The position numbers and the translations under genes were made by a program. This document shows, piece by piece, positions 1-64,000 of a stretch of DNA of 64,000 nucleotides. Source of the DNA: a virus; IMG/VR virus record IMGVR_UViG_3300018080_000118, positions 1 to 64,000 of that record; one strand, written 5' to 3'. The stretch's first letter is position 1. The number at the start of each line of letters is the position of its first letter. The notes below the pieces were generated by a model. That model saw only the letters and a list, made by a program, of their open reading frames with translations, did not search any database and was not told where the DNA came from.

Positions 1-1
1 C

Positions 2-289
2 ATTCGCCGCGTCTTCGCCCGGTTGGGCGTCATCTACGGGTACGCGCAGCTCATCGGCTTCGTCCTCGTCTGGGTCTGGTACAAGATCACGCTACGCAAG
101 GCCAACAACCCGTTTCGGGGCGGTATCATCTGCTCCGAGCTGGTCTTGATGTACCTGAAGGGTGTCTTTCCAGGCAACCCGGACCTGGCGAAGATGAACA
201 GAGACACTACGTCACCGGAGGACATCCAGAAGTTCATCGAGGCCAACCCGGAGCTGTTCGAGGCGCTTCCCACAGGCTCCCAGGATTGA
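2..289 (+). CDS. C-terminal part of a permuted papain-like (YiiX/NlpC-type) cysteine hydrolase, 5' truncated
   Basis: The reading frame is open from the window edge, so this is the last 95 residues of a longer protein. It has a hydrophobic stretch (AQLIGFVLVWVW), then GGIICSELV followed about 25 residues later by TSPEDIQKF. A CSELV motif followed by a T(S)PxD(I/L) block is typical of permuted papain-fold hydrolases of the YiiX type, in which the Cys is the nucleophile. In a phage such an enzyme could cut peptidoglycan or lipids, but the catalytic His lies outside the window, so the family call is inferred from one motif pair. A sigma70-like promoter overlaps its stop codon. Confidence 0.5.
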   Translation: MRRVFARLGVIYGYAQLIGFVLVWVWYKITLRKANNPFRGGIICSELVLMYLKGVFPGNPDLAKMNRDTTSPEDIQKFIEANPELFEALPTGSQD

Positions 290-313
290 CGACTGGCTAT
301 CTCCCCGTAGACT
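286..313 (+). promoter_or_regulatory. sigma70-like promoter
   Basis: TTGACG at 286-291, a 16 bp spacer and TAGACT at 308-313, followed by the leader and a strong Shine-Dalgarno sequence of the gene at 362. It resembles the other sigma70-like promoters called in the window (3763, 16281, 46213, 51219). Confidence 0.5.
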
Positions 314-361
314 AGATTCAGACTTGTTTTGCCCGTTAGACCTATTTTTAGGAGGAGATCA

Positions 362-973
362 ATGGGCGTAGGAAATCGACCGGGGATCATCGACACCCCG
401 AACCTGGGTCTCAAGAAAGGAACCTCTCGCGGGTTCATGGACAACAAGACGCAGGGCGAGAACTGGGACGTTCTCGATGCCATCGCTGGGGCGATGCAGG
501 AAACTCGCTTTATCACCACCATCGACCTCTCGGCCTTCGTGGACGACACGTGGACCTACGTGGCGTTGCCGCCGGCCATCGCTTCCATGGTGGGTGAGGC
601 TTCGTACGGCAACGGCCAGGTCCGCTTCACCAACGTGGTGAAGATCATCTGCGCGCGTTTCCGGCTGCTGTGCAACACGCCCGGCGCGGGTGGTGTGGTC
701 TCTCTCATGCTCCGCAAGGGCGGCGCAACGGCCACGGCCGCCGACAACCTGCTCCTCAACGCCGTGACGATGGACGACAGTGTCGCCACCGTCCAGAACC
801 AGGTGGGGCAGGGCATCCCGGTCCCAAGCACGCCGGTCGTCGGCAACGACGAGGACGGCATCTCTCTGTGGATGATGGTGGACTCCACCGTCTCCGAGAC
901 CGATGCCGATCTGGAGGTCATGGTCGGCGCTCAGATGCTGCCGGGTACGCCTCCCGACATCGTCGAGACATAA
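362..973 (+). CDS. hypothetical virion protein
   Basis: This 203-residue protein starts at the ATG preceded by TTAGGAGGAGATCA; an in-frame start 33 nt upstream lacks a ribosome site. I do not recognise a family. The sequence is rich in Val, Thr and Gly with alternating hydrophobic residues from residue 50 onward, which suggests a beta-sandwich such as a decoration, neck or fibre protein. Residues 1-35 look flexible. It is the first gene after the promoter at 286 and is followed by a strong hairpin, so it may be expressed at a different level from the genes after it. Its virion role is inferred from position only. Confidence 0.6.
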   Translation: MGVGNRPGIIDTPNLGLKKGTSRGFMDNKTQGENWDVLDAIAGAMQETRFITTIDLSAFVDDTWTYVALPPAIASMVGEASYGNGQVRFTNVVKIICARFRLLCNTPGAGGVVSLMLRKGGATATAADNLLLNAVTMDDSVATVQNQVGQGIPVPSTPVVGNDEDGISLWMMVDSTVSETDADLEVMVGAQMLPGTPPDIVET

Positions 974-981
974 TGAGATAA

Positions 982-1018
982 CCTGGGGGTCAGCGTCGGG
1001 AGTCCGCTGGCCCCCAGG
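982..1018 (+). terminator. strong intergenic hairpin, possible attenuator or RNA processing site
   Basis: CCTGGGGG-T-CAGCG pairs with CGCTG-G-CCCCCAGG around a 9 nt loop, giving 14 pairs including one G-U. No T-run follows, so a rho-independent terminator is not certain. Confidence 0.45.
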
Positions 1019-1068
1019 CCTCCCCTTACGGGCTGTCTTGCTTGACGACTCCGACACGAGGAGTAGCC

Positions 1069-1299
1069 GTGAACAGGGCCTTCATTACCGGTTTCTGGAG
1101 CGAGATCACGAAACTCGCTGCCAAGCCGCCTACTCCCTGGCACCACAAGATTCCAGGGCGCAGGGCGGCATCTTTGGCCATGAAGGGCCTCCCTCTGGTC
1201 GCTCTCGGCAGCCTGCCTCTGTGGGCGTTCGGCAAGGGCCTGGGTAAGGGCCTCGGCACACCAGCCCAGCAAGCGATGCCCTGGGAGGAGCGGTATTGA
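1069..1299 (+). CDS. small protein with the shared N-terminal AFxxxF peptide
   Basis: The 76-residue protein starts at GTG 1069, which has AGGAG seven bases upstream; a TTG nine codons earlier has no such site. Residues 4-15 (AFITGFWSEITK) match the amphipathic peptide found on several other proteins of this window. A hydrophobic stretch at about residues 40-58 (LPLVALGSLPLWAFGKGLG) may be a membrane or core-buried segment. No known family is recognised. The stop is two bases before the next ATG, so the pair is probably co-translated. Confidence 0.7.
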   Translation: MNRAFITGFWSEITKLAAKPPTPWHHKIPGRRAASLAMKGLPLVALGSLPLWAFGKGLGKGLGTPAQQAMPWEERY

Positions 1300-1300
1300 G

Positions 1301-1504
1301 ATGGAGCAGGCTTTCTTCAACGGGTTCATCCAGGAGCTGAAGAAGGTCGCCACCATCTCTCCCATGGCTCCCGCAGGGATGACCCCCACCAAGATGATGA
1401 ATCCGGCGATCCGTCCTCCGAAAATCGGGGGCCGTCCCGCGCAGGGCCTTCCAAATTTTTCTGGACAGACGCCCTCTCCTCCACGTAGTATGGGGTCAAT
1501 GTAG
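1301..1504 (+). CDS. small protein with the shared N-terminal AFxxxF peptide
   Basis: A 67-residue protein with a strong ribosome site (GGAGGAG). Residues 4-15 (AFFNGFIQELKK) carry the shared peptide; the rest is Pro- and Met-rich and probably disordered. It ends in TAG. The next gene (ATG 1529) is in the same frame with no other stop between, so amber readthrough by the phage's own CUA tRNA would join them. Function unknown; its small size and shared peptide suggest an internal virion protein (inference). Confidence 0.65.
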   Translation: MEQAFFNGFIQELKKVATISPMAPAGMTPTKMMNPAIRPPKIGGRPAQGLPNFSGQTPSPPRSMGSM

Positions 1505-1528
1505 GTCCATACTCGTAGGAGAGAGCGC

Positions 1529-1747
1529 ATGGGAGCCAGACATCTTTCTCGTCGAGCACAATACCTGGACGGAGTGCCCGTCGGGGTGTCCTTTCCGAAG
1601 TTCATGAAACCCCGGGAGATCGAGGAGGTCAAGAAGCGCTGTCAGGGACGAACCGACAGCCGATGGTACGAGACGATGGATGACGTCATCTTCGAGTCGA
1701 CCATCACCGACCCCAATCTTCTTGAGCTGCTCGCCGCCGTACACTGA
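1529..1747 (+). CDS. hypothetical protein, 72 aa
   Basis: The ATG is preceded by TAGGAGAGAGCGC. The N-terminal third is basic (MGARHLSRRAQ) and the C-terminal part acidic and helical (DDVIFESTITDPNLLELLA). No family is recognised. It lies in frame with the preceding TAG-terminated gene and may also exist as its C-terminal extension. Confidence 0.55.
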   Translation: MGARHLSRRAQYLDGVPVGVSFPKFMKPREIEEVKKRCQGRTDSRWYETMDDVIFESTITDPNLLELLAAVH

Positions 1748-1755
1748 GGCGACAG

Positions 1756-3762
1756 ATGGCCGATCAGATCACACCTCCCGCTGTGACCGCGCAGACCACG
1801 CAGCAGGCCATCCAAAAGGTCGTCAACACCGACCAAGTCGAGTCCGAGGCAAACACCAGCATCGCGCAGACCGCGCAACGACGCATGGAGGCTGGTGTCT
1901 TCTGGAAAGAACTCCTGGCCGATCCCCTCGGCTCTCTCCAGAAGGAGATAGAATCCTACCTTCCCGGCGACGGCCCCGCGCAAAGCTTCGCCAAAGACCT
2001 TCTCAGCGGCATGCAGTCGGGCCGTTTCGATCCTGAATCCGCTCTCGCTACCTACGCCAACTCATCCCTCCCGACGGCCTACTCCGGTCCTACTGTCATT
2101 TCCGGCCTTGGGAGCGGCAACCCCGTGGCGTCGAAAGGGGTGGCTCGCTCTGGCAAGTCCATCAGCGGGGTGACGAACTGCGCCAGGAACGCCTTGGCGG
2201 GCACTGTGGCCACCGTTGCCAAAATGGCTGTCGGAGCCATAGACCCAAGCCTGAAAGCGGCAGTGTCGCTGCAGCAGACCTTCAGCGCGGTGTCCGTCAG
2301 TTACCCCGACTTCGTCTCTGCCTTCATGCTGCTGCCCGTCGAATCTTTGTCTGTGTTCCTGACCGACAAGGACACGCTCCTAGACCGTCTGCTGGAAAAC
2401 TTCGAGAAGGCGTACGAGGTGTTGCTGTCGATGACAGATGACGATTACGGCTTCGATCATCAACAGGCTATCCGAGAGGCTCTGGAGAAGCTGAGGGATG
2501 CTGAGTCGGACACGTCCACCGTTGAGAGCATTCTGCTGCAGGGAGGCAACTTTCTGGAGACAGTGTGGGATCGGGCCAAGACTCGTGTCAACGAGGCGTC
2601 TACCATTCTCTTCGAGACGACACCTGACAACCCATTCAACAACAAGCAGATGCGGCTCGTAGGCTACCTTACCGCGATCGACATGACCATGCAGGTCCTT
2701 CTTTGCCGGCAGAGCATCATCGAGAGGCTCTACGGCAACATCGCGTCCTTCACCGCAGACTTCAAAGCCGAGTCCAAGTACGACAATTTGTACGGCCCCA
2801 TTCTGGACCAGATCAGCTGTCTGCTGCGAGGGGTGATCGGGGACATGGAGGCGGCGGCCAACAAGAGCTCAGCCCTTTCTCTGTTCGTGAAAGAGAAGGA
2901 GTGGTTCCTGCAGCTCCGTACGATCCTGGAGTTCATGCGGAACGCGCAGAAGCTGTCAACCGATGTGCCGAGCTCATCCGAGGCAGACGCCTTTTCCCTC
3001 TCGTTCTCCGCAGACGCAGAGAGCGACAACAACACCAACGATTTCACGGCCTTGGTGAACTTGGTCAACGAGTTCAAGACTCAGGTTCGCGGTGCGCTGA
3101 TGATGCCGCTACCCAATCCGGCGAGGTTGGAGAAGATCGTTGAGGCCACGCTGGTCGAGATCGATCGGCAGAAGCAGATCACAAGTCGGACGGAGGACAA
3201 GCTTCAGTCGTTTGCGTCTAACTTCAATCAGGAGGCCATGGCTGAGGCGATCACGGTGATGAAGGGCATTATCGACTTCGCCACGAGCCGCAACCTGATG
3301 GGCATGGTGAAGGCTCTTCGGGAGGGCGACATCAAGGGCTTCTTCAGCACCGCCTTCCAGTCCTCCGATGAGGAGCGAGCCCTCAGTGGTATCGTAGACC
3401 TCATCGACTACGCCTCCACCACGATGCCCGAGGAGCTCCGAGCCCTGAAGAACGCGTATACCGTCCTTCGGGGCAGGGTTCGCGGAGAGAACCTGTACAA
3501 GCGGCTGGTCTCACATTCGGCGGACCAGTACATCCGGAATCAGAAAGAGCAGCGACTGCCAGAGAACAACGCGCTGCAGCGTCTCATTCGGCGCGTGAAC
3601 AACCGGCTGAATCGCAGTGTAGGCGTCGCCGACAGCCGCATTGCCCAGGTTCAGGAGCGCATCGATCAGGTGAGTGGGGTTGTCGACACCGCAGTCTCCC
3701 AGATCGCGGGAGCGGTCACGCGTCCCGACGAGAACCGACCCGTCTCCTGCGCTGGCCGGTAA
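1756..3762 (+). CDS. large helical structural protein
   Basis: This 668-residue protein is mostly alpha-helical by inspection, with hydrophobic Ala/Val-rich segments around residues 145-180 and many charged coiled-coil-like stretches after residue 200. The C-terminal 80 residues are Arg/Asn-rich, then Val/Ile/Gln-rich. It is not recognisable as a named family. Its position beside a W/gp25-like protein and a tail fibre gene makes a tail or baseplate-associated role likely; a short tape-measure-like role is possible but unproven. Confidence 0.65.
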   Translation: MADQITPPAVTAQTTQQAIQKVVNTDQVESEANTSIAQTAQRRMEAGVFWKELLADPLGSLQKEIESYLPGDGPAQSFAKDLLSGMQSGRFDPESALATYANSSLPTAYSGPTVISGLGSGNPVASKGVARSGKSISGVTNCARNALAGTVATVAKMAVGAIDPSLKAAVSLQQTFSAVSVSYPDFVSAFMLLPVESLSVFLTDKDTLLDRLLENFEKAYEVLLSMTDDDYGFDHQQAIREALEKLRDAESDTSTVESILLQGGNFLETVWDRAKTRVNEASTILFETTPDNPFNNKQMRLVGYLTAIDMTMQVLLCRQSIIERLYGNIASFTADFKAESKYDNLYGPILDQISCLLRGVIGDMEAAANKSSALSLFVKEKEWFLQLRTILEFMRNAQKLSTDVPSSSEADAFSLSFSADAESDNNTNDFTALVNLVNEFKTQVRGALMMPLPNPARLEKIVEATLVEIDRQKQITSRTEDKLQSFASNFNQEAMAEAITVMKGIIDFATSRNLMGMVKALREGDIKGFFSTAFQSSDEERALSGIVDLIDYASTTMPEELRALKNAYTVLRGRVRGENLYKRLVSHSADQYIRNQKEQRLPENNALQRLIRRVNNRLNRSVGVADSRIAQVQERIDQVSGVVDTAVSQIAGAVTRPDENRPVSCAGR

Positions 3763-3790
3763 TTGATTAAGAATTTACCATCCCTACAAT
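3763..3790 (+). promoter_or_regulatory. sigma70-like promoter
   Basis: TTGATT at 3763-3768, a 16 bp spacer and TACAAT at 3785-3790, 50 bp before the gene at 3841. A 13 bp palindrome AGCTGTCACAGCT lies just downstream in the leader and could bind a regulator. Confidence 0.55.
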
Positions 3791-3840
3791 CCTTACGTTT
3801 TAGAGCTGTCACAGCTTATCCCGGTTTAGGAGGAGAAAAG

Positions 3841-4464
3841 ATGCCCACACCGGAAGAGATTTTCATGGCGGCGTTTTCCGAGGAGCTCGAAAGCTCCACG
3901 ACGGAGGAGGCCCCAGAAATGCCCGTTCTCTCGAAGCTCGCCGAGAACCTCGGCCTCATGGAAGACGGGGAGGAAGAGGTCGAGATGCCTGTCCTCAGCA
4001 AACTCGCCGCCGCTTTCGAAGGCGACGAGACAGACGAGGACGAAGAGTCCGCAGAGCTCAGCCTCGAAGGCATGACGCAGCTCGAAAAGCTCGCGTTCAC
4101 CAAGTGGGCTGCCCGCAACGGCCTCACCAAGGAAGCCCTCTCGATGGCCGAGCTCAAGGACAAGGGCAAAGCCCTCGTCGAGAAGGGGAAGTCCACGCTG
4201 AAGGGCAAGGACTGGACCGCCGCCGAGAAGAAGCTCGAATCCGCCAAGGCCCAGAAGCCGAAGAGCTTCCGGCTCTTCAGCAAGCGGAAAGCCAAAGCAG
4301 GCGTCGCCGCAGCCGAGAAGGGCGTCGCCGCCGCGAAGGGCAAGCGCATGGCCCTCGGCAAGAAGGTGGGTCTCGGTGCCGCTGGCGGCGCAGCCGCTCT
4401 TCTGACGGCAGCCGCTGTCAAGAAAGCTCTCGGTGACCGCAAGAAGGACGAGAAGAAGAAGTAG
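3841..4464 (+). CDS. acidic/basic bipartite protein with MPVLSKLA repeats
   Basis: The 207-residue protein starts at the ATG with TTTAGGAGGAGAAAAG upstream. Residues 7-16 (IFMAAFSEEL) fit the shared N-terminal peptide. The next 80 residues are very acidic and contain MPVLSKLA twice, about 25 residues apart; a third related piece is MTQLEKLAF. From about residue 105 it becomes Lys/Ala-rich and ends with a Gly/Ala-rich hydrophobic segment (LGAAGGAAALLTAAAV) and a poly-Lys tail. The charge split suggests a protein that binds DNA or other virion proteins inside the particle. Ends in TAG. Function unknown. Confidence 0.65.
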   Translation: MPTPEEIFMAAFSEELESSTTEEAPEMPVLSKLAENLGLMEDGEEEVEMPVLSKLAAAFEGDETDEDEESAELSLEGMTQLEKLAFTKWAARNGLTKEALSMAELKDKGKALVEKGKSTLKGKDWTAAEKKLESAKAQKPKSFRLFSKRKAKAGVAAAEKGVAAAKGKRMALGKKVGLGAAGGAAALLTAAAVKKALGDRKKDEKKK

Positions 4465-4483
4465 AGGCTTCTCTGAGGCTGAG

Positions 4484-4888
4484 ATGGACTTTGGGGCGAT
4501 AGTTCGAGACCCGAGTAGCGGGGTCATTACGTTCTCTTCCGGCTCAGCACCGAGAAAGATCTCGGGTATCGGCCAGCTCGTCCAGTCCCTCATCATCGAA
4601 CTGATGGCAGACCCCCGGCCTGAACTTGGTCGGGGGTCTGGCTTCGTTACCCTTCTTCGTGATCTCCCGACCGACGACGTCCCTACCGCTTCGACCTCCC
4701 TCTCTCGCGCCCTGAACCTTGCTGTGGAGAACCTCATCTCCCATCAGTCCTACGATGTGGGGCTGGCTGAGAGCGAGCGTCTGAAGAGCGCGAGTCTTCG
4801 CAACCTGGCCACGGACGGACAGCAATGGTTCGCTGACTTGGACCTCGTATCCGTAGCCGGAGAACGCTTTGTATTGCCAGTCTCATGA
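4484..4888 (+). CDS. W/gp25-like baseplate protein (tentative)
   Basis: A 134-residue protein starting MDFGAIVRDPSSG, with a helix resembling the Q-x-hydrophobic pattern of the gp25/W baseplate family (IGQLVQSLIIELMADPRPE), a Gly-containing turn, a Leu pair (VTLLRDLP) and a second helix. In contractile phages gp25/W joins the wedge to the sheath. The resemblance is to the general pattern and length, not a diagnostic motif. A start 17 codons upstream overlaps the previous gene; the ATG chosen has only a weak ribosome site. It overlaps the next start by 4 bases. Confidence 0.4.
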   Translation: MDFGAIVRDPSSGVITFSSGSAPRKISGIGQLVQSLIIELMADPRPELGRGSGFVTLLRDLPTDDVPTASTSLSRALNLAVENLISHQSYDVGLAESERLKSASLRNLATDGQQWFADLDLVSVAGERFVLPVS

Positions 4889-5205
4889 AATACCAAGACG
4901 CATTCATCAACGGATTCGCTGACGAGCTGGAGAAGACGGCTTGGGTCGCCGCTCTCGGGCGTGGACTACTCTCAGCAGGGAAGTGGGCCAAGAGCGTTCT
5001 TCCCAAGGCCAAGAGTCTCGTCACTTCTACCAAGGCTGCCGTTTCGACCAAGGTGCCAAAGCTGATGTCGACTGCGAAAGAGATGGCTCCTACCATGGCG
5101 ATGCAGGTGGGAGTGCCTCGGGGCGGCATGCCCAAGACGCCGAAAGCCCCTAAGTCCGTGCAGTCTACGTCAGGTAAGACATACCAGGCTCCGGGCGCTC
5201 CGTAA
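4885..5205 (+). CDS. small protein with the shared N-terminal DELEK peptide
   Basis: A 106-residue protein whose ATGA overlaps the previous stop, so translational coupling is likely. Residues 6-18 (AFINGFADELEKT) are the clearest copy of the shared amphipathic peptide. The rest is basic, rich in Lys, Ala, Ser and Thr, and ends in a Pro/Lys-rich, probably unstructured tail. The composition suits an internal, DNA-contacting virion protein, but no family is recognised. Confidence 0.7.
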   Translation: MKYQDAFINGFADELEKTAWVAALGRGLLSAGKWAKSVLPKAKSLVTSTKAAVSTKVPKLMSTAKEMAPTMAMQVGVPRGGMPKTPKAPKSVQSTSGKTYQAPGAP

Positions 5206-5270
5206 TTTGCTCTGAGCCTCCTCCCGCCTATCATTCCTTGCGAGCAATTCTCTTCTGGGAGGTACTCCTC

Positions 5271-7490
5271 GTGAGTGAGAAATTCAGAGGTTCTCAGGTC
5301 GATATCTTCGCCACTGGCGGATCTATGGACCGAGACTCAACGCAGCAATACCTGCTGCGTCTGGCAGGCTCTGGCGGTCTGCAGGTGGGCGCAAGCGGAC
5401 TTGAGGTCAAGTCCAATGGCATCCTGTCCAGCATGATCACTGCCGGGGCAATCCTCGGCACCCATGTTGGCTTCGATTCTTCTGACGTACCTGACAGCAG
5501 CTCCTACGGCGGTGTCGGGCAGAAGATCGAGGACGCCCTGAACGCCGCCTATACAGATGTGCAGCTTCGTCTGAAACGTGACGGCACGTCGCCGATGACC
5601 GGTGCCTTGAACATGAACGGCTTCGCGATCTCTGGCATGGCCGATGGCGTGTCCCAGACCGATGCCGTCACGCTGCAGCAGATGCAGACCTATGTCTCGC
5701 TGGGCATGCGCTGGCTCTATCCCTGCGCCTATGCTGGCGTCGGCCTCACTCACGGGTGTCTTCGCGTCAACGGAAAGGTCCGCGCCTCCCAGACCGTTCA
5801 CATGTCGACAACCGTCGGTCTCGTCGGCAAGGTGATCTCTTTCGACGGAGCCACTATCACCTTCAGCTCCACGCCTGGCGCGAACCAGTGCGTGGTGTCG
5901 CCGGGCTCTATCCCGACCACGATGAACAACCTGGTCAACGCCATCAACAGCTGCACCAACCTCGTCACCTCCAAGGGCGTCGCTCTCAACACCGTGGCCT
6001 ACGCGATCCGCGAAGAGACCACAGGCACAACGCTGCATGTCGTCTGGGAAGGCGATGACGCCACCCCCACGAACGCGAATGGTCTGCCGTGCGCCACCGA
6101 CGCGACTACGATGCTGGCCTTCGAGAACATCGACCCCGTTACCTCTGGTGGCCGCTTCTTCGGGGCCTACGACTCCGTGATGGACGGCGGCACCATTCAG
6201 GGTCGTCGGGACAATGGCGTTTACATGTACGACGTCGACCAGAGTGACTGGACCCTGATCTTCGCCAACCCCGGTTCCGACTTCTTCACAAGCTCCAGCG
6301 CGGACTCCGGCGGCACCATCGCCTCTGGCCTCAACGGCAACCTGGCGATCCGGGGCGGCACGGGCATTGACACCGTCTCCGCCTCGGCGTCCTCTCCCGA
6401 CCCGACGCCCGGTGTTCGCGTGACCATCAACCACGGCGATCTGGGTACGAACACGTCGCAGTTCCACGCGGAGGAGAGTGTCCGGCTCAACACGCTGTAC
6501 AGCGATGTCGGGACCGCCGTGGGCGATCACCAGAACGACTTCAATGCTGCCACAGCGTCACTGCTTGGCGACGCCCGTCGCACGGCCCTGCAGAATGTGA
6601 TGGTGAACGGCACCTTCATCGCGGATCCCGTAGGTTCGCAGCACCAGTTCGATCCGGGCGGCATCACCTACCCGGCGACCTCACACACGCTGGCGTGCAT
6701 GCCCGGCTGGGCAATCCGAGACACTGCAGCAGCAGGCGGGAACGTCGCCACGGTCGATCTCGACACCTCAGGGCTCCCCACACCGGTGCGCGGGAGCAAC
6801 ACTGCCAAGATCGACGTGCAGGCTCTCGGCGGCTCCGTGCCGGCCGTGATGTTCTACCAGCCCATCGTCGGCGGCGAACAATTCAAGGCGCAGAAGGTCA
6901 CCTTCCGGGCAGACGTATACGTCGCTGGCGGCTCGACCGGGGCCAAGCTGTTCATCGAGGACAGCACCATGGCCAGCCCAGCATACGGCGCGCCGCACTC
7001 GGGCGCTTCTGCGTGGGAGACCCTCTACGTCAACACGACGATCGCGCCGACTGCCTCCTGGATTCGTGTGGGCCTCTACATGGACTCCACGGACGTCTAC
7101 AACATCGATGCCTGCAACTGCGTATTCGGGGCGCTCTACACGAGTCTCCAGTTCATGCCGAAGCCGGAGATCGAGGACTACCAGCTGATCGACTCCATGT
7201 ACCAGGACGTCAACTGGTGGGCCACCCTGGTGAACGCCGGGGCCTGCGGGGATTATCTGACGGTGCCTTTCGGTACGTCGATGATCTCTACGCCGACGAT
7301 CACAGCTACGCCGGACGCAGCGACGTATCCCGGCGGCATTACCACGATGGCGGCTGTGGAAGTCACCACGCCAGCTGGTCGCGGGACGACGCGTCACGGG
7401 ACGACCATCGAGCTCAACGTGAGTGCCGGTGCTGCCGTCCAGGGCGATACGGTGGGTGGCTCCATCGTGGCCGACGCGAGGCCGACGTAA
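5271..7490 (+). CDS. tail fibre protein
   Basis: A 739-residue protein starting at GTG 5271 with GGGAGG upstream; the TTG 11 codons earlier has no such site. Residues 100-150 contain DGTSPMTGALNMNG followed by QTDAVTLQQMQTYV, a pattern widespread in the shafts of phage tail fibres. The middle is Gly/Thr/Ser-rich beta sequence. Residues about 460-640 resemble a jelly-roll domain, as seen in receptor-binding tips. A convergent terminator follows. The role is probably host recognition, inferred from the shaft repeat and composition. Confidence 0.75.
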   Translation: MSEKFRGSQVDIFATGGSMDRDSTQQYLLRLAGSGGLQVGASGLEVKSNGILSSMITAGAILGTHVGFDSSDVPDSSSYGGVGQKIEDALNAAYTDVQLRLKRDGTSPMTGALNMNGFAISGMADGVSQTDAVTLQQMQTYVSLGMRWLYPCAYAGVGLTHGCLRVNGKVRASQTVHMSTTVGLVGKVISFDGATITFSSTPGANQCVVSPGSIPTTMNNLVNAINSCTNLVTSKGVALNTVAYAIREETTGTTLHVVWEGDDATPTNANGLPCATDATTMLAFENIDPVTSGGRFFGAYDSVMDGGTIQGRRDNGVYMYDVDQSDWTLIFANPGSDFFTSSSADSGGTIASGLNGNLAIRGGTGIDTVSASASSPDPTPGVRVTINHGDLGTNTSQFHAEESVRLNTLYSDVGTAVGDHQNDFNAATASLLGDARRTALQNVMVNGTFIADPVGSQHQFDPGGITYPATSHTLACMPGWAIRDTAAAGGNVATVDLDTSGLPTPVRGSNTAKIDVQALGGSVPAVMFYQPIVGGEQFKAQKVTFRADVYVAGGSTGAKLFIEDSTMASPAYGAPHSGASAWETLYVNTTIAPTASWIRVGLYMDSTDVYNIDACNCVFGALYTSLQFMPKPEIEDYQLIDSMYQDVNWWATLVNAGACGDYLTVPFGTSMISTPTITATPDAATYPGGITTMAAVEVTTPAGRGTTRHGTTIELNVSAGAAVQGDTVGGSIVADARPT

Positions 7491-7497
7491 AAGAAAA

Positions 7498-7522
7498 GGA
7501 GGGGGGCTCGCAACCCCCCTCC
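7498..7522. terminator. bidirectional terminator between convergent genes
   Basis: GGAGGGGGG and CCCCCCTCC form a perfect 9 bp stem around a 7 nt loop. On the minus strand it is followed by TTTTCTTTT, a classic intrinsic terminator for the minus genes; on the plus strand no T-run follows. Confidence 0.8.
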
Positions 7523-7541
7523 CAAAGCAGAATCCCGGAAC

Positions 7542-8309
7542 CTACTGGTTCCTTTTTCTCCTTTCGTCGTACTCCTTGCGGCGTTGGCGCATTGAGCGCA
7601 TCAGGGAAGCCTCTTCCCGAGGGTCAACCTCGATGAGAATTTCTCTGATGATGGCGAGCGCCTCTTCTCCGACCTGTCCCGTGGCCCACATTTTGCGCCA
7701 CTCGTCTGGAGTCATGACTTCTTTTACTTGAAGCCAGAATTTTCTGTGCCGTGATTTTTTGGCAGCTCTCTCTGGCTCCGTGCGCGGCTCTTCCTGCTCG
7801 TGCTGCGTCAGCGCGGCGCACTGCACGCAGTCGACCTTCTTGCAGGACGAGCACCCCGCGCCCCACTCCTTGCATTTCTTGCATATCATGAGGCACTGTT
7901 CACAGCTAACGATCTTCTCGTCAGCATCGAACCTCTTTTCCACGCGCTCCCCACGCGCGAACAGTTTTCTTGCAATGTCTAGGGCTTCAGTGGGCCTATC
8001 CCTTGCCTGCACGGCATAGCCGTACTCGTGCGTTGCTTGGTGCCACGCATCTCGCACTGCCCTGTCATCCAGCTCGTCGGCTTTCTTCAAATCCGCCTTC
8101 AGTTTTTCGGATATCCGTTTGTAGAGCGAGCTCTTCGGATCTATCCCTTTTGTGCGGAAGTAGAAGTCGTGCCGGAGCCGTTTCTTCCTTCGCCGTATTC
8201 TATCGCCCTGCGACAAGGCGATCAATTTGGCGATGCTATGGAAATCGGGGTCCTTCTGTATTGGGAATTCTGACCCGATCTCCGATATAGCTGCGAGATT
8301 CTGCTGCAT
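7542..8309 (-). CDS. hypothetical protein with a cysteine-rich zinc-like cluster
   Basis: A 255-residue protein starting at ATG 8309, with GGAGGAG directly upstream. Residues about 20-110 are basic and helical. Between about 140 and 170 there are nine Cys in a run (CEQCLMICKKCKEW, then GCSSCKKVDCVQC), which could hold two zinc ions, although the spacing matches no finger family I know. The C terminus is charged and helical. It ends in TAG directly before a terminator, so here TAG very probably is a real stop. A promoter and the palindromic operator lie upstream, suggesting it is regulated separately from the gene behind it. Confidence 0.7.
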   Translation of the reverse strand: MQQNLAAISEIGSEFPIQKDPDFHSIAKLIALSQGDRIRRRKKRLRHDFYFRTKGIDPKSSLYKRISEKLKADLKKADELDDRAVRDAWHQATHEYGYAVQARDRPTEALDIARKLFARGERVEKRFDADEKIVSCEQCLMICKKCKEWGAGCSSCKKVDCVQCAALTQHEQEEPRTEPERAAKKSRHRKFWLQVKEVMTPDEWRKMWATGQVGEEALAIIREILIEVDPREEASLMRSMRQRRKEYDERRKRNQ

Positions 8310-8351
8310 TAACTCCTCCAAAAGTTAGGGGCCTAAGAATAACGTCTCAGC

Positions 8352-8380
8352 ATTAGTCTTATGCCACAATCTCGTGACAA
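8352..8380 (-). promoter_or_regulatory. candidate minus-strand promoter
   Basis: Read on the minus strand, TTGTCA (8380-8375), a 17 bp spacer and ACTAAT (8357-8352) precede the gene starting at 8309. The -35 box is one end of the palindrome at 8375-8394, so a protein bound there would block it. Confidence 0.4.
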
Positions 8381-8394
8381 CTCCTGGAGTGGTC
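8375..8394. repeat. palindromic operator-like site, copy 1
   Basis: GACAACTCCTGGAGTGGTC: two 9-base arms with one mismatched pair. Related copies are at 28840, 39116 and 57753. This copy sits between a terminator and the start of the gene at 8309. Confidence 0.6.
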
Positions 8395-8404
8395 GGCGTA
8401 AAAA

Positions 8405-8425
8405 GAGCGGGGAGGACCCCCGCTC
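8405..8425 (-). terminator. intrinsic terminator after the coiled-coil gene
   Basis: GAGCGGGG pairs with CCCCGCTC (8 bp, 5 nt loop); on the minus strand it is followed by TTTTTA. It lies 5 bp beyond the stop of the gene at 8430-9062. Confidence 0.8.
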
Positions 8426-8429
8426 GATA

Positions 8430-9062
8430 TCATTCCATCTCGTGCTTGGTGATGAGGCGGCCCTCTAGGCGCACTCTCGGCTCACGCTTAGCCGTTACGG
8501 AATCGTCCACGTCGGTGACGACGCCCTGTTTCGCGAGGCCTTTGTCCCTGGCCTTTTTGTGCGTCTTGGCGAGGACGAGCTGCGTGGTGCAGCGTTCCTC
8601 GATGAGCTCGACTTCGTACGTGTTGTGGCCGAGCATCCTAGCAATTTCCTTGGTCTTCGCGATCTCCCTGTCGATCTGGGTGATGAGGTCTGGCCAGCTG
8701 CGGCACTTCTCCTTCAGGCCAATCAGCCTGCGCATCCCTGCCTCGCAGCGTTCGAGCTTTTCCTCGTCGCTCTCGCGAACGATGTTGAGGGCAGCGTCGA
8801 TCGTGTCGCCATCCCACTGGGCCTCTTCCACGCGTTTGAACTGGGTGTCGTAGACGTCCAGCTCCAGCATGGCCCGTTCCACGGATTGGAGCGAGCTCCT
8901 CAGGCAGTCGACGAATCCCTGACTCCTCCCGTTCTCGTAGTCTTGTTCGCTCTGCTTCTCCAACTCGCGCTTGGCGAGCATCTGCGACAACTCCTTTCGG
9001 AGATTGTCAATACCCTCCTTGGACCGTCTCAGTCCTTGTTCTTCGACCCACGTTTTCTGCAT
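8430..9062 (-). CDS. hypothetical coiled-coil protein
   Basis: A 210-residue, highly charged protein (many Glu, Arg, Lys) with heptad-like hydrophobic spacing over residues 10-150, so probably a long helical coiled coil. The ribosome site AAGGAGGAAAT is ideal. No catalytic motif or family is seen. A 111 nt inverted repeat lies in its 5' leader and a terminator directly follows its TGA, so it is likely a single-gene transcript. Confidence 0.7.
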   Translation of the reverse strand: MQKTWVEEQGLRRSKEGIDNLRKELSQMLAKRELEKQSEQDYENGRSQGFVDCLRSSLQSVERAMLELDVYDTQFKRVEEAQWDGDTIDAALNIVRESDEEKLERCEAGMRRLIGLKEKCRSWPDLITQIDREIAKTKEIARMLGHNTYEVELIEERCTTQLVLAKTHKKARDKGLAKQGVVTDVDDSVTAKREPRVRLEGRLITKHEME

Positions 9063-9088
9063 ATTTCCTCCTTAAAGATCAGCTTACG

Positions 9089-9199
9089 CAGTTTTACGCA
9101 CGTTGCCCAGCGCTGCCCGCCGGTAGCGAGCAGCTCGATGCCGCAGGCTCGATGCGCGAGCTACCGGCGGGAGGCGCGTGGGCTGAGTGCGTAAAACTG
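9089..9199 (-). ncRNA. long stem-loop in the 5' leader
   Basis: CAGTTTTACGCAC (9089-9101) and GTGCGTAAAACTG (9187-9199) are perfect complements. Inside, CCCGCCGGTAGC (from 9116) pairs with GCTACCGGCGGG, with further GC-rich pairing between. Together they make one hairpin of about 40 pairs. It ends about 25 bp before the start of the gene at 9062, so it could be a structured leader, a processing signal or a small RNA. The strand is assigned from the neighbouring genes. Confidence 0.55.
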
Positions 9200-9270
9200 G
9201 TGTTCTACGTACATCAGCCCGTTAGGGACTTCACCCGGCGTTGCACCGGGAACTTCGCCTGATCTTTTGT

Positions 9271-9996
9271 CTAAGCGGCGATCCTCAACCTTTCGGGAAT
9301 GGTGCCGCTGACGTTGGCCTTTTGGTAGAACGTCTTCTCATCGGCCATGATGAGAGACATACGCATGATCACCCAATCGGTGGGTGGTAGCGAGTTGTCC
9401 TTGAAGACGATGCAGCAGGACGCGGTGCGCGTCCCCTTGTCTCGGACGACAACTTGCCTATGGCCCGGGAAGATCTGGTAGACCAGTCCCGTAACCGGTG
9501 AGGTGATGCTGATGAAGCCGTCCTTCAGGTAGCGGCGGAAGCGCTCGCCTCCGATGAACGTCTTGAGGAGCTGCCGCGCCTTCAGCTCGGCGGGATCCTC
9601 TGTGTGCGCCAACCCGAACCGGGTGGCCTTGGCAGAGGGCAGTAGCGCATTGCGCCGCCGCGCCATCTCCATCTTCTTGATGGCGCGTGGATCCGCTGTG
9701 AAGGTATTGCCCTTGATGATGGAGAAATACCGGGCAGTGCCTTCGTAGTTGTAGTCGAAGGTCAGTTCCCAGGTATTTCCAGAGAGCCAGTCAGCGGTAG
9801 CCGCCGTGCCTGTCGAAGAGGCCAGCCACCACGTGGTATTGACAGTTGCGCTGCTGACCGTGGTGACTTGCCAGTAGTTGTCGCCGTTTGAGGGCAGCAG
9901 CAGAGATCCTCGCGTGCTATCTGTAGACCACACATAGTCCGAGGTCATCTGGTACGACCGCCGTAGCGCAGATCCGGTGAGACTTGTTGGCCCCAT
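9271..9996 (-). CDS. hypothetical protein, 241 aa
   Basis: The start at 9996 has GGGAGGGTAAC upstream and lies one base after the previous stop, so the two genes are coupled. Residues 1-100 are rich in Trp, Thr and Ser with alternating hydrophobics (TTWWLASSTG), suggesting a beta domain; residues 105-150 are basic and helical; the rest mixes both. No family is recognised. It ends in TAG; the frame then stays open for 18 codons to a TGA. Confidence 0.65.
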   Translation of the reverse strand: MGPTSLTGSALRRSYQMTSDYVWSTDSTRGSLLLPSNGDNYWQVTTVSSATVNTTWWLASSTGTAATADWLSGNTWELTFDYNYEGTARYFSIIKGNTFTADPRAIKKMEMARRRNALLPSAKATRFGLAHTEDPAELKARQLLKTFIGGERFRRYLKDGFISITSPVTGLVYQIFPGHRQVVVRDKGTRTASCCIVFKDNSLPPTDWVIMRMSLIMADEKTFYQKANVSGTIPERLRIAA

Positions 9997-9997
9997 G

Positions 9998-10225
9998 TTA
10001 CCCTCCCACGATCATGGGCATGAGCAGGATGCGTTCGGCGTCCGGGTCGAAGTCGGTGATCATGTTACCCTTCTTCCCGTCGGGATTCATCCTGACCGCC
10101 ATTCCTTTTCTTTCCCCGAGGAACTCCAGGAATTTTTTCCTGGCCTCGGCTACGCTTTCCGGGTCGTCCTTGTCCCAGGTGACCTTTTCGTCGCCCAGGT
10201 GCGAAAGGATACTCAGTTCTCCCAT
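9998..10225 (-). CDS. small conserved-looking hypothetical protein, 75 aa
   Basis: The start has TCTGGAGGTTTAT upstream. The protein has a short N-terminal helix, a charged helix (DPESVAEARKKFLEFLGER) and a C-terminal strand region with DFDPDAERILLMP. No known domain. It is the first gene of a two-gene minus-strand unit. Confidence 0.65.
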   Translation of the reverse strand: MGELSILSHLGDEKVTWDKDDPESVAEARKKFLEFLGERKGMAVRMNPDGKKGNMITDFDPDAERILLMPMIVGG

Positions 10226-10242
10226 ATAAACCTCCAGAATGT

Positions 10243-10248
10243 ATTATA
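10243..10248 (-). promoter_or_regulatory. possible -10 element (TATAAT)
   Basis: A perfect TATAAT on the minus strand 18 bp before the ATG at 10225. No convincing -35 box is seen at 16-18 bp, so an activator or a phage factor may be needed, or the match may be chance. Confidence 0.3.
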
Positions 10249-10264
10249 CGTAGGACTAGCTTGA

Positions 10265-10755
10265 AACTGTTTTTGTAAACAGGCTTCCCTCGGTTACCTC
10301 GTGCAACAGCAGCACCTGGTGGCGTTGCGCCACCTGTCAAACGCCTAGTCCCGCAACGCTGCACCCTTCCGTGGTTGCCAGCAGGAAGCTTAGCTCTATC
10401 CGCACCGCCACAGAGTGACGTCCGTTTGGCTGTACACCTAACGGCAAAGGGGACTAGAGGCACTGTTCCTCTGTTGCAGTTTCCGGATGCAACGCCGCAT
10501 TGTCTTTTTACACCGACTACAGGTGAGGAGGATGGGCTAGAACGAGCTCGGACAAATGGTCCTCGAAGCCCCCTTCGAGGACCTGTGTCCGTGCTCAGTT
10601 CAGCGCCCCCATATATGCCTACCCACTCGTGAGTGAGCGACGGCGTTACGCCGCCACGAGGCATCGCTCGGTGAGATACTTATAGCAGGGCCGGAGGTGG
10701 CGGTAGAGACGTTCAGCTTCTTTTTGGAGGAATACTGACACCACCCCCGGCCCGA
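10265..10755. ncRNA. structured non-coding region, possible large phage RNA
   Basis: About 490 nt without a credible gene on either strand. It is dense in hairpins: CTGTTT/AAACAG (10267-10282), GGTGGCG/CGCCACC (near 10320), CCGTT/AACGG (near 10430), AGAGG/CCTCT and TTGCA/TGCAA (10455-10500), a helix of about 20 pairs with small internal loops (10544-10596, core GGTCCTCGAA/TTCGAGGACC), CACTC/GAGTG (near 10630), GAGCGA-CGGCG/CGCCG-TCGCTC (10635-10669) and a 12-pair stem closing 10687-10754. It lies beside tmRNA and tRNA genes, where large ornate phage RNAs such as GOLLD and ROOL are known to occur. Family and strand are not resolved. Confidence 0.5.
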
Positions 10756-10767
10756 GTTTTATGAAAA

Positions 10768-10797
10768 GGGCTTCCAGGAATCTCTTCCTAGAAGCCC
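10768..10797 (-). terminator. intrinsic terminator downstream of tmRNA
   Basis: GGGCTTC and GAAGCCC plus an inner AGGAA/TTCCT stem form a 12-pair hairpin with one mismatch; TTTT follows on the minus strand. It lies 65 bp beyond the tmRNA 3' end. Confidence 0.8.
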
Positions 10798-10861
10798 CGT
10801 GCCGACACGCAGCATGGCTGGCTGCATGTTGTTCTTAATGGTCCGCCGAGCACGGAGCTTC

Positions 10862-11237
10862 TGGTGGAGGCGGTGGGAATCGAACCCACGTCCAGAATGC
10901 ACATCCCCACCTCTTCTACAAGCTTAGCCCCCTGTTGTTCCGCTGTGGGCCGCGTATCGAGTTTCTTTCCGGCTCGCAAAGTCAGGCCATCTTCTCGGCT
11001 CTTGCTCGACCAGCTTCAAGAACCCAGTCCGGATTCGTTGCGCCGAACTGACCTCCTCCAGACAAGGGAGAACAGTCGACGGAATGGGGCTGATTAAGCC
11101 GCCATCGCAGGGGCGAAAGCCCCCATCTTTGTTGGGTTGGCAGTTGAATTTGCCTGCCACGCTTTTTTACGAGGGTGCATGACATCCTCGGCTTGCAGAG
11201 ATGACTCAGTTACACCTGTCGAACCCAGTTCGCCCCC
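10862..11237 (-). ncRNA. ssrA: transfer-messenger RNA (tmRNA)
   Basis: tmRNA rescues stalled ribosomes by acting first as alanyl-tRNA and then as a short message whose peptide marks the product for proteolysis. The 5' end reads GGGGGCGAACTGGGTTCGAC and the 3' end is TGGGTTCGATTCCCAC-CGCCTCCACCA, giving a 7-pair acceptor stem with one G-U pair and encoded CCA. The length (376 nt) is usual. A tag frame at 11153-11094 reads ANSTANPTKMGAFAPAMAA and stops at TAA; the MAA end fits the usual small hydrophobic, Ala-ended degron. The start of the tag frame is inferred by analogy. A terminator follows at 10797. Confidence 0.93.
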
Positions 11238-11292
11238 AAAGGTATTGCTTCCAGTTTAACGGCACCCCTGCCGATTATCCAGTCTCCACTGA

Positions 11293-11366
11293 TGCGCCCG
11301 GCTGGAGTCGAACCAGCAACCACCAGCTTTAGAGGCCGGCCGCTCTGCCATTAAGCGTACGGGCGC
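11293..11366 (-). tRNA. tRNA with anticodon CUA (amber suppressor)
   Basis: A full cloverleaf of 74 nt: acceptor GCGCCCG/CGGGCGC (7 perfect pairs), T8-A9, D stem CGCT/AGCG with GG in the loop, anticodon stem CCGGC/GCTGG (one G-U) around loop CTCTAAA, a 5 nt variable loop, T stem GCTGG/CCAGC with loop TTCGACT, discriminator A. With U33 in place, the anticodon is CUA (11332-11330), which reads UAG. CCA is not encoded. The amino acid is unknown; acceptor and T arm look Arg-like. It lies between the tmRNA and the genes that may need it. Confidence 0.85.
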
Positions 11367-11436
11367 AAACCCCCAGATGAATGCAGCGACACCTATCGCG
11401 AATCGGTGACCGTTAGGCTCCGGGGGGCCAGCTGGT

Positions 11437-11856
11437 TTACAGGAACTCCCCAAGGCCGAGGCCGTCGATGAGTTCCTTCTCGATTGAGCGGGCGCGCATT
11501 GCCCCCAGCTCGTCTTGAGGATAGCGGTGAGTCGTGACCAAGGAGCGTGCCTTGGCCTGCCCGCAGCAGCGACACTTGCTATCCCGCCAGTATTTGCGAG
11601 GCTTCTTGCGGATCCGAAGCATCAGGTTCAGGATGACCGTGATCCCTAGTGCCCGGGCCGGGTCTTTTCCCGCCATCTTGGCGGCGTCGCGTTCGCGCCA
11701 GGGCTTCTTCTTTTCCAGGTCCTTGTCGATGCGGGCGCGGCGCTGGAGCTCGGCCAGCTTCTTGTTCTGCTCTCGTAGTGCGGTGAGCTTCTCGTGGAAT
11801 CTTTGTCGAGTCGCGTCGTCCCGCGTGAGCATCTCTTTTACGGCGTCTTGTGACAT
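11437..11856 (-). CDS. hypothetical basic protein with a CxCC cluster
   Basis: A 139-residue protein starting at ATG 11856 with GGAAGGAGAC upstream. Residues 1-60 form a charged, probably coiled-coil helix; residue 60 onward is basic, with CRCCGQAKARS followed by a His (TTHRYP), possibly a small zinc site. No family recognised. Its start overlaps the end of the Pth2-like gene by 19 bases in another frame, so the two are likely translated together. Confidence 0.65.
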   Translation of the reverse strand: MSQDAVKEMLTRDDATRQRFHEKLTALREQNKKLAELQRRARIDKDLEKKKPWRERDAAKMAGKDPARALGITVILNLMLRIRKKPRKYWRDSKCRCCGQAKARSLVTTHRYPQDELGAMRARSIEKELIDGLGLGEFL

Positions 11857-12182
11857 AGTGCTGTCTCCTTCCAGAGTGGGAATCGGCTGAAGTGCCGACG
11901 GGTTTTTCCAGACACGGCTTCCGTGCAGAGGGCCGTGGCTTGGTCGTCGAGGTCAGGCTCCCTGAATAGCTGCGCTTGCACGCCTATCGACGATACGTGC
12001 CTGTGCGCTGCGAGCAGGGAATCCTCGTCAGGGACTTGGAGAATGATGAGGTGATCGACCCTGGAAGGGTCACGGCAGTTATGCTTGCCGCTTTCGAGTG
12101 CGGCGTGCGCAGCTTGGACAAGCTGTTGCGGGAGGGAAAGGTCTTTGCGAACGAACAGGTAATTGGCATGTACCTACAACAT
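11838..12182 (-). CDS. Pth2-like peptidyl-tRNA hydrolase with an in-frame TAG at codon 3
   Basis: The frame starts at ATG 12182, six bases after a strong ribosome site (AAAGGAGG), and codons 1-3 are ATG TTG TAG. After the TAG the frame runs without a stop for 111 codons to TAA. It encodes NYLFVRKDLSLPQQLVQAAH near the start, then DHLIILQVPDEDSLL, QLFREPDLDDQATAL and RFPLWK. This matches the fold pattern of Pth2-type peptidyl-tRNA hydrolases, which free tRNA from dropped-off peptides; the call is from memory of the family. No start codon lies between the TAG and the first conserved strand, so the TAG must be read, plausibly by the CUA tRNA 0.5 kb away, or it is an error. Confidence 0.7.
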
Positions 12183-12239
12183 GACGACCTCCTTTCAAGG
12201 GTAGTATACGATTCTGTCCGCGAAAAACTCCAGCTATTT

Positions 12240-13166
12240 CTAGAAGAGCTCTATGCCGAAGCCTTTCTGTTTGTTCAGTGCAGCGATGATTCCGTTAGTA
12301 GGCGTCATGCCACCGGAGCCTCCACGGACACCGCTCTGGCCGAATGCCTCTGCCATGAGGACTATCTTGGCTTTGAGTCTGCCGCTGCCAAGAGTGATGA
12401 GAGCTCGTTTGACCTTCGGATCTAGGAACGAGTCCGAACCGCCTCTCTGTTTCCTGAAGTGCCGTTCGCCCCAACCAAGTCCGCGCAGAATCACCTTGTC
12501 TATAGGTTTCCCGTCGTAGATCGCCGCGCAGAGTTCGAAGAGTTCGACAAACACGTCCGGAAGACACGTCGCGTATGTTCTCATGGTGGACACGCATCCG
12601 ACGGTGTGGTTGGTCTTACGCGACATTGGAACGATCTTGTACCCAGAAGCATTCGCCGCCTCTTCCATGAGTACAGCAGCGGGATCCCCGAAGGCATAGA
12701 GGGCGCGGTGCTTGTGGTAAGCTGAGAGAGTCCAGACCTTGGATGCTTCCAGGAAGGCCTGGGCTTCGTCGGCGATTTTGCCGCTCGCCTCGATGACCAG
12801 ACAGTCCAGGGTCTTGATATCATCTCTGATCATGGCCGCGCGCCAGCGTTGTTGGCCGTCGACAATGAAGTAGCTTCCGTCGGGTCTTCTCATCACGAGA
12901 AGCGCTCCGCAGGCGAAGTAGTTGAATGTTCGTGCCTTCTCCAGCACATGGGAGATGTTGTAATCGCGCTGGTACGTCGTATCGACGCCCAACACGCCCT
13001 TTCGAAGCCGCATACAACGGGGCCTCTGCCCAGGATCTTCAAAAGTAATCTTGCTTTTCTTCTTGGCCGCTTTCAGCTCTTTCACCATCTTCGTCGTATC
13101 GTCGCGTTTCGAGTTCTTCCGTTTCGCGGAAGCCTTCTTTTTGGAAGCCTTTTTCTTCTTTGGCAT
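12240..13166 (-). CDS. ParB-like nuclease-domain protein
   Basis: A 308-residue protein with a Lys-rich N terminus (residues 1-40), then VDTTYQRDYNISHVLEKA and VDGQQRWRAAMI, the paired motifs of the ParB N-terminal (ParB/sulfiredoxin-fold) domain; GQQRWRA replaces the usual GxHRxxA. In partition proteins this fold binds CTP; phage relatives are often uncharacterised or nucleases. The C-terminal half is helical and unassigned. The ribosome site is AAAGGAGGAGA. It ends in TAG, after which the frame continues LEFFADRIVYYP (past a second TAG) to TGA, so readthrough would add about 18 residues. It probably belongs to one operon with the VWA gene upstream. Confidence 0.75.
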   Translation of the reverse strand: MPKKKKASKKKASAKRKNSKRDDTTKMVKELKAAKKKSKITFEDPGQRPRCMRLRKGVLGVDTTYQRDYNISHVLEKARTFNYFACGALLVMRRPDGSYFIVDGQQRWRAAMIRDDIKTLDCLVIEASGKIADEAQAFLEASKVWTLSAYHKHRALYAFGDPAAVLMEEAANASGYKIVPMSRKTNHTVGCVSTMRTYATCLPDVFVELFELCAAIYDGKPIDKVILRGLGWGERHFRKQRGGSDSFLDPKVKRALITLGSGRLKAKIVLMAEAFGQSGVRGGSGGMTPTNGIIAALNKQKGFGIELF

Positions 13167-13182
13167 GAAGCAGTCTCCTCCT

Positions 13183-13833
13183 TTACTTCTCTGTTTCGTC
13201 GTCGAGATCGGGCATGTCGCCGTAGCTCAGAGACGAGCTGCAGCGCATGAGCTTCACGCGGCTGCCCGTAGCGCTGTAGGCTGAGCCCACGCCCTGGCCT
13301 GATGCGGCGAAGTTGGCGCACATGTTTTTCATTGCGCCGTACCCGAGCCCTGTGGAGATGGCGTCGATGTTGGCCCCCAGGAAGAGGATCTCCCAGGAGT
13401 ATTTCTCTCGCTGGTGCTCCACCATCTCCTTGACCTTGCGTCGGCCGTCGTCGCCAGGGAACTCCACGGAGTAGTTTTCAGCGCCGTCGGTGATGACCAC
13501 GAGGATCACCTTCTCCGGGCGCTCTCCTTCCGGCAACTTGTTGAGTCGGCCACCAACGTCGAGGATGGTCTTGCCAATGGCGTCGTTGAGACGTGTCCAT
13601 CCTCGGGCGAAGTATTCCTTCGACGTGAGTTCGGGCAGTTCCTTGATGTCCACGCCCTGGTGCAGCACTTCGTACTTGTCGTCGAAGAGCACGACGGTCA
13701 CCTGCGCGTCTCCGGGGACCTCCCGCTGCTCCTTGATGAACTCGTTGAACTTGGTGATGGTCTCCTGCTGCAGGGCGCTCATCGAGCCACTGCGGTCTAG
13801 GACGCAAACGATTTCTGTGAGGTCTTTCTTCAT
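13183..13833 (-). CDS. von Willebrand factor A (VWA) domain protein
   Basis: A 216-residue protein that is almost entirely one VWA domain. The metal-ion site is intact: DRSGSMS at residues 13-19 (DxSxS), a Thr in GWTRLNDAI near residue 79, and Asp in VVITDGAEN near residue 116. VWA domains bind partner proteins through Mg ions. Ribosome site AAGGAAGGAGCCCC. A terminator and the tRNA pieces lie immediately upstream, so it heads the unit VWA, ParB-like, Pth2-like, small basic protein. Its partner is unknown; the ParB-like neighbour is a candidate. Confidence 0.88.
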   Translation of the reverse strand: MKKDLTEIVCVLDRSGSMSALQQETITKFNEFIKEQREVPGDAQVTVVLFDDKYEVLHQGVDIKELPELTSKEYFARGWTRLNDAIGKTILDVGGRLNKLPEGERPEKVILVVITDGAENYSVEFPGDDGRRKVKEMVEHQREKYSWEILFLGANIDAISTGLGYGAMKNMCANFAASGQGVGSAYSATGSRVKLMRCSSSLSYGDMPDLDDETEK

Positions 13834-13858
13834 GGGGCTCCTTCCTTCTTAAAAAAGC

Positions 13859-13890
13859 GGGGGGTGGCTCGTATCGCCTGGCCACCCCCC
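13859..13890 (-). terminator. intrinsic terminator after the permuted tRNA region
   Basis: GGGGGGTGGC and GCCACCCCCC make a perfect 10 bp stem with a 12 nt loop; on the minus strand GC and six T follow. It separates the tRNA region from the VWA gene. Confidence 0.85.
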
Positions 13891-13903
13891 TGTTTATCAT
13901 CAG

Positions 13904-13937
13904 TCTCGATTATAAGTCGAGTGCTCTAACGAGCGTC
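13904..13937 (-). pseudogene. decayed tRNA fragment resembling tRNA-Ile(UAU)
   Basis: On the minus strand GCTC-GTTA-GAGC looks like a D arm that has lost about five loop bases. It is followed by A and an anticodon arm CTCGA-CTTATAA-TCGAG, giving anticodon UAU with U33. No T arm and no matching acceptor halves follow; the sequence runs into the terminator. It is probably a remnant, or part of the trailer of the permuted tRNA transcript. Confidence 0.4.
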
Positions 13938-13983
13938 GATGGGAACTTCTCCTTTCTGCGGCACTGAGCCTGAAGCATTAGCT

Positions 13984-14064
13984 GCCGAGGTCATACCGTT
14001 AGACCACGCTCCCGTCTTTGGTTCGTCTGGAGGGAGCGATGGGATTCGAACCCACATTATCGGC
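13984..14064 (-). tRNA. circularly permuted tRNA gene, Gly-like (3' half before 5' half)
   Basis: In transcription order the 3' half comes first (14064-14028): anticodon-stem strand GCCGA, TAAT, T arm GTGGG-TTCGAAT-CCCAT, acceptor CGCTCCC, discriminator T and encoded CCA. After 14 nt comes the 5' half (14013-13984): acceptor GGGAGCG, TG, D arm GTC-TAACGGTAT-GAC, C, anticodon-stem strand TCGGC. Joined, they give a normal tRNA with 7 perfect acceptor pairs and 5 perfect anticodon-stem pairs. U73 and the arm sequences look like tRNA-Gly. The anticodon is unresolved: candidate loops are AGCGTAT, AGCTTAT or AGCTAAT, and all lack U33. No alternative partner half exists within about 200 nt on either side. 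Confidence 0.7.
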
Positions 14065-14250
14065 ATACGCTTTGTTTCGTGCCTTTCAGGATGCGTTCCG
14101 GCTGAAGCTAGGAGCATACCACTGACTCTGACCCAAGGTGAGCTTGAGCTCACAGCCATAGACAGCCACATAGGCTGGCGGCTGCGATATCTGAATCTGA
14201 GTCTAGCTCCTTTATTTCTAGTTTACTTGGTGTTGTTCCGGAAGTCCAGC

Positions 14251-15009
14251 CTACTCGATGGGCAGGTCGCGGAACAGCCAGACGAACAGTTTCCGGCCGA
14301 TGTGGTCCTGCTTCGCGTCGACCCGATTGGCTCTCGCGAGAGCGACGCCGAGACCTTCCAGGAGTTCCTCGGTCTTCTTGACCAGCGCGGTCTTCTGCTT
14401 CTGGGTGAGCTTGCCGGACCAGTACTTCTTCGTCACCTCGCCTGTGACGACGTCCTCGGACTTCTCACGGATCTCGGCTCGGTGCTCCTTCGTGGGAGCC
14501 ACTACCACCTCGTGGAAGACCTTCTTGGTCGTCCGGTACGAGATGACGGGGTCGGTCTTGAAGATGCCGACGCCCCGTTCTTCGTCTACGTCCCACTCGT
14601 GCTTGGGGTCGTGGGTCGGAATGGCGCGGAAGACCGTGAGCAGCTGTTCCACACTCTTCTTGAGCGCGAGCAGCTGCGTCGTCGGCAGCTCGGGTAGATC
14701 AAGCCCCTCCACGTCGACCCTCCCCAGGGCCTCCATGTTGGTCCGGTCGATCGTGGCGTTCAGGTCGATGCTGGGGATGAGGCTTTCGCGGAGTTCCGCG
14801 AGCACATTCCCGACCGTGGTGGTCAGGTGCGTGGTTTTCGGGGTCTCTCTGTGGAGTCCCGAGGGATCCTCCTCCAGGTGCCTGTAGCTCTGCATGAATG
14901 CCTCGAAGAGGTGATCGGCTCCGAACACCTTCTTCGCCTGGCGGAGCGCCTCCCTGGCCTGCTCCTCTCTCTGGGTCCTGGCCGCGAGAACCTCGTGAAG
15001 CTGTCCCAT
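14251..15009 (-). CDS. conserved phage/actinobacterial protein of unknown function
   Basis: A 252-residue protein starting at ATG 15009 with TAAGGAGGAATTC upstream; a start 34 codons earlier lacks a site. An N-terminal helix (residues 1-50) is followed by VTTVGNVL-type segments, HDPKHEWDVDEERG, and a strongly conserved-looking block YRTTKKVFHEVVVAPTKEH, ending in a long helix. I recall similar uncharacterised proteins in actinobacterial genomes and phages, often about 250 residues, but the molecular role is unknown. It ends in TAG; the frame continues ten codons to another TAG and then TAA. It lies next to the permuted tRNA. Confidence 0.65.
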   Translation of the reverse strand: MGQLHEVLAARTQREEQAREALRQAKKVFGADHLFEAFMQSYRHLEEDPSGLHRETPKTTHLTTTVGNVLAELRESLIPSIDLNATIDRTNMEALGRVDVEGLDLPELPTTQLLALKKSVEQLLTVFRAIPTHDPKHEWDVDEERGVGIFKTDPVISYRTTKKVFHEVVVAPTKEHRAEIREKSEDVVTGEVTKKYWSGKLTQKQKTALVKKTEELLEGLGVALARANRVDAKQDHIGRKLFVWLFRDLPIE

Positions 15010-15067
15010 GAATTCCTCCTTAACATAGGGTATGTGAAACTGAACGGTGGCAGAAAATGACAAAACC

Positions 15068-15125
15068 CCCGGCGTACTATGGGGAGGGGGCTGGATAAAG
15101 GCTTGTCGCACGGAGGCACGCCGGG
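15068..15125 (-). terminator. possible long-loop terminator
   Basis: ACGCCGGG and CCCGGCGT pair across a loop of about 42 nt; on the minus strand GGTTTTG follows. It lies between the small RHH gene and the gene at 15009. Confidence 0.45.
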
Positions 15126-15215
15126 AGTGAGTAAAAGCACTAAGGTCGTGCTTCCCCGACCCGTGGAGGATCGGGGGCAGGAAAAGATAACTTCCCTGCA
15201 GTGTTCTTATACCAA

Positions 15216-15377
15216 TTATCTGCCCTTCTTTTTAGGCTTCCATCCGATCTCGCTGGACAGAGCTTTGATCAAGATTTCCTTGATCGTTTCCTCACGCTCT
15301 ATGGAAGCCCGCTTCAGCGCCTTGTGCAGATCCTTGGGGATGTGCGCGTTCAGCTGGGAATCTTCACGCTTAGCCAT
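15216..15377 (-). CDS. small ribbon-helix-helix-like DNA-binding protein
   Basis: A 53-residue protein starting at ATG 15377 with CGGAGGACAAAA upstream, overlapping the previous gene's end by 8 bases. A basic start is followed by a strand-helix-helix pattern (QLNAHIPKDLHKALKRASIE, then REETIKEILIKAL) and a Lys-rich tail. This is the length and pattern of Arc/MetJ/CopG repressors, which dimerise and insert a beta ribbon into the DNA major groove at palindromic operators. The palindromes at 8375, 28840, 39116 and 57753 are possible targets (inference). Confidence 0.7.
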   Translation of the reverse strand: MAKREDSQLNAHIPKDLHKALKRASIEREETIKEILIKALSSEIGWKPKKKGR

Positions 15378-16197
15378 TTTTGTCCTCCGATGCGAAGTAG
15401 CAGACTACCCGTCCCTCTGATGTTGCGATACTGACTTTCTCTGCGGCGTCCGGGCCGAAGAGGGAGGATACCATCTGTACCATGTCGTTGAGTTGGCTCA
15501 CTGTGGTTCCGTCTACGGGCCAGCTTACGAGCCACTTATCTGTGTCCGGTTCTTGGACAGCGGTGAAGACAAAGATCTTTGCCTGGACCGTCTCTGCCGC
15601 TGGTTGACCACTCTCGGAGTTGTCATGTGCGGCCGTGCCGCTCGTGGCACCGCCGGATCCCGTGGGGATCTGGGCAGCACCGGCGATTTCTGCTTTGGCC
15701 TCTTCCTCGATCCCTGCCATGAGGTCCTGTGCCGCTGCCTCCTTGGTCTGGTCGAGGCTCTGCTCCTCCACGTCCGGGACCTCGGTCCTCTCCTGCAGGG
15801 CGAACTCCAGTACGCCGTAGGCCCCGCGCACACCGGCACCGAACTGGTCCTTTTCGGGGACGTGCATGCCGATGTACGGGTACTCGGCCTCCAGCATGTC
15901 GGTTCCGCTCTCAGACAGCTGCTTGTCCGCAGCGTAGAGGTCGTTCAGCTCCAAGCCGGTGACGACCCCTTCGTACCCTTCCCGTACGAGCGCGCGCCAG
16001 ATTCGGATAAATGTCTCGGTGAGGCCGGCGAGGAATCCGTCCTTCTCGACGCCTTTCTCCTCACCCTTGACAATCGACCCGAAAAAGGGACACATCTGTG
16101 AGACTTCCGCGCGCTCCTCCTGAGTAGCCGTGATCTCCTTCGGGTTCTTCGGCGGGATGACACCGCCTACGACCTCTCTGATCTCGTTGGGACTCAT
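15370..16197 (-). CDS. hypothetical acidic protein, 275 aa
   Basis: Starts at ATG 16197 with AGAAGGAGTTGCCC upstream; a TTG eight codons earlier lacks a site. The N-terminal 140 residues mix helices and strands (TETFIRIWRALVREGYEG). A Ser/Gly/Ala-rich linker spans about residues 170-195, and a C-terminal domain carries KIFVFTAVQEPDTDKWLVSW. No family is recognised. It is the first gene of the minus block and diverges from the tail operon at 16322. Confidence 0.65.
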   Translation of the reverse strand: MSPNEIREVVGGVIPPKNPKEITATQEERAEVSQMCPFFGSIVKGEEKGVEKDGFLAGLTETFIRIWRALVREGYEGVVTGLELNDLYAADKQLSESGTDMLEAEYPYIGMHVPEKDQFGAGVRGAYGVLEFALQERTEVPDVEEQSLDQTKEAAAQDLMAGIEEEAKAEIAGAAQIPTGSGGATSGTAAHDNSESGQPAAETVQAKIFVFTAVQEPDTDKWLVSWPVDGTTVSQLNDMVQMVSSLFGPDAAEKVSIATSEGRVVCYFASEDKNG

Positions 16198-16280
16198 GGG
16201 CAACTCCTTCTTCTTTGCCAACCTTGTTCATCCAAGGATAAAGATATAAAGTTATGTAGACAAGTAGAAATCCGGAAGGT

Positions 16281-16308
16281 TTGATAGATATCAGAGATAC
16301 GGCATACT
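16281..16308 (+). promoter_or_regulatory. sigma70-like promoter of the tail/baseplate operon
   Basis: TTGATA at 16281-16286, a 16 bp spacer and CATACT at 16303-16308. The stretch GGCATACTTTCCAAGGAT closely matches GGCATACTTCCAACGAT at the promoter of the head cluster (46213), suggesting co-regulation. Confidence 0.55.
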
Positions 16309-16321
16309 TTCCAAGGATCTC

Positions 16322-18325
16322 ATGGAGGAACCTTCTTTGACTCTTCTTCGTAGCCCAGACCGCTTCGCGTTGCCCGTGGCCGAGTTCCTGCGCACTCTGA
16401 TGCGCGAGGGATTCCCAAACTACCCCACGGGCCAGGGCAGTGCTTTCGGCGATGTCTTCATCCTCCCGGCAGCCTTCATGACCCAGCGTTACCGCGATGA
16501 GCTGAACGTCCTGAAGCGCAACGCCTCAGCGATCAACTACCAGACCATGCTGGAAGAAGAGATGGACCGGCTCGCGGCCAATTTCCTGGTCGCTCGCCGT
16601 GAGGGTGTGCGCTCGTTCGGCACCGTCCGGGTGTTCTTCCCCGAGCTACAGCCTGTGAGCATCTCCACTGATGCCGTATTCTTCGACGACCAGAACCATC
16701 GCTGGTCGCCGATCTCTTCCGTGCTGCGTACCATCGACGAGATGGCTCAGAATCTGGTGCAGGATACCGGCGAATACTATGTGGACGTCTCTGTGATCGC
16801 CGAGGCCACTGGGCCGGAGTACCGCGCTTCAGAGAACCAGGTCAGCGGGTTCAGCGGCATCAATGGTGCGTCCAGGGTGGACAATCCTCTCGCGTTCTCG
16901 GACGCCAAGGCTGACGATACCAACACCGACGTGATGATCGCCGTCAAGAACAGCGTCACGAACAACGACCTCGTGAAGACGCGGGCAATCCAGAAGGATC
17001 TGCGGGACAACTTCTCCTCGATCCGGAGCATGCAGGTGGTAGGCTACGGGCACTCCGCGATGACTCGCGACGTGGTCGACGCCGTTGTCTCCATCCAGGA
17101 GATGCTGCCCTTCTCTTACGCCGAGAAGTACAACCTTCCGCTGGACTCCTATGGCGAGGTGAACTACTTCGATGACTCCGGCAACGTCGTGGTCGCTCCT
17201 GCCGGCGGTATCGTGGCAGCCATTTCCGATCTGACCGGCCTCGACTACAACTCGCTGGATGTGACCCTGGACGGCGAGAGCAGCGAGATCGTCTCCGTTC
17301 AGCCCGGATTCCGCGTGAGGATGTTCCAGGCCGACGGGATCTCCAACGACCCAGACGAGGGAGACTACTTCGTCACTCGTGTCGAGGAGGTGCCCACAGA
17401 GCCACTCGGAACGCCGATCAAGGTGCTGCGGCTGGACCGCCCCTTCAAGGACCCGGACCTGAGCACCTTCGATCCCGTCGCCGATGCCCAGAAGTACAAG
17501 TACACCATTCTGGGTCCTGTTCAGATCAGCCAGTTCCACGTGGGCGGCAAGGTGGATGTCTACGTGGACAGCTCAGCCGACTCGGAAGAGGTCGTGACGG
17601 TCACGGCGCTCACTGAGGTAGTGCCGGGTTCCGGCATCGGAGAGGTCCCCATTGTCTCCGACGTTCCCACGGACATCATCACCAACCTGCCCGTTTTCGA
17701 GAACGACACCGGCTTCCTACTGCCCTTCCTCGGCGTGGTGAAGATCGAGCAGATCGCGGCTGACAACGATCTGGCTGTGGAGCGCACCCTCGTAGAGGGC
17801 GAGCACTACGTCTACATCTCGCAGGAGTCTCGCAGCCGGTTCACGACGTCGGACTACAGCGTCATCCGGATCATGGGCGAGGACGAGGACGGAGAGCCCC
17901 TGTTCATCGGCAAGCGCCTGAAGATCACCTACCTCACCAACAAGGACATCCCCCTGATGCAGGAGTATGTCGACGACCCGTTGGAACGAACGGAGTCGAC
18001 GGACATCATGGTCTACTCTACCGAGAAGGCTCTCACGGACATCTCGCTACGGTATCGTGGGGATGTCGAGCTGGAGACGGTGAAGGACGTGTTGGACAAA
18101 CTCATCCTCTCCAAGGTTCCAGGGGGCACTCTCACGGCGAGCGAGATCGAGGTGACGCTCGGCCTGATCGGCGTGGAATACGTCGAGCACCCAATGCGGA
18201 TCACAGTGACCTACCAGACCGGCTCGGGGCAGACGCAGATCACATCGAGCGAGGACTCCGTCTCTGTCGAAGACACCCAGTCCTTCTATCCGGTGTCTGA
18301 CCTGTCCGTGGAGAAAATCGGCTGA
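16322..18325 (+). CDS. baseplate J-like protein
   Basis: A 667-residue protein that opens the tail operon. Residues 75-130 carry a helix EMDRLAANFLVARREGVRSF followed by strands with Pro and a GTVRVFF core. This is the layout of gpJ/gp6-like baseplate wedge proteins, where an Asp/Leu-Ala-Arg helix precedes a beta domain. The rest alternates beta domains. Such proteins form the periphery of contractile-tail baseplates. The ATG has an AAGGA site. The stop overlaps the next start (TGATG). The family call is moderately secure. Confidence 0.6.
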   Translation: MEEPSLTLLRSPDRFALPVAEFLRTLMREGFPNYPTGQGSAFGDVFILPAAFMTQRYRDELNVLKRNASAINYQTMLEEEMDRLAANFLVARREGVRSFGTVRVFFPELQPVSISTDAVFFDDQNHRWSPISSVLRTIDEMAQNLVQDTGEYYVDVSVIAEATGPEYRASENQVSGFSGINGASRVDNPLAFSDAKADDTNTDVMIAVKNSVTNNDLVKTRAIQKDLRDNFSSIRSMQVVGYGHSAMTRDVVDAVVSIQEMLPFSYAEKYNLPLDSYGEVNYFDDSGNVVVAPAGGIVAAISDLTGLDYNSLDVTLDGESSEIVSVQPGFRVRMFQADGISNDPDEGDYFVTRVEEVPTEPLGTPIKVLRLDRPFKDPDLSTFDPVADAQKYKYTILGPVQISQFHVGGKVDVYVDSSADSEEVVTVTALTEVVPGSGIGEVPIVSDVPTDIITNLPVFENDTGFLLPFLGVVKIEQIAADNDLAVERTLVEGEHYVYISQESRSRFTTSDYSVIRIMGEDEDGEPLFIGKRLKITYLTNKDIPLMQEYVDDPLERTESTDIMVYSTEKALTDISLRYRGDVELETVKDVLDKLILSKVPGGTLTASEIEVTLGLIGVEYVEHPMRITVTYQTGSGQTQITSSEDSVSVEDTQSFYPVSDLSVEKIG

Positions 18326-21300
18326 TGCCTACGGCAGACTTCACCAACTTGCTCTCGCTGCTCGGAGACTTCTACCGGCGGCATGCTGACCTTCCCCAGT
18401 TCAAGCAGTTCTGGAAGGGGCTGGTCCGGATCCAGGATAACGAGTGGCTGCAGCTTGAGCAGACTCGCGACTCCCTCACGATGCCCTTCCTGCCCACCTA
18501 CATTCGGCACACACATCTGTACCGGCAGGTCAAGACCTGGTCCGACACGGGTGTCTTCCACAGGCACTTCAAGAAGGCTATGCGGGCCGGGACGTCCCAG
18601 AGCATCTTTTACCTGGGTGCGTTCGTGAACCCCCAGGAGACCCGGGTCTACTTGGAGGGCAAAGAGCTCGACCTGGAGACGGGCAAGTATGTCATCACGT
18701 ATGAGCAGGACACCACCCAGCCCTCGGTGAACCCACGAGGCAGCCGCCTGATCTTCCCGCACACGCTGCAGGACGGTGTGTCCGTGCAGGTCATCTCTGA
18801 CAGGGAGACCTTCTGGCTCGACGAGACTGTGACATCACCGACCTCTGTCCTGAGCTACGGTGGGGTTGCAAATGAGCTCTCGGTTCAGCTGAAGATCGAT
18901 TCACAGGACATCACGACCAGCACCCAGATCAACGGTGCCGGTACCGAGCTCACATACGTCGCCAGCGGAGCTACGAACCCCAACACAACGGACACCAGGC
19001 AGTTTTTGGCCGGGGAGGTCTTGCGGTTCGTCGATCCTTCTGGCAGTTACCAGGACGTCACGGTGCAGCAGACTGCACAGAGCGTGACCATCAGTCCTGC
19101 AGTGAGTCCGTCTTGCTCTGTCTTCCGCATGATCAATCTCGACATTACACCGGGGAAGGTCGTGCTGGAGGCGGATCGTGTCTCCGTACCAGGGCAGACC
19201 TTCTCTCCGAACGTGATGGTTCGTGTCCGCGACGCGGGCGGCCTTCAGACCGTTCACGTTACAGCACCAACCAGTGTCGTGACGTTCGATCGAGCAGTGA
19301 ATGTAGACGAGGCCGAGGTGACGATGTTCTCCGGTTCCATCTACCGGGGCATCACCATCGGCGACGAGACGGTGACGTTCGATCGGGCCTTTCAGGTTGG
19401 TACCCGCTTCCATGTTCTCGGCGACTACTACATGCTGCATGACCATGCGTCGCAGCATCAGGTAATGGATGGGACCGACGACATTGTCTGGGTGCCCTCC
19501 ACGCGGCCCATGGCAGTCCTCAACACGCCTTCGGGCATCGTCGAGGATCCAGAGCTGCCTGTGGAGGTCTATGTCGACGGCGCTCTGATTCCGGCAGATG
19601 ACTGGACCTTCCTGTCGGGCCATGAGACAACCGCTGTGCGTCTGATAGCCACAGGACAGCCCACACCCGTTCCCGCCGGCACGAATCTCAACCTCTACTA
19701 CACCGACCTCGAAGATGTGCGCCTCCACAAGCACGTGCGAGATCGTTTCGTGGCCGCCGATGGCCAGATAGCGTATCAGCTCTCGGAGCCGCACGACCTC
19801 AGGTATCCGTACTACGCCGTATTCGATGGCTTCCTGCAAGGCAACCCCGAGAACTCGGCTTACGCGGACAACCAGAACTTCCTTCAGGTGCTCCCCCCGA
19901 CGTCCGACAGTGTCATCGTCGAGGTACGGGGTGCCCGGATGGAATATCCCTATACGGCAGAGATCGACACCGATGTCGAAGAGTACATGTTCGTCGAGGA
20001 GGACGTCTCTCCGGCCCGGGTCATCTGGGCGCAGACGCTGCAGAACGGACTGGACCCGAGCGACACGATCCTGTCTATCCCCGTGCAAGACGGTGAGGAG
20101 GTCCTCGAAGATGGCTTCCTCATCTCTCCGATCCCGTCCACGGTCTCGGGTTTCACGCTCAAGTCGAGCGAGAAGTGGGAAGACCTGTGGTTCTTGCAGG
20201 CGGATGTCGACGAAAAGACGGCGTGGCGCAACTTCGGGTGGGTAATCGATTTCAAACGGGAGACCTCCTTTGACTACGTACGGACGATCCAAGCTCTATA
20301 CGCGGCCTACTTCAGGGGAAGTCAGCGCTACACCCTTGAGAACTTCACCAACCTGGTCATGGGATCGTCCTTCCTCGATGCTCCCGCAACGCTTTCAAGA
20401 GTTCAGGAGGGCCGCCTTCAGCGAGACGCGATCGTTGAATCCGTGGACGGCCAAACGCTGAGCTACGAGCTGTCCAACGACGTGCCTGACAGCCTCTGGC
20501 GCGGCGAACAGATGCCGAAGTTTCACGCGCTCACGCAGTATTGTCAGGTGCTGGACCTGACGGCAGAGAACTTCCCATGGCTCCCCGTGGCAGCCTCGGA
20601 CTTCTCCGTGGACTATGCCTTCGCCAAGTCTTTCGACTTCCAGAACCCTTCGATCATCACCGGCGAGAATCCTGCCTACGACCCTGTAGTGTATGAGTTC
20701 GTCGACGAGACCAAGGATTTCGTCGAAGGGCCGGAAGGCACTGTGTGGGTTGGAGATCTGATCGAGGTCACCTGGAGCGGCGGTTCCAAGGGCTACGGCC
20801 GCATCACGGAAGTCATTGATAAGACCAAGCTCAAGGTCAAACTTAATGTTCCAGAGGTGCTTCTGCCTTACGGGCAAGGCGCGTACGGCGGAGGCCCTCC
20901 GGGGCTCGTTCATGCTTACGGCGGAAGCCGTGCTTTCGAGCAACTGGTCAGCTACTCGATCTGGGTGAGGCGCATCCGACGGCTGGATTCTCACCACTTC
21001 CTGGACTCTTTGAGTCCTTCTGAGTTCTCATACGTCACAAGCGTCCTGGTGCCGCTGCTCGACAAGTTTGTCTTCCTGGTGAAGTTCAACTGGGCAGGGC
21101 TGAGCGAGGGCTTGTTGGGGGACGTGAAGCATTTCCTGGACACCGCCAAACCTGCGGCATCCAGATACATTGCTTTCAGCAACGTGAACGAGGACGACGG
21201 GATCGTTGACTCCGCCGGCCTTGAGTTCGCGGACGAGGTCACGGAGGTGGAGATCATCCCCAACCTGTTTGCTGTGGGCCTCGGCGCAATAGACGGCGGT

Positions 21301-21333
21301 GATCCGATTGGTGCTTCGATAGAGGTTGCCTAA
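18325..21333 (+). CDS. large baseplate-associated protein
   Basis: A 1002-residue protein translationally coupled to the J-like gene. Residues 1-60 form a helical bundle (FTNLLSLLGDFYRRH), residues 100-620 are repeated beta domains (for example VYLEGKELDLETG and VEVYVDGALIPADDW), and the C-terminal 350 residues are mixed with Tyr/Trp-rich segments. The order J-like then a long partner suggests a wedge component like gp7 or a protein I-type subunit, but no diagnostic motif is seen. Confidence 0.6.
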   Translation: MPTADFTNLLSLLGDFYRRHADLPQFKQFWKGLVRIQDNEWLQLEQTRDSLTMPFLPTYIRHTHLYRQVKTWSDTGVFHRHFKKAMRAGTSQSIFYLGAFVNPQETRVYLEGKELDLETGKYVITYEQDTTQPSVNPRGSRLIFPHTLQDGVSVQVISDRETFWLDETVTSPTSVLSYGGVANELSVQLKIDSQDITTSTQINGAGTELTYVASGATNPNTTDTRQFLAGEVLRFVDPSGSYQDVTVQQTAQSVTISPAVSPSCSVFRMINLDITPGKVVLEADRVSVPGQTFSPNVMVRVRDAGGLQTVHVTAPTSVVTFDRAVNVDEAEVTMFSGSIYRGITIGDETVTFDRAFQVGTRFHVLGDYYMLHDHASQHQVMDGTDDIVWVPSTRPMAVLNTPSGIVEDPELPVEVYVDGALIPADDWTFLSGHETTAVRLIATGQPTPVPAGTNLNLYYTDLEDVRLHKHVRDRFVAADGQIAYQLSEPHDLRYPYYAVFDGFLQGNPENSAYADNQNFLQVLPPTSDSVIVEVRGARMEYPYTAEIDTDVEEYMFVEEDVSPARVIWAQTLQNGLDPSDTILSIPVQDGEEVLEDGFLISPIPSTVSGFTLKSSEKWEDLWFLQADVDEKTAWRNFGWVIDFKRETSFDYVRTIQALYAAYFRGSQRYTLENFTNLVMGSSFLDAPATLSRVQEGRLQRDAIVESVDGQTLSYELSNDVPDSLWRGEQMPKFHALTQYCQVLDLTAENFPWLPVAASDFSVDYAFAKSFDFQNPSIITGENPAYDPVVYEFVDETKDFVEGPEGTVWVGDLIEVTWSGGSKGYGRITEVIDKTKLKVKLNVPEVLLPYGQGAYGGGPPGLVHAYGGSRAFEQLVSYSIWVRRIRRLDSHHFLDSLSPSEFSYVTSVLVPLLDKFVFLVKFNWAGLSEGLLGDVKHFLDTAKPAASRYIAFSNVNEDDGIVDSAGLEFADEVTEVEIIPNLFAVGLGAIDGGDPIGASIEVA

Positions 21334-22652
21334 TGAAGAAGACGAATTACGAGCAGGGACAGATCCCCACGCCTGCGGACATGAACGACCAGCACATCCT
21401 GACAGAGGACGCGCTGGGCGCTCTCGTAGAGGCGATGACCGGAGGCCTGACTTCTGCGCTCCTCACGAACAGACCCCCGACGATCACCGAATCCGGGGCC
21501 AACTGGAAGCTGGACATCCCTGAGCAGTTCGCTGCCGTCCAGGGGCGCTACTTCAAGATCGAGGCGAGCTCTGTATCGCTCCCAATCCTCGACAAGAACT
21601 ACGGCGTCTACTTCATCCTGAAGGAAGTCGATGTGAATGAGACTCGCGAGCGTCTGCGCCTGTCAGGGTCGACGCCTGTTCGCGAGAACTTCACCCCGAC
21701 TACCCGGAAGGAAGAGGTATCTCGGATCGCCTACACCGAGTCTGTGAACTTGTCCGAGGACGCTCCGACGCCGTCCCTGTCGCCCGACGATGTGGGGTAC
21801 ATCCTCTTCGCCACAGTCGAGAGCGTTACGGGCACACCGCCGGCATCCACCGTGACACTCAACACCGGCGCTGTCTGGAATTTCCCTGGCGGCGGTCTGG
21901 CCGTTGGCCTCCACGCCCTCACGCACATGCCCGGGGGCAACGACCAGATCCCGCTGGCTACCCTCGGCGGCCCCCAGGGCAGCTCCGCAGGACTCATGCC
22001 CGAGACCGCACTGGCATTCGCCTACGAAGGCATCCAGGACGTCGTCGTTGCCTCCACGTCACCGTACCTTCTCGCGACGGACAGCGGGCAGAGCACGCTC
22101 CAGAGCCCGAAGAAGGTGACGCTGGAGATGAAGCTCCACAACAGCCTCGAAGTGAAGGACACGTCGGGGGTGAAGCAGCTGGGCATCCGTTTCGCGACCG
22201 GGCCGTACGCTGGCAACTCCGGGGTGGCCCCGCACTCGAACCACACGCACTCTCTGGCCGAGAGTCCGGTGACGGCGGACTCCGTTCTGGTGGACATCAC
22301 CTCCGCTGCCCAGCTTGGTTCGATCATCACGATCCCGCCCTTCGGCGCGATGTCGGACATCTACTCGATCCAGGTCCTATGGGGTCCGCCGACGCTCAAC
22401 ACGCCCGTCCCCGGGATCGAGTGCAACTGGTCCAAGACGACGACTGGCTTCGTCGGTGTTCGGGCGCACAAGTCTGCTGCCAACGAGGTTACCCTGGAGA
22501 TTGGTCGCGAGGGCCTCACGCAGTTCCAGGATTCTGTGCGTGACTGGATCATTGACAGGTATACCGGTTCGCAGACATGGGACTCGGCTACCTCTGACGG
22601 GACGACTCCCCGGAACGGCAAACTCTACGTGCGCGTGATAGGAATCCGATAA
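21333..22652 (+). CDS. tail fibre or baseplate appendage protein
   Basis: A 439-residue protein overlapping the previous stop. Residues 1-180 resemble the N-terminal attachment domains of fibre proteins (YEQGQIPTPADMNDQHILTE). At about 195-220 is a Gly-rich GLHALTHMPGGNDQ segment, and a later HSNHTHSL block is typical of His/Asn-rich, often metal-binding fibre regions. It ends in a beta-rich domain of about 120 residues. Role in adsorption is inferred. Confidence 0.6.
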   Translation: MKKTNYEQGQIPTPADMNDQHILTEDALGALVEAMTGGLTSALLTNRPPTITESGANWKLDIPEQFAAVQGRYFKIEASSVSLPILDKNYGVYFILKEVDVNETRERLRLSGSTPVRENFTPTTRKEEVSRIAYTESVNLSEDAPTPSLSPDDVGYILFATVESVTGTPPASTVTLNTGAVWNFPGGGLAVGLHALTHMPGGNDQIPLATLGGPQGSSAGLMPETALAFAYEGIQDVVVASTSPYLLATDSGQSTLQSPKKVTLEMKLHNSLEVKDTSGVKQLGIRFATGPYAGNSGVAPHSNHTHSLAESPVTADSVLVDITSAAQLGSIITIPPFGAMSDIYSIQVLWGPPTLNTPVPGIECNWSKTTTGFVGVRAHKSAANEVTLEIGREGLTQFQDSVRDWIIDRYTGSQTWDSATSDGTTPRNGKLYVRVIGIR

Positions 22653-23185
22653 TGAAGGCTCAACCCAAAGACACAATGCACTTCAGCCTCAGCGGCAGCC
22701 TGGATGTCCTGGCCGTCGGCGACGGTGGTGCTGTGTGGCGCATCCAAGAGCACAACCTCATCTGCGACGACGTGAAGAAGATCATCCTTGGCCTCTTTGG
22801 TCGAGACCTCGACAACAAGATGATCTCCTACATCAGCGTCGGGACAGGAGGGGATCTCAACCCGGCGACCGGGCTCGACACCGGTGCCCGTGTGGCTCCG
22901 CAGCCACAGGAAGACGAGATGCGTCGCGAGATCCACCGGCAGTACATTGCCAACGTGGAATCGGACGAGGTGAACCTGAAGAACATCTACACAGCTGTGG
23001 TCTCTCCAGAGAATGCGATCAGCAACGACATCAACGAGTTCGGCCTCTTCTCTGAGGACGGAACGATGATGGCACACTTCATCACGGAGCCAGCTATCAG
23101 TGGTCGTGCGAAGACCTACCAGAAAACGGCGCTGCTCTACCTGGTGATCCGGTGGACCTGGGCACCTGTACTCCATAGAGGCTGA
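22652..23185 (+). CDS. tail-associated protein, 177 aa
   Basis: The start overlaps the preceding stop. It contains YISVGTGGDLNPATGLDTG, a pattern met in small baseplate or fibre-connector proteins of tailed phages, followed by a long amphipathic segment and a C-terminal strand region with INEFGLFSEDG. It lies between fibre and protease-like genes. No firm family. Confidence 0.5.
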   Translation: MKAQPKDTMHFSLSGSLDVLAVGDGGAVWRIQEHNLICDDVKKIILGLFGRDLDNKMISYISVGTGGDLNPATGLDTGARVAPQPQEDEMRREIHRQYIANVESDEVNLKNIYTAVVSPENAISNDINEFGLFSEDGTMMAHFITEPAISGRAKTYQKTALLYLVIRWTWAPVLHRG

Positions 23186-23186
23186 G

Positions 23187-24221
23187 ATGGCTAAAAAGAA
23201 AGAGAAGAAAGAGAGCAAGCTCAACCTGAAGAAGCTTCGGGATATGACGCTGGCCTCCACTCTTCCCAGCGCCGGATCGTGGCTCGGCATCAAGGGCCTC
23301 TCACACCTGGCTGCGCGCCCTGCGAAGTCCGAGGTTGACCGGCAGCTCAACGTCAAGCTCTTGGAGCATGCCCAGGACAAGAATATCCTCGTGCGTAAAG
23401 GCTCCCACAGTGCCGCAGAGGCGTACATCTATCCGAAGAAAGTGAACCAGGCTATCGACCGGGCAGCTCGGCGCGGTATCAAGCTCACGATGGATACCCC
23501 GGAAGGACCTATTCCTCTCCAGGCACTTCAGGGCAAGAAGGTCGTCTGGCTCGGAGATGGGCTTGATACGTCCCCGGCGGTTTTTGCCCACGAGATTGGG
23601 CACCTGTCGGACAAACCACGACACCCTGACTGGAACCACGTGACCTTCACGATTCCGAACATCGCCGGCCCTGCGGGCATCGCCACGGCAGCGCTCGCAG
23701 GTGGTCGCGCAAAGACCCCAGAGGGAGCCGTTCGTGCTGGTAAGGCCGGCGCTATCGTGTCCCTCGTCGGCAGTCTGCCCATGCTTCTGTCCGAGGGGAG
23801 TGCATCGGTCAAGGGGCTGCGCACATTGCGGCGTAAGGGTGCCACACGCGGTCAGGTGGCTCGTCTCGGCGCGTCGAGGCTGCTCCCGGCCTTCGGCACC
23901 TATGCGCTGATGGCCGGTGCTCCGGCGCTTACCTCCTATCTGATCGGCAAGGCCATCGCCAAACACAAGAAGAAGCCCGAGGAAAAGAAAGGTGATCTCA
24001 AGAAGCAAGGTTCAGCCAAGACGTGGCTCCGTGATAACGTGTACTGGGCTCCCAAAGGCTCAGGACCGTTGCGTCGCATGTTTTCTGTGACAGGAACGAC
24101 GCGACCTAGACTGGTCCCGCGCACCAAAGAAGTGGCCAGGTTCCTTCTGGCGGACCTCGCAAAAGGGCGCAAGTCTACGGCATGGCGCGAGCTCAAGAAG
24201 TCCCTGCGGAGGAAGAAGTGA
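23187..24221 (+). CDS. putative zinc metalloprotease with HEIGH motif and membrane-like segments
   Basis: A 344-residue protein. FAHEIGHLSD at about residues 132-141 fits the HExxH zinc-protease motif: two His would bind zinc and the Glu would activate water; a downstream third ligand is not certain. The N terminus is Lys-rich. Two hydrophobic segments follow the motif (near residues 190-205 and 230-258) and could cross a membrane. The C terminus is basic. It is followed at once by a second HExxH gene. A virion-carried protease for host surface or head maturation is possible but not shown. Confidence 0.6.
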   Translation: MAKKKEKKESKLNLKKLRDMTLASTLPSAGSWLGIKGLSHLAARPAKSEVDRQLNVKLLEHAQDKNILVRKGSHSAAEAYIYPKKVNQAIDRAARRGIKLTMDTPEGPIPLQALQGKKVVWLGDGLDTSPAVFAHEIGHLSDKPRHPDWNHVTFTIPNIAGPAGIATAALAGGRAKTPEGAVRAGKAGAIVSLVGSLPMLLSEGSASVKGLRTLRRKGATRGQVARLGASRLLPAFGTYALMAGAPALTSYLIGKAIAKHKKKPEEKKGDLKKQGSAKTWLRDNVYWAPKGSGPLRRMFSVTGTTRPRLVPRTKEVARFLLADLAKGRKSTAWRELKKSLRRKK

Positions 24222-24949
24222 ACGAGGCGTTCTACAGAGGGTTTGTGAAGGAGGCGCTGGCTCCCGGCGCGGTTGAAGCCGCCGTAGGTCTCGGCATTGG
24301 CGGCCTGTTTGGCGGTCTTGCCGTCTACGACTTCTTCAAGGGACGCTCTCTGCCAACAGTCACCAAGAAGGACCTGGAGGGGCGTGGGGCCGAGCGTGTA
24401 GACGCAAGAGCGTGGCTAGCAGTGCTTCTCAAGAAGAAGCCCCTGAAGGAGCCCCCTGTCGTCGTCACCAAGTTCAGTCAGCTAGAACGACCCCTCAAGC
24501 GAACCGACTTCTCGACGCTTGAGAAGAGCATGATCCGCAAGATGGCGAAACAAGTGCTGGAGCACGGTACGAACGCCTTCGTTCTACCCGCCCAGGGGCG
24601 CGACATCATCGTCATCCCGCCCAAGATCCACAAGCACGTCGTCGAGCATGAGCTCGGCCACGTCCGGGACTTTGCCAAGCGTCCGTGGAAAAAGCCAGGT
24701 ATCCTGAAGTCCATGTTGGCGAGTGTGTGGAAGCCGACGTATCGCAAGCTCGTCATGGAACGAGAGGAGCGAGCCTGGAAACATACGAAAGCGAAGAAGC
24801 TGAAAGAGAAGGCGCTTGGATCCTACGAGCGAGGCTTTCACTACGGGCGTGTGGCCCCGGCAGCTCTCGGTGCCTACCTTGGCATCAAGGAAGGGCTGCG
24901 CGGTCTCAAGACACTAAGGAGTGCGGCGAATGCAAAACGTAGTTCATAG
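24218..24949 (+). CDS. second HExxH protein with the shared N-terminal peptide
   Basis: A 243-residue protein whose GTG start overlaps the previous stop and has CGGAGGAAGAA upstream; an ATG 12 codons earlier is less well placed. Residues 2-11 (NEAFYRGFVK) are the shared peptide, followed by a Gly/Ala-rich membrane-like segment (VGLGIGGLFGGLAVYDFF). KHVVEHELGHVRDFAK near residue 145 is a textbook HExxH helix. It appears to be a diverged, shorter partner of the preceding gene, perhaps from an old duplication. Ends in TAG. Confidence 0.6.
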   Translation: MNEAFYRGFVKEALAPGAVEAAVGLGIGGLFGGLAVYDFFKGRSLPTVTKKDLEGRGAERVDARAWLAVLLKKKPLKEPPVVVTKFSQLERPLKRTDFSTLEKSMIRKMAKQVLEHGTNAFVLPAQGRDIIVIPPKIHKHVVEHELGHVRDFAKRPWKKPGILKSMLASVWKPTYRKLVMEREERAWKHTKAKKLKEKALGSYERGFHYGRVAPAALGAYLGIKEGLRGLKTLRSAANAKRSS

Positions 24950-27314
24950 ATACCATGGGCTGGATACGGCCCGGATCCACAACCAGCGGTTCGTCGAGAC
25001 CGTGCGTGCCGGCGTCTACTCGGGCTTCAAGCTTCGGGTGAACCCGGGCTATCGTGACCGTCTCGACATCGCGAAGGCGGACGCGCCGCGCTCCGTACTG
25101 GTGACTCCCGAGGGTGTCATCGTCGAAGAGACCACGGACGTTGTGAACGCCGTCAAGATCGACCCGGCGGATTCTCTCCTTACTCGGATCGATACCGTCG
25201 TCTGCGACTACACCTTCACCACCGACACCCAGCGCCCGGCAGAGTATCTGGTTCTTCGGGGGCGCAATCAGCTCGACATCAATACGGATCCGGTAGCCCC
25301 AGAACCCACAGGCAACCAGGTGGTGCTCGGGCACGTGACGGTGCGCCCACAGCTGGCCACAGGGGGCGTCGCCCAGATTCGGATCGACCAGACCGACATC
25401 CACAACATCGAAGAGGCGGACTACACGCTGTCGACGGACATCGCTGCGCTCAAGCCCGCCATCGACTTCTCGAACCCGAAGCGCATCTACGTCTATCCCG
25501 GGGTCTTCCCCAACTCGAATCAGACGTCGATCATTCGGTTCACCGGGGCCTACTCGGACGAGATCGACGGCACAGGCATGTCGGAGAAGGAGACACGGTA
25601 TTTCCTCTTCGGCATCTCGGACGACAAGCTCGTGAGCGTGGTCAGCGAGTCCTCAGACCCTGACTCCCTCTCCGGCTACGGCACGGAAATCCTGCCCTTG
25701 GCTATTGGGGAAGGGTACAAGAGCGGTGGAGATGTGCGTCTCGTGGGCCTGAGCGATGTGCGGTTTCCGTTCGCACGGCACCTGACTCCTGCTTTCGAGC
25801 AGGACATCTATCAGGACCTGCTCGGGAACAGTGTGTTCAACTACCTGCGCGTCGACGTGTTCGAGAACACCGATCTCATCGACCTGTCCACCGTGGCAGG
25901 GCCGACCGGCGTCGACACCAACCTGAGCGTCAGCATCAATCGGGCGGACACGAGCCTCACCTTCGAGTGGCTTGGCGTGGACGACCCAGACGAAGATGTG
26001 ACCGTCGTGACCAAGAATCTTCTCGGCGGCACACCGCTCACCAACGTCGAGCACTTCATGGTGTTCGCGGACACGACGATCCCGAACTTCTCTTTCGAGT
26101 ATTCCCTTGTCAGCGAATACACCGGCTTTACGGATCAGCGGTTCTCTGTGAACTCCCTGATCTCTATCCCGGCCGGGGGTGGTGGTCGCCTCTATCTGAA
26201 GTTCCGCGTTCCGAAGGACTCGTTCCTGATCAGCGCGGTCCAGAAGATCTTCAGCTACGGCCTCTACATGAACCTGGACGCCGAGACGCTGAACCTGAAG
26301 GTGGTCGGCGAGCTGGGGATCCAGAACCTCATCAATGCCACGCCCAACCTGATCGCCAACGGAAACTTCCACTGGTGGAGTCGGAACGACAAGAACGACT
26401 ACCGGCCTGACTGCTACGGACCGGAACGTGTGGACTACCTCACCACGTCCGATGCCCAGGACATCGACGCCGGGAAGGACGTCTTTGCAGCTGATGGCTG
26501 GCAGTTCACTCGTATTGAGTACGGCTCTTCGACGCGACAGATCAGCCGAGTGATCCTCAGCGAGGACGCGCTTGGGGCAGGCATCGACAACGCGGTCGAC
26601 ACCGCGTTGCTGTGGGAGGGTGAGGCCTCCCAGGGTGATACCACGGTCAGGACGAACCACCTGGAGTACCGGGTGCCTGTGGCTGCCGAGATGATCGGCG
26701 AGCGCGTCACCTTCGCCATCGACTTCCAGGCATCTGACCGGACCGGCATCGGTATTGGCATCGCCTTCTACAGCCGGGACGAGGCTGGCACCTTCGAGTT
26801 GCAAGGTTCGATCACGCAGACCGGGGCCGCCAGCTCGTCGGGCACTCTCTTGGTGGTCAGCGATACCGCAATCTCCGAGAGCACCTACGCTGTCGGACTC
26901 ATCCTGATGTTCCCTCAGACAAATGGAGACTCCGAGATTTACGTCTGGGATGCTCGGGCGGCGCGTGGCGTGTTCAAGGTTCTCCCGTACACCTCTTCGA
27001 TCCAGTCGCTGGACATGCTCAAGGGCTACTACGAGCGTGGGCGCGTCACAGCGACAGCTCGCCTCATCGAAGGCGACGACGTCTCGGCCAGCGTGCAGTT
27101 CGGGGCTACCAAGCACATGGGTCTGTCCAAGGACGCTGCGCTGGTCACGCAGCTCGTTTCTGGCGACACCGCAAACCGGTCACAGAACGTGGATCAGATC
27201 ACCTTCACCTCCGACCAGAACGGTTTCGTGGTGAACGGACGTGCCATTTCGTCCGGACTCACTAAAATAGATCTGGAGTGGGAGACATTTGTCCTCTACC
27301 CAGTTGTGGGGTAA
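24930..27314 (+). CDS. tail fibre / adhesin protein
   Basis: A 794-residue protein starting at ATG 24930 (AAGGAGTGCGGCG upstream), overlapping the previous gene by 20 bases. Residues 1-180 resemble a fibre attachment domain (VHRYHGLDTARIHNQRF). From about 470 a segment NLIANGNFHWWSR opens a jelly-roll domain like carbohydrate-binding modules of phage fibres. Function in adsorption is inferred from these features and its place in the operon. Confidence 0.65.
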   Translation: MQNVVHRYHGLDTARIHNQRFVETVRAGVYSGFKLRVNPGYRDRLDIAKADAPRSVLVTPEGVIVEETTDVVNAVKIDPADSLLTRIDTVVCDYTFTTDTQRPAEYLVLRGRNQLDINTDPVAPEPTGNQVVLGHVTVRPQLATGGVAQIRIDQTDIHNIEEADYTLSTDIAALKPAIDFSNPKRIYVYPGVFPNSNQTSIIRFTGAYSDEIDGTGMSEKETRYFLFGISDDKLVSVVSESSDPDSLSGYGTEILPLAIGEGYKSGGDVRLVGLSDVRFPFARHLTPAFEQDIYQDLLGNSVFNYLRVDVFENTDLIDLSTVAGPTGVDTNLSVSINRADTSLTFEWLGVDDPDEDVTVVTKNLLGGTPLTNVEHFMVFADTTIPNFSFEYSLVSEYTGFTDQRFSVNSLISIPAGGGGRLYLKFRVPKDSFLISAVQKIFSYGLYMNLDAETLNLKVVGELGIQNLINATPNLIANGNFHWWSRNDKNDYRPDCYGPERVDYLTTSDAQDIDAGKDVFAADGWQFTRIEYGSSTRQISRVILSEDALGAGIDNAVDTALLWEGEASQGDTTVRTNHLEYRVPVAAEMIGERVTFAIDFQASDRTGIGIGIAFYSRDEAGTFELQGSITQTGAASSSGTLLVVSDTAISESTYAVGLILMFPQTNGDSEIYVWDARAARGVFKVLPYTSSIQSLDMLKGYYERGRVTATARLIEGDDVSASVQFGATKHMGLSKDAALVTQLVSGDTANRSQNVDQITFTSDQNGFVVNGRAISSGLTKIDLEWETFVLYPVVG

Positions 27315-27318
27315 CAGT

Positions 27319-28227
27319 ATGAACAACGACGCATTTCTCGCGGCCTTCACCGACGAGCTGGAGAAGATCGCCTCGTGTGATGGCACGTACAACGACGTCT
27401 TCTGGGCGGCTTTCGACGACGAGATGGAGAAGGGAGCAATCGCTCCGCTCCTCATCGACGCCGGAGCGGCGGCGGCCAAGTGGGGAGCCAAGGCTCCTTT
27501 CAGGGCTATCGGCGCGATCCCGTACGGTCCCAGAAAGGCCACTCCGAGGCATGCCGCCGGACAAGTAATCGGGACCAGGAAGACCTGGTACGGAGGCACG
27601 AAGCCTGTTGTCGCCAAAGGCTACACGCGCATGACCGTGGGCCGTAAAGCGCGATCGCTGTACGACAAAGTTCGGCACCCGATTAAGACGATCAAACGCA
27701 ATCGAAAAAACCGTCGCCGAATCGGGCGGTACGAGGAGAAAGTGAGGAAGATCGAGAACGCCTTGGTCGATGCAAGGCCGCAGTATCATGCCGCGCAGGA
27801 GGCATTGAAGAAGCTCAATGCCAAGTATCCTGAAGAGGCACTGAAGAAGCTTCCTAAAGAGCTAAAGGAGAAAGCCCTTTCCCAGAAGAAGAGGCTGATC
27901 AAGCAGATGCAGCCGTACGCCGCCCTGACGGGTGCGCGTGATGATCTTCAGCGCAAGGCCAGCATGTACAGAAAGAATTTCGGCAACGCCATCAAGCCCT
28001 CCAAGACGAAGCGGGCCATCAAGGGGATCAAGAAGAAACTTGGCCTCGGGAGATACCGTAAGAAGACTGAGAAGGCTACACCAGTACCGCCCAGCGCTCC
28101 CAGGGAGTCCCGCGCTCCCCAGCAGTCTGAGCGTACCCCTGAAGCCCCCGCGCCGACCCCTCGTCGTAGAGAGCGGCCCCGGGCCGAGGCTCCGCGTGAG
28201 CGTGAGCTCGCAGGGGCAGCGACATAA
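27319..28227 (+). CDS. very basic protein with two copies of the shared peptide
   Basis: A 302-residue protein. Residues 5-17 (AFLAAFTDELEKI) and 26-37 (VFWAAFDDEMEK) are two adjacent copies of the shared peptide. After them come an Ala/Gly-rich part, a long Lys/Arg-rich helical region (residues 110-255) and a Pro/Arg-rich disordered tail. The composition is that of a DNA-binding internal protein that could be packaged with the genome. The ATG is chosen because it places the peptide at the N terminus; the upstream start lies in the previous gene. Confidence 0.68.
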   Translation: MNNDAFLAAFTDELEKIASCDGTYNDVFWAAFDDEMEKGAIAPLLIDAGAAAAKWGAKAPFRAIGAIPYGPRKATPRHAAGQVIGTRKTWYGGTKPVVAKGYTRMTVGRKARSLYDKVRHPIKTIKRNRKNRRRIGRYEEKVRKIENALVDARPQYHAAQEALKKLNAKYPEEALKKLPKELKEKALSQKKRLIKQMQPYAALTGARDDLQRKASMYRKNFGNAIKPSKTKRAIKGIKKKLGLGRYRKKTEKATPVPPSAPRESRAPQQSERTPEAPAPTPRRRERPRAEAPRERELAGAAT

Positions 28228-28237
28228 GGAGCCATAG

Positions 28238-28837
28238 ATGCCTATCATCCAGCAAGTGAAGGTCGATAACGAAGCCATTTCCGGCTTCTACCAGAAGATC
28301 CCCACGGAGGGCGACCTCCACCGGTTCGCCTCGGCTGAGGCCGGGAAGGCTCAGTTCGTGAGTCTGGCAGACTCTTCCGGCCGCATCGTGGTCGGGTCAG
28401 GCTACCTTGACGTCACGCTGGACTTCCGGTACCTGGTCGGCGTCAAGCAGCTCCAGGTCTACCAGGTAGGGACGACCTCAGGGTACGGTCAGATAGTCCC
28501 CAACGCGCAGGACGTCTCCATTGCCCGCAACAAGACCGGATCCAACTTCCCCATTGGCTTCGACCTGTCCAACCCAAGCTTCCACTTTTTCGACGAAGTC
28601 TCCCCGGACGTTGTTCGGCTCTACAACTTTGCCACGACGGACGTCGTCCTCTTCATGGTGCCTCACACGGCCACCCCGGCAGCGATCTCGAACCGGCAGA
28701 TCATCGACAACCAGGGCGACAACATCGCCGTCGAGCTGCTTGGTGACGGCGACGGCATCCTTCTTCGCTCTCCGAATGGTCGTCGCGCGTTGCTCCGTCT
28801 CACGGACAACCTCAATCTCAACATCCAGCCGAAGTAG
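28238..28837 (+). CDS. beta-rich tail-associated protein, 199 aa
   Basis: The ribosome site is TAAGGAGCCATAG. The sequence alternates polar and hydrophobic residues (YLDVTLDFRYLVGVKQLQVY) and looks like a single beta sandwich, perhaps a fibre tip or decoration protein. It ends in TAG, after which the frame remains open through the palindrome at 28840 into the next gene. Confidence 0.58.
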   Translation: MPIIQQVKVDNEAISGFYQKIPTEGDLHRFASAEAGKAQFVSLADSSGRIVVGSGYLDVTLDFRYLVGVKQLQVYQVGTTSGYGQIVPNAQDVSIARNKTGSNFPIGFDLSNPSFHFFDEVSPDVVRLYNFATTDVVLFMVPHTATPAAISNRQIIDNQGDNIAVELLGDGDGILLRSPNGRRALLRLTDNLNLNIQPK

Positions 28838-28839
28838 GC

Positions 28840-28860
28840 TGACAACTCCAGGAGTGGTCA
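28840..28860. repeat. palindromic operator-like site, copy 2
   Basis: GACAACTCCAGGAGTGGTC flanked by T and A, located between the TAG of one gene and the ATG of the next at 28862. Its AGGAG half also serves as the ribosome site, so binding or folding here could control translation as well as transcription. Confidence 0.6.
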
Positions 28861-28861
28861 C

Positions 28862-29641
28862 ATGGTCAAGAAGAACTCTCGCCGACATGAAGGCTGGAAG
28901 GTCACGAAGAGGACCGTCGTCAAGGACCCAACAGGGGTAGGCATCGAACGCGTCGAGCGCGTCCGGACGGCAGGGATCCTCAAGAAGCTCTCCCACGCTT
29001 TCGTGGACGAGATCGACAAGATGGCCAATGGGGCCGAGGCAGCGGGCGGCAGGACCCCGTCCGAGGAGCAGGTCATCAAGTTCCTCGACAAGCACCCCAA
29101 GCCCACGGACGAGCAATTTCACGAGTGGGCCGAGAGTCAGGGACTGAACAAGCATAAGGCTGAGCAGGTGGCCTACAAAATTCTCTCGGACATCATCAAC
29201 AAAGGGGAATCGAAGGGGAAGGTACCCTCCGGCGTGACACCCAAGATGGTGGCCGAGGGGACAAAAGTGGAGAAGGAGCACACACCGAACCCCCTCATCG
29301 CGCGCAAGATTACTCTCGATCACCAGGCGGAACACGCGGGGTACTATCCTGCACTCAAGAAGATGGAACAGCGGCTGGAGAAGAAGGCAATGGGGTGGGG
29401 CTCGGTGACGAAGAGTCTCCGGGGTTCGATGGCGATGGGTAAGTACGTCCCGAAGGCTCAGCGCGTGGCTGGGGGAGGCAAGAGGATTCTCTCAGGCGGT
29501 GGTATGAAGACCATCGTCGGCAGCAAAGCCGGCGAAAGCGTTACTCGCCCCAATCTGAACATCAGGACCGGACAACCAAAGATGAAGAAAGTCGGGGCCT
29601 TTTTCATGGCCTTTGTGGACGAGCTGGAACGGAAGACCTAG
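28862..29641 (+). CDS. DUF5661-like protein with internal and C-terminal copies of the shared peptide
   Basis: A 259-residue protein. Residues 60-165 match the pattern of DUF5661: TPSEEQVIKFLDKHP, then DEQFHEWAESQGLNKHKAE, and KVEKEHTPNPLIARKITLDH with a following YYPALKKME. The EHT and DH residues look like a metal-binding helical core; function is unknown. A copy of the shared peptide lies before it (HAFVDEIDKMA, about 47-57) and another ends the protein (FFMAFVDELERK). It ends in TAG immediately followed, in frame, by the ATG of the next gene. Confidence 0.7.
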   Translation: MVKKNSRRHEGWKVTKRTVVKDPTGVGIERVERVRTAGILKKLSHAFVDEIDKMANGAEAAGGRTPSEEQVIKFLDKHPKPTDEQFHEWAESQGLNKHKAEQVAYKILSDIINKGESKGKVPSGVTPKMVAEGTKVEKEHTPNPLIARKITLDHQAEHAGYYPALKKMEQRLEKKAMGWGSVTKSLRGSMAMGKYVPKAQRVAGGGKRILSGGGMKTIVGSKAGESVTRPNLNIRTGQPKMKKVGAFFMAFVDELERKT

Positions 29642-30655
29642 ATGGGCATCAGCAGATACCTCGGGGATGCGTTCAGCATCCCGAACCTTTTCAGGAACGG
29701 CGGCCTGGATTTCCAGGACGACGTGAACCCGTTCCCTGCCTTCTACACAGTGGCCGGGGCTACGAAGAATGCGCCGATCCTGGAGAATTCCTGGTCCCAC
29801 GTCTTCGGCGAAACTCCGGCGTCTCCCGGCGCTCCGTTCAACTACTTCAGGCTCTCCCTGCCCCAGCCCGATCCGATCTCTTTGACGCAAGACTTCAACA
29901 GCGCGAACGCTACTTTTGATTCCGAGCTACCCGTGACCTCTGGCACGTCCGAGCTGGAGCCGTACAACTACCGGTCGTTGGAGCCGAACCTCCTGTACCA
30001 GGGAGACTTCTCCCTCTCTTTTGCTATCCGGGTGCCACAGGGGGAAATATCCCTTGGCATTGCCTATCAGACAGCAGACGCAGAGGGTTTGGCAGACCCG
30101 CAGTACATGGAGCTTGACGCACTTTTCTCCAGCAATTCGTGGCGCAGATACTCCGGCGTTGTACCCGTCGGCACCGCCAAGTTGGTGGCTATCGGCGTTC
30201 AGGTTCAACGACGAGGAAGCGCCCAGGCCGTTGAGGCACACGTGGGCAACATCATGCTGGCAGCCGGGGCCTACGACGACCTCCCGTATACGGGAGATCC
30301 CGCTGCCCATGCCTTCCCACGAGGAGCGATCGTCATGACCCTTGGTCTCCGCTGTCCCCCCGGTTTCGTTGAGGTATCGCCCGACGAAACGTATCCTAGA
30401 GAGGGCGAGCCGGGGCAGACAGGCGGTGCATTGAAGCACGAGCATGACCTGGTGCAGAGCATGTACCCCAAAAGCTCGTGGCCCAGGAGATCGCTGCTGG
30501 ATAGCGGAGATGCCACGGGCATCCCGGGCCTGAACGAGTGGGATGAGTCTCGGGGCGACACCGCCGTTGGCCACGAGCACCCGATCATTGATGACTCTGG
30601 AGAGGACAACACAGAGCCCAACTACCGAGGGTATCTGCTTTGTAAGCGCGTATGA
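29642..30655 (+). CDS. tail protein with a collar-like domain, member 1 of 3
   Basis: A 337-residue protein. The N-terminal 230 residues are beta-rich. From about 222, FPRGAIVMTLGLRCPPGFVE resembles the start of the phage tail collar domain (P-x-G-x-I ... G-x-x-C/P-P-x-G-W/F), followed by His-rich turns (KHEHDL, GHEHPI) and a short hydrophobic end YLLCKRV. It shares this module with the next two proteins. The ATG directly abuts the preceding TAG in the same frame. Confidence 0.6.
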   Translation: MGISRYLGDAFSIPNLFRNGGLDFQDDVNPFPAFYTVAGATKNAPILENSWSHVFGETPASPGAPFNYFRLSLPQPDPISLTQDFNSANATFDSELPVTSGTSELEPYNYRSLEPNLLYQGDFSLSFAIRVPQGEISLGIAYQTADAEGLADPQYMELDALFSSNSWRRYSGVVPVGTAKLVAIGVQVQRRGSAQAVEAHVGNIMLAAGAYDDLPYTGDPAAHAFPRGAIVMTLGLRCPPGFVEVSPDETYPREGEPGQTGGALKHEHDLVQSMYPKSSWPRRSLLDSGDATGIPGLNEWDESRGDTAVGHEHPIIDDSGEDNTEPNYRGYLLCKRV

Positions 30656-33171
30656 GCACAGTGCAGGCAATCGACAGCGCCGACTCTCTGATCCCCAACG
30701 GCACGTTCTGCCAAGGGCTCGCCTACTGGCGGTTCTACGGATCTGGAACGCCTGTCGAGCCGGTGGCTCTCCATGAGCAGTATTACCAGGATAGCGACAG
30801 CAACGTTGCGGACGGGACACCCAAGTACGGGATGCTCACGAACCATACGGCCGGATGCTGGATCAGCCGCAACGATCTTTTCGAGTACCCCCTGCGGAGA
30901 TACCTGCCCAACGTAGTGGCCTTCCCTGTGAGCTCTACGGCTCTCAGGATCACCGCTGCATCCGGCACGTTTCACGTCGAGTCCCTGGACTACGGCACAC
31001 CGTACGAGGCTACCGTCAGCGGCGGGGTGTTGGTCTTCGGCCTGGACTCTGCCGTCCCGATGCCGGTGGGCACGAAACTCGCCTATATTCCGGACGGGTC
31101 TTCGGAGATCACGTTGCAGGTCACGCAGGAGGTCACGCAGCCAGGTGATTTCTCGCGGAGCTTCGGGGTGGACACCACTGTCGCTGACGGCGACGGGACG
31201 ATCTATTTCTATGTGAAGAAGGCCCCAGAGCAGGGCTCGACTGTCGTCCTCGACGCCACGGATTCTGCTCACTCCGGCTATTACACGGTTGACCGTGTCG
31301 AAGACACATCGATCCGGATCGTTCCTCAAAGCGGCTCGCTGCAGATCAAGGCAGCCCCCGGTGATGTGTCAGGGATCCTCTACAACCGGGATTCCGGAGC
31401 TACCTCGGTTACACTGCGGGTGTTCGGGGACCTCACGGTGAAGGGGGTCTCTGTCGGGGACTATTTCGTCACTACGAGTCCGGCGAGGTCCTACGGCCAG
31501 ATCATCGGCATCTCGCCGGATAGCTCCGATCCCAGCGTTCAGATCGTGTCAGTCCAGCTGTCGACCAACTCGTTGCCGGAAACTTCCACTGGCCAGTTTG
31601 TTGCCGTTACCTCTTGGGCCGTTTCCGCTCAGGTGATCTGTAGCGCCGAGCTCACGATACCGGCTGTTCGGTACAACATGACACTAGTTTTCTCTTCGAA
31701 CAACTGGACCTCGTGGACGCCCTCCCTTCAGTTCGTCAAGGAGGAGGGGAGCCACACGGGCGAGTCTCTGCGACGCTCGGACTTGGTGATCGACAAGATC
31801 GATGCCACCTTCGTCAGAGAGTTCGACGCCACGACGCCTGCATCTCTTTGGAAACGCCGCGTCTACAAAATTCAGGCTGATCGGGCTGTCCCTATTCCGG
31901 GGCTCCCGGTCATCGCTTTTGAGAAATCCGGATCTGCCTCTCTTCGAGTCGGCCACGTCGCCATGTTCAAGGGAGACCTGACCGAAACCGTTCCTTCCGA
32001 TGACCAGCAGACAAGCCTGGACTTCGATACCCTGGAGTACAACACAGCGCCTGACGGCGGCGTGATCCCTAAGGGAACCGTGGTTCCATTCATCGGTGGC
32101 ACCGTCTGCCCTCCAGGGTGGAAGCGTGTTCTAGGGGAGGCTTCGGACGGAGACACTCCTTCAAACGTCGTCGAGGATATTCCAAAGGATATCTTCGAGA
32201 AGATGGAGGTGACGTACAACTACGGGTCGGATGTCACTACGGTCAAGTTCGAGGTCCCCACAACCTCGGACTTCACCCTGGCCGTGAACACCGGCTGCGG
32301 GTACAACCCCTGGTCAAACTACAAGAACCTCATGGCCGTGATAATGCGGCCGCCGCCCAACCCTCCGGTGATGAAGCTACAGGTCAGAAACCCGTTTACT
32401 GGCCGTAAGCAGACCTGGTTCCGTGCGCGCCTCCCAGCGCCTCCGCCCCGGCCGCAGCGGTACGCCTTTGTCGAGGTGGGTCTTCTGAAAAACCTCATCG
32501 TGCCTGGGCAGATCCTGCAGCTCATACCGGACAAGGATGCCCGCGAGCCCATGGATGGTCAGTTCTTCCCTGTGATCGGCGCGGTTCGTGTGTCTGGCGG
32601 TTTCGTTGCGGAAGAGGTTGACTGGCAGACGAAGTCTTATCCTTCGTCCTACGAGACGCTCTATGGGCGCTTTAACATCTGGTCAATCGTGCCGTCTCCT
32701 CTAGGCATTGCTACACTTATCAGCTCTGTCCGAGACATTATGCGTAACGTGAGCACGTTGCGGATGTACGACCCCACAGAGCACGGCGAACCGTTGCCGC
32801 CTGTGCAGGCAGTTCCTGATAACAAGCAGTCGGAGCAGGTCGAGATCGATCTCCAAGGAGACTGGAGTGTGGCTCTTCAGCGCGTGAAGGATGGTGGCAA
32901 TTCGTCGGTCATGCGTATACTGAATACTGGCTACGTCAAGAACACGTCTTCCGAATCCGGGAAGACGGGCACCGGCGCGCCGGAGCATAACCACAAGGTC
33001 GAGCCGTCCAGCGACGTGGAGATCATTTCCGGAGTAGCTGCTCAGGTTGTTCAGACGCAGGACGAAGCAGATAGGCCTCCAGTGGCTGTGAACCACGGCC
33101 ATGACTATCTCGGCGCGGGTGGCTACTCGCGACCAAAGGGTCGTGGCGTACTCATGTGCATCAAGCTATGA
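30652..33171 (+). CDS. tail protein with a collar-like domain, member 2 of 3
   Basis: An 839-residue protein whose ATG overlaps the previous stop. A long beta-rich front (fibre-like) is followed near residue 475 by GTVVPFIGGTVCPPGWKRV, the collar-like motif, then a Pro-rich block (PAPPPRPQRY), and at the C terminus EHNHKV, NHGHDY and a hydrophobic end VLMCIKL. The His pairs resemble metal-binding sites in fibre trimers. Likely a trimeric fibre or baseplate appendage. Confidence 0.6.
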   Translation: MSTVQAIDSADSLIPNGTFCQGLAYWRFYGSGTPVEPVALHEQYYQDSDSNVADGTPKYGMLTNHTAGCWISRNDLFEYPLRRYLPNVVAFPVSSTALRITAASGTFHVESLDYGTPYEATVSGGVLVFGLDSAVPMPVGTKLAYIPDGSSEITLQVTQEVTQPGDFSRSFGVDTTVADGDGTIYFYVKKAPEQGSTVVLDATDSAHSGYYTVDRVEDTSIRIVPQSGSLQIKAAPGDVSGILYNRDSGATSVTLRVFGDLTVKGVSVGDYFVTTSPARSYGQIIGISPDSSDPSVQIVSVQLSTNSLPETSTGQFVAVTSWAVSAQVICSAELTIPAVRYNMTLVFSSNNWTSWTPSLQFVKEEGSHTGESLRRSDLVIDKIDATFVREFDATTPASLWKRRVYKIQADRAVPIPGLPVIAFEKSGSASLRVGHVAMFKGDLTETVPSDDQQTSLDFDTLEYNTAPDGGVIPKGTVVPFIGGTVCPPGWKRVLGEASDGDTPSNVVEDIPKDIFEKMEVTYNYGSDVTTVKFEVPTTSDFTLAVNTGCGYNPWSNYKNLMAVIMRPPPNPPVMKLQVRNPFTGRKQTWFRARLPAPPPRPQRYAFVEVGLLKNLIVPGQILQLIPDKDAREPMDGQFFPVIGAVRVSGGFVAEEVDWQTKSYPSSYETLYGRFNIWSIVPSPLGIATLISSVRDIMRNVSTLRMYDPTEHGEPLPPVQAVPDNKQSEQVEIDLQGDWSVALQRVKDGGNSSVMRILNTGYVKNTSSESGKTGTGAPEHNHKVEPSSDVEIISGVAAQVVQTQDEADRPPVAVNHGHDYLGAGGYSRPKGRGVLMCIKL

Positions 33172-34544
33172 CAGACTTCATCTCACAATCTGGTCGAGCG
33201 CACACCAACAACTGGCTGAAGAACGGTAATCTGGTGCGCGTCCCCCGCTACACGAGCGCTCGCTCTTACGACAGCTTGCGGTTGACCGAGACACGGCCGG
33301 CGATGACCGTAGCCGATGTCCTCACACCAGAGGACCTCTCGCGGACCATCGGTTCGGCGAGGGAAGAGCGCTTCCTGGCCAACTGGGCAGTGTCCGGCAG
33401 CGAAGATGCCGTCGGGAGTGTGGATCTCGACCCGATGAACAGTCGCACGGGTCTGCGGTTTCGCTCGTTTGATAGTGGGCGGTTTCTCCGGGTGAGTTTC
33501 TTCAAGACGGGGACGATCACCCTGGAGCAGGAGATCGAGGTCGTCAACCAGTTCCGGGGGATGCCCGCCACCGCAGCCTACTCTGCTTATCGGATCGACG
33601 GCGAGGTGAAGATCGAGACGGAGATCGACTTTGGGTCCGAGACCCGGGCCGGGGTGCCATACTTCTCCAGCAACGTGGGCGCGTACCGGCGCATCACACA
33701 AGAAGTGGAGGAGTGTCCCCTCGGCCTGAGCACAGTCATTTTCCGCATCAAGGTGTCCGGTGATCGTGGAGAGTCTGTTGGTCTCAGCGGATTCGTCTTT
33801 GCGCTGGGCGCATACACCCTCGACCTCCCGTACTCCGAAGCGATCGGTGACGTACTGCTTCCGCGCGGAGCGGTCATCCTGTGGACGGGCGAGAACTGCC
33901 CACCAGGTTTCCGTGAGGTAGAGGGAGCCGACGACAGCTTCCTCTATCAGGTCTACGGGGACCCGAACGTGATGAACGGGGGCACGCAGGAGTATCCCGA
34001 CATCAAGCAGAAGGCGGAGACTGCAGACGAGAACAACCCGCTGGATCCCTACGAGAATGCCTTCGCCATCAAGGAGCCAGCGACCAGTGAGTTCCTTGGT
34101 GACAACGAACACTTTGCCCATCAGAAGACGAGCCTCTTCGGCGAGACGGCGGACAGCTGGCTCAGCCAGGGGCCGGATTCCATTCGGCGCTTGCGTACCG
34201 TGGACTTCAATGACTGCGGGGATCCCGAGACGCCTTACGGCGAGACCCCGGCCAACAGAAAGCAGTCCATCATCGCGGCCAGCAATGACTACAATGTCGG
34301 CTTCACCGATAAGGATGCGGTCCCGAGAATTCCGGTCATCACGAACGTAAGCGATATCGCGAAGTTCAAGCGCCAGACCGTCCAGAACTTGGTACTCCCT
34401 GGCGGCTCAAACGAGGACAGCGACCCAAGCAGCCCGCCGAGCGACGGCGACATCTGGCGTAATCCTCACAGACACGCCTTCCAGTCGAACCATATCGCCA
34501 CGCTGCCCCCATACTTCACAGTCAGATTCTGTGAGAAGATCTGA
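33168..34544 (+). CDS. tail protein with a collar-like domain, member 3 of 3
   Basis: A 458-residue protein overlapping the previous stop (ATGA). The first 60 residues include NNWLKNGNLVRVPRY, similar in spirit to the NxxxNGxF openings of its two neighbours. Near residue 230 is LPRGAVILWTGENCPPGFRE, the same collar-like motif, and it ends FTVRFCEKI. The three genes look like a duplicated family with diverged middles. Confidence 0.6.
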   Translation: MTDFISQSGRAHTNNWLKNGNLVRVPRYTSARSYDSLRLTETRPAMTVADVLTPEDLSRTIGSAREERFLANWAVSGSEDAVGSVDLDPMNSRTGLRFRSFDSGRFLRVSFFKTGTITLEQEIEVVNQFRGMPATAAYSAYRIDGEVKIETEIDFGSETRAGVPYFSSNVGAYRRITQEVEECPLGLSTVIFRIKVSGDRGESVGLSGFVFALGAYTLDLPYSEAIGDVLLPRGAVILWTGENCPPGFREVEGADDSFLYQVYGDPNVMNGGTQEYPDIKQKAETADENNPLDPYENAFAIKEPATSEFLGDNEHFAHQKTSLFGETADSWLSQGPDSIRRLRTVDFNDCGDPETPYGETPANRKQSIIAASNDYNVGFTDKDAVPRIPVITNVSDIAKFKRQTVQNLVLPGGSNEDSDPSSPPSDGDIWRNPHRHAFQSNHIATLPPYFTVRFCEKI

Positions 34545-34861
34545 TGGATCGGCCTGTCTTTTACTACAGCGACCGGTGTCCGCACTGCGAGCGCGTCTTG
34601 CCCGAGATCGTTGATTTACTCAATAGGCGCGGTATACAGATGGTGATCAGGAAACCGACGCTGGTCGAGATGTCCGCAATCCCTGGGTACCCTACTTTGA
34701 AGCTCCCAGCGGTTGAAGGTGTCAGGGGCCAGCCTATCCTGCTTGTAGGCACCAAGATAGCCGAAGCGCTTCGTCAACAACCGGAGCTTCTGGATGGATC
34801 CTCTCACAATCGTCTCACAGAGCCTTCCGCTGGCGATGGCGACCCAGCCATACAGCTTTAA
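34544..34861 (+). CDS. glutaredoxin/thioredoxin-like protein
   Basis: A 105-residue protein with the active site RCPHCERV (CxxC) at residues 11-18 after a strand VFYYSD, and GYPTLKLP near residue 48, the cis-Pro loop of glutaredoxins. Glutaredoxins reduce disulfides or glutathione adducts. The last 25 residues are encoded where it overlaps the next gene by 68 bases and are probably not part of the fold. Its place inside a fibre operon is odd; it might act on the Cys-containing tail proteins or be carried along. Confidence 0.75.
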   Translation: MDRPVFYYSDRCPHCERVLPEIVDLLNRRGIQMVIRKPTLVEMSAIPGYPTLKLPAVEGVRGQPILLVGTKIAEALRQQPELLDGSSHNRLTEPSAGDGDPAIQL

Positions 34862-37800
34862 GCTGCAGGCCCTTGGTGGTTCTCTGCCTTACGTCTGGGC
34901 AATCGTTCCTGGCTACGGCACTCCTCCAACAGGCATCGTCCTCTCAGGGGACACGCTTCAGGCCAGTGCTGGCTCCATTGCCGAAACGGAAGTGGGGACG
35001 CACTCTTTCCGGGTGGAGGTCACAGACGGGTCGCTGACCAAGGTAACCGTCGATGTCAGCATCGCGGTAGAGCCGTACGGCTTCAGCCGCACACACCAAT
35101 TCCTGCTCGATCCGAGGCTCAAGACCCTCATCGAGCAGTATCTCGTGTCCGGGGCAGACAGGGAGAAGGTCGAGCTGCATTTCTTCCGGGACGTTGTCTC
35201 GGCCGTAGCCACCAACTTCGTGCATCTGGATCGCGACATTCTTGTCGACGCCTGGACGGGTATCTACCCCTACTCGACTGCGACCGACACTGATCTGCGA
35301 AGCGTCATCAACGCCATCACGTCGGACCTACTCTACTTCGCCGATCCGACGAAGTGGAACATCTCTGCCGTCACCCCAGGAGCCGGGACGTACCAGGTCG
35401 AGTACACGCTGACCCCGTCAACGGGCTTCTTCATCGGTCGCACTGGCGAGACCGACGCCACCACCGCTCGGCAGTGGTTCAAGCTCGTTGACGGAGATTC
35501 CGATGACGAGCCGCACGACGGGGACGGCAACCCTCTCGTGATCGTCAAGATTGAGGATGCCGATGGCATCGAGATCGATCCCAATACGCTCGCGTACCAG
35601 TCGGACTCCGACGGCTTCCACACGGGCAAGAACGCGGTAGGCGGCACTATCGGGTATGGGCTCACCTTCACGGTGGAGTTCGTGCCTAATCCGCACAGCC
35701 GCACGCCTGTACCACCCTGGAGCATGCGATCCGGTGTGCGCCAGGAGCTGCACGATCTCAGCCCCGAGGCCCTCATCAAGTTCGGGAATGTTCTTGGCGA
35801 GGTCGACGCGGATGTCATCGCCCTCATCAAGACAGCGCCCTACCTGCACGCCCTGAAGGTCGGCAATGACGTTGTTCCTGTGAATGCCGACCAGCAGATC
35901 GAGCTGCAGGGTCAGGATGGGATCGATCTCGATGCGGATCCGACGGCACACGTCATCCGGATCGCCTCTACGGCCATCCGATCCCTCAACGGAATCACGC
36001 CGGATGGCGCGGGCGACCTGGATCTCGTGGACGGGGAGTTCATCGAGATCGAGACAGAGGTGGACGAGCAGAAGCTCACGATCAAGACGGTCATCCCCGT
36101 GCAGGTCCCTCCCGGAGATCCGACACAAGAGCCTGTCCACTCCAAGGGCCTCATCTCACGCGACGACTACTCCAAGTTCCTGGAACTCATCTCGACGCAG
36201 CTAACGCGCCTCCACGGCCACACGGGCGAGGATCTGGTCCTCGGGACACCTGGCGATGGGTTTGCCGACGGCTACATCCCGCTGGATCCCCGGGCCTCCG
36301 TGGTCGAGACTGTCGACCGCATCAACGAAGCAATGCTCGTGCTCGCCGGAGGTACCCCGATCGTCCAGGATCTCGACAACGTGGATCTGGTCGAGGTCGC
36401 CGGGATCACACGGGAGCGCGGCTATCTGGCCGACGACTCCTCTGGATCACCGATCGGTGTCGTCTATGAGACGGGCGTCTACGACGCAGGCTCTGAGGCT
36501 CCGTACGTCTACAACGACGCGACCAACATCGCCGGCAGCGTTGCCATGGAGTTCGAGACGGCGCTGGAGTTTGGTCCCGTCGAAGGCACCGCCGGAACAG
36601 CGGACGACCTGGAGATCTACCTCAACGGCAGCTTGCTGGAGACGTGGACCCTCACTACAGCCAACCCCGCGACTGGCCCATCGCCAGGTGGCTACATGGA
36701 CATCACCAGTGTCCGTAGCGTCACCGGGACAAACGACGCGATCCGGCTCAAGGGCCTTGTGGACCCTTCCGATGCGACCGTGGCCCCGCTCCTGAACATC
36801 GGCTACAACTACTTTGAGCTGAAGCATGTCGACAACTCGGCCGTCGCCACGTACACCTCGGCCAAGTTCAAGGTCTTCCTCGACAGCGCCGTTCCCACGG
36901 CCGGAGGCCCCGCGCTTCCGTCGGACATCTGGGGCGATGCCCCCGGGAAGATCGACTGGCTTTCCGGCGTCAAATACTACTCCGGCGACAACGAGCTCCT
37001 GATCACCTTCACGGCCAACGATCTCTTCGAGGTCACGTACTACAGCTCGCCTTTCCAGGTGCGCGTGAATAGCCCCGCTGGATGGCAGCCGTGGACGGAC
37101 CTTCGCTGGAGCGACGCGCACGTGACCGGTGTCTCGACGCCCCCAGATACCACGGACGATCCGGTCTTCACGGACTACCCCACAGGACGGCCCGTGAAAG
37201 ACTACTCCGTTGCTCACTCGGGGCCGCAGCCGTACCTGGAGCTCAACCACACGCGCCCCTGCGACTCGGCTACCGTGACCAAGGCCAACAAGCTCGTCAC
37301 GGCCGCCGGCGACGATGTGATCTACACCCTCGGGAAGGCGGGGACGACCGACCTCTTCGAGAACTTCGAAGACGAGGTTTACCGCATCAATGCGTACGAT
37401 CCGCGATGGGGTGGCCCAGACTTCCCGGCGTTCCCAAGGATGGGGAAGGACGGCTTTGGCTGGGATTCTTCCCGTCCCCTCGGCTACGGCACCACTCCCT
37501 GGGGCGATGGCGGCGGAAAGGCTGGCGACCTCCAGGTGGTTCCCGACGCCAACCCCACGGGCCAGCCGTGGGAGGGTGCTCTTATCTGGCCGCAGTACGA
37601 CTATACCTCGGGCAGCTTCGCCCCAGCACAGGAGACGGGCCGCGACTACAGTACCGACTTTGGATCAACTGGCGCGGCCACCTTCTACCGGGCGATCAAG
37701 TTCGAGGACCTCTCCAGGACGAATGGCACCTTGCAGATCGTCGGCATCCAGTCGTCGCAGCTTGGCCTGTCGTACCTGGGCGGTGGAGGTACTGCGACGG

Positions 37801-38075
37801 GCGATGTGAATCTTGAGATCAAGTTTCCCGGGCGCAGGACCGGTTTCTTCTCTGGCTGGATGGACCTGACGAAGCTCGCCACCGGCACCTACAATGACGG
37901 TGACGGTGCGCTTTTCGGTATCATCCGGGACACCACCGTGAGCGGACAGAACGCGGTGGAGATCGACTGGACAGGCAACGGCCTCAGCACGAGGCACGCG
38001 GGCGAGATGATCATTCTGCGGGTGACCTACCGGGCTTCCTCACCGGTCATCTACCGCATCAGTGAAATTGGATAG
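34794..38075 (+). CDS. giant tail fibre/adhesin with an N-terminal He_PIG-like Ig domain
   Basis: A 1093-residue protein. The ATG has CCGGAG upstream and overlaps the glutaredoxin gene by 68 bases. Residues 12-90 (QPYSFKLQALGGSLPYVWAI through VEVTDGSLTKVTV) match the He_PIG type of immunoglobulin-like domain common in bacterial adhesins and fibres. A helical segment follows (100-180), then beta domains, a linker DITS region and a C-terminal Tyr/Gly-rich domain. It ends in TAG. The role is adsorption (inference). Confidence 0.65.
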   Translation: MDPLTIVSQSLPLAMATQPYSFKLQALGGSLPYVWAIVPGYGTPPTGIVLSGDTLQASAGSIAETEVGTHSFRVEVTDGSLTKVTVDVSIAVEPYGFSRTHQFLLDPRLKTLIEQYLVSGADREKVELHFFRDVVSAVATNFVHLDRDILVDAWTGIYPYSTATDTDLRSVINAITSDLLYFADPTKWNISAVTPGAGTYQVEYTLTPSTGFFIGRTGETDATTARQWFKLVDGDSDDEPHDGDGNPLVIVKIEDADGIEIDPNTLAYQSDSDGFHTGKNAVGGTIGYGLTFTVEFVPNPHSRTPVPPWSMRSGVRQELHDLSPEALIKFGNVLGEVDADVIALIKTAPYLHALKVGNDVVPVNADQQIELQGQDGIDLDADPTAHVIRIASTAIRSLNGITPDGAGDLDLVDGEFIEIETEVDEQKLTIKTVIPVQVPPGDPTQEPVHSKGLISRDDYSKFLELISTQLTRLHGHTGEDLVLGTPGDGFADGYIPLDPRASVVETVDRINEAMLVLAGGTPIVQDLDNVDLVEVAGITRERGYLADDSSGSPIGVVYETGVYDAGSEAPYVYNDATNIAGSVAMEFETALEFGPVEGTAGTADDLEIYLNGSLLETWTLTTANPATGPSPGGYMDITSVRSVTGTNDAIRLKGLVDPSDATVAPLLNIGYNYFELKHVDNSAVATYTSAKFKVFLDSAVPTAGGPALPSDIWGDAPGKIDWLSGVKYYSGDNELLITFTANDLFEVTYYSSPFQVRVNSPAGWQPWTDLRWSDAHVTGVSTPPDTTDDPVFTDYPTGRPVKDYSVAHSGPQPYLELNHTRPCDSATVTKANKLVTAAGDDVIYTLGKAGTTDLFENFEDEVYRINAYDPRWGGPDFPAFPRMGKDGFGWDSSRPLGYGTTPWGDGGGKAGDLQVVPDANPTGQPWEGALIWPQYDYTSGSFAPAQETGRDYSTDFGSTGAATFYRAIKFEDLSRTNGTLQIVGIQSSQLGLSYLGGGGTATGDVNLEIKFPGRRTGFFSGWMDLTKLATGTYNDGDGALFGIIRDTTVSGQNAVEIDWTGNGLSTRHAGEMIILRVTYRASSPVIYRISEIG

Positions 38076-38086
38076 GGAGTTTAGCG

Positions 38087-39112
38087 ATGCCGCTGACTGA
38101 CAAAGAAAAGCAGTACCTGTCGCTGGCCACGAAGATCGTACTCGGGTACGGATCGACGGACGTGACCAAGCGCGTCATGGAGGAGCGCGAAGCGTTCTCG
38201 CCTTTCGCTCCACTGGCCAGCCGCCCCATCTTCAATCCCACGGAGATCTGGGGTGATGCTCTTCCAGGCACCCCGCCCACTGCCGACACGTCTGTCGTGG
38301 AGGTGTACCAGCAGTACCCTGCAGGCGCAGGGGCGCAGGGGACATGGAGGCTGACGCCCAACACGACAGCGGCCAATCCCAACATGAGCTGGCTTGCCAC
38401 CCTCGATCCCGTCTCGCCCTACTGGGGCGACGACCAGGATCCACGCCTGGAGAACTGGATTCCCGGCAAATACGGCGCGGCCTGGGAGCTGGAGCTGTAC
38501 GAGGACTCTGACGGCACCGGCAACAACGGCCCCAACCTGACTACTGGACAGATTCTGCCGTCCGACGCAGTCGGCTGGGTCTTCGATCCTCAGGCCGGCA
38601 TCCTCACGTTTGAGACGGACCCGACCGTCGCCCCGCACAACAAGGTCGCACCGTTCTGGGTCAAGGGCTACCGCTACGTTGGCCAGACCCTGCAGGATGT
38701 GATCAACGGCATCTCCGCTGGGGCCACCATCACGGTCGAGGATAGCGTACCGACGCCGTTCCCAGGCACCAACATCATCCGGTTCGGCTCCAACTTTGCC
38801 GTGACGAATCTTGGCAGTGGCCGTGTGCAGGTGTCGCTCGCGACAAGCACCACATGGCCGTGGGCCAACTACGAGGTGCTGGCCATCGTCGGCAACGGCA
38901 CGCCGGGGACCCCGAAAGACCTCTCCCTGGCCAACCCCGTGGCTGCCTCCGGGCAGAACGAGCGCGCGTTCGTCTACATGAACGGGGCGAAGCTCACCTA
39001 CGGCGCGACCAAAGACTTCACCTTCCCGAGTGCATCGACGCTGCGGCTCATGAACAACTCGGGCAGGATGATCACAATGGATGGGATGGAAATCGTAATC
39101 TACCACGAGTAA
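38087..39112 (+). CDS. tail fibre-like protein, 341 aa
   Basis: The ribosome site is AGGGAGTTTAGCG. A short N-terminal helix (LTDKEKQYLSLATKIVLGYG) is followed by beta-rich sequence, an interrupted helix near residue 205 (VGQTLQDVINGIS) that resembles fibre shaft junctions, and a C-terminal beta domain with FVYMNGAKLTYGATKDFTF, which recalls a fibre tip. No family is named. The palindrome copy 3 follows directly. Confidence 0.58.
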   Translation: MPLTDKEKQYLSLATKIVLGYGSTDVTKRVMEEREAFSPFAPLASRPIFNPTEIWGDALPGTPPTADTSVVEVYQQYPAGAGAQGTWRLTPNTTAANPNMSWLATLDPVSPYWGDDQDPRLENWIPGKYGAAWELELYEDSDGTGNNGPNLTTGQILPSDAVGWVFDPQAGILTFETDPTVAPHNKVAPFWVKGYRYVGQTLQDVINGISAGATITVEDSVPTPFPGTNIIRFGSNFAVTNLGSGRVQVSLATSTTWPWANYEVLAIVGNGTPGTPKDLSLANPVAASGQNERAFVYMNGAKLTYGATKDFTFPSASTLRLMNNSGRMITMDGMEIVIYHE

Positions 39113-39115
39113 GCG

Positions 39116-39136
39116 TGACCACTCATGGAGTTGTCA
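39116..39136. repeat. palindromic operator-like site, copy 3 (inverted orientation)
   Basis: GACCACTCATGGAGTTGTC, the reverse orientation of the other copies with a mismatch in the centre, in the 39 bp gap between two fibre genes. Confidence 0.58.
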
Positions 39137-39151
39137 CGGTGGAGGCTGACA

Positions 39152-40234
39152 ATGGCACGAGTCAGAGATGCACTGGTCAACTTTACCGGGGCCACAGTGG
39201 CCAACGGCGAAGTCCAGAAATACCTCGTCGACGCGCTGGGGACGGCTACGCTGCCCGGCGAGTTTGGCGTGAAACCGGCTGTGGTCGACCCGCTCGACGA
39301 CACTTCCCTGGACACCACCAAGTGGGCCGCTATTGGGTCTGCGGTCAGTGAGGGCTCGTATCTGAGCCGCGACTGCATCCTGCTCGATGGACCTCCGGCA
39401 ACACTCGGCTACGACACCGACGGCGTGATCTACAAGCCTGCGATCATGGGTACCGTCGGCGCGCTATGGCACTCGAAGTTCATCATGACCGACAACATCG
39501 AGTGGGTGGCTGGTTTGCAGGAGTATGCCTTCACGGTCAACAACGTGGTGACGCCCACGACGTGGACGCTGAAGTACCTGGTCACCCAGGTGCCGGACAA
39601 CTCCACCTACCTGCGCTTCCGTCCAGGACGGATCCAGGTGGTGCGTGGCGGCACGAACGGCCAGTTCATCGACATCCCGAACAGCTCGTGGCTCGCCAGC
39701 CATCCCACGGACACCACGCGTCAGTACCCGATCCACATCGCGTTCGTGTTCACCCTCAACGGCTACCAGATCTGGGTGCACCAGCCGGGTGTCTGGGAAG
39801 AGGCACGCCTCGTCCACACCGAGACACGCAGCACAGGAACACAGCCTGCCGACGGCTACTCCTTCTGCGTGGACAAATACAGCACCGACAGCCGCCTGGG
39901 ATTCTTCGATCCCTCGACCGGCTTTCGGAATGACTGCGTGGTCTCCGGAGCCGTCATTGACACGGCCCTGGTTCAGAACGCGGTGCAGCTCAACACGCTC
40001 CTCATGGACTACGTGACCGGCGGTGTCATCGGGCAGAGCGGTACGGTGCAGGTTCGGTTCCCCACTTACTCGCCGCGAGCCTACCTCCCGAGCGAGGTGG
40101 CCGAGATCACCGATGTGCTGAGCGGGGCGAACCAGTATCCCGTGGAGTTCCTACTTTCCGGGGATATCGCCATCAAGCACCCAACGAGGATCAACATCCT
40201 GGACTACGGTCTGGAAGAACAAGCGAGTAGCTAA
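39152..40234 (+). CDS. tail adhesin, concanavalin-like beta protein (tentative)
   Basis: A 360-residue protein starting at ATG 39152 with GGTGGAGGCTGACA upstream; the in-frame ATG nine codons earlier lies inside the palindrome and lacks a site. Residues 55-260 (DPLDDTSLDTTKWAAIGS ... WHSKFIMTDNIEW ... IHIAFVFTLNGYQIWVHQ) look like a lectin-type jelly roll. The next gene carries a clearer lectin-like domain. Adsorption role inferred. Confidence 0.55.
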   Translation: MARVRDALVNFTGATVANGEVQKYLVDALGTATLPGEFGVKPAVVDPLDDTSLDTTKWAAIGSAVSEGSYLSRDCILLDGPPATLGYDTDGVIYKPAIMGTVGALWHSKFIMTDNIEWVAGLQEYAFTVNNVVTPTTWTLKYLVTQVPDNSTYLRFRPGRIQVVRGGTNGQFIDIPNSSWLASHPTDTTRQYPIHIAFVFTLNGYQIWVHQPGVWEEARLVHTETRSTGTQPADGYSFCVDKYSTDSRLGFFDPSTGFRNDCVVSGAVIDTALVQNAVQLNTLLMDYVTGGVIGQSGTVQVRFPTYSPRAYLPSEVAEITDVLSGANQYPVEFLLSGDIAIKHPTRINILDYGLEEQASS

Positions 40235-41841
40235 TGGCCAGTCTCGGACACATCGACCTGTCCGTCAGCTTCCCCGACCCGGCAACGGGCCGGGGAGTTG
40301 CCGTCAATACCCTTACCATCGAGGTGCTGAATGTCTTCGGCACCACGGTGGACACCTTCGTGCTGGGCGATGCCCACGTCGTCCAAGAGTCGACCCTCCT
40401 GAGCGGTGTCGTCTACGTGGTCTACGACTACAGCATCGAGGATCCGGCAAAGACACCAGGCACGGCACTCACACTCAGGTACAGCGCAACCCGGGGGACC
40501 GAGAGCATCGGTACCACCACGAAGGTGGTCTCCTTCCGGCCAGCTGCCAAGGACTCGACTACCGGCGTTCTCGTCACATGGCCTGTACCGCTCGACGTCA
40601 TGGCGTCGGCCCGAGCTTCTGTGGACCCTCTGTTCTACGAGATTCGTCGTATCGACGAGAGGTTCGCGACCGACGACTTCATCCCGTCCTACACCCCCGG
40701 CAGATACACCCTGGCCTACTGGTCGCTGAACGGTAATCTGCTGGACTCGCAGACGCCGGCAGCAAACCTGACACTGGTGAACGGCCGCTTCATCCAGGAA
40801 GGCACGCAGGTCGATCCGATTCGTCTCGACGGTAACGGCTATGCGTGGACGGCCTCTTCGAAGCTCACCATGGACGCGGGACAGGATTTCTCGATGTCTG
40901 TGCTGCTCCGAGTAAACGCCGACGGCCCCACTGCCTTCGTCATGGGCAAGATGGGCGACAAAGGGACCAATGGCTACGGCATCTGGATCGAGAGCATCGG
41001 TGATCGGTATTACCCGTCCTTCTATATGGGTGATGGTACCAATCAGGTTCTGTTCACGAGCACGACACCGCTGTCTGTCGGACGCTACTACAACATCTGC
41101 GTGACCGTCGATCGAGACGGCATGGCCTACCTGTACGTCGATGGCGTGCGGCACACCGGGGGCGACGTGAGCACGATCGTCACAGCGGTTGGTGCTTCCT
41201 ACGATTTCAGGATCGGGGCCGAGCACGACGCCGATCCGCACTACATCTACGGCGACGTCGGCCACTGCATCATGTTCAGTGGGGTTCTGACTCCTCTGGA
41301 CATCGCGGAGATCTACGAGGGGATGCTCGGAAGTTCGTCCGAGGTCATTCTCGGGCGCTCCCTGTCGAACCAGTTCCTGGACACCGACATCTCCAACCCA
41401 TACCAGCGGCGGTACTACAAGTGGCGCATCTACCGCGCTGTACATGTGGCTTCTGGTGGCGAGGATGGCGCGGACTACAAGTTCGAGCTCATCCACGTGT
41501 ACAATTACAAGCAGGTGAAGGATACCGGCGCGCCTCTTTGTTTCGTACAAGGGCGCATGCGTGAACCGAACGACGCCTACCCAAACGAAGCCTATGTAAA
41601 GTTTTACGTGGCAGACCGGGACTCCGGGCAATTCGTGCATGGCCGGTACCTCGGGGACGACGAGATCATCGTGTTTCCCGACTCGGCCGGAAAGTTTGGC
41701 GCTTACCTGATCCAGGATTCGGTGATGGTGTGCCACATGCCCGAGGTCCACTCGGCGCTGCGGTTCGCGGTACCTCAGGCAGACACAGCCGATCTTGGTA
41801 GTATCCCAACGGAGCGTATCCGCCTGCGCAACAATATTTGA
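40234..41841 (+). CDS. LamG-like (concanavalin A-like lectin) tail adhesin
   Basis: A 535-residue protein whose start overlaps the previous stop. Residues 165-365 form a clear laminin-G/concanavalin-like jelly roll: YTLAYWSLNGNLLDSQTPAA, FSMSVLLRVNADG, a YNICVTVDRDGMAYLYVDG strand pair and ending in TPLDIAEIYEG. Such domains bind sugars or proteins on cell surfaces. The front 150 residues are an Ig-like beta domain, and the C-terminal 150 residues are another domain with YYKWRIYRAVHV. Confidence 0.72.
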   Translation: MASLGHIDLSVSFPDPATGRGVAVNTLTIEVLNVFGTTVDTFVLGDAHVVQESTLLSGVVYVVYDYSIEDPAKTPGTALTLRYSATRGTESIGTTTKVVSFRPAAKDSTTGVLVTWPVPLDVMASARASVDPLFYEIRRIDERFATDDFIPSYTPGRYTLAYWSLNGNLLDSQTPAANLTLVNGRFIQEGTQVDPIRLDGNGYAWTASSKLTMDAGQDFSMSVLLRVNADGPTAFVMGKMGDKGTNGYGIWIESIGDRYYPSFYMGDGTNQVLFTSTTPLSVGRYYNICVTVDRDGMAYLYVDGVRHTGGDVSTIVTAVGASYDFRIGAEHDADPHYIYGDVGHCIMFSGVLTPLDIAEIYEGMLGSSSEVILGRSLSNQFLDTDISNPYQRRYYKWRIYRAVHVASGGEDGADYKFELIHVYNYKQVKDTGAPLCFVQGRMREPNDAYPNEAYVKFYVADRDSGQFVHGRYLGDDEIIVFPDSAGKFGAYLIQDSVMVCHMPEVHSALRFAVPQADTADLGSIPTERIRLRNNI

Positions 41842-41850
41842 CGGTGAGTA

Positions 41851-44800
41851 ATGCTGACCCCAAACATCAGTCTCAATAGCCCGAACAACGGCGATCTCCT
41901 GGGTGTGTGGGACGGTCCGGTCAACCAGAACTGGGCCACCCTCGATGCGCTCTTTTCCGGAGTATCTGCCGCGACCTCTGGTGGCACTGGGCACATCCAC
42001 AACGGAACCCCGGGCCAGGGTCCGCAACTCGACCACACGCAGCTCACGAGCATCGGAAGCAGGACACACCCTATCCTGGAGTCCGAGATCGACGGCCTGG
42101 ATACGCGCCTCACCTTCGTCGAAGACAACTACTGCGCGGACAGTCTGTGCGGGGCCGGCAGCGGCGGCGGTGGCGGGGGCGCGGGTGCAGGAAGTGCTTC
42201 TCCACAGCCGCCTCTCCACTATACCGACAACTTCACCACGGCAGCCAAGACCAAGATCGGGCAGAACGACTGGCTCGTCTCCAGCGACAGCACCGTTGAT
42301 CGCATGGAGACTACAGGTCGATCGGCATTCATGTTCATCGATCCGCTACTCCTCGGCACTCCCCTGGTGGAAAGATACTCGGCCGTGGTAAAGGCCCAGA
42401 TTCCGCACTCGACTGCTCAGCGGTGCACCTTCGCGATCACCCGATTCACGGCTGACCAGATCAACGACGACGACAGCTTCATGATGGTCATGACCCTCAT
42501 GTCCACCCACCAGCTGGGTGTCGCGTCTCCTTTCGTGCATGCTTGTGGCGTCAAGTTCATCCTGATCCTCACCAACAACGGCGGCGTGTTCACGATAACT
42601 CGTCAGGCGGTGGTGGAGGAGACGGACGGGGTATTCTTCCCCTACCAGCAGGATGTGATCACGGGGCTAACCTACTCCCAGGCTGAGACTTACGTTCGTG
42701 GCATTCACGAGTTCAGCATGGCCAAGGACGGCGGTTTCTGGTACTACAAAGACCGCGCCCCTGTCTGGACAATGCCGCCCAACACCATCTCCCAGCATTT
42801 CGGCCCTCTTCAGAATTACCTGGTGAACGTGCTCGGCGAGCCTCCTTTCGGCTCCATCGGCTTCGGCTTCTCCTGGAACATCAAGCCGCTCACAGTCATC
42901 GACACCGAGATGTCCTGGTTCACCATGGACTCGAACGATAACGTGGAGGAGACCAATCCTCCGCTGTCTGATCCAGGCAATACGCCGAGGCCCTATGACG
43001 AGGATCCCGTGGACACCTGCTGTGGCGGAGCCGGACCACTCGTTGGTGCCGAGGTGGACGTGTATGGCGATGGCACACGCATCGAGACTGTCATCGCAGC
43101 CGTGAGCGACACGGGGTACCGCATCTCCTCCGGCGAGATCATTCCCTGCCAGCCCGTGCTGCTGGACCCTGACTTCGTGCCCACAGACAATCCGGAGGGA
43201 GGCTCTGGTCTCGTGGATCTCCCGGTGTCCAACGCGCCGCCGAAGGATCTCATCACGGTCACTCCCTCGGACCCCAGACTTACCGTCACCGATGTCGAGG
43301 TGAACGATTCGGGCACGAGCATCGCCGTCAGCTATGATCTGGACGAGTACACCAACGGGGTTTCCTTCGATCTGGACGTCGTCTCCACGTATGACCCCGC
43401 CAACCAGATCATCGTGACCGGAGCTGTCACGGGGACGAATGCCACGCCGGTTGTCAAGACCCTGGCTTGGACGGACACTGAGGGCAATACAGTCGCCGGT
43501 GCTCTGGAAGGGCGGCTGCTGTACCTGGACATCTACACCGAGAACGCAGACTACCCTGTGCTGGGTCCTCCATATCCTGTGGATCCTGGGTCGGACCTGA
43601 CGTTCTCTGGGTCCGGGTTCTCCATCCTTCGTAAGTGGTTCGTCGCCAGCAACCACTACCGGGTGCTGTTGGATCTCGATGACGTCGAGGGTGGTGAGGT
43701 CGGGACCCCAGGAAGTGGAACAACCTTCGAGGTTCGCGTGGCCAACCGCGACGGGGCCTACGGCGCGAAGACCGTGACCATCGTGCCGGCGGATCCGGTG
43801 ATCCACTGGGTTACCTCGACCGACCCGCTGTGGCCTGCTCCGGGCACCTATCAGATCGACGTGCACGGGTACAACTTCCGTGATGCCACCTTCACGACGC
43901 CTACCTCTTTCGAGATGCAGGCCCCGCACTTGGTGAACTCGGTCATCAGCTACACGAGCACAGAGCAGGCTACCCTTGACGTGACTATCGCGGATCTCGG
44001 CGGCGGCCTTACGGGCAACGTGGAGCTTCGCGCTGAGCATGGGGCCTACCAGACGCCGTACCGGAATGTCCAGTACAACCCGGACGCCGTACCCATCGGC
44101 GTTTCCTCCGTGACCACCAGCCCGGTCGCTCCAGCCTACGAGGGCCAGGTGACCACGATCGAGATCGGTGGCACTGGTCTGCCGGAGTCCACGTACCGGA
44201 CCCTCCCGTTCTACAACAGTGGGTCCCCGGTAGCTTTCGCGATGAACCGATTCTGGGACCTCCAGATACCCACGCCGACGGACGCCACGATCAAGGTCTT
44301 CGTGGACTACGGGCAGGCCGGGAACGACATCCTGCTGGAGATGGACAAGCCGGGCTTCCCCACAGCCTCGGACACCACGCCAGCCATCGTCGCCCAGCCT
44401 ACACCATCTGCCACGGATGCCTGGAGCGGCGGCACCTATCCAGGCGCGACGGGCACCCTGACCGTCAGCGACCCCGGAGGAACGAACAGCTTCGCCCCGG
44501 GCATCGAAATCTTTGCTACCGCCGGTTCGACGATCATCCCTCTTGGCCCAACTGTGTGGGTGGATCCCGACAATGCCACCACCACGTACACGATGCCTGC
44601 CACGGCCACACCAGGTGACGCCGTGACTCTGACGGTCACGAACTCGTCTGGACCGTCCTACACGTGGACGACGCAGAACGTGGCCGACGCCCCTGTTGAG
44701 ATCCAGCGCATTGTGTGGGCGCAGCAGCGCCCTGTCGAGGGCCGCAGTGCGGTTCCGGCAACCGTGTACTGCAGCAACCTCGATCCAGCAGCCACGGCGT

Positions 44801-45876
44801 CTATCGCTTCTGGGGCTACGCTGGACTCGTACCTTGTCGTCGGACAGACCATGGAGATCGAGGTGAGCTTCGCACAGCTCTCGGGAGGCACCCCGTTCAC
44901 CATTCAGATCGACAACCCGACGCCGGTGCCTAGCTCGGATAGCATCGGGGCTACAGTGGAGACCGAGGCCGACCCCATCGTTGGTGTCGAGATCTCGCCG
45001 CCGACCCCTGGTGTCAGCCGCACAATTCGTCTCGTAGGCAACAACCTGTACCCGCCTGACGCTTACTCTGTGGGCATGACGCCCTCGCTGACCCTAACCG
45101 CAAACCTGACTTGGGACTCTGCGCGTCAGACGAAGGGAGAGTGGCAGGGTACCGTGGATGTCACAGGGACTCCAGGGCAGGCCCTCGACCTGTCGATCAC
45201 TCGGCCGTCCGGGCGTACGTTCTCGCGAACGAATGTCATGGTCATCCGGCCGCTGGACCTCATCCCGAGCAGCATTAGCGCGTCACCGTCTGACCTCACC
45301 TCGGCCCAGCTGATGGAAGTCGAGTTCAGCGGGAACGATTTCGGCAGTGTGCGCTCCATCGACCTGGTGTGCGAGCAGCCGGATCGCCAGCCCATTGGGG
45401 CGAGCGCTACAGTGCCGTGCACCATCGTGGGGTCAACCAGCAGCCTCGTCCGGGTGCAGTGCTCGGTGCCCACCGGCAACCTCGGCCTGACGTACAAGGC
45501 GAACTTCTACAACAGCGTGCTCGATCTTCTGAAGAGCGAGGCTGGGATGTTCACCGTGGTCAAGAGCCCGAATGGTCCCGAGATCCTCAACAAGGCCACA
45601 CTTTGGTCCGTGGTCAACACCACCGAAGCTGTGGAGCAGACCCTCTCTGTCTCGCTGAATCCCAACACACCCATCAACGACAAGAACACCGAGATCGTCG
45701 GAACGAATATCATCCTCGTCTCGGTTACGGACATCAGCCCAGGAGGTTCTCCGGGTACCGTCTTCGACGTAAAATTCAGGAACGGCGCAGCCGGACAGGT
45801 GGCCGAGCTTGCCTTCTACAATAAGCTCGTCACGCCCGAGGAAAAGGATGTGGTGGTCTGGACGATCACCACGTAA
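41851..45876 (+). CDS. very long tail fibre with tandem Ig/IPT-like repeats
   Basis: A 1341-residue protein, the last of the tail operon. Residues 1-95 (NSPNNGDLLGVWDGPVNQNW) match the virion-attachment head seen at the N terminus of many fibres. A Gly-rich hinge (GSGGGGGGAGAG) at about 105 is followed by a lectin-like domain up to about 375. The remaining 950 residues are serial beta domains of about 90 residues with repeated VTTSPV/VEISPPTPG-type openings, as in IPT/TIG or Ig-like repeats. A terminator follows the TAA. It probably forms a long side fibre. Confidence 0.7.
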   Translation: MLTPNISLNSPNNGDLLGVWDGPVNQNWATLDALFSGVSAATSGGTGHIHNGTPGQGPQLDHTQLTSIGSRTHPILESEIDGLDTRLTFVEDNYCADSLCGAGSGGGGGGAGAGSASPQPPLHYTDNFTTAAKTKIGQNDWLVSSDSTVDRMETTGRSAFMFIDPLLLGTPLVERYSAVVKAQIPHSTAQRCTFAITRFTADQINDDDSFMMVMTLMSTHQLGVASPFVHACGVKFILILTNNGGVFTITRQAVVEETDGVFFPYQQDVITGLTYSQAETYVRGIHEFSMAKDGGFWYYKDRAPVWTMPPNTISQHFGPLQNYLVNVLGEPPFGSIGFGFSWNIKPLTVIDTEMSWFTMDSNDNVEETNPPLSDPGNTPRPYDEDPVDTCCGGAGPLVGAEVDVYGDGTRIETVIAAVSDTGYRISSGEIIPCQPVLLDPDFVPTDNPEGGSGLVDLPVSNAPPKDLITVTPSDPRLTVTDVEVNDSGTSIAVSYDLDEYTNGVSFDLDVVSTYDPANQIIVTGAVTGTNATPVVKTLAWTDTEGNTVAGALEGRLLYLDIYTENADYPVLGPPYPVDPGSDLTFSGSGFSILRKWFVASNHYRVLLDLDDVEGGEVGTPGSGTTFEVRVANRDGAYGAKTVTIVPADPVIHWVTSTDPLWPAPGTYQIDVHGYNFRDATFTTPTSFEMQAPHLVNSVISYTSTEQATLDVTIADLGGGLTGNVELRAEHGAYQTPYRNVQYNPDAVPIGVSSVTTSPVAPAYEGQVTTIEIGGTGLPESTYRTLPFYNSGSPVAFAMNRFWDLQIPTPTDATIKVFVDYGQAGNDILLEMDKPGFPTASDTTPAIVAQPTPSATDAWSGGTYPGATGTLTVSDPGGTNSFAPGIEIFATAGSTIIPLGPTVWVDPDNATTTYTMPATATPGDAVTLTVTNSSGPSYTWTTQNVADAPVEIQRIVWAQQRPVEGRSAVPATVYCSNLDPAATASIASGATLDSYLVVGQTMEIEVSFAQLSGGTPFTIQIDNPTPVPSSDSIGATVETEADPIVGVEISPPTPGVSRTIRLVGNNLYPPDAYSVGMTPSLTLTANLTWDSARQTKGEWQGTVDVTGTPGQALDLSITRPSGRTFSRTNVMVIRPLDLIPSSISASPSDLTSAQLMEVEFSGNDFGSVRSIDLVCEQPDRQPIGASATVPCTIVGSTSSLVRVQCSVPTGNLGLTYKANFYNSVLDLLKSEAGMFTVVKSPNGPEILNKATLWSVVNTTEAVEQTLSVSLNPNTPINDKNTEIVGTNIILVSVTDISPGGSPGTVFDVKFRNGAAGQVAELAFYNKLVTPEEKDVVVWTITT

Positions 45877-45880
45877 AAAA

Positions 45881-45904
45881 GGGGGCGGACGTACTCGCCC
45901 CCTT
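45881..45904. terminator. bidirectional terminator ending the tail operon
   Basis: GGGGGCG and CGCCCCC form a 7 bp stem with an 8 nt loop, preceded by six A and followed by TT, so it can act in both directions. It also serves the small minus gene at 46025. Confidence 0.8.
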
Positions 45905-46024
45905 CCGGCCGCTACTACCTCCGAAGAGGGTCGCTGCAGGGGCCTTGCCGCATTCCGCACGAGGACGAGATACTTTCGCATCTCGCCCAGGTGGGTCGGA
46001 TCTTGGAGGTAGCCGATCAGGCAG

Positions 46025-46171
46025 TTACCGTGATCGTTTTCGACCTCTCCGTCTTTTCTTGGATTTGGCATTGACCTTCTTTTCGACAAGTCGAACGAGG
46101 CCGTCGGCCAGCTCCTTTGCAAAGATGGTGAGCGCCACCTCCGCCACCCGCCCGAGACCAGGATTTACCAT
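46025..46171 (-). CDS. small basic protein, 48 aa
   Basis: A short frame starting at ATG 46171 with GAAAGGAGGACGCGTCCT upstream and ending at TAA. One amphipathic helix (VAEVALTIFAKELADGLVRL) is followed by a Lys/Arg-rich tail. It could bind nucleic acid or membranes. It is the only minus-strand gene between the two structural operons. A second frame inside it, starting at 46071, also looks protein-like but runs without a stop far into the antisense of the fibre gene. Confidence 0.5.
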   Translation of the reverse strand: MVNPGLGRVAEVALTIFAKELADGLVRLVEKKVNAKSKKRRRGRKRSR

Positions 46172-46212
46172 AGGACGCGTCCTCCTTTCGCTCGGGTGTA
46201 GCGACTATAAAA

Positions 46213-46241
46213 TTGACGAATGCCCTGCGTAAGGGCATACT
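46213..46241 (+). promoter_or_regulatory. sigma70-like promoter of the head/RNAP cluster
   Basis: TTGACG at 46213-46218, a 17 bp spacer that itself contains the hairpin TGCCC/GGGCA, and CATACT at 46236-46241. The sequence after it resembles the promoter at 16281. Confidence 0.55.
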
Positions 46242-46292
46242 TCCAACGATATACTTCTGCCACAACTGGCGTGTGTTTTTCGGAGTCACGAC

Positions 46293-46919
46293 ATGGATAG
46301 CGCAATGCTGCGAATCCTCGGCGATACGGTTGGAACCGCTGTGGGTGAGCATACCCTGTTCCACCGGGGCATCATGAAACTCGCCGACCTGGACAGCAAT
46401 CCCGTCATGCAGGCACTGGCGGCGCAGATGCTCCAGCAACCGCCCGAGAACATGCCCATGCTGGTGAGTCTCTATGCGCAGAAGCTGGAAAAGGATCTGC
46501 GCGAGGACCTGCAGGGCGAGCAGGAGCTTGCCGAAGAGGAGACCGATCCTCTCCGCATGGAGAACGATCGGCTTCGTGCGATGGTGGAAAATCTGCGCAC
46601 GAGGATCCAGCTCATCGACAAGCAGAAGGAGCTCGGAAGACTGCAGGGCGAGATGGCCGCCACCCAGGAGATGTCACCCAACCCCGCTGCCGCTGCCGCA
46701 GCAGGAGGGCTTCCTGCTGAGGCCGGAGGGATGCCCCCCGAGGCCGCAGCCGCTGCGCAACAGCAGGAGCAGATGGCCATGATGCAGGCTGCACAGCAAG
46801 CAGCCCTTCAGCAGGCCGCAGCCGCTCAGCAGGCCGCCGCGCAGGGACAGCAGCAACAGGCTGCCCCAATAGTACAGGGGGCTCAGGGCGTAGGCCCAGT
46901 GGAAGCCGCCGCCGTTTAG
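46293..46919 (+). CDS. Gln/Ala-rich coiled-coil protein, scaffold-like
   Basis: A 208-residue protein. Residues 60-130 form a strong coiled coil (ENDRLRAMVENLRTRIQLID) after an acidic stretch. The C-terminal 75 residues are almost only Ala, Gln, Gly and Pro and likely disordered. Head scaffolding proteins are often this small, helical and low in complexity, and its place before the portal fits, but no scaffold family is matched. It ends in TAG. Confidence 0.55.
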   Translation: MDSAMLRILGDTVGTAVGEHTLFHRGIMKLADLDSNPVMQALAAQMLQQPPENMPMLVSLYAQKLEKDLREDLQGEQELAEEETDPLRMENDRLRAMVENLRTRIQLIDKQKELGRLQGEMAATQEMSPNPAAAAAAGGLPAEAGGMPPEAAAAAQQQEQMAMMQAAQQAALQQAAAAQQAAAQGQQQQAAPIVQGAQGVGPVEAAAV

Positions 46920-46929
46920 GAGAAGATCC

Positions 46930-48060
46930 ATGTTCAAGCTGGCCGGAAGAGTCCTCGACTTCTACGACGATCCGGACTTCGTGACCAACCTGACAGCCCA
47001 GTCGCTGTTCGGCGACAAGCTGTACGCGCCGGAGGAGGTACACTCCCTCCCCGACAAGATGTTCACGGTCAAGATCGCCACGCGCCAGGGCACTGTCCGC
47101 AAATGGCCTGTGTTCAACAAGCTCGCCGTACGTCTGTCCGGAGAGTATTTCAACGCGGCAGCGCGCGAGCTGCCAGAAGATCTGCGGAACACCGCCGGAT
47201 TCTTCCTGAAGACCGCGCACCAGCGTCACGGCCTCGCTCTGCCCTCGGCCCTCGACCAGGACTTCCCGCAACCGGAAACCTGGATCGTCGAGCTGCCCTC
47301 CGAGAGCTCCTCGGAGATCATGCAGGAGCCGACCATCCAGGCCATGACCAAGCGCGCCCAGGATGATTTTCTGAGCAGCCTGCGGGAGATGGATCCGGAG
47401 GAGCGGTTCAACCAGGCCAACGCCATCTTCGAACTATGCAAGAAGGCGCAGGTCGATCTCGACAGCCGCATCTGGGACTACGTGGAGAAGGAGCGCTTCG
47501 GCCCCCATCTCCAGGACGAGCTCCAGACACGGCGTACCATGATCAAGGAGGCCAGCGGAGACGTGCTGGCTGAGAGCTTCATCCAGACGCTCTCCAAGTT
47601 CACCGATCAGGGCCTCCGCAAGTTTGCTGAGATCATCCTCAGCTTCGATCGGCAGGCTGGCCTGGACTCCGAGTGGGACGGTCGTCTTCGCGATCCCTAC
47701 GAGGCGGTCTACGGCGGCATGGAGATGAAGAAGCAGGCTTCCAAGGAGAGCGACGTTCTCAGCTGGAAGCTCCAGACCCTCTGCATGAAGCCGAAGGAGC
47801 TGGAGCGCATCTTCGAGCCACTGTTCGTCAACCAGTTCCTGAACGATCCGATCGGCTCCTACAAGAAGGCGAGCCCGCTCACCAAGAAGATCATCCTCAG
47901 CCTCGTGAAGAAGATTCCTGCTCCGAAGACTGGCGAAGTGAAGGCGCATCTGACCGAGAGCTACAAGAACGAGAAGAGCTCGATGCCGCTGGATCACGTG
48001 CTGAAGTCTGTGGGCAAGGACATCTCGGAAGGACGTCGTGGCTGTCATTTCCACACCTAA
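46930..48060 (+). CDS. virion-associated protein, 376 aa
   Basis: The ribosome site TAGGAGAAGATCC overlaps the previous stop. The first 110 residues are mixed, and the rest mainly charged helices (DEL, KKA and LEKE-type patterns). It contains KFAEIILSFDRQAG and other (K/R)(F/I)A segments that recur in the protein at 59323. Composition and place suggest a head or neck protein; no family is recognised. A role as capsid component cannot be excluded. Confidence 0.55.
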   Translation: MFKLAGRVLDFYDDPDFVTNLTAQSLFGDKLYAPEEVHSLPDKMFTVKIATRQGTVRKWPVFNKLAVRLSGEYFNAAARELPEDLRNTAGFFLKTAHQRHGLALPSALDQDFPQPETWIVELPSESSSEIMQEPTIQAMTKRAQDDFLSSLREMDPEERFNQANAIFELCKKAQVDLDSRIWDYVEKERFGPHLQDELQTRRTMIKEASGDVLAESFIQTLSKFTDQGLRKFAEIILSFDRQAGLDSEWDGRLRDPYEAVYGGMEMKKQASKESDVLSWKLQTLCMKPKELERIFEPLFVNQFLNDPIGSYKKASPLTKKIILSLVKKIPAPKTGEVKAHLTESYKNEKSSMPLDHVLKSVGKDISEGRRGCHFHT

Positions 48061-48676
48061 ACTGTTCACGGAACGCTTCGTACCTCCCAAGGTCTATGTA
48101 GGCGTTCTGTCCAAGATGCTCGGCGGCCTGTGGCCTACATGGGAGCCGGAGACGATCTGGGCGGACATTCGTGATGAGGCCGGCGTGGACGTGTCGGACG
48201 AGGTTCGGGACAAGATCAATGCCCTGCGCCTCCTGCTCACCACAGATAACTTCTGGGAGGAGTTCACCGTCTTCGAGAACGTGATCCTCGCCTTCAATGA
48301 TCGGCATGTCGACCCGTCGTACGTCCAGGTGTGTCTCCCGCAGGAGCTTGCCTACGGCTTGACCGTGGCTGGCTCGATCAAGGTAAAGCCCTTCTCTTCC
48401 GAGATCATCAACTATATCCGGGCGTGCTGTACGCAGGACGGCCTCGTGGTGTATCCAAACATTTTTTCCTTTGCTCAGCCGCGCTTCGAAGATCCAACTC
48501 TCCGTGAGCTCGTCCATGACACGCAGAAGGTGTGGGATGCTCAACGGTTTGCCCAGCTGCGCGTACCTCCCGGGGAGGAAGAAGACGCAGTGGTGGTGCA
48601 GGTCGCGAAGCTCCACGACATCGACGTGTACGTGAAGGAGCGGCTTGACAAGGGATTGAGCCTGAAGCTAGCATGA
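48038..48676 (+). CDS. hypothetical head-region protein, 212 aa
   Basis: Starts at GTG 48038 with GGAAGGACGTC upstream, overlapping the previous gene by 23 bases. The N-terminal half contains LGGLWPTWEPETIWADI and the middle FTVFENVILAFNDRHVDPSY. Helical-mixed, no known domain. The stop overlaps the next ATG. Its position directly before the portal suggests a head-completion or portal-linked role. Confidence 0.58.
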   Translation: MAVISTPKLFTERFVPPKVYVGVLSKMLGGLWPTWEPETIWADIRDEAGVDVSDEVRDKINALRLLLTTDNFWEEFTVFENVILAFNDRHVDPSYVQVCLPQELAYGLTVAGSIKVKPFSSEIINYIRACCTQDGLVVYPNIFSFAQPRFEDPTLRELVHDTQKVWDAQRFAQLRVPPGEEEDAVVVQVAKLHDIDVYVKERLDKGLSLKLA

Positions 48677-48906
48677 ATCTGTTCTTCAATAGTTTCGCGG
48701 ATGAGATGGTGAAGCTTGCTAAGCTTCCTCACGGAAGCGCTGACGAAGCTTCCAAGGCGAAGACCAAGAAGAAGGAGCAACAAGACGACGAGCTTCGTCG
48801 CTGGGTCATGGCTATTAGGGACGCGGCCGAACAGAAACTGAAAGAGACCGCCTCCCCGGCTGGTCGTCGTCGCGCTATGCAGCGCAGAATGATGTGGGGT
48901 AGCTAG
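48673..48906 (+). CDS. small protein with the shared N-terminal peptide
   Basis: A 77-residue protein with ATGA coupling to the previous gene. Residues 4-15 (FFNSFADEMVKL) are the shared peptide and the rest is a Lys/Arg/Glu-rich helix. It ends in TAG, which overlaps the GTG of the portal gene. Confidence 0.68.
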   Translation: MNLFFNSFADEMVKLAKLPHGSADEASKAKTKKKEQQDDELRRWVMAIRDAAEQKLKETASPAGRRRAMQRRMMWGS

Positions 48907-50831
48907 TGTCAATACAAGGCGCAAAGTCGGCATCGAGGTTCGGGCACAAGTCCCTGATGACTTACCCGCACCCCTCCTTCGATCTCTCGTCGGCGTATAT
49001 CCCGCCGTCGATGAAGGAGCTGTACAGGTGGTGCCTCTTCCTGTACATGACGCACTCCGAGATCAAACCCATCATCAAGAAGAAGGTGGCGTACGTTCAG
49101 ACGCCCATTATCTACGACGGGGAAGATGCAGACATCAAGATCTGGAAGGATGTGCTGGAGCGCACCATCAACATCAAGCGTGTTGAGATGGGGGCGCTCA
49201 TAGACGTTGGTGTCTTCGGCGTGGCCTATCTATCCCTCTACTATCCTTTCGAGCGTTACCTCGTCTGCCCGTCGTGCGGCGAGAAGAAGTCCCTCAAGGC
49301 CCTCAAGGATTGGAAGTACGAGCACCACCAGTGGATGTCCGAGTGCCCCGAGTGCGACTACAAGGGAGAGTTCAAGTCCGAGACCAAGCACGTGAAGAAT
49401 CGGTCTCGGGTCAAGATTATCCGCTGGCGACCGATGGACATCGAGGTCGAAGCCAATCCTTGGACGGGGTACAAGCAGTACACCTATCGTGTTCCTCGTG
49501 CCCTTCGCAAGAAGGTCGAGGATCCCAACAAGAACCGGGTTCTGGTCGAGACCACGCCGGATGAGCTCCTGCTGGCGATCAAGAAGAAGCAGAACTTCCT
49601 GCTGGATTCCGAGCAGCTCTTTGTGTTCGAGGAGCTATCTCCCTCTGCCGAGGATGACAGCTTCCCGATCCCTCCGCTCCTCCACGTGTTCAAGGATTCG
49701 TGGCTGTTCCAGACGCTGCGCCGCGCCCAGGAGGCGATCAGCGTGGAGCACATCCTTCCGCTGACCGTCCTCATTCCGGCCCCGACGCAGGCTGGTGTGT
49801 CTCCCCACCAGAACTACGATCTAGGTACGTGGCAGACGCACATGAATCAGATGGTGCGTACGTGGCGTAGAGATCCCAACGCCATCTACACCGCGCCTTT
49901 CCCGGCTACAGTCGAGAACATCCGTGGAGACGCGCAGGCCCTGAACGTGTTCAGAGACATGGAGATGGTCAGGCAGCAGATCGCTGCTGGGCTGGACGTC
50001 CCCATCGAGTTCATCATGGGGAACCTGAACTGGACCGGGGCCTCCGTCTCTCTGCGTGTCCTGGAGAACCTCTTTCTGAACATGATCGAGGATCTCGAAC
50101 GCTTCGAGCAGACCTTCGTCATCCCTAAGCTGCGCCGCCATCTTCGCCTGCCGAAAATCGACATCCGCCACCAGGACTTCAAGATGGCGGACGATGCCCA
50201 GCAGAAGCAGATCGCTCTGTCTCTGCGGCAGACCAACACCATCTCCGACCGCACCACTATCGACGAGCTCGGCTTCGAGAACGAGGAAGAGGAGAAGCGC
50301 AAGAAAGTGGAGGCGGGGGAGCGCCTCAAGGAGATGCGGACTATGCAGATCCAGCAGGCGAAGATCCAGGCCGAGGTGCTGCTCATCAACACGAAAGCGC
50401 AGGTCGATGCCCAGAAGATTCAGTTCGAGGCGCAGCAGGAGATGCAGGAGACCGCACAGGCCAAGCAGCAACAGGCCCAGCAGCAGCAGTTCGAGCAGCA
50501 ACAGGTCCAGCAGCAGCAGGCTGTGGACGCGCAGCAGGCGCAGGTGGCGCAGACGGTACAGACCGCCGTCGACGCTCAGAAATCATCTGAGGGTAACGGG
50601 AAGGCCGTCCCTGGCCTCACACACCCCCAGCTTCTGGGCAACATGGTCGAGCGCTTCATGAAGGACGTTCCTGATCACATGAAGGACCAGGAGCTCATGA
50701 TGATCGAGGAGACGAACAAGCCCTTGGCCCGCGCACTGAAGCGCCGGCAGCGACTGATCGAAGCCTCGGTCAAGAGCATCGTACCGCTGCCCGAGCAGAA
50801 ACCACCTCGGAGGGAGGCCGCGACTATCTGA
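48906..50831 (+). CDS. portal protein with an inserted zinc ribbon
   Basis: The portal forms the dodecameric channel through which DNA enters and leaves the head. This 641-residue protein starts at GTG. Residues 310-420 contain the classical portal features: IEFIMGNLNWTGASVSLRVL and a long stem helix LFLNMIEDLERFEQTFVIPK. Unusually, residues 119-155 contain CPSCGEKK and CPECDYKG, a four-Cys zinc ribbon. The last 170 residues are a Gln-rich coiled region followed by LIEASVKSIVPLP. The assignment rests on this pattern and on terminase/head neighbours. Confidence 0.78.
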   Translation: MSIQGAKSASRFGHKSLMTYPHPSFDLSSAYIPPSMKELYRWCLFLYMTHSEIKPIIKKKVAYVQTPIIYDGEDADIKIWKDVLERTINIKRVEMGALIDVGVFGVAYLSLYYPFERYLVCPSCGEKKSLKALKDWKYEHHQWMSECPECDYKGEFKSETKHVKNRSRVKIIRWRPMDIEVEANPWTGYKQYTYRVPRALRKKVEDPNKNRVLVETTPDELLLAIKKKQNFLLDSEQLFVFEELSPSAEDDSFPIPPLLHVFKDSWLFQTLRRAQEAISVEHILPLTVLIPAPTQAGVSPHQNYDLGTWQTHMNQMVRTWRRDPNAIYTAPFPATVENIRGDAQALNVFRDMEMVRQQIAAGLDVPIEFIMGNLNWTGASVSLRVLENLFLNMIEDLERFEQTFVIPKLRRHLRLPKIDIRHQDFKMADDAQQKQIALSLRQTNTISDRTTIDELGFENEEEEKRKKVEAGERLKEMRTMQIQQAKIQAEVLLINTKAQVDAQKIQFEAQQEMQETAQAKQQQAQQQQFEQQQVQQQQAVDAQQAQVAQTVQTAVDAQKSSEGNGKAVPGLTHPQLLGNMVERFMKDVPDHMKDQELMMIEETNKPLARALKRRQRLIEASVKSIVPLPEQKPPRREAATI

Positions 50832-51172
50832 TGACGGCTCAACCGAAAAAGACCGGTGCCGAGATCAAGAGCCTCATCTCTCGCCTACAGCCTGCTCGTA
50901 AAACGCAGCTCCGTGTCTTTCGAGACGACGATGATGCTGCCCCAGGCTCCACCGTCAAGGTCATCCACAAGATCACCACGATCCAGCCAGATACGCGCAC
51001 CGGCGCGAAGACTTGGGAAGAGCTACACAACGACCCGAACATCGTGATCAACGCCGAGAAGGACTACATGAGCCACAAGGATGGGCTCAAGACGGTCATC
51101 CGGTACACGATCTACAAGCGGGAAGAGCCTCCACAGGACCCCGAAGATATGGCTGCCGACCTGCTCGGGTAA
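50831..51172 (+). CDS. hypothetical protein, 113 aa
   Basis: The ATG overlaps the portal stop. A basic N-terminal helix (residues 5-27) is followed by a beta part (VKVIHKITTIQPDTRTG) and NIVINAEKDYMSHKDGLK, then an acidic tail. No family is recognised; translational coupling suggests a head or neck protein. Confidence 0.55.
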   Translation: MTAQPKKTGAEIKSLISRLQPARKTQLRVFRDDDDAAPGSTVKVIHKITTIQPDTRTGAKTWEELHNDPNIVINAEKDYMSHKDGLKTVIRYTIYKREEPPQDPEDMAADLLG

Positions 51173-51218
51173 GGTCCCCGCGCTGTCTCCCTATCTCCAT
51201 GCGGTACGCCTTTTTATC

Positions 51219-51247
51219 TTCACTTCTAGAAAACTATGTCATATAAT
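51219..51247 (+). promoter_or_regulatory. sigma70-like promoter ahead of the RNA polymerase gene
   Basis: TTCACT at 51219-51224, a 17 bp spacer and a perfect TATAAT at 51242-51247. It is the best host-type promoter in the window and precedes the zinc-ribbon gene and the RNA polymerase gene. Confidence 0.65.
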
Positions 51248-51313
51248 AAAGGTAGAAGGAGACGACGATGATGCGAGAGATCGCTTACTTTGCCGCAGAA
51301 AAGTTAGGTAGGA

Positions 51314-51487
51314 ATGGAGATGATTACGATGGTAGCACATCTGCTGCAACACCATCCGGACGTGCTGTTCGACCGCACGCCCACTCCGATTCCATGTCCG
51401 TGCTGCGGGGACCTGTTGTTTCCTGCACCAGGCGGGCTGGTATGCGAGTGCGGCACCTACGTCGCAACACACAAAGTAGCAGCATGA
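51314..51487 (+). CDS. small zinc-ribbon protein, 57 aa
   Basis: The frame ATG-GAG-ATG encodes an N-terminal helix and then PCPCCGDLLF and VCECGTYVA, four Cys in a CxxC...CxC ribbon. The weak site GGTAGGA precedes it. A second frame, starting at ATG 51268 with a stronger ribosome site and ending at 51525, overlaps it; only the first part (MMREIAYFAAEKLG) of that frame looks natural. Zinc ribbons are frequent in transcription factors, so a link to the adjacent polymerase is possible (inference). The remaining gap to 51548 holds only a 13-codon frame. Confidence 0.55.
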   Translation: MEMITMVAHLLQHHPDVLFDRTPTPIPCPCCGDLLFPAPGGLVCECGTYVATHKVAA

Positions 51488-51547
51488 GTGACTTTCCGCT
51501 GAACTCAGTTAGAATTATCAGGTAATAACTGATGAGGCGGACGCTCC

Positions 51548-54500
51548 ATGTTCACAGCTACTGAAAGCTTCTCGGCTCTTCTGAACCGAGTGAAGGACCT
51601 CGTTGCCCGCACTTTTCCTGTAGAAGGCAAGAATCACACCGTCCGTGTGTCCAACCTTCGCTGGGAAAATGTCGACGCTAAGTTCTACAGCGATCCCGAT
51701 ATCCACAAGGAGTACAAGACCAAGGGTAAGACCCTGTCCGCGCGCCTCGTTGGGAATGTCAGCATCGTCGACAACAAGAGCCGAAAGGTCATCGCGCAGG
51801 AAAGCGGATACCCCCTTTCTCTCGTTCCACACATCACGAGCAAGCAAGCCTTCATCATCGGGGGCAAGGACGTCCAGGTGGTGAACCAGCTGCGCCTCAA
51901 GCCTGGCACGTACACCCGCTACATGGCCGACAACAACGTCGAGACCTTCATCAACACGCCGGGTGGCGGCTATCGGGTCCAGTTTGACCGCGAACGCAAG
52001 ATCTTCCGCGTGCGCGTCGGCCAGTCCACCTACGTCTACCTCTATCCCGTGCTGATGGGCATGGGTGTGCCTGAGGAACAGCTGCGCCGCATCTGGGGCA
52101 ACGAGATCCTCAACGTCAACCGGCAGTATAACCGGCCCGACGAGATGGCAAAGCTCTACCGCAAGTTGCGCCCGTATGCCCCGCAGCCCAAGGACAAGAC
52201 AGAGTTGGCCCAGGCTGTCATCTCGTTCTTCAAGTCGAAGCCTCTTGACCCCGACATCACCAAGCTGACCCTGGGCTCGCCCTACAAGCAGATCGAACCC
52301 AAGGTCTTGGTGGCGGCATCGGAGAAAGCCCTGAAGCTCGCGCAGGGCAAGGCGAAGGCAGACGACACGGAGAACTTGGCCTACAAGAGCATCCATTCCG
52401 TCGAGGACTTCATCCCGGAAAAGATCGAGAGAGCGGTGCCAGCCATTCGGCGCTCCATCGAGCGTGAGCTGAACAGGCGGCAGTTCATGTCCCGGAAGAA
52501 CAAGGTCATGGACGCGGTGCCTCCGTCACTCTTCACTACCCCCGTGCTCTCCTTTTTTACGCAGAGCGAGTTCACGCGGTACAGCGACCAGAACAACCCG
52601 CTGGACATGGCGTCGGTCAACGCCCTGACAACTACCTTGGGCGAGGGCGGCATCAGCTCGGTTCATGCTGTGACCGACAGGCTCCGCACCGTGCACCCAA
52701 GCCATGCAGGTGTGCTGGACCCTCTCGCCACGCCGGAAGGAACGCGTATCGGCATCACCGGCCACCTCTCCGCTGGTGCCCGAAAGATCGGCAACGATCT
52801 CGGCCTCCAGGTCATTGATCCGAAGACGGGCCGCGAGGTGACCAGGAAGATCTTCGACCTGGAAGACAAGGCGGTGGCTTTCTACGATCAGTACGACTTC
52901 CGTGGCAAGAAGCCGCGCCCGAAATCCCAGATGGTAAAGGCGCGTATCAAGGGAGAGCTGAAGGAGATCCCCTCTGGCCAGGTGGACTTCATCTTTGCCC
53001 ACCCATCTCGTTTCTTCGGCGTTGTCTCGAATGCCATCCCGTTCCTGCACACGAACAGCCCGAACCGCGCCCTCATGGCGGGCAGGCACCTGGAGCAGGC
53101 GGTCCCTCTGAAGAATCCCGACGTGCCCAGCGTGCAGGCGAAGTTCGGACGAAAAGGTTTCGAGACCACGACGGGGAAGCTGCTGGCATCCAAGTCTCCG
53201 GTCACCGGAATCGTCACGACAGTCAGAAAGAACGCCATCACGATCCGGGGAGACGATGGTAAGACCCACACCGTGAAGCTGCACGACCACTACCCGCTCA
53301 ACTCCAATGCGTTCCTGCACGAGCGGCCTATCGTGACCAAGGGCCAGCGCGTCAAGAAGGACCAGACGATCGCCGACTCTGACTTCACCCGGGATGGAGC
53401 CCTGGCGATGGGCAAGACGCTCAGAACAGCCTACATGCCGTACAAGGGCTATAACTTCGAAGACGGCGTGGTTGTCTCTGAGTCTGCTGCGAAGAAACTC
53501 ACCAGCGTGCACAAGCATGAGATCCGGCTCAACCTGGATCCCACGATCTCCGTGGGCCTCTCCAAGCTGCTGGCTCTGTTCCCGGCGTACAACGAAGGGC
53601 TGGATAGGTCCAAGTACGGGGCAAACGGTTTGGTGAAGAAGGGAACCGTTCTGCAGCCCGAGGAGCTCGTCATCCCTGCTGTCAGGAAGGTGAAGGTCCA
53701 CGAAGACTTCGACTACTCGAAACTGCACAAGGCCCTAAAGAACCAGTGGCTGGACGTCTCGATGAAGTGGGACGGGCATGGGCCAGCCGAAGTCGTCGAC
53801 GTGGTGAAGACCCGAGGATTCGTGTCGATCTACGTCAAGACTGATGAGCAGCTGGAGGTGGGGGACAAACTCTCCCATCGCGCCGGTGGCAAGGGCATTG
53901 TCACGGCCATCTTGCCGGACAACGAGATGTACCAGGACTCCAAGGGGAACGTCATCGACCTGCTCTACAACCCGGCCAGCGTGCTGGGGCGGGCGAACCC
54001 GGGCCAACTTCTCGAAGCGGCTGCCGGGAAGGTCTCCGAGAAGACGAAGACACCCTATCTGGTGGACAATTTCGACAAGCCTGGCGATGCGCTAAAAGAT
54101 GTCCAAGCAGCCATGCGGGCCGCTGGTGTCAAAGACACCGAGGAGATCTACGACCCCACCACCAACAAGAAGATCCCGAACATCAACGTCGGGAATGTGC
54201 ACTTCATCAAGCTGCGTCACCAGGTGTCCAAAAAGCTCTCTGCCCGAGGGAACGACTCCTACACCCATGACGAGACTCCCGCGAGAATCACGGGCAAGAA
54301 GGCCAACCCGCTGGCTATCGGGTCCATGGAGCTCTATTCCCTTCTGTCCGGGGGCGGCACCGCTTTTCTGCGGGACGCGTCCACGATCAAGTCCCAGAAG
54401 AATGACGAATACTGGCGAGCTGTCCAGCTTGGATTGCCGCTCCCACCAGTACGGACCCCTTTTGTGGTCGACAAGTTCACTACCTTCATGCGCGGTGCCG

Positions 54501-57500
54501 GCATCGACCTGAAGCAAGAGGGGACGAAGCTCAAGGCGCTCCCGCTCATCGACAAGGAGATCGCTATCCAGAGCAATGGCGAGATCAAGAGTCCTGGCGT
54601 TGTGAAGGCAAACGACTTGTCGCCTGAGAAGGGTGGTCTCTTCGACCGTGCAATTACTGGGGGCTATGACGGGAACTATTGGAACCATATCGAGCTGGAG
54701 AGCGAGATCCCCAACCCTCTGATGGACGACGCTATCGTCGGTGTGCTGGCACCGAGCATCAAGAAGAAGCAATTCAACCAGATCGTCAATGGCACCGTCT
54801 TCATCACGCCGGACGGTCGGCTCACCACTGAATCCAAGGGCAACAAGACGGGAGGCGCGGGACTCAAGATTCTTCTGAGCAAGATTAACGTCGATGCGGA
54901 GCTGAAGAAAGCTCGTAGAGACATCAAGAATCAGCGAGGTGCTCGGAGGAATGTCACAGCGAAAAGACTGCGGTTCCTGCGCGCACTCAAGCAGCTCGGC
55001 CTGAGTCCTGTCGAGGCCTACCTGAACAAGCACGTGCCTGTGATCCCTGCCAAGTTCCGGCCCATCTATCCAAACCCGGATGGCTCGCTCAACGTGTCGG
55101 ACCCTATTCACGGCTATCGCGAAGTCATCATGATCAACAACCAGATCAAGGACCTGAAGCGGTTCGGCGTGGACGACAAGAACCTTGCCCCTCTCCGCAC
55201 ACAGCTCTACGGGGCCGTCCGGGGTCTCGTTGGGCTACAGGAGCCGCTGACCAGGAACAAGAACTTCCGAGGCTTCCTGAGCACTATCAAGGGCAAGCAG
55301 AACAAGTTCGGTTTCTTCCAGGGGCGCGTGCTCAAGCGGCGTCAGGACCTCACCGGCCGCTCTACGATCATCCCCGATCCGAAACTCGGCATCGATCAGG
55401 TAAAGATCCCTGACGAGATGGCCTTCGTCATCTACAAGCCCTACATCATGCAGAAGCTCCGGGCTCTGGGCCACATGCCTCTGCGTGCCAGGGAGCTCAT
55501 CGAGAAGCGAGATCCCATCGCACGCTCTGCGTTGACCGAGGTCCTCAAAGAGAGGCCCGTCCTTCTGAACCGTGCACCGACGCTGCACAAGTTCGGCCTC
55601 CTCTCCTTCAAGCCTACGCTGACCTCTGGGAAGGCCATCAAGATCAATCCTCTGGTGGTCGGTGGCTTCAACGCGGACTTCGATGGCGACGCCATGCAGG
55701 TCCACGTTCCTGTGTCCGAGGAAGCTCGTCGCGAGGCGATGACCAAACTGCTGCCCAGCTCCAACCTATTCAGCCCGAGAGACGACACGCTTGTGCACGG
55801 TCCGTCGAAGGAGATGATCCTGGGCATCTACCTGATGACCACGCCGGAGGGAAAAGCTCTTCGAGCCAGGTCCGCCGCCGATGTCCTCGCCCGATACAAG
55901 TCGGGCAAGATCCAGGTCAATCAGGCCATGAAGGTAGGGGCGAAGACGATCTGTGCCGGACAGGTCATCTTCAATGAGGCGCTGCCCAAGGAAGTTCGTC
56001 CGGGCTATATCCCGATCGACAAGAAGAAGCTGATGCTCCTCCTGTCCGACCTCGCCAGGAAGAAACCACAGATCTCGGGTCAGGTCATCTCGAAGGTGAA
56101 GGATCTCGGGAACAAATACGTTACCGAGGTGGGCTTCTCTGTCGGGCTCAAGGATCTGGAGTTCCCGTACGCTGACCGAGATAAGATCCTGGCCCAGGCA
56201 GCAAAGGTGTCCAAGCGAGTAGGCTTCGCCAAGGCCTATGCAGCGGCTGGCGACAAGCTCGAAGCCCACATGAAGAAGAAGCTCGCCAAGAGCAACCGCT
56301 TCGTGGTGGGGGCCACAACGTCGGGTGCCTTCGGGAAGCCGAACCAGGTGATGCAAACGATCGCCTCTCCGGTAGCCGTGACCGATCATGAGGGAAAGGT
56401 AATCCCCATTCCCATCAAGAAGTCTCTGGCGGAGGGGCTGGACATTGGTAGTTACTGGTCGATCATCCCGGGCTCCAGAAAGGGCCTCGTGGACAAGGGC
56501 CTTTCTACGGCGGATACCGGGGCCTTTGGCAAGATGCTCATCGCAGCCACGGTGGACACCATGGTATCCATGCGTGACTGCGGAACTCGCGAAGGCATCA
56601 CGCTCCCGATCACGGACCAGGACGCCCTGGATCGTGTTGTGGCGAAGGGGGCGTACCGGGGCAAGGTCACTACTCCGGCCCTGATCCGAACACTGAAAGC
56701 TCGCGGAAAGAAGACCATCGATGTGCGGTCGCCCCTTCACTGCAAGGCGCAGCGCGGCATCTGCGCGAAGTGTTTCGGTCTTCTGGAGAATGGGCAATTC
56801 CCGTCCATCGGATACCATATTGGAACCCTCGCCGGTCAGACCATCGCCGAGCCTATGACGCAGCTCACCCTTCGAGCTTTCCATACCGGCGGTACAATCG
56901 GCGGGGGCACCGTGGGCTTTCCTCGCCTCAAGCAGATCCTGGAGATGCCTACCAACGTGCGAGGAAAGGCGACGCTGGCTAAGGTCGATGGCAAGGTCTC
57001 CAACGTCAAGAAGTCTGCCGCAGGTGGTTGGGAGGTCACGATCGACTCTATGGCCCACTTCGTGCCGCAGGAGCAGGGGCTCGGTGTGCGCATCGGAAGT
57101 CGGGTCAAGGCAGGAGACAAGATCTCGCTCGGCGGTGTGGTGAAGCCCCAGGAGTTGCTGGAGGCTACCAACGACATCCGCAAGGTGCAGGACCACATCA
57201 TCGGGGATATCAACAACGAGGTGTTTGGCCCCTCAGGTATCCGGGTCAAACGGAAGATCCTTGAGACCGCCATCCAGCCCATGACCAATAGGGCCGAAGT
57301 GACAGATCCCGGCGACGGAGACGTTGCCTTCGGGGTACACACAGGAGACGTCGTACAGCTCAACAAGCTCGACAGCATGAACAGGAAGCTAAAGGCCAAG
57401 AAGAAGAACCTCATCCAGTACATCCCAGCGCTCCTGTCCATACGGAAAGTTCCTCAGTATCACGACGACTTCATCGGGCAGCTCGTTGCCGAGAGGCCCC

Positions 57501-57784
57501 ACCGCACCCTGAAGATGGCACCCTCGCTTGCTGCGAAGTCTGACATCGGTCCTGGTGGTCATCCGATCGCGACCTATGCTTTCGGCAAGTTCTTCAACAC
57601 CAAACCAGCGCTCAACCAGAAGAGCTACGTGAAGACAGCGGAGGAGATCGTCGAAGAGCTCGACGAGCTGTCCGCTGTCGTAGAGCCGGACGCCCCCCTT
57701 GAGGCAGACGGCGCGCTGGATACCGATGTCTCAGACGCTCTCGGCGATTTGCTGACAACTCTGGGAGTGGTCAAGGAGGAGTAA
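51548..57784 (+). CDS. fused beta/beta-prime multisubunit-type RNA polymerase
   Basis: A 2078-residue single chain joining both large subunits of bacterial-type RNA polymerase. Beta-like part (about 1-1000): DQNNPLD at about 347, HPSHAGVLDPLATPEGTR, GYNFEDGVVVSE near 635, and a beta C-terminal GSMELYSLLSGGG. Beta-prime part: LNRAPTLHKFGLLSF, the catalytic NADFDGDAMQVHVP near 1375 with the three magnesium-binding Asp, and the second zinc site (MRDCGTREG plus CKAQRGICAKC near 1731). GQTIAEPMTQLTLRAFHTGG near 1770 is the trigger-loop region. The first beta-prime zinc site is missing. It is about 700 residues shorter than E. coli beta plus beta-prime. No alpha, omega or sigma gene is seen. Confidence 0.95.
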   Translation: MFTATESFSALLNRVKDLVARTFPVEGKNHTVRVSNLRWENVDAKFYSDPDIHKEYKTKGKTLSARLVGNVSIVDNKSRKVIAQESGYPLSLVPHITSKQAFIIGGKDVQVVNQLRLKPGTYTRYMADNNVETFINTPGGGYRVQFDRERKIFRVRVGQSTYVYLYPVLMGMGVPEEQLRRIWGNEILNVNRQYNRPDEMAKLYRKLRPYAPQPKDKTELAQAVISFFKSKPLDPDITKLTLGSPYKQIEPKVLVAASEKALKLAQGKAKADDTENLAYKSIHSVEDFIPEKIERAVPAIRRSIERELNRRQFMSRKNKVMDAVPPSLFTTPVLSFFTQSEFTRYSDQNNPLDMASVNALTTTLGEGGISSVHAVTDRLRTVHPSHAGVLDPLATPEGTRIGITGHLSAGARKIGNDLGLQVIDPKTGREVTRKIFDLEDKAVAFYDQYDFRGKKPRPKSQMVKARIKGELKEIPSGQVDFIFAHPSRFFGVVSNAIPFLHTNSPNRALMAGRHLEQAVPLKNPDVPSVQAKFGRKGFETTTGKLLASKSPVTGIVTTVRKNAITIRGDDGKTHTVKLHDHYPLNSNAFLHERPIVTKGQRVKKDQTIADSDFTRDGALAMGKTLRTAYMPYKGYNFEDGVVVSESAAKKLTSVHKHEIRLNLDPTISVGLSKLLALFPAYNEGLDRSKYGANGLVKKGTVLQPEELVIPAVRKVKVHEDFDYSKLHKALKNQWLDVSMKWDGHGPAEVVDVVKTRGFVSIYVKTDEQLEVGDKLSHRAGGKGIVTAILPDNEMYQDSKGNVIDLLYNPASVLGRANPGQLLEAAAGKVSEKTKTPYLVDNFDKPGDALKDVQAAMRAAGVKDTEEIYDPTTNKKIPNINVGNVHFIKLRHQVSKKLSARGNDSYTHDETPARITGKKANPLAIGSMELYSLLSGGGTAFLRDASTIKSQKNDEYWRAVQLGLPLPPVRTPFVVDKFTTFMRGAGIDLKQEGTKLKALPLIDKEIAIQSNGEIKSPGVVKANDLSPEKGGLFDRAITGGYDGNYWNHIELESEIPNPLMDDAIVGVLAPSIKKKQFNQIVNGTVFITPDGRLTTESKGNKTGGAGLKILLSKINVDAELKKARRDIKNQRGARRNVTAKRLRFLRALKQLGLSPVEAYLNKHVPVIPAKFRPIYPNPDGSLNVSDPIHGYREVIMINNQIKDLKRFGVDDKNLAPLRTQLYGAVRGLVGLQEPLTRNKNFRGFLSTIKGKQNKFGFFQGRVLKRRQDLTGRSTIIPDPKLGIDQVKIPDEMAFVIYKPYIMQKLRALGHMPLRARELIEKRDPIARSALTEVLKERPVLLNRAPTLHKFGLLSFKPTLTSGKAIKINPLVVGGFNADFDGDAMQVHVPVSEEARREAMTKLLPSSNLFSPRDDTLVHGPSKEMILGIYLMTTPEGKALRARSAADVLARYKSGKIQVNQAMKVGAKTICAGQVIFNEALPKEVRPGYIPIDKKKLMLLLSDLARKKPQISGQVISKVKDLGNKYVTEVGFSVGLKDLEFPYADRDKILAQAAKVSKRVGFAKAYAAAGDKLEAHMKKKLAKSNRFVVGATTSGAFGKPNQVMQTIASPVAVTDHEGKVIPIPIKKSLAEGLDIGSYWSIIPGSRKGLVDKGLSTADTGAFGKMLIAATVDTMVSMRDCGTREGITLPITDQDALDRVVAKGAYRGKVTTPALIRTLKARGKKTIDVRSPLHCKAQRGICAKCFGLLENGQFPSIGYHIGTLAGQTIAEPMTQLTLRAFHTGGTIGGGTVGFPRLKQILEMPTNVRGKATLAKVDGKVSNVKKSAAGGWEVTIDSMAHFVPQEQGLGVRIGSRVKAGDKISLGGVVKPQELLEATNDIRKVQDHIIGDINNEVFGPSGIRVKRKILETAIQPMTNRAEVTDPGDGDVAFGVHTGDVVQLNKLDSMNRKLKAKKKNLIQYIPALLSIRKVPQYHDDFIGQLVAERPHRTLKMAPSLAAKSDIGPGGHPIATYAFGKFFNTKPALNQKSYVKTAEEIVEELDELSAVVEPDAPLEADGALDTDVSDALGDLLTTLGVVKEE
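57753..57773. repeat. palindromic operator-like site, copy 4
   Basis: GACAACTCTGGGAGTGGTC inside the last codons of the RNA polymerase gene, 10 bp before the start of the next gene; GGAG again acts near the ribosome site. Confidence 0.55.
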
Positions 57785-59313
57785 TGCCTCAGCGCGGCGA
57801 GGCCTTTGGCCGATTCAGGACGGACGACGACACGCCCCCAATTCTTCGCGGCGGAGAGATCGTCAGCTACAACCCAGAGACGGATCTCTACACGGTCAAT
57901 GTGGACGGCTTCGGCGACATCGACTCCATGCGCGCCGTCAAGTACGGGGTGTACCGGCCCTACCCTGAAGAGACCCGAGTCATTTGCGTGTGCATGCGTG
58001 GGGTCTATTGGTCCATTATCGGCGGTCTTCCCAAATGGCAGAAGCCCGAGGATCCCCCCAAGTCACCAGCAGACACCATTGCTGCGCAAGACAAGGAGCT
58101 TCGGCGCGCCACAGCAGACAAGTATCAGGTCTTCGCCGCCAGCGCCCGGAAGCTTGACGAGGAGCTGCACTACGAAGGTGACTCGGTCCTCGACAACAAC
58201 AAGGGCAGCTTCATCAAGATCCTGGAGAGCGGCGATATCTGGGGCCTTGCCTCCTACGCCTGCTTCTTTCTTCTCAGTAAGGTGAAGAACGTCTTCATCG
58301 CCAGGGCACGGGACGCCCTCATCAGCTTCGCGGGATTCATCTTCAATGTGGAGACGGACACCAGCGTCAAGCAGGCAACGGCAAAGCTCGATGTGACAGG
58401 CGATCAGAAGGAGGAGTCTGATCCCGACTTCTCTGTGCGTGCGGGGTATCTTGGCGGCCAGGATCTCTTCGAGCAGAAGATGTCTACTGCCCCATCCCAG
58501 ATGCCAGAGCTGCTCTTGCCCACCACTAACGTGGCAGGAGGTGTTGGTGACGTTAGTTCTCTGGACGCTCTCTCCACGGAAACACCCTCGGTATCTTCCT
58601 CGATGGCTGACGCCTCGGGGACCCCTGTAGCCACCAAGGACGGCCGTGTTCTCTGGACGCTGCTCGGGGATCACACGCTGCTGGAGGTAGACAATGCGTC
58701 GGAGGAGGTCAGACTTTCTAGGGTGAGCGCACAGAGAAACGCCCGAACAGGCGCTCCGCGCAACACCGAGAAAGACACCAAGCAAGTTCGCCTTAACGGC
58801 AGCGAGCTCGCCCTCCAGTGGAAAGACCGCTGGGTCTCGTTGAACGACAGTCGAGTGTCTGTGTCCTACGGGGACAACTACTTCTCCGTGGACGACAAGA
58901 AGCTTTCGATGGTCTTCGGCGAGAATTTTATCATTGTGAACAAGAACGGCGTTCAGATAAAAGGATACCTGGAATTGGTTGGTGGCAGCATCAATCTTGT
59001 TGACGAAACCGTGGGCGCGGCGTATCGCCCCGAGACCGGCGGCGTGGCTGCGGAAGGCATCGCGAACATGCAGTTCAGCAGCCTCCCGCTGCCCAAGCTG
59101 GATTTGACGATGAATCTGACAGTGAACAAGCTGGCCCTGGTGAACGAGGTCTTCCTGCCCGCGTACGACCAGGACATGCTGGAGCTGCAGAAGCACTCGC
59201 ATCCTCTGGACCCGAACAAGACGACCGCGCTGCCCGCCCCGGATCTGGCGAAGAACCTCGACCAGCCAACCAAACAGTCCCAGAAATCGGCCCTAACCTC
59301 AAACGTAGTCTAG
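57784..59313 (+). CDS. baseplate spike-like protein (gp5/V-like OB fold, tentative)
   Basis: A 509-residue protein starting one base before the RNAP stop ends (TAATG). Residues 18-85 (GGEIVSYNPETDLYTVNVDG ... VICVCMRGVYWSIIGGLP) look like the small OB-fold domain of baseplate spike proteins. Residues 300-400 contain short regular strands with Asp/Gly turns (SVSYGDNYFSVDDKKLSMVF), as in the beta-helix of a spike. The C terminus is Pro/Lys-rich and disordered. Spikes pierce the outer barrier in contractile injection. It ends in TAG. No lysozyme domain is seen. Confidence 0.45.
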   Translation: MPQRGEAFGRFRTDDDTPPILRGGEIVSYNPETDLYTVNVDGFGDIDSMRAVKYGVYRPYPEETRVICVCMRGVYWSIIGGLPKWQKPEDPPKSPADTIAAQDKELRRATADKYQVFAASARKLDEELHYEGDSVLDNNKGSFIKILESGDIWGLASYACFFLLSKVKNVFIARARDALISFAGFIFNVETDTSVKQATAKLDVTGDQKEESDPDFSVRAGYLGGQDLFEQKMSTAPSQMPELLLPTTNVAGGVGDVSSLDALSTETPSVSSSMADASGTPVATKDGRVLWTLLGDHTLLEVDNASEEVRLSRVSAQRNARTGAPRNTEKDTKQVRLNGSELALQWKDRWVSLNDSRVSVSYGDNYFSVDDKKLSMVFGENFIIVNKNGVQIKGYLELVGGSINLVDETVGAAYRPETGGVAAEGIANMQFSSLPLPKLDLTMNLTVNKLALVNEVFLPAYDQDMLELQKHSHPLDPNKTTALPAPDLAKNLDQPTKQSQKSALTSNVV

Positions 59314-59322
59314 GAGTGAACC

Positions 59323-60978
59323 ATGGAGCCTCTCTTTCTGACCCCGACGGACAGCTTCGAGAAGGAAGCGAACATCAAGCTGGAGCGGGACACCAAGCAG
59401 TGGCCGGAGAACATTACGGCCTTCCTGCACCAGGCTTATCCGTGGATCACCGATGCGAAGATCCAGGTGAACTTCAATCGCGTCGACGACGAGGAGGGCG
59501 CGGGTGTGGGGCAGGTGCAGCTCGACGACAAGGCCTCCATCCCGATCGTTATCGAGAACTTCAAGCTGCAGCCTCTCGATGTCTTCTGGGCAGGTGGCAA
59601 GCTGCAGCCTCTCACGAAGCAGGCCCTGCTTTCCGTTCTCGAAGGGACAGAGCTCGGCCGGCCAATCGCCCCTCGGAAGAGCGGCGCTGGCGATATGGCC
59701 CTTCTGTCGCGGACCCAGGTCCCGTACGACGGCCGCTACGTCTATGCGCATCAGCTGGACCTTTCCAAGGATGACATCTTCAAGGCAGCGCAAGAAGCCT
59801 TCGGCTACGCCGATCTTGCCACGGCGCTCAACACCAACCCCATCTTCAAGGAGGTCCTCACGGACTGGATGAAGACGGCGGGTGTGTCCAAGATCGCTGA
59901 GGCCAAGGCCCCTTCCTCGAATGCCGGGACTCACATCAGCATGACTCCTGGTGAGAAGATCCAGGAGAAGAAGGTCGAGGATCACAAGGAAGGCGAGAAC
60001 CACCGGCCCAAGAAAGAGAATCTCATCGAGAAGGAGACCCATCATCCTGGCGTCGTCAAGAAGGCCGGGGTCTTCGATCTCCCCATGGGGATGCAGAAGG
60101 TCGCGTGCATCGTGGCCAACCACATCGTCTCACTAGACGGCCACATCAAGGAAGACCAGATGGCCGCTTTCGAGCTTTCTGGTGATCGGTACTACTACGG
60201 CGCGAACTTCGTCGGCTACCGCAACAAGGGGCTGGAAAAGATCGCGGCCTTCGGCACGAATCGGGTCCAGGGCTGGGGAGCGTTCGTCCTCCAGACCGCC
60301 GATCCCACAGAGACTATCGCGACGGAACCTCTCAAGGTTCTTTTCCGCGAGCACACCGCTGAGGGTTTCGACAAGATTGCCGTGGAGACCATCGCCGGTC
60401 GGCGCGATCTCTTCATCTCGGAGGACGTCAAGAACTGGGCCGAGATCGATGGCGATCTCCACCTGAGCAGCAAGTGGACCTTCAAGCCGTGCGGCAAGAT
60501 GGAGAAGGTCTCGGGCTACATGCCCGTGTCGCCCACGGGCGCTGCTGTCCTGGAGAAATTCGCGGAGTGGCTGTCGCAGCCCCAGGAGCAGACGCCAGAG
60601 ACGACCAGTGTCGCGCCGAAGAATCTCTTCAAGGAGGCGGCCGCCATCCAGCCTGCCTCCATGTGGTTCCCGTTGTCCAACGCCCAGGGCACCAAGCTGA
60701 CGAAGGTCGCCGTGGACGTCAGCACCAACGAAGCCAAGAAGACGGTCGACACCCTACTCGGCCTCAACTTCATCACTCCGGAGAACTCCTACAAGTTCGC
60801 GGAGCAGCTGGAGAAAATCTCCGAAGCGAAGGAGGCTTGTGCAAAACTTCTCCTCGCTTCTCGTCTCGGTCTGCCGCTGCGCCACGCGCCGCTCAAGACC
60901 GCCATGTTCGCGCTCGACGCAGCTGAGCTGGATCTCGCCCAGTTCAACAATGTAGTGAGTGGATCTGATCAGCACTAA
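59323..60978 (+). CDS. virion-associated protein with repeated (K/R)IA segments
   Basis: A 551-residue protein with the site GGAGTGAACC. N-terminal 150 residues are mixed, residues 180-240 are Lys/Glu/His-rich and probably disordered, and residues 245-420 form a beta-rich domain (ANHIVSLDGHIKEDQ, DRYYYGANFVGY). Short patterns LEKIAAF, FDKIAVE and LTKVAVD recur. Not a family I know. It lies between the spike-like gene and a cysteine protease, in a coupled operon. Confidence 0.55.
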   Translation: MEPLFLTPTDSFEKEANIKLERDTKQWPENITAFLHQAYPWITDAKIQVNFNRVDDEEGAGVGQVQLDDKASIPIVIENFKLQPLDVFWAGGKLQPLTKQALLSVLEGTELGRPIAPRKSGAGDMALLSRTQVPYDGRYVYAHQLDLSKDDIFKAAQEAFGYADLATALNTNPIFKEVLTDWMKTAGVSKIAEAKAPSSNAGTHISMTPGEKIQEKKVEDHKEGENHRPKKENLIEKETHHPGVVKKAGVFDLPMGMQKVACIVANHIVSLDGHIKEDQMAAFELSGDRYYYGANFVGYRNKGLEKIAAFGTNRVQGWGAFVLQTADPTETIATEPLKVLFREHTAEGFDKIAVETIAGRRDLFISEDVKNWAEIDGDLHLSSKWTFKPCGKMEKVSGYMPVSPTGAAVLEKFAEWLSQPQEQTPETTSVAPKNLFKEAAAIQPASMWFPLSNAQGTKLTKVAVDVSTNEAKKTVDTLLGLNFITPENSYKFAEQLEKISEAKEACAKLLLASRLGLPLRHAPLKTAMFALDAAELDLAQFNNVVSGSDQH

Positions 60979-60986
60979 GAGGACGC

Positions 60987-61481
60987 ATGCTTCGTTTCTT
61001 CACCTGGATCTGGTTGAAGTTCCTCGATCCAGTCTGGAACATCTTTCCGGCCTGGATTCAGTCCTGGAGCTATGACAAGAAGAAGGGGAAGGACATCTAT
61101 CACATGCTGCGCAGCCTCGCGCCGGACATTCAAAAGATCCAAAACCACATGAATGCGCTGGGCTTCGAGTGGACCTCAGACCCGCTCGGTGGCAGCCTCG
61201 ACTATCACTCCTTCGCGTGGGTCATCTGCGCCCGTGGAAAGGGGGACTGCGACGACTGGGCGCATCTCTGGTATCGCCTCCTTCGGCACCACGGAAAAGT
61301 CGAGAAGATGTATACTAGAAAGAAAGGCGGCGGCGCACATGCCATGACGATCTTCACCAAAGGCAACGTGTGCTACCTCCTGTCAAACCTCAGGCTGCGG
61401 ACCAAGGTTGGTGTGCTGGATAAGAAGCTTCTCCTCACTAACTTCTACGGCGAGGAGACGGACTTTTCGATCATCATCTGA
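60987..61481 (+). CDS. transglutaminase-like cysteine protease (BTLCP-like)
   Basis: A 164-residue protein with the site AAGAGGACGC. The N terminus is hydrophobic and Trp-rich (FFTWIWLKFLDPVWNIF), possibly a membrane anchor. GKGDCDDWAHLWYRLLR at about residues 85-101 gives the Cys nucleophile, and GGGAHAMTIF about 20 residues later gives the His, followed by SNLRLR as a possible Asn/Asp partner. This is the transglutaminase/papain-like arrangement seen in BTLCP proteases. Function may be cell-wall or protein cleavage; the family call is by motif. Confidence 0.62.
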   Translation: MLRFFTWIWLKFLDPVWNIFPAWIQSWSYDKKKGKDIYHMLRSLAPDIQKIQNHMNALGFEWTSDPLGGSLDYHSFAWVICARGKGDCDDWAHLWYRLLRHHGKVEKMYTRKKGGGAHAMTIFTKGNVCYLLSNLRLRTKVGVLDKKLLLTNFYGEETDFSIII

Positions 61482-62518
61482 TGCTAACCAGAGCGCAAAT
61501 TTGCCGGAAGTACCAGATCACCCCGCAGACGTTCGACGGTGTGCGGAAGTTGCTGGAGGCCCAGCCTACGCCGAAACACGGCAATGTATTCTACGCCCTC
61601 ACGCCCAACGACGAGATCGCCCTCACCTGTGCGCGCAACCATATCTACAGCTTCGGGTCGGACGAGCCTCGGGCCACGGCCCGCGTTCTTCCCTTTCACA
61701 GATTCCTCAGTCTGCGCTTGCTGACGACACCCATCGAAGATATTCTCGATGAGCTTCATTACCGGCACCTGATCTCCAACAAGTTTGGGAAGGAGTACCT
61801 CAAGAAGCTGCACGGCAGGTTCGTTAAGAGGCTTCCAAAAACGCTGCAGCCCGTTGTGCGCGAGCTCGATGAGCCGCCCGCTGAGCTCAGCGACGCCTAC
61901 GACCTGATGATGGAAGTGCTGGGCATTGGTGTGATGTATGAAGAGCCCCTTTGGTTGGAGCTGTTCTTTGACCTTGTCGGAGATGCTCGCGTCAAGGATA
62001 AGGTCGAGACCATCTTCACCACCCACGGGGAGATGGCGGAGCATCAGCGCGCCCTGGAGGAGCAGACGTCTTTCCGGTGGCAGCCTACCGCAGTTGAAAT
62101 TTATAAGAGCATGTTCTACGACATCAGCCCGATGAACGATGCTGACTGGGATTATTATCTGCGGCGTCTGCGTGTATCAGAGCGACAGCACAAGCGCGCA
62201 GCCCGAGACATGACCACGTCGGAGTTCAACGTCCGAGAAGGGCTGCGGCCAAACTTCCGAGAGACCATGGAGGTGGCGCAGCTCCAGCTGCAGCGTGCGA
62301 TCAACAACCTCTACGACATCGGCATCGACGCCACGACGAAGCGCCTTGCTACCATGCTGGGTCTCTACACGAAACTGGGGGCTGCAACTGGCGAGGAGCT
62401 GCAAACCAAGACAGACAGCCGCTTCTTCGAGACCATCCGCATCACCGACGGCCCGAGCGAGTTCAAGGTGATCGACGACATCCAGACACCCAAGGTGGCG
62501 CGGGTAAAGCATGGCTAA
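61481..62518 (+). CDS. HTH-start protein upstream of terminase, possible small terminase subunit
   Basis: A 345-residue protein overlapping the previous stop and the terminase start. Residues 1-27 (MLTRAQICRKYQITPQTFD) fit a helix-turn-helix typical of DNA-binding small terminase proteins. The rest is helical, with DELHYRHLISNKFGKEYL and a basic middle. Small terminases are usually 130-200 residues, so this one is long. Position directly before the large subunit supports the assignment, but other roles are possible. Confidence 0.45.
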   Translation: MLTRAQICRKYQITPQTFDGVRKLLEAQPTPKHGNVFYALTPNDEIALTCARNHIYSFGSDEPRATARVLPFHRFLSLRLLTTPIEDILDELHYRHLISNKFGKEYLKKLHGRFVKRLPKTLQPVVRELDEPPAELSDAYDLMMEVLGIGVMYEEPLWLELFFDLVGDARVKDKVETIFTTHGEMAEHQRALEEQTSFRWQPTAVEIYKSMFYDISPMNDADWDYYLRRLRVSERQHKRAARDMTTSEFNVREGLRPNFRETMEVAQLQLQRAINNLYDIGIDATTKRLATMLGLYTKLGAATGEELQTKTDSRFFETIRITDGPSEFKVIDDIQTPKVARVKHG

Positions 62519-64000
62519 TATTGACCCCTACTCTATGGTAACCCAGGTCGATACGCCCGTAGTGGAAATCGACATGAAGATGCGCAATGGCCTACCTGAC
62601 GCCATACAGCGTATCGATGATGACGCCAACGAGTATGGCGAGGTCCGTCACCGGGACCTGAACGTACCGGACATCGTACCCCAGGCGATCTACATCGAGC
62701 GCAGGCCCTTTCGGTACCGGGACATCATCAAGCAGATCGGCGGGCCGCCGCTGATCCATGACCGGACCTACCTCCGCCCCATCTACAACCTGGACGGAGC
62801 CTACCCAACAGGTTCTCGCAACAAGATCCTACAGACAGCCCGGCAGGTCGAGAAGAGCACGACAGCAGCGGTGATGGGGATTACCCTCGGGGCTTCGATC
62901 GAGAGTCTCAAGGGCCTCTATATTCAGCCTCGCTTCTCGCAGGTCACCGTCTTCAGCCAGCAGCGCTTCAAGAAGATCGCTGAAGAGTCTCCGAGGATCA
63001 AGGCCGAGATGCTCTCGACGAAAAACCTGTGGCAGGTGAGTGGCAAAGAGTTCAACAGCGGATCGATGTTCAACTTTCGTTCCTGTTACCTCTCTGCTGA
63101 CCCCGTTCGTGGTATCTCGACAGACTTTCTCAACGCTGACGAGCTGCAGGATTTGCCGTCTGATCAGATCCCGGTCATCGAGGAGTGCCAGTCTCACGCG
63201 CTACCAGACCGAAAGATTCGACTCTATACAGGCACGCCCAAGACGAAGATGAATCCGCTCAGTCAGCGTTACGATCGCTCGTGCATGTTCGAGTGGATGG
63301 TCAAGTGCCGGTGGTGCCCTCACTGGAATTATCTGGATGAGAAAGTCATCGGATCCAAGTTCTTCGTCTGCACGAAATGCGGGAAAGAGCTGTTTCCCAA
63401 ACGTCACAAGAACCCGGATGACGACAACGACTACGGCGGTGAGTGGGTCGCCATGAAGCCGAGCCTCCTGGACAAGTGGCAGGGTTTCCGGATCTCTCAG
63501 ATCCAGGTGCCGTTCCAGTCGTTTGAAGACGTTCTCGGCAAGCTGCACGATCCCGCTACCTCCTTTCCTGTCTTCTGCAACGAGGTGTTGGGTCTCCCCT
63601 CTGAAGAGGGAGAGCTCGTCCTCAGCGAGCACGACATTCTCCGGGTATGCGAGCCTAGGGAGATGGCCCGCCCCGAGGATCTCCCTCAGCTGGTTGGCGG
63701 GGCTCCAGTGTTCATGGGCATAGACCACGGGACAGGTGGCCGTCAGGCGGACACGCCTGGGAAGAAGCGCAATGCCGCCTCATACACCGTTGTCGTCTTG
63801 GCCTCGTGGTGCACCGACGAGAAGTTTCGAGTGTTCTACATGGAGAAGTTCCTCGGCGATCGGTCCAACCTGGCTCGACAGCCTGAGTTCTTCGACGAGA
63901 TAGCTCGCAGGTATAACGTGTACTGGGTTGGGTCAGACTGGGGCTTTGGGCACATCAACAACGAGCGTCTGCGAGACAAGTACGGTTGGGTCGACCGACA
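62511..64000 (+). CDS. large terminase subunit, GpA-like (cut by the window end)
   Basis: The first 496 residues of the ATP-driven DNA packaging motor and nuclease. Walker A ARQVEKST near residue 112, Walker B/acidic DFLNADELQD near 204, coupling motif TGTP near 240, and a zinc site with CRWC ... CTKC between 265 and 290, the mark of the GpA type. The nuclease domain begins with MGIDHG near 402. The ATG overlaps the previous gene by 8 bases. The zinc site and order of motifs make this a firm call. Confidence 0.92.
   Translation, partial: MANIDPYSMVTQVDTPVVEIDMKMRNGLPDAIQRIDDDANEYGEVRHRDLNVPDIVPQAIYIERRPFRYRDIIKQIGGPPLIHDRTYLRPIYNLDGAYPTGSRNKILQTARQVEKSTTAAVMGITLGASIESLKGLYIQPRFSQVTVFSQQRFKKIAEESPRIKAEMLSTKNLWQVSGKEFNSGSMFNFRSCYLSADPVRGISTDFLNADELQDLPSDQIPVIEECQSHALPDRKIRLYTGTPKTKMNPLSQRYDRSCMFEWMVKCRWCPHWNYLDEKVIGSKFFVCTKCGKELFPKRHKNPDDDNDYGGEWVAMKPSLLDKWQGFRISQIQVPFQSFEDVLGKLHDPATSFPVFCNEVLGLPSEEGELVLSEHDILRVCEPREMARPEDLPQLVGGAPVFMGIDHGTGGRQADTPGKKRNAASYTVVVLASWCTDEKFRVFYMEKFLGDRSNLARQPEFFDEIARRYNVYWVGSDWGFGHINNERLRDKYGWVDR

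What the first reader, a model, noticed from the sequence alone, without database searches (positions are those of the whole stretch)
13984..14064. Circularly permuted tRNA gene in a phage
On the minus strand a 3' tRNA half (anticodon stem, T arm, acceptor, U73, encoded CCA) precedes the matching 5' half by 14 nt. The acceptor (7 of 7) and anticodon-stem (5 of 5) strands of the two halves are perfect complements, and joining them gives a 71-nt tRNA plus CCA resembling tRNA-Gly. Permuted tRNA genes are best known from some algae and archaea. The outer flanks also have complementary patches (GCGT/ATGC, CCTGAA/TTCAGG, GGCAC/GTGCC) that could guide splicing.
Basis: partly seen in the sequence, partly recalled or inferred. 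Interest (0 to 1): 0.9.

Follow-up and report, generated by a model that had tools for sequence, protein, structure and literature searches.

The report
Phage RNA that mimics a tRNA
The scrambled tRNA seen in this phage is real, but it belongs to a widespread, apparently undescribed family of noncoding RNAs in phages and bacteria that imitate tRNA, almost always beside one conserved protein gene (DUF7873), and it is probably not a gene for a working tRNA.

Summary
On the minus strand a 3' tRNA half (with CCA) precedes its matching 5' half by 14 nt, with all stems paired. A strict scan finds this only here in the 136-kb record.

The arrangement belongs to a family. The gene just upstream encodes DUF7873 (PF25283). 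Permuted tRNA units lie downstream of DUF7873 in 80/80 bacterial and 66/76 viral loci, often two in tandem; flanking and reversed controls gave 0. A covariance model built without the window's record or GenBank phages finds the window RNA (45.4 bits, E 1.6e-11), the only strong match in 64 kb. Covariation is strong, including an outer helix not used to pick members.

The splicing interpretation is not supported. U33 is not conserved (32% phage, 14% bacterial), and the anticodon stem runs through an internal loop into another helix. The closest known relatives are YrlA Y RNAs, tRNA mimics with the same order. This family differs: it has DUF7873 instead of an obligatory Ro60, lacks the TACTTC motif of Ro60-linked units (1/259 versus 15/21), and keeps C74 after the discriminator as ordinary tRNAs do.

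Best reading: a tRNA-mimic RNA forming a particle with DUF7873, its acceptor end probably cut by tRNA-processing enzymes. Function is unproven.

The parts
14251..15009 (-). DUF7873 (PF25283) gene, 252 aa (MGQLHEVLAART...), stop codon TAG
   Evidence: Pfam E 1.2e-53; start set by alignment of 17 homologues; translation
13850..14250 (-). noncoding RNA region, from the DUF7873 stop to the terminator-like hairpin
   Evidence: fold -148 kcal/mol, z -4.0; homologous gap conserved in relatives
14187..14204 (-). leader ARNNUN repeats AGACTCAGATTCAGATAT
   Evidence: sequence; repeat enriched in leaders of two-unit relatives
14101..14118 (-). middle motif TATGCTCCTAGCTTCAGC, resembling family CTCTCGCTCCAGCTTCAGC
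   Evidence: sequence comparison by eye with relatives
13963..14077 (-). match to family covariance model R1 (permuted unit B and flanks)
   Evidence: 45.4 bits, E 1.6e-11, the only strong hit in the window
14028..14065 (-). 3' tRNA-like half: anticodon-stem strand, T arm, acceptor strand, U73, CCA
   Evidence: sequence, scan
14014..14027 (-). 14-nt acceptor-loop spacer GACGAACCAAAGAC
   Evidence: sequence
13983..14013 (-). 5' tRNA-like half: acceptor strand, D arm, anticodon-stem strand
   Evidence: sequence, scan
14067..14072 (-). 5' strand AAGCGT of possible helix with ATGCTT (13978-13973)
   Evidence: minimum-energy fold
13973..13978 (-). 3' strand ATGCTT of that helix
   Evidence: minimum-energy fold
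14079..14083 (-). outer helix strand GGCAC
   Evidence: fold; corresponding helix covaries in relatives (helix 1)
13960..13964 (-). outer helix strand GTGCC
   Evidence: fold; corresponding helix covaries in relatives (helix 1)
13905..13921 (-). tail hairpin CTCGA-CTTATAA-TCGAG (looks like an anticodon arm)
   Evidence: sequence and fold
13851..13890 (-). terminal GC-rich hairpin with loop AGGCGATACG-like, followed by T run
   Evidence: sequence; loop type recurs in relatives
13183..13833 (-). von Willebrand A-domain protein, next gene on the same strand
   Evidence: Pfam VWA E 5e-6, phrog_7371 E 1e-53

Best explanation
The feature is one tRNA-mimic module of a structured noncoding RNA encoded directly downstream of DUF7873 and probably co-transcribed with it. 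SHOWN by comparison: the RNA folds with the tRNA order permuted (T arm, acceptor, D arm, closed by an anticodon-like stem that extends into an outer helix); this fold is conserved by covariation; the cassette DUF7873 + RNA is shared by diverse phages and actinobacterial chromosomes. INFERRED: (1) it never becomes a decoding tRNA, because no anticodon loop is encoded or conserved (about 85%); (2) DUF7873 binds the RNA and forms a particle with it, perhaps through the ARNNUN repeats (about 75%); (3) RNase P and 3'-end maturation open the acceptor loop, giving a tRNA-like 5' end and a CCA end, so the mature RNA is in pieces held by base pairing, as in permuted tmRNA (about 55%); (4) the particle works like Ro60-YrlA: the tRNA elbow recruits or occupies a tRNA-binding enzyme for RNA surveillance, repair or counter-defence (about 35%).
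For: Permuted units downstream of DUF7873 in 80/80 bacterial and 66/76 viral loci with sufficient flank, 0 in upstream and reversed controls, and beside most GenBank-phage DUF7873 genes. Model R1 hits the window, all 15 GenBank-phage loci and 58 of 64 other viral loci; in an 11-Mb actinobacterial genome its two best hits are the two units beside DUF7873. Covariation score 0.725 against 0.235 in shuffles; all 8 outer-helix pairs, not used for selection, change on both sides. Acceptor strands 6.6/7 Watson-Crick against 3.5/7 when swapped between loci. C74 89-100% in units and 98-100% in ordinary tRNAs of the same genomes. U33 only 14-32%. YrlA model matches the same unit in the window, E 1e-4, below its gathering score. 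YrlA is a known tRNA mimic recognised by DusA and TruB (PMC8394870).
Against: No expression, binding or processing data. The scanner selects for complementarity, so only the outer helix is unbiased covariation evidence. C74 could have another cause than processing. DUF7873 has no solved-structure match, so RNA binding rests on gene neighbourhood alone. The window's member is divergent: one unit instead of two, and a gapped outer helix in the model alignment.
Confidence: 0.7

Rival explanations
1. A true circularly permuted tRNA gene: a splicing or ligation system joins the two halves in the anticodon loop, then RNase P and tRNase Z remove the spacer.
For: Perfect acceptor and anticodon stems, encoded CCA, C74 signature; layout resembles type II permuted tRNA genes of algae, whose junction is in the anticodon loop (PMC3978253).
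Against: U33 not conserved; the splice-site region carries a family motif rather than an anticodon; the stem continues into an outer helix; no RtcB found in the record.
Confidence: 0.07
2. A bacterial Y RNA proper: a YrlA RNA bound by Ro60 (encoded by the phage or host) that tethers PNPase.
For: Same permuted tRNA-like architecture as Ro60-linked YrlA RNAs; sub-threshold YrlA matches; one relative (G001) encodes Ro60.
Against: TACTTC motif of Ro60-linked units is absent here and in 258/259 family units; TROVE absent from this record and from most carriers; G001 and Rhizobium phage TM39 carry separate YrlA copies beside Ro60 in addition to the DUF7873 RNA.
Confidence: 0.13
3. A tmRNA-like RNA: the acceptor end is charged and the K/R-L codon-like repeats serve as a tag or message during translation.
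For: tRNA-like 3' end signature without anticodon; permuted genes and two-piece RNAs are known for tmRNA (PMC11915505); leader repeats (ARNNUN)n resemble Lys/Arg-Leu codons, enriched over shuffles.
Against: No tmRNA or permuted-tmRNA match reported at this locus; no conserved start, resume or stop codon seen by inspection; the phage already has a standard tmRNA; G3-U70 alanine pair not conserved.
Confidence: 0.07
4. Remnant of two tandem ordinary tRNAs that lost their outer halves.
For: tRNA arrays are common in such phages.
Against: Conserved layout with covariation across diverse hosts and in 80/80 bacterial loci.
Confidence: 0.01

Closest known systems
YrlA bacterial Y RNA (Rfam RF02553), partner Ro60/Rsr (PF05731)
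   Same: Permuted tRNA-like module: T arm, acceptor stem closed by a loop, D arm, closing stem; tRNA mimic without anticodon; sub-threshold model matches to the window (E 1e-4) and relatives.
   Different: Beside DUF7873 and usually without Ro60; lacks the TACTTC motif of Ro60-linked units (1/259 versus 15/21); often two modules; C74 89-100% versus 60%; different outer helix and conserved tail.
Circularly permuted tRNA genes of red and green algae and archaea (PMC3978253)
   Same: 3' half before 5' half, short intervening sequence at the acceptor end, break in the anticodon region.
   Different: No decoding loop after joining, no conserved U33, no anticodon diversity at the junction; found in phages and bacteria; tied to one protein gene.
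Permuted (two-piece) tmRNA (Rfam RF01849, RF01850, RF01851, RF04321)
   Same: Permuted tRNA-like domain without anticodon; acceptor loop with tRNA 3'-end signature.
   Different: No tmRNA match reported here, no conserved tag frame, has a D stem, often two modules, partner DUF7873 rather than SmpB.

Membership tests
Circularly permuted tRNA gene | 3' half upstream of complementary 5' half with short spacer | tested here: met
Circularly permuted tRNA gene | joined product has an anticodon loop with U33 | tested here: not met
   window loop AGCTAAT has G33; family U33 32% and 14%
Circularly permuted tRNA gene | bulge-helix-bulge or other splice structure and circular intermediate | not testable with these tools
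   an asymmetric internal loop exists; no RNA data
YrlA Y RNA | permuted tRNA-like module (T, acceptor, D arms) | tested here: met
YrlA Y RNA | reaches Rfam RF02553 gathering score | tested here: not met
   26.4 bits in the window against 69; Ro60-linked RNAs in these genomes also score below it
YrlA Y RNA | TACTTC basal-stem motif shared by Ro60-linked units (taken here as the Ro60-binding region) | tested here: not met
   absent in the window; 1/259 family units versus 15/21 Ro60-linked units
YrlA Y RNA | linked to a Ro60/TROVE gene | tested here: not met
   no PF05731 in G000; 4 of 23 other carriers sampled, plus G001
tmRNA, standard or permuted | match to Rfam tmRNA models | tested here: not met
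   none reported at this locus, E up to 10; where clan matches overlap only the best is shown
tmRNA, standard or permuted | tag reading frame with resume and stop codons | tested here: inconclusive
   codon-like leader repeats but no start or stop pattern conserved by eye
DUF7873-linked tRNA-mimic RNA (this family) | covariance model match next to a DUF7873 gene on the same strand | tested here: met

The most novel reading that the evidence does not exclude
A previously undescribed class of ribonucleoprotein: DUF7873, a protein without solved relatives, bound to an RNA carrying one or two permuted tRNA-like domains whose acceptor ends are matured, and possibly aminoacylated, by the cell's tRNA machinery. 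It would be a third kind of anticodon-less tRNA mimic beside tmRNA and Y RNA, moving between bacteria and phages.
Probability: 0.4. Interest if true: 0.88.

Novelty: new variant of a known kind. Interest (0 to 1): 0.75.

Why it matters
It indicates a conserved RNA-protein cassette, missed by standard tRNA and RNA-family annotation, that copies tRNA without decoding. Many phages carry it beside tRNA arrays. If the acceptor end is really processed, it tests how tRNA enzymes handle permuted substrates in bacteria, and it gives a tractable model (Streptomyces, Gordonia phages) for what tRNA mimics do in infection and RNA repair. It also warns that permuted tRNAs found by eye in bacteria or phages may be Y-RNA-like mimics.

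Tried and rejected
Permuted group I intron around the tRNA: I looked by eye for core motifs and found none convincing; Rfam reported no intron match. Isolated anticodon arm downstream as a third tRNA piece: it lies where relatives carry the conserved tail CTTAAACG region, so it was dropped. Complete anticodon loops in 5' halves (NiceHouse CTGTTAA, Fryberger CTGAAA): these coincide with the conserved TTAAACTGA-type motif. Leader-middle base pairing: no better than swapped partners. A leader ORF with a start codon: no consistent start by inspection. Exact-pattern search for the window's sequence in viral contigs: none; nucleotide search of GenBank phages: none. Direct protein search from the window's DUF7873 in IMG/VR: none confirmed, solved by using an alignment of closer members. 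Fold search for DUF7873: no PDB match below E 0.04; one weak BFVD match at E 7e-4 with TM-score 0.2, not followed. Four look-ups of key papers failed because they are not held (Chen 2014 by DOI and by PMC id, Sim 2020, gkw722), so prior mention of these RNAs there cannot be excluded.

Full report
OBSERVATION. The window is part of a 136-kb IMG/VR virus record. On the minus strand the sequence reads, in order: anticodon-stem strand TGCCGA, T arm GTGGG-TTCGAAT-CCCAT, acceptor CGCTCCC, U73, CCA, a 14-nt spacer, acceptor GGGAGCG, D arm, anticodon-stem strand TCGGCA. ARAGORN and Rfam see only a tmRNA and one tRNA in the window. A scan requiring T arm, acceptor, D arm and anticodon stem in permuted order finds exactly this place in the record and none in reversed or shuffled copies; first-order Markov shuffles of the window give 1 hit in 60. 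The region folds better than shuffles (z -2.6; the whole 401-nt RNA region z -4.0).

FAMILY. A pattern search brought in a second phage contig (G001) with two permuted units in tandem (the strict scan scores the second of them). In both records the gene immediately upstream is DUF7873, PF25283. GenBank phages with DUF7873 infect Gordonia, Arthrobacter, Rhodococcus, Rhizobium, Vibrio, Klebsiella and Pseudanabaena. Nearly all have an unannotated gap after it that holds one or two permuted units. With DUF7873 alignments I fetched 80 viral and 80 bacterial loci, the latter mostly Streptomyces and relatives. Permuted units occur within 1,500 nt downstream in 66 of 76 and 80 of 80; upstream and reversed controls gave none. 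The cassette is sporadic: 2 of 120 genomes sampled from the phylum of G007 (G007 itself included) carry DUF7873.

STRUCTURE. A covariance model (R1) built from 33 bacterial and IMG/VR units, without the window's record or any GenBank phage record, hits the window at 13963-14077 minus with 45.4 bits, E 1.6e-11; the next hit is an ordinary tRNA at 15 bits. It hits all 15 GenBank-phage loci and 58 of 64 other viral loci. Some of these loci are near-duplicates of model sequences. Ninety-six further pair types and a covariation score of 0.725 (0.235 shuffled) support the structure. The acceptor, T, D and anticodon stems were used in choosing members; the outer helix was not, and all its 8 pairs change on both sides (75% of cells paired). 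Across units, every acceptor position shows all four Watson-Crick pairs, 6.6 of 7 paired, against 3.5 when strands are swapped between loci.

NOT A DECODING tRNA. Joining the halves would need a 7-nt loop with U33. U33 is present in 32% of phage and 14% of bacterial units, and the stretch after the 5' half is a family motif (TNAGRACTGA-like) leading into the outer helix. In the window, splicing at the internal loop would give AGCTAAT, with G at position 33. Permuted tRNA genes are described from algae and archaea, with junction splicing and RNase P/tRNase Z removal of the spacer (PMC3978253).

ACCEPTOR END. Directly after the discriminator, C74 is 89-100% and position 75 is mostly a pyrimidine, while positions 77 onward show no comparable conservation. 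Ordinary tRNAs of the same genomes show the same C74 (98-100%). I infer that this end is handled by tRNA-processing enzymes; this has not been shown.

RELATION TO Y RNAs. YrlA (RF02553) is a tRNA-like domain on a basal stem bound by Ro60, modified by DusA and TruB, tethering PNPase (PMC8394870). YrlA matches the window's unit below threshold (26.4 bits, E 1e-4) and those of relatives. Ro60-linked YrlA RNAs in the same or related genomes have the identical permuted order, so this order is a known design for mimics. The DUF7873 family differs: the TACTTC motif of the Ro60-linked units occurs in 1 of 259 units against 15 of 21, C74 is stronger, the partner gene is different, and TROVE is missing from the window's record and most carriers. 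G001 and phage TM39 have both systems side by side. That TACTTC marks the Ro60-binding region is my reading, not tested.

PARTNER. DUF7873 is predicted with high local confidence (pLDDT 90, pTM 0.66) as long helices and a long beta hairpin, without a PDB relative. Its constant neighbourhood is the only evidence that it binds the RNA. Leaders of two-unit relatives carry tandem ARNNUN repeats (26 of 46 with three or more; 0.2% in shuffles), which could be a protein-binding array or codons for Lys/Arg-Leu; I could not decide.

VERDICT. The literature held here has no mention of DUF7873, but key Y RNA papers are not held.

Noticed in passing
window 51548-57784 (+): One 2078-aa ORF holds both large-subunit domains of a multi-subunit RNA polymerase (Rpb2 domains then Rpb1 domains): a fused beta/beta-prime polymerase.
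   Followed up: no
window 10862-11237 (-): Phage-encoded one-piece tmRNA with predicted tag ANPTKMGAFAPAMAA.
   Followed up: no
window 11291-11367 (-): tRNA with anticodon CTA (loop CTCTAAA), an amber suppressor by appearance, next to the tmRNA; the DUF7873 gene here ends in TAG.
   Followed up: partly
leaders of DUF7873 RNAs, e.g. window 14187-14204 (-): Tandem ARNNUN repeats that read as alternating Lys/Arg and Leu codons; role unknown.
   Followed up: partly
L029 3445-9560 (G001): A VWA protein, an AAA ATPase and Ro60/TROVE lie near each other, with two YrlA-like Y RNAs, about 5-10 kb before the DUF7873 cassette.
   Followed up: partly
terminal hairpin of DUF7873 RNAs, window 13851-13890 (-): The terminator-like hairpin has a recurring loop of the type YGGNTANG in many relatives, which a plain terminator would not need.
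   Followed up: no

What the first reader, a model, noticed from the sequence alone, without database searches (positions are those of the whole stretch)
51548..57784. Single-chain, near-complete bacterial-type RNA polymerase (beta fused to beta-prime) in a phage head cluster
A single 6.2 kb frame carries all main beta and beta-prime motifs, including NADFDGD and the second zinc site, but lacks the first beta-prime zinc finger and is about 700 residues shorter than the E. coli pair. Known phage multisubunit polymerases are usually split (phiKZ-like) or much diverged (crAss-like). No alpha, omega or sigma homologue is visible here. Its place between portal and spike genes raises the possibility that it is packaged in the virion.
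Basis: partly seen in the sequence, partly recalled or inferred. Interest (0 to 1): 0.88.

Follow-up and report, generated by a model that had tools for sequence, protein, structure and literature searches.

The report
Phage one-chain RNA polymerase with sigma
This phage carries a complete bacterial-style RNA polymerase made as one long protein instead of several, together with its own sigma factor, and in the closest phage studied by proteomics the matching polymerase and sigma are found in the virus particle, probably to read phage genes as soon as the DNA enters the cell.

Summary
Confirmed: 51548-57784 (+) is one uninterrupted 2078-aa frame that aligns end to end with E. coli beta followed directly by beta-prime. 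It lacks the first beta-prime zinc finger and the large E. coli inserts, and keeps the catalytic motifs. It is neither an artefact nor a recent host gene: 86 complete single-chain copies were found among 120 distinct loci, and the tree puts the family outside a monophyletic Bacteria (100/100). Twenty-one relatives are split, all at one site. They include Salmonella phage Arash, where the polymerase follows the portal gene and published proteomics finds it as the most detected virion protein. Alpha and omega are found in none of the 32. Most likely it is a virion-packaged, alpha/omega-free, single-chain, sigma-dependent polymerase for early transcription. Packaging in this phage and early use are inferred. 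The kind is known (phage multisubunit-type RNAP, probably the mReC lineage); the one-chain form and dedicated sigma were not described in the papers I could search.

The parts
51548..57784 (+). single-chain RNA polymerase core, beta fused to beta-prime, 2078 aa
51548..54517 (+). beta part (residues 1-990), with NFED and GDK...GGKG active-site motifs
54500..54568 (+). direct beta/beta-prime junction (residues about 985-1007), aligned in every family member sampled
54566..57781 (+). beta-prime part (residues 1007-2078); first zinc finger deleted near residue 1040
55670..55690 (+). NADFDGD catalytic motif (residues 1375-1381)
55934..55960 (+). position at which the 21 split relatives are divided (residues 1463-1471); not split here
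56579..56773 (+). second beta-prime zinc site, Cys 1678/1732/1739/1742
56852..56899 (+). trigger-loop helix (EPMTQLTLRAFH)
48906..50831 (+). portal protein gene (start 48906 or 48957), homologous to Arash gp204
   Evidence: portal homologue upstream in 36 of 48 testable loci
50831..51172 (+). 113-aa gene between portal and polymerase; function unknown
   Evidence: position only; no match to the Arash gene in the same place, weak match in L009
51219..51247 (+). promoter-like site TTCACT-17-TATAAT in the gap before the polymerase gene
   Evidence: consensus match only; 7 sites found against 4.1 +/- 1.6 expected
57784..59313 (+).
   Evidence: (no family)
59323..60978 (+). 551-aa gene; homologue downstream of the polymerase in 68 of 100 testable loci

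Best explanation
The gene encodes the whole catalytic core of a DNA-dependent RNA polymerase as one polypeptide. The covalent beta/beta-prime junction takes over the assembly role that alpha and omega have in bacteria. Promoter recognition comes from a phage-encoded sigma-70-family factor (233 aa, record position 123339-124040, + strand). Core and this sigma are packaged in the particle, injected with the DNA, and transcribe the early genes. A second sigma (325 aa, record position 82868-83845, - strand), made later, may redirect the same polymerase. Shown here: the single chain, intact active-site motifs, no alpha or omega found, both sigma genes present. Shown by others for the split relative Arash: core and the orthologous sigma gp10 detected in purified particles. 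Inferred: packaging in this phage, core-sigma pairing, early transcription, role of the second sigma.
For: Full-length alignment and conserved catalytic residues; models match bacterial beta and beta-prime. Alpha 0 of 32 and omega 0 of 32 related genomes with controls positive. Sigma profile strong in 31 of 32 and matching solved RpoS/SigA along regions 2-4. Arash virion proteomics: gp206 top of 116 proteins, with gp216, gp10 and portal gp204 (PMC10585845); spectra per residue 2.31, 2.00, 2.00 for gp206, gp216, gp10 against 1.51 for the portal. Portal, capsid protein, polymerase and sigma of this phage find the same isolated phages, Arash and the Vibrio D69 group.
Against: No proteomics or transcription data for this phage. 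Arash belongs to the split clade, and its authors note that abundant infection proteins may be carried over. Sigma pairing rests on co-occurrence; 20 of the 32 genomes supplied rows of the profile, and in G018 only a weak hit was found. E. coli sigma-contact residues in the clamp helices are replaced, which fits a dedicated sigma but could also mean little sigma binding.
Confidence: 0.68

Rival explanations
1. It is an active phage polymerase with its own sigma but not a functional virion component: it is made after infection and transcribes middle or late genes. Its presence in Arash particles is carry-over.
For: Arash authors raise carry-over themselves, and many non-structural enzymes are in their list. 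Only one polymerase gene was found in this record, so it must also serve any later transcription done by phage polymerase.
Against: gp206 is the most detected of 116 proteins and, per residue, above the portal; its gene lies beside the portal in most loci; the second Arash sigma, gp196, is not named in the virion table.
Confidence: 0.17
2. The chain is a core that borrows host subunits: host alpha or omega for assembly, or host sigma-70 for promoters. The phage sigma factors serve the host polymerase instead.
For: Phage sigma factors that retarget host RNAP are common (established knowledge; PMC7598289 says so for other jumbo phages). Clamp helices and a flap helix are still recognizable.
Against: E. 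coli sigma-contact residues R275, E295 and R297 are replaced in nearly all family members. A single covalent chain should need no alpha platform. The 233-aa sigma family accompanies the polymerase family in 31 of 32 genomes and is in Arash virions with it.
Confidence: 0.12
3. It is an inactive or structural relic of a polymerase, or a recent capture of a host rpoB-rpoC pair, or an assembly chimera.
For: None found.
Against: 86 complete single-chain loci in other contigs; active-site Asp and Lys invariant in 30 of 30; the family lies outside Bacteria, which are equally distant at 25-27% identity.
Confidence: 0.03

Closest known systems
Salmonella phage Arash gp206 + gp216, Vibrio phages D69, D148 and D181
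   Same: Same family in the tree (100/100), same beta/beta-prime junction, same loss of the first zinc finger, homologous portal upstream, orthologous sigma gp10 and capsid protein
   Different: Two genes, divided at residue 1463-1471; only 29-30% identical; annotated as ordinary beta and beta-prime, or as hypothetical proteins
mReC: multi-subunit RNAP-encoding Caudovirales (PMC7481178)
   Same: IMG/VR tailed-phage contigs with a near-cellular RNAP that branches outside Bacteria
   Different: Described as encoding beta and beta-prime subunits; the main text mentions fusion only for crAss-like phages; no sigma partner or virion location described in the parts read. Very probably the same lineage, not proved here
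phiKZ / AR9-type jumbo phage RNAPs (PMC7598289, PMC13282480)
   Same: Phage multisubunit-class RNAP without alpha or omega; the virion form is injected for early transcription
   Different: Four or more polypeptides, no recognizable sigma, two polymerases per phage, strongly diverged
Single-subunit two-barrel RNAPs: crAss-like phi14:2 gp66, P23-45 gp64/gp96, YonO
   Same: Both active-site barrels in one chain; some are in the virion (P23-45 gp96)
   Different: Little sequence similarity to cellular RNAP (PMC10770324; PMC7481178); the window chain aligns with cellular RNAP along its whole length
Natural beta-beta-prime fusions of Helicobacter and Wolbachia (PMC6403173)
   Same: Beta C-terminus joined to beta-prime N-terminus in one chain
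   Different: Cellular proteobacterial proteins averaging 2,876 aa; the phage chain is 2078 aa and branches outside Bacteria

Membership tests
Bacterial-type (multisubunit-class) RNA polymerase | Beta and beta-prime domain series with NADFDGD and GDK-lysine motifs, alignable with the cellular enzyme | tested here: met
Bacterial-type (multisubunit-class) RNA polymerase | Alpha and omega subunits | tested here: not met
   No PF01000 or PF01192 match in this record or 31 related ones, controls positive
mReC lineage (PMC7481178) | Tailed-phage RNAP forming a clade separate from cellular RNAPs | tested here: met
   Family 100/100, Bacteria 100/100; portal and capsid genes
mReC lineage (PMC7481178) | Gp23-type capsid protein PF07068 | tested here: inconclusive
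   No match in 32 records, but the control rang nowhere
mReC lineage (PMC7481178) | Groups with the 97 published mReC sequences | not testable with these tools
   The contig list is in supplementary files that are not available here
phiKZ/AR9-type jumbo phage RNAP | Beta and beta-prime each split into several polypeptides | tested here: not met
   One chain; 86 complete single-chain loci
phiKZ/AR9-type jumbo phage RNAP | Two polymerases and no recognizable sigma | tested here: not met
   One Rpb2_6 match in the record; sigma genes present
crAss-like / P23-45 / YonO single-subunit RNAPs | Two barrels in one chain with little sequence similarity to cellular RNAP outside the active-site motif | tested here: not met
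   Colinear with E. coli beta and beta-prime throughout; phmmer E 7e-112 to C. difficile beta-prime 7l7b_D
Bacterial beta-beta-prime fusion (Helicobacter, Wolbachia) | Belongs to the proteobacterial RNAP clade | tested here: not met
   Outside a monophyletic set of 14 bacteria that includes Proteobacteria; Helicobacter and Wolbachia themselves were not sampled
Sigma-70 family (the 233-aa partner, outside the window) | Sequence similarity along sigma regions 2-4 | tested here: met
   Family profile matches RpoS 7vf9_F over positions 20-244, E 1.8e-22; Sigma70_r3 in 20 of 20 members; the single protein alone is just under the Pfam cut-off
Virion RNA polymerase | Present inside the mature particle | not testable with these tools
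   Only by homology to the Arash proteomics (PMC10585845)

The most novel reading that the evidence does not exclude
A large phage lineage carries a complete, packaged, bacterial-type holoenzyme: a single-chain core that needs no alpha or omega, delivered with its own co-inherited sigma-70-family factor. This would give sigma-dependent but host-polymerase-independent early transcription. The virion multisubunit RNAPs described so far have no recognizable sigma.
Probability: 0.5. Interest if true: 0.86.

Novelty: new variant of a known kind. Interest (0 to 1): 0.73.

Why it matters
Alpha is regarded as required to assemble bacterial RNA polymerase. A one-chain core that dispenses with alpha, omega and the first zinc finger yet appears to keep sigma dependence would be among the simplest forms of the cellular enzyme, and a handy one to study. 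A sigma-dependent polymerase carried in virions would be a new early-transcription strategy, and it is testable now because Arash and the Vibrio D69 group are isolated phages. The family also bears on whether phage RNAP left the cellular line before the bacterial phyla diverged.

Tried and rejected
A single-protein IMG/VR scan found nothing, because its patterns came from unconserved stretches; an alignment-based query solved it. Staphylococcus phage SA 1306 Kay and Enterococcus phage Efs 1-1-1 first looked like two-gene phage RNAPs, but they group with B. subtilis inside Bacteria, and the first gives the same tblastn span, identity and score as an S. aureus record, so they were treated as host DNA. 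PF07068 for the capsid was uninformative because its control rang nowhere. Spliced-intron explanations for the split relatives were rejected for the loci examined: other genes lie between the halves, on both strands in Arash. TAG recoding was rejected although a CUA-anticodon tRNA is predicted: TAG ends 43 of 129 called genes. No promoter search was made beyond a consensus scan, which found little more than chance. The Cobetia and Yersinia phage RNAPs sit next to the family on a long branch; that placement is not relied on.

Full report
WHAT IS THERE. The frame 51548-57784 (+) is open from ATG to TAA, 2078 aa. Pfam finds Rpb2 domains followed by Rpb1 domains. An alignment that includes E. coli beta and beta-prime shows a colinear match over the whole chain. 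The protein is 671 aa shorter than the E. coli pair because the large inserts of E. coli and the first zinc finger are missing. The junction is direct: where E. coli beta ends and beta-prime begins, the phage chain runs on through about 20 residues (985-1007), and every family member sampled aligns through it. Catalytic residues are kept: the NADFDGD aspartates and the two GDK-region lysines in 30 of 30 family members, the trigger-loop histidine in 29 of 30, and the second zinc site in 25 of 30 including this protein. AlphaFold2 models of residues 880-2078 and 1-1100 (mean pLDDT 82 and 85) match bacterial beta-prime (VIA Z up to 29.6 over 958 residues) and beta (Foldseek E near 1e-70) chains.

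NOT AN ARTEFACT, NOT A HOST GENE. IMG/VR scans returned many relatives. After removing duplicates I counted 120 loci: 75 single-chain (median 2076 aa, range 1859-2189), 11 longer single-chain ones (10 with intein-like inserts and 1 with a long N-terminal extension), 2 single-chain cut at a contig end, 21 with the split arrangement, 10 truncated and 1 frame-broken. Sampled bacteria lie at 25-27% identity to the window protein but at 55% or more to E. coli; family members lie at 29-66% to the window protein. The finished IQ-TREE run (LG+C20 PMSF, 50 taxa, 1471 columns) gives Bacteria 100/100, the phage family 100/100 and the split forms one clade 100/100. The outgroup was four archaea from the phylum of a Woesearchaeota bin, so statements about depth are cautious.

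SPLIT RELATIVES. In Salmonella phage Arash and Vibrio phage D69 the chain is in two genes, divided at window residue 1463-1471, after the active-site barrel of beta-prime. Other genes lie between the halves. The Arash paper calls the two pieces beta and beta-prime; the alignment shows that gp206 is beta plus the N-terminal part of beta-prime, and gp216 the rest of beta-prime. Whether one chain or two is ancestral is not settled by the tree, but the splits need only one change.

SIGMA. No sigma was found in the window, but its record G000 (135,946 bases; the window is its first 64,000) holds two. The 325-aa protein at 82868-83845 (-) has Pfam sigma regions 2 and 4 above cut-off and resembles Arash gp196. 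The 233-aa protein at 123339-124040 (+) is a divergent sigma. It resembles Arash gp10 (26%, E 2e-12) and proteins of most relatives examined. A profile of 20 such proteins matches solved RpoS and SigA along regions 2-4 (best E 1.8e-22). It finds a match in all 32 long family records, 31 of them at 1e-43 or better; in G018 the only match is weak and lies at the other sigma gene. Rows of the profile came from 20 of these records, so only the other strong hits are independent. Among 50,697 phage records the 233-aa protein finds only Arash and the Vibrio D69 group at E 1e-3; gp10 itself also finds weak matches to sigma factors of Synechococcus phages. Alpha and omega are found in none of the 32, with controls positive. 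The beta-prime clamp helices, the main dock for sigma, persist, but the E. coli contact residues R275, E295 and R297 are replaced. That fits a dedicated sigma and argues against host sigma-70.

VIRION. Arash is the only member with particle proteomics that I found (PMC10585845). gp206 has the most spectra of 116 proteins (3516); gp216 has 1210, the sigma gp10 467, the portal gp204 877 and the capsid protein 1333. Per residue these are 2.31, 2.00, 2.00, 1.51 and 4.34. The measure is crude and such counts saturate, but they fit a packaged core with sigma. The second Arash sigma, gp196, is not named in that paper's text or table. The window's portal gene is homologous to gp204 and its capsid gene (record 71331-72524) to gp226. 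Portal homologues precede the polymerase in 36 of 48 testable loci. Packaging in the window's phage is thus a homology inference, and the Arash authors' caveat of carry-over stands.

MECHANISM, STEP BY STEP. (1) One chain folds into a complete core: supported by sequence and models. (2) No alpha or omega is needed: neither was found in 32 phages, and phiKZ-type RNAPs set a precedent (PMC7598289); inferred. (3) The 233-aa sigma gives promoter recognition: inferred from co-occurrence and similarity. (4) Core and sigma travel in the particle and enter with the DNA: inferred from Arash. (5) Early genes are transcribed without host RNAP: inferred. The E. coli rifampicin-pocket residues H526, R529 and S531 are V, L and T here, so insensitivity to rifampicin is predicted. 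(6) The second sigma retargets the same enzyme later: speculative; strong homologues are present in only some relatives.

RELATION TO KNOWN SYSTEMS. It is a bacterial-type RNAP and very probably belongs to the lineage published as mReC in 2020 (PMC7481178); that identity could not be tested because the contig list is in supplementary files. It is not phiKZ-type (one chain, sigma genes present) and not crAss, P23-45 or YonO-type (readily alignable with cellular RNAP). It is not a bacterial fusion of the Helicobacter kind (it lies outside Bacteria; Helicobacter was not sampled). In the papers I could search I found no description of the one-chain organisation, the dedicated sigma or the inteins for this lineage. 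Subscription papers and preprints were not searchable, so novelty is provisional.

CAVEATS. The sigma-RNAP pairing rests on co-occurrence. Most of the 32 records are uncultured contigs of unknown completeness. The tree samples 14 bacteria and 4 archaea. The portal count depends on BLAST sensitivity and on the flank length available.

Noticed in passing
L104:9188-12304, L105:9134-12319, L107:2432-5497, L108:9422-12487, L110:9026-12145 (also L102, L103, L106, L109): Bacterial MAG contigs (Armatimonadota, Poribacteria, Hydrogenedentota and others) encode a compact single-chain RNAP-like protein of about 1020-1060 aa with beta GDK and beta-prime NADFDGD motifs but no recognizable trigger-loop motif. 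The three genomes checked have it in addition to a normal rpoB. Function unknown.
   Followed up: partly
L054, L060, L071, L075, L117, L126, L129, L141, L154, L173 (polymerase ORFs): Intein-like inserts of about 340-530 aa, mostly beginning with Cys and ending His/Gly-Asn before Ser, Thr or Cys, interrupt the chain at its most conserved active-site motifs (TPEG, GDK, NADFDGD, trigger loop); some chains carry two.
   Followed up: partly
L057, L060, L119 (portal ORFs): Portal homologues upstream of the polymerase are 1108-1638 aa long instead of about 650, so they may carry inteins or fusions too.
   Followed up: no
window 10862-11367: The phage encodes a predicted tmRNA next to a tRNA with anticodon CUA (amber). 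TAG is nevertheless used as a stop in 43 of 129 called genes, so a general recoding is unlikely.
   Followed up: partly
window 48906-50831: The portal protein has four Cys in a CxxC...CxxC arrangement, invariant in Arash and Vibrio phage D69 too: a possible zinc ribbon inside a portal.
   Followed up: no
L004 (OR844998), L005 (OR846602), L094 (CAKLQH020000005): Records labelled as phage genomes that hold ordinary bacterial rpoB-rpoC; they look like host DNA mislabelled as phage.
   Followed up: partly
L098:3802-10266: A single-chain polymerase of this family lies on a contig binned into a Deltaproteobacteria MAG, a weak hint at a host or a binning error.
   Followed up: no
L006:4541-11366 (Cobetia phage Carin-5) and L007 (Yersinia phage GN1): Another type of phage RNAP: separate genes in the order beta-prime, beta, with the first zinc finger kept; in Carin-5 the pair directly follows an annotated sigma factor.
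   Followed up: partly
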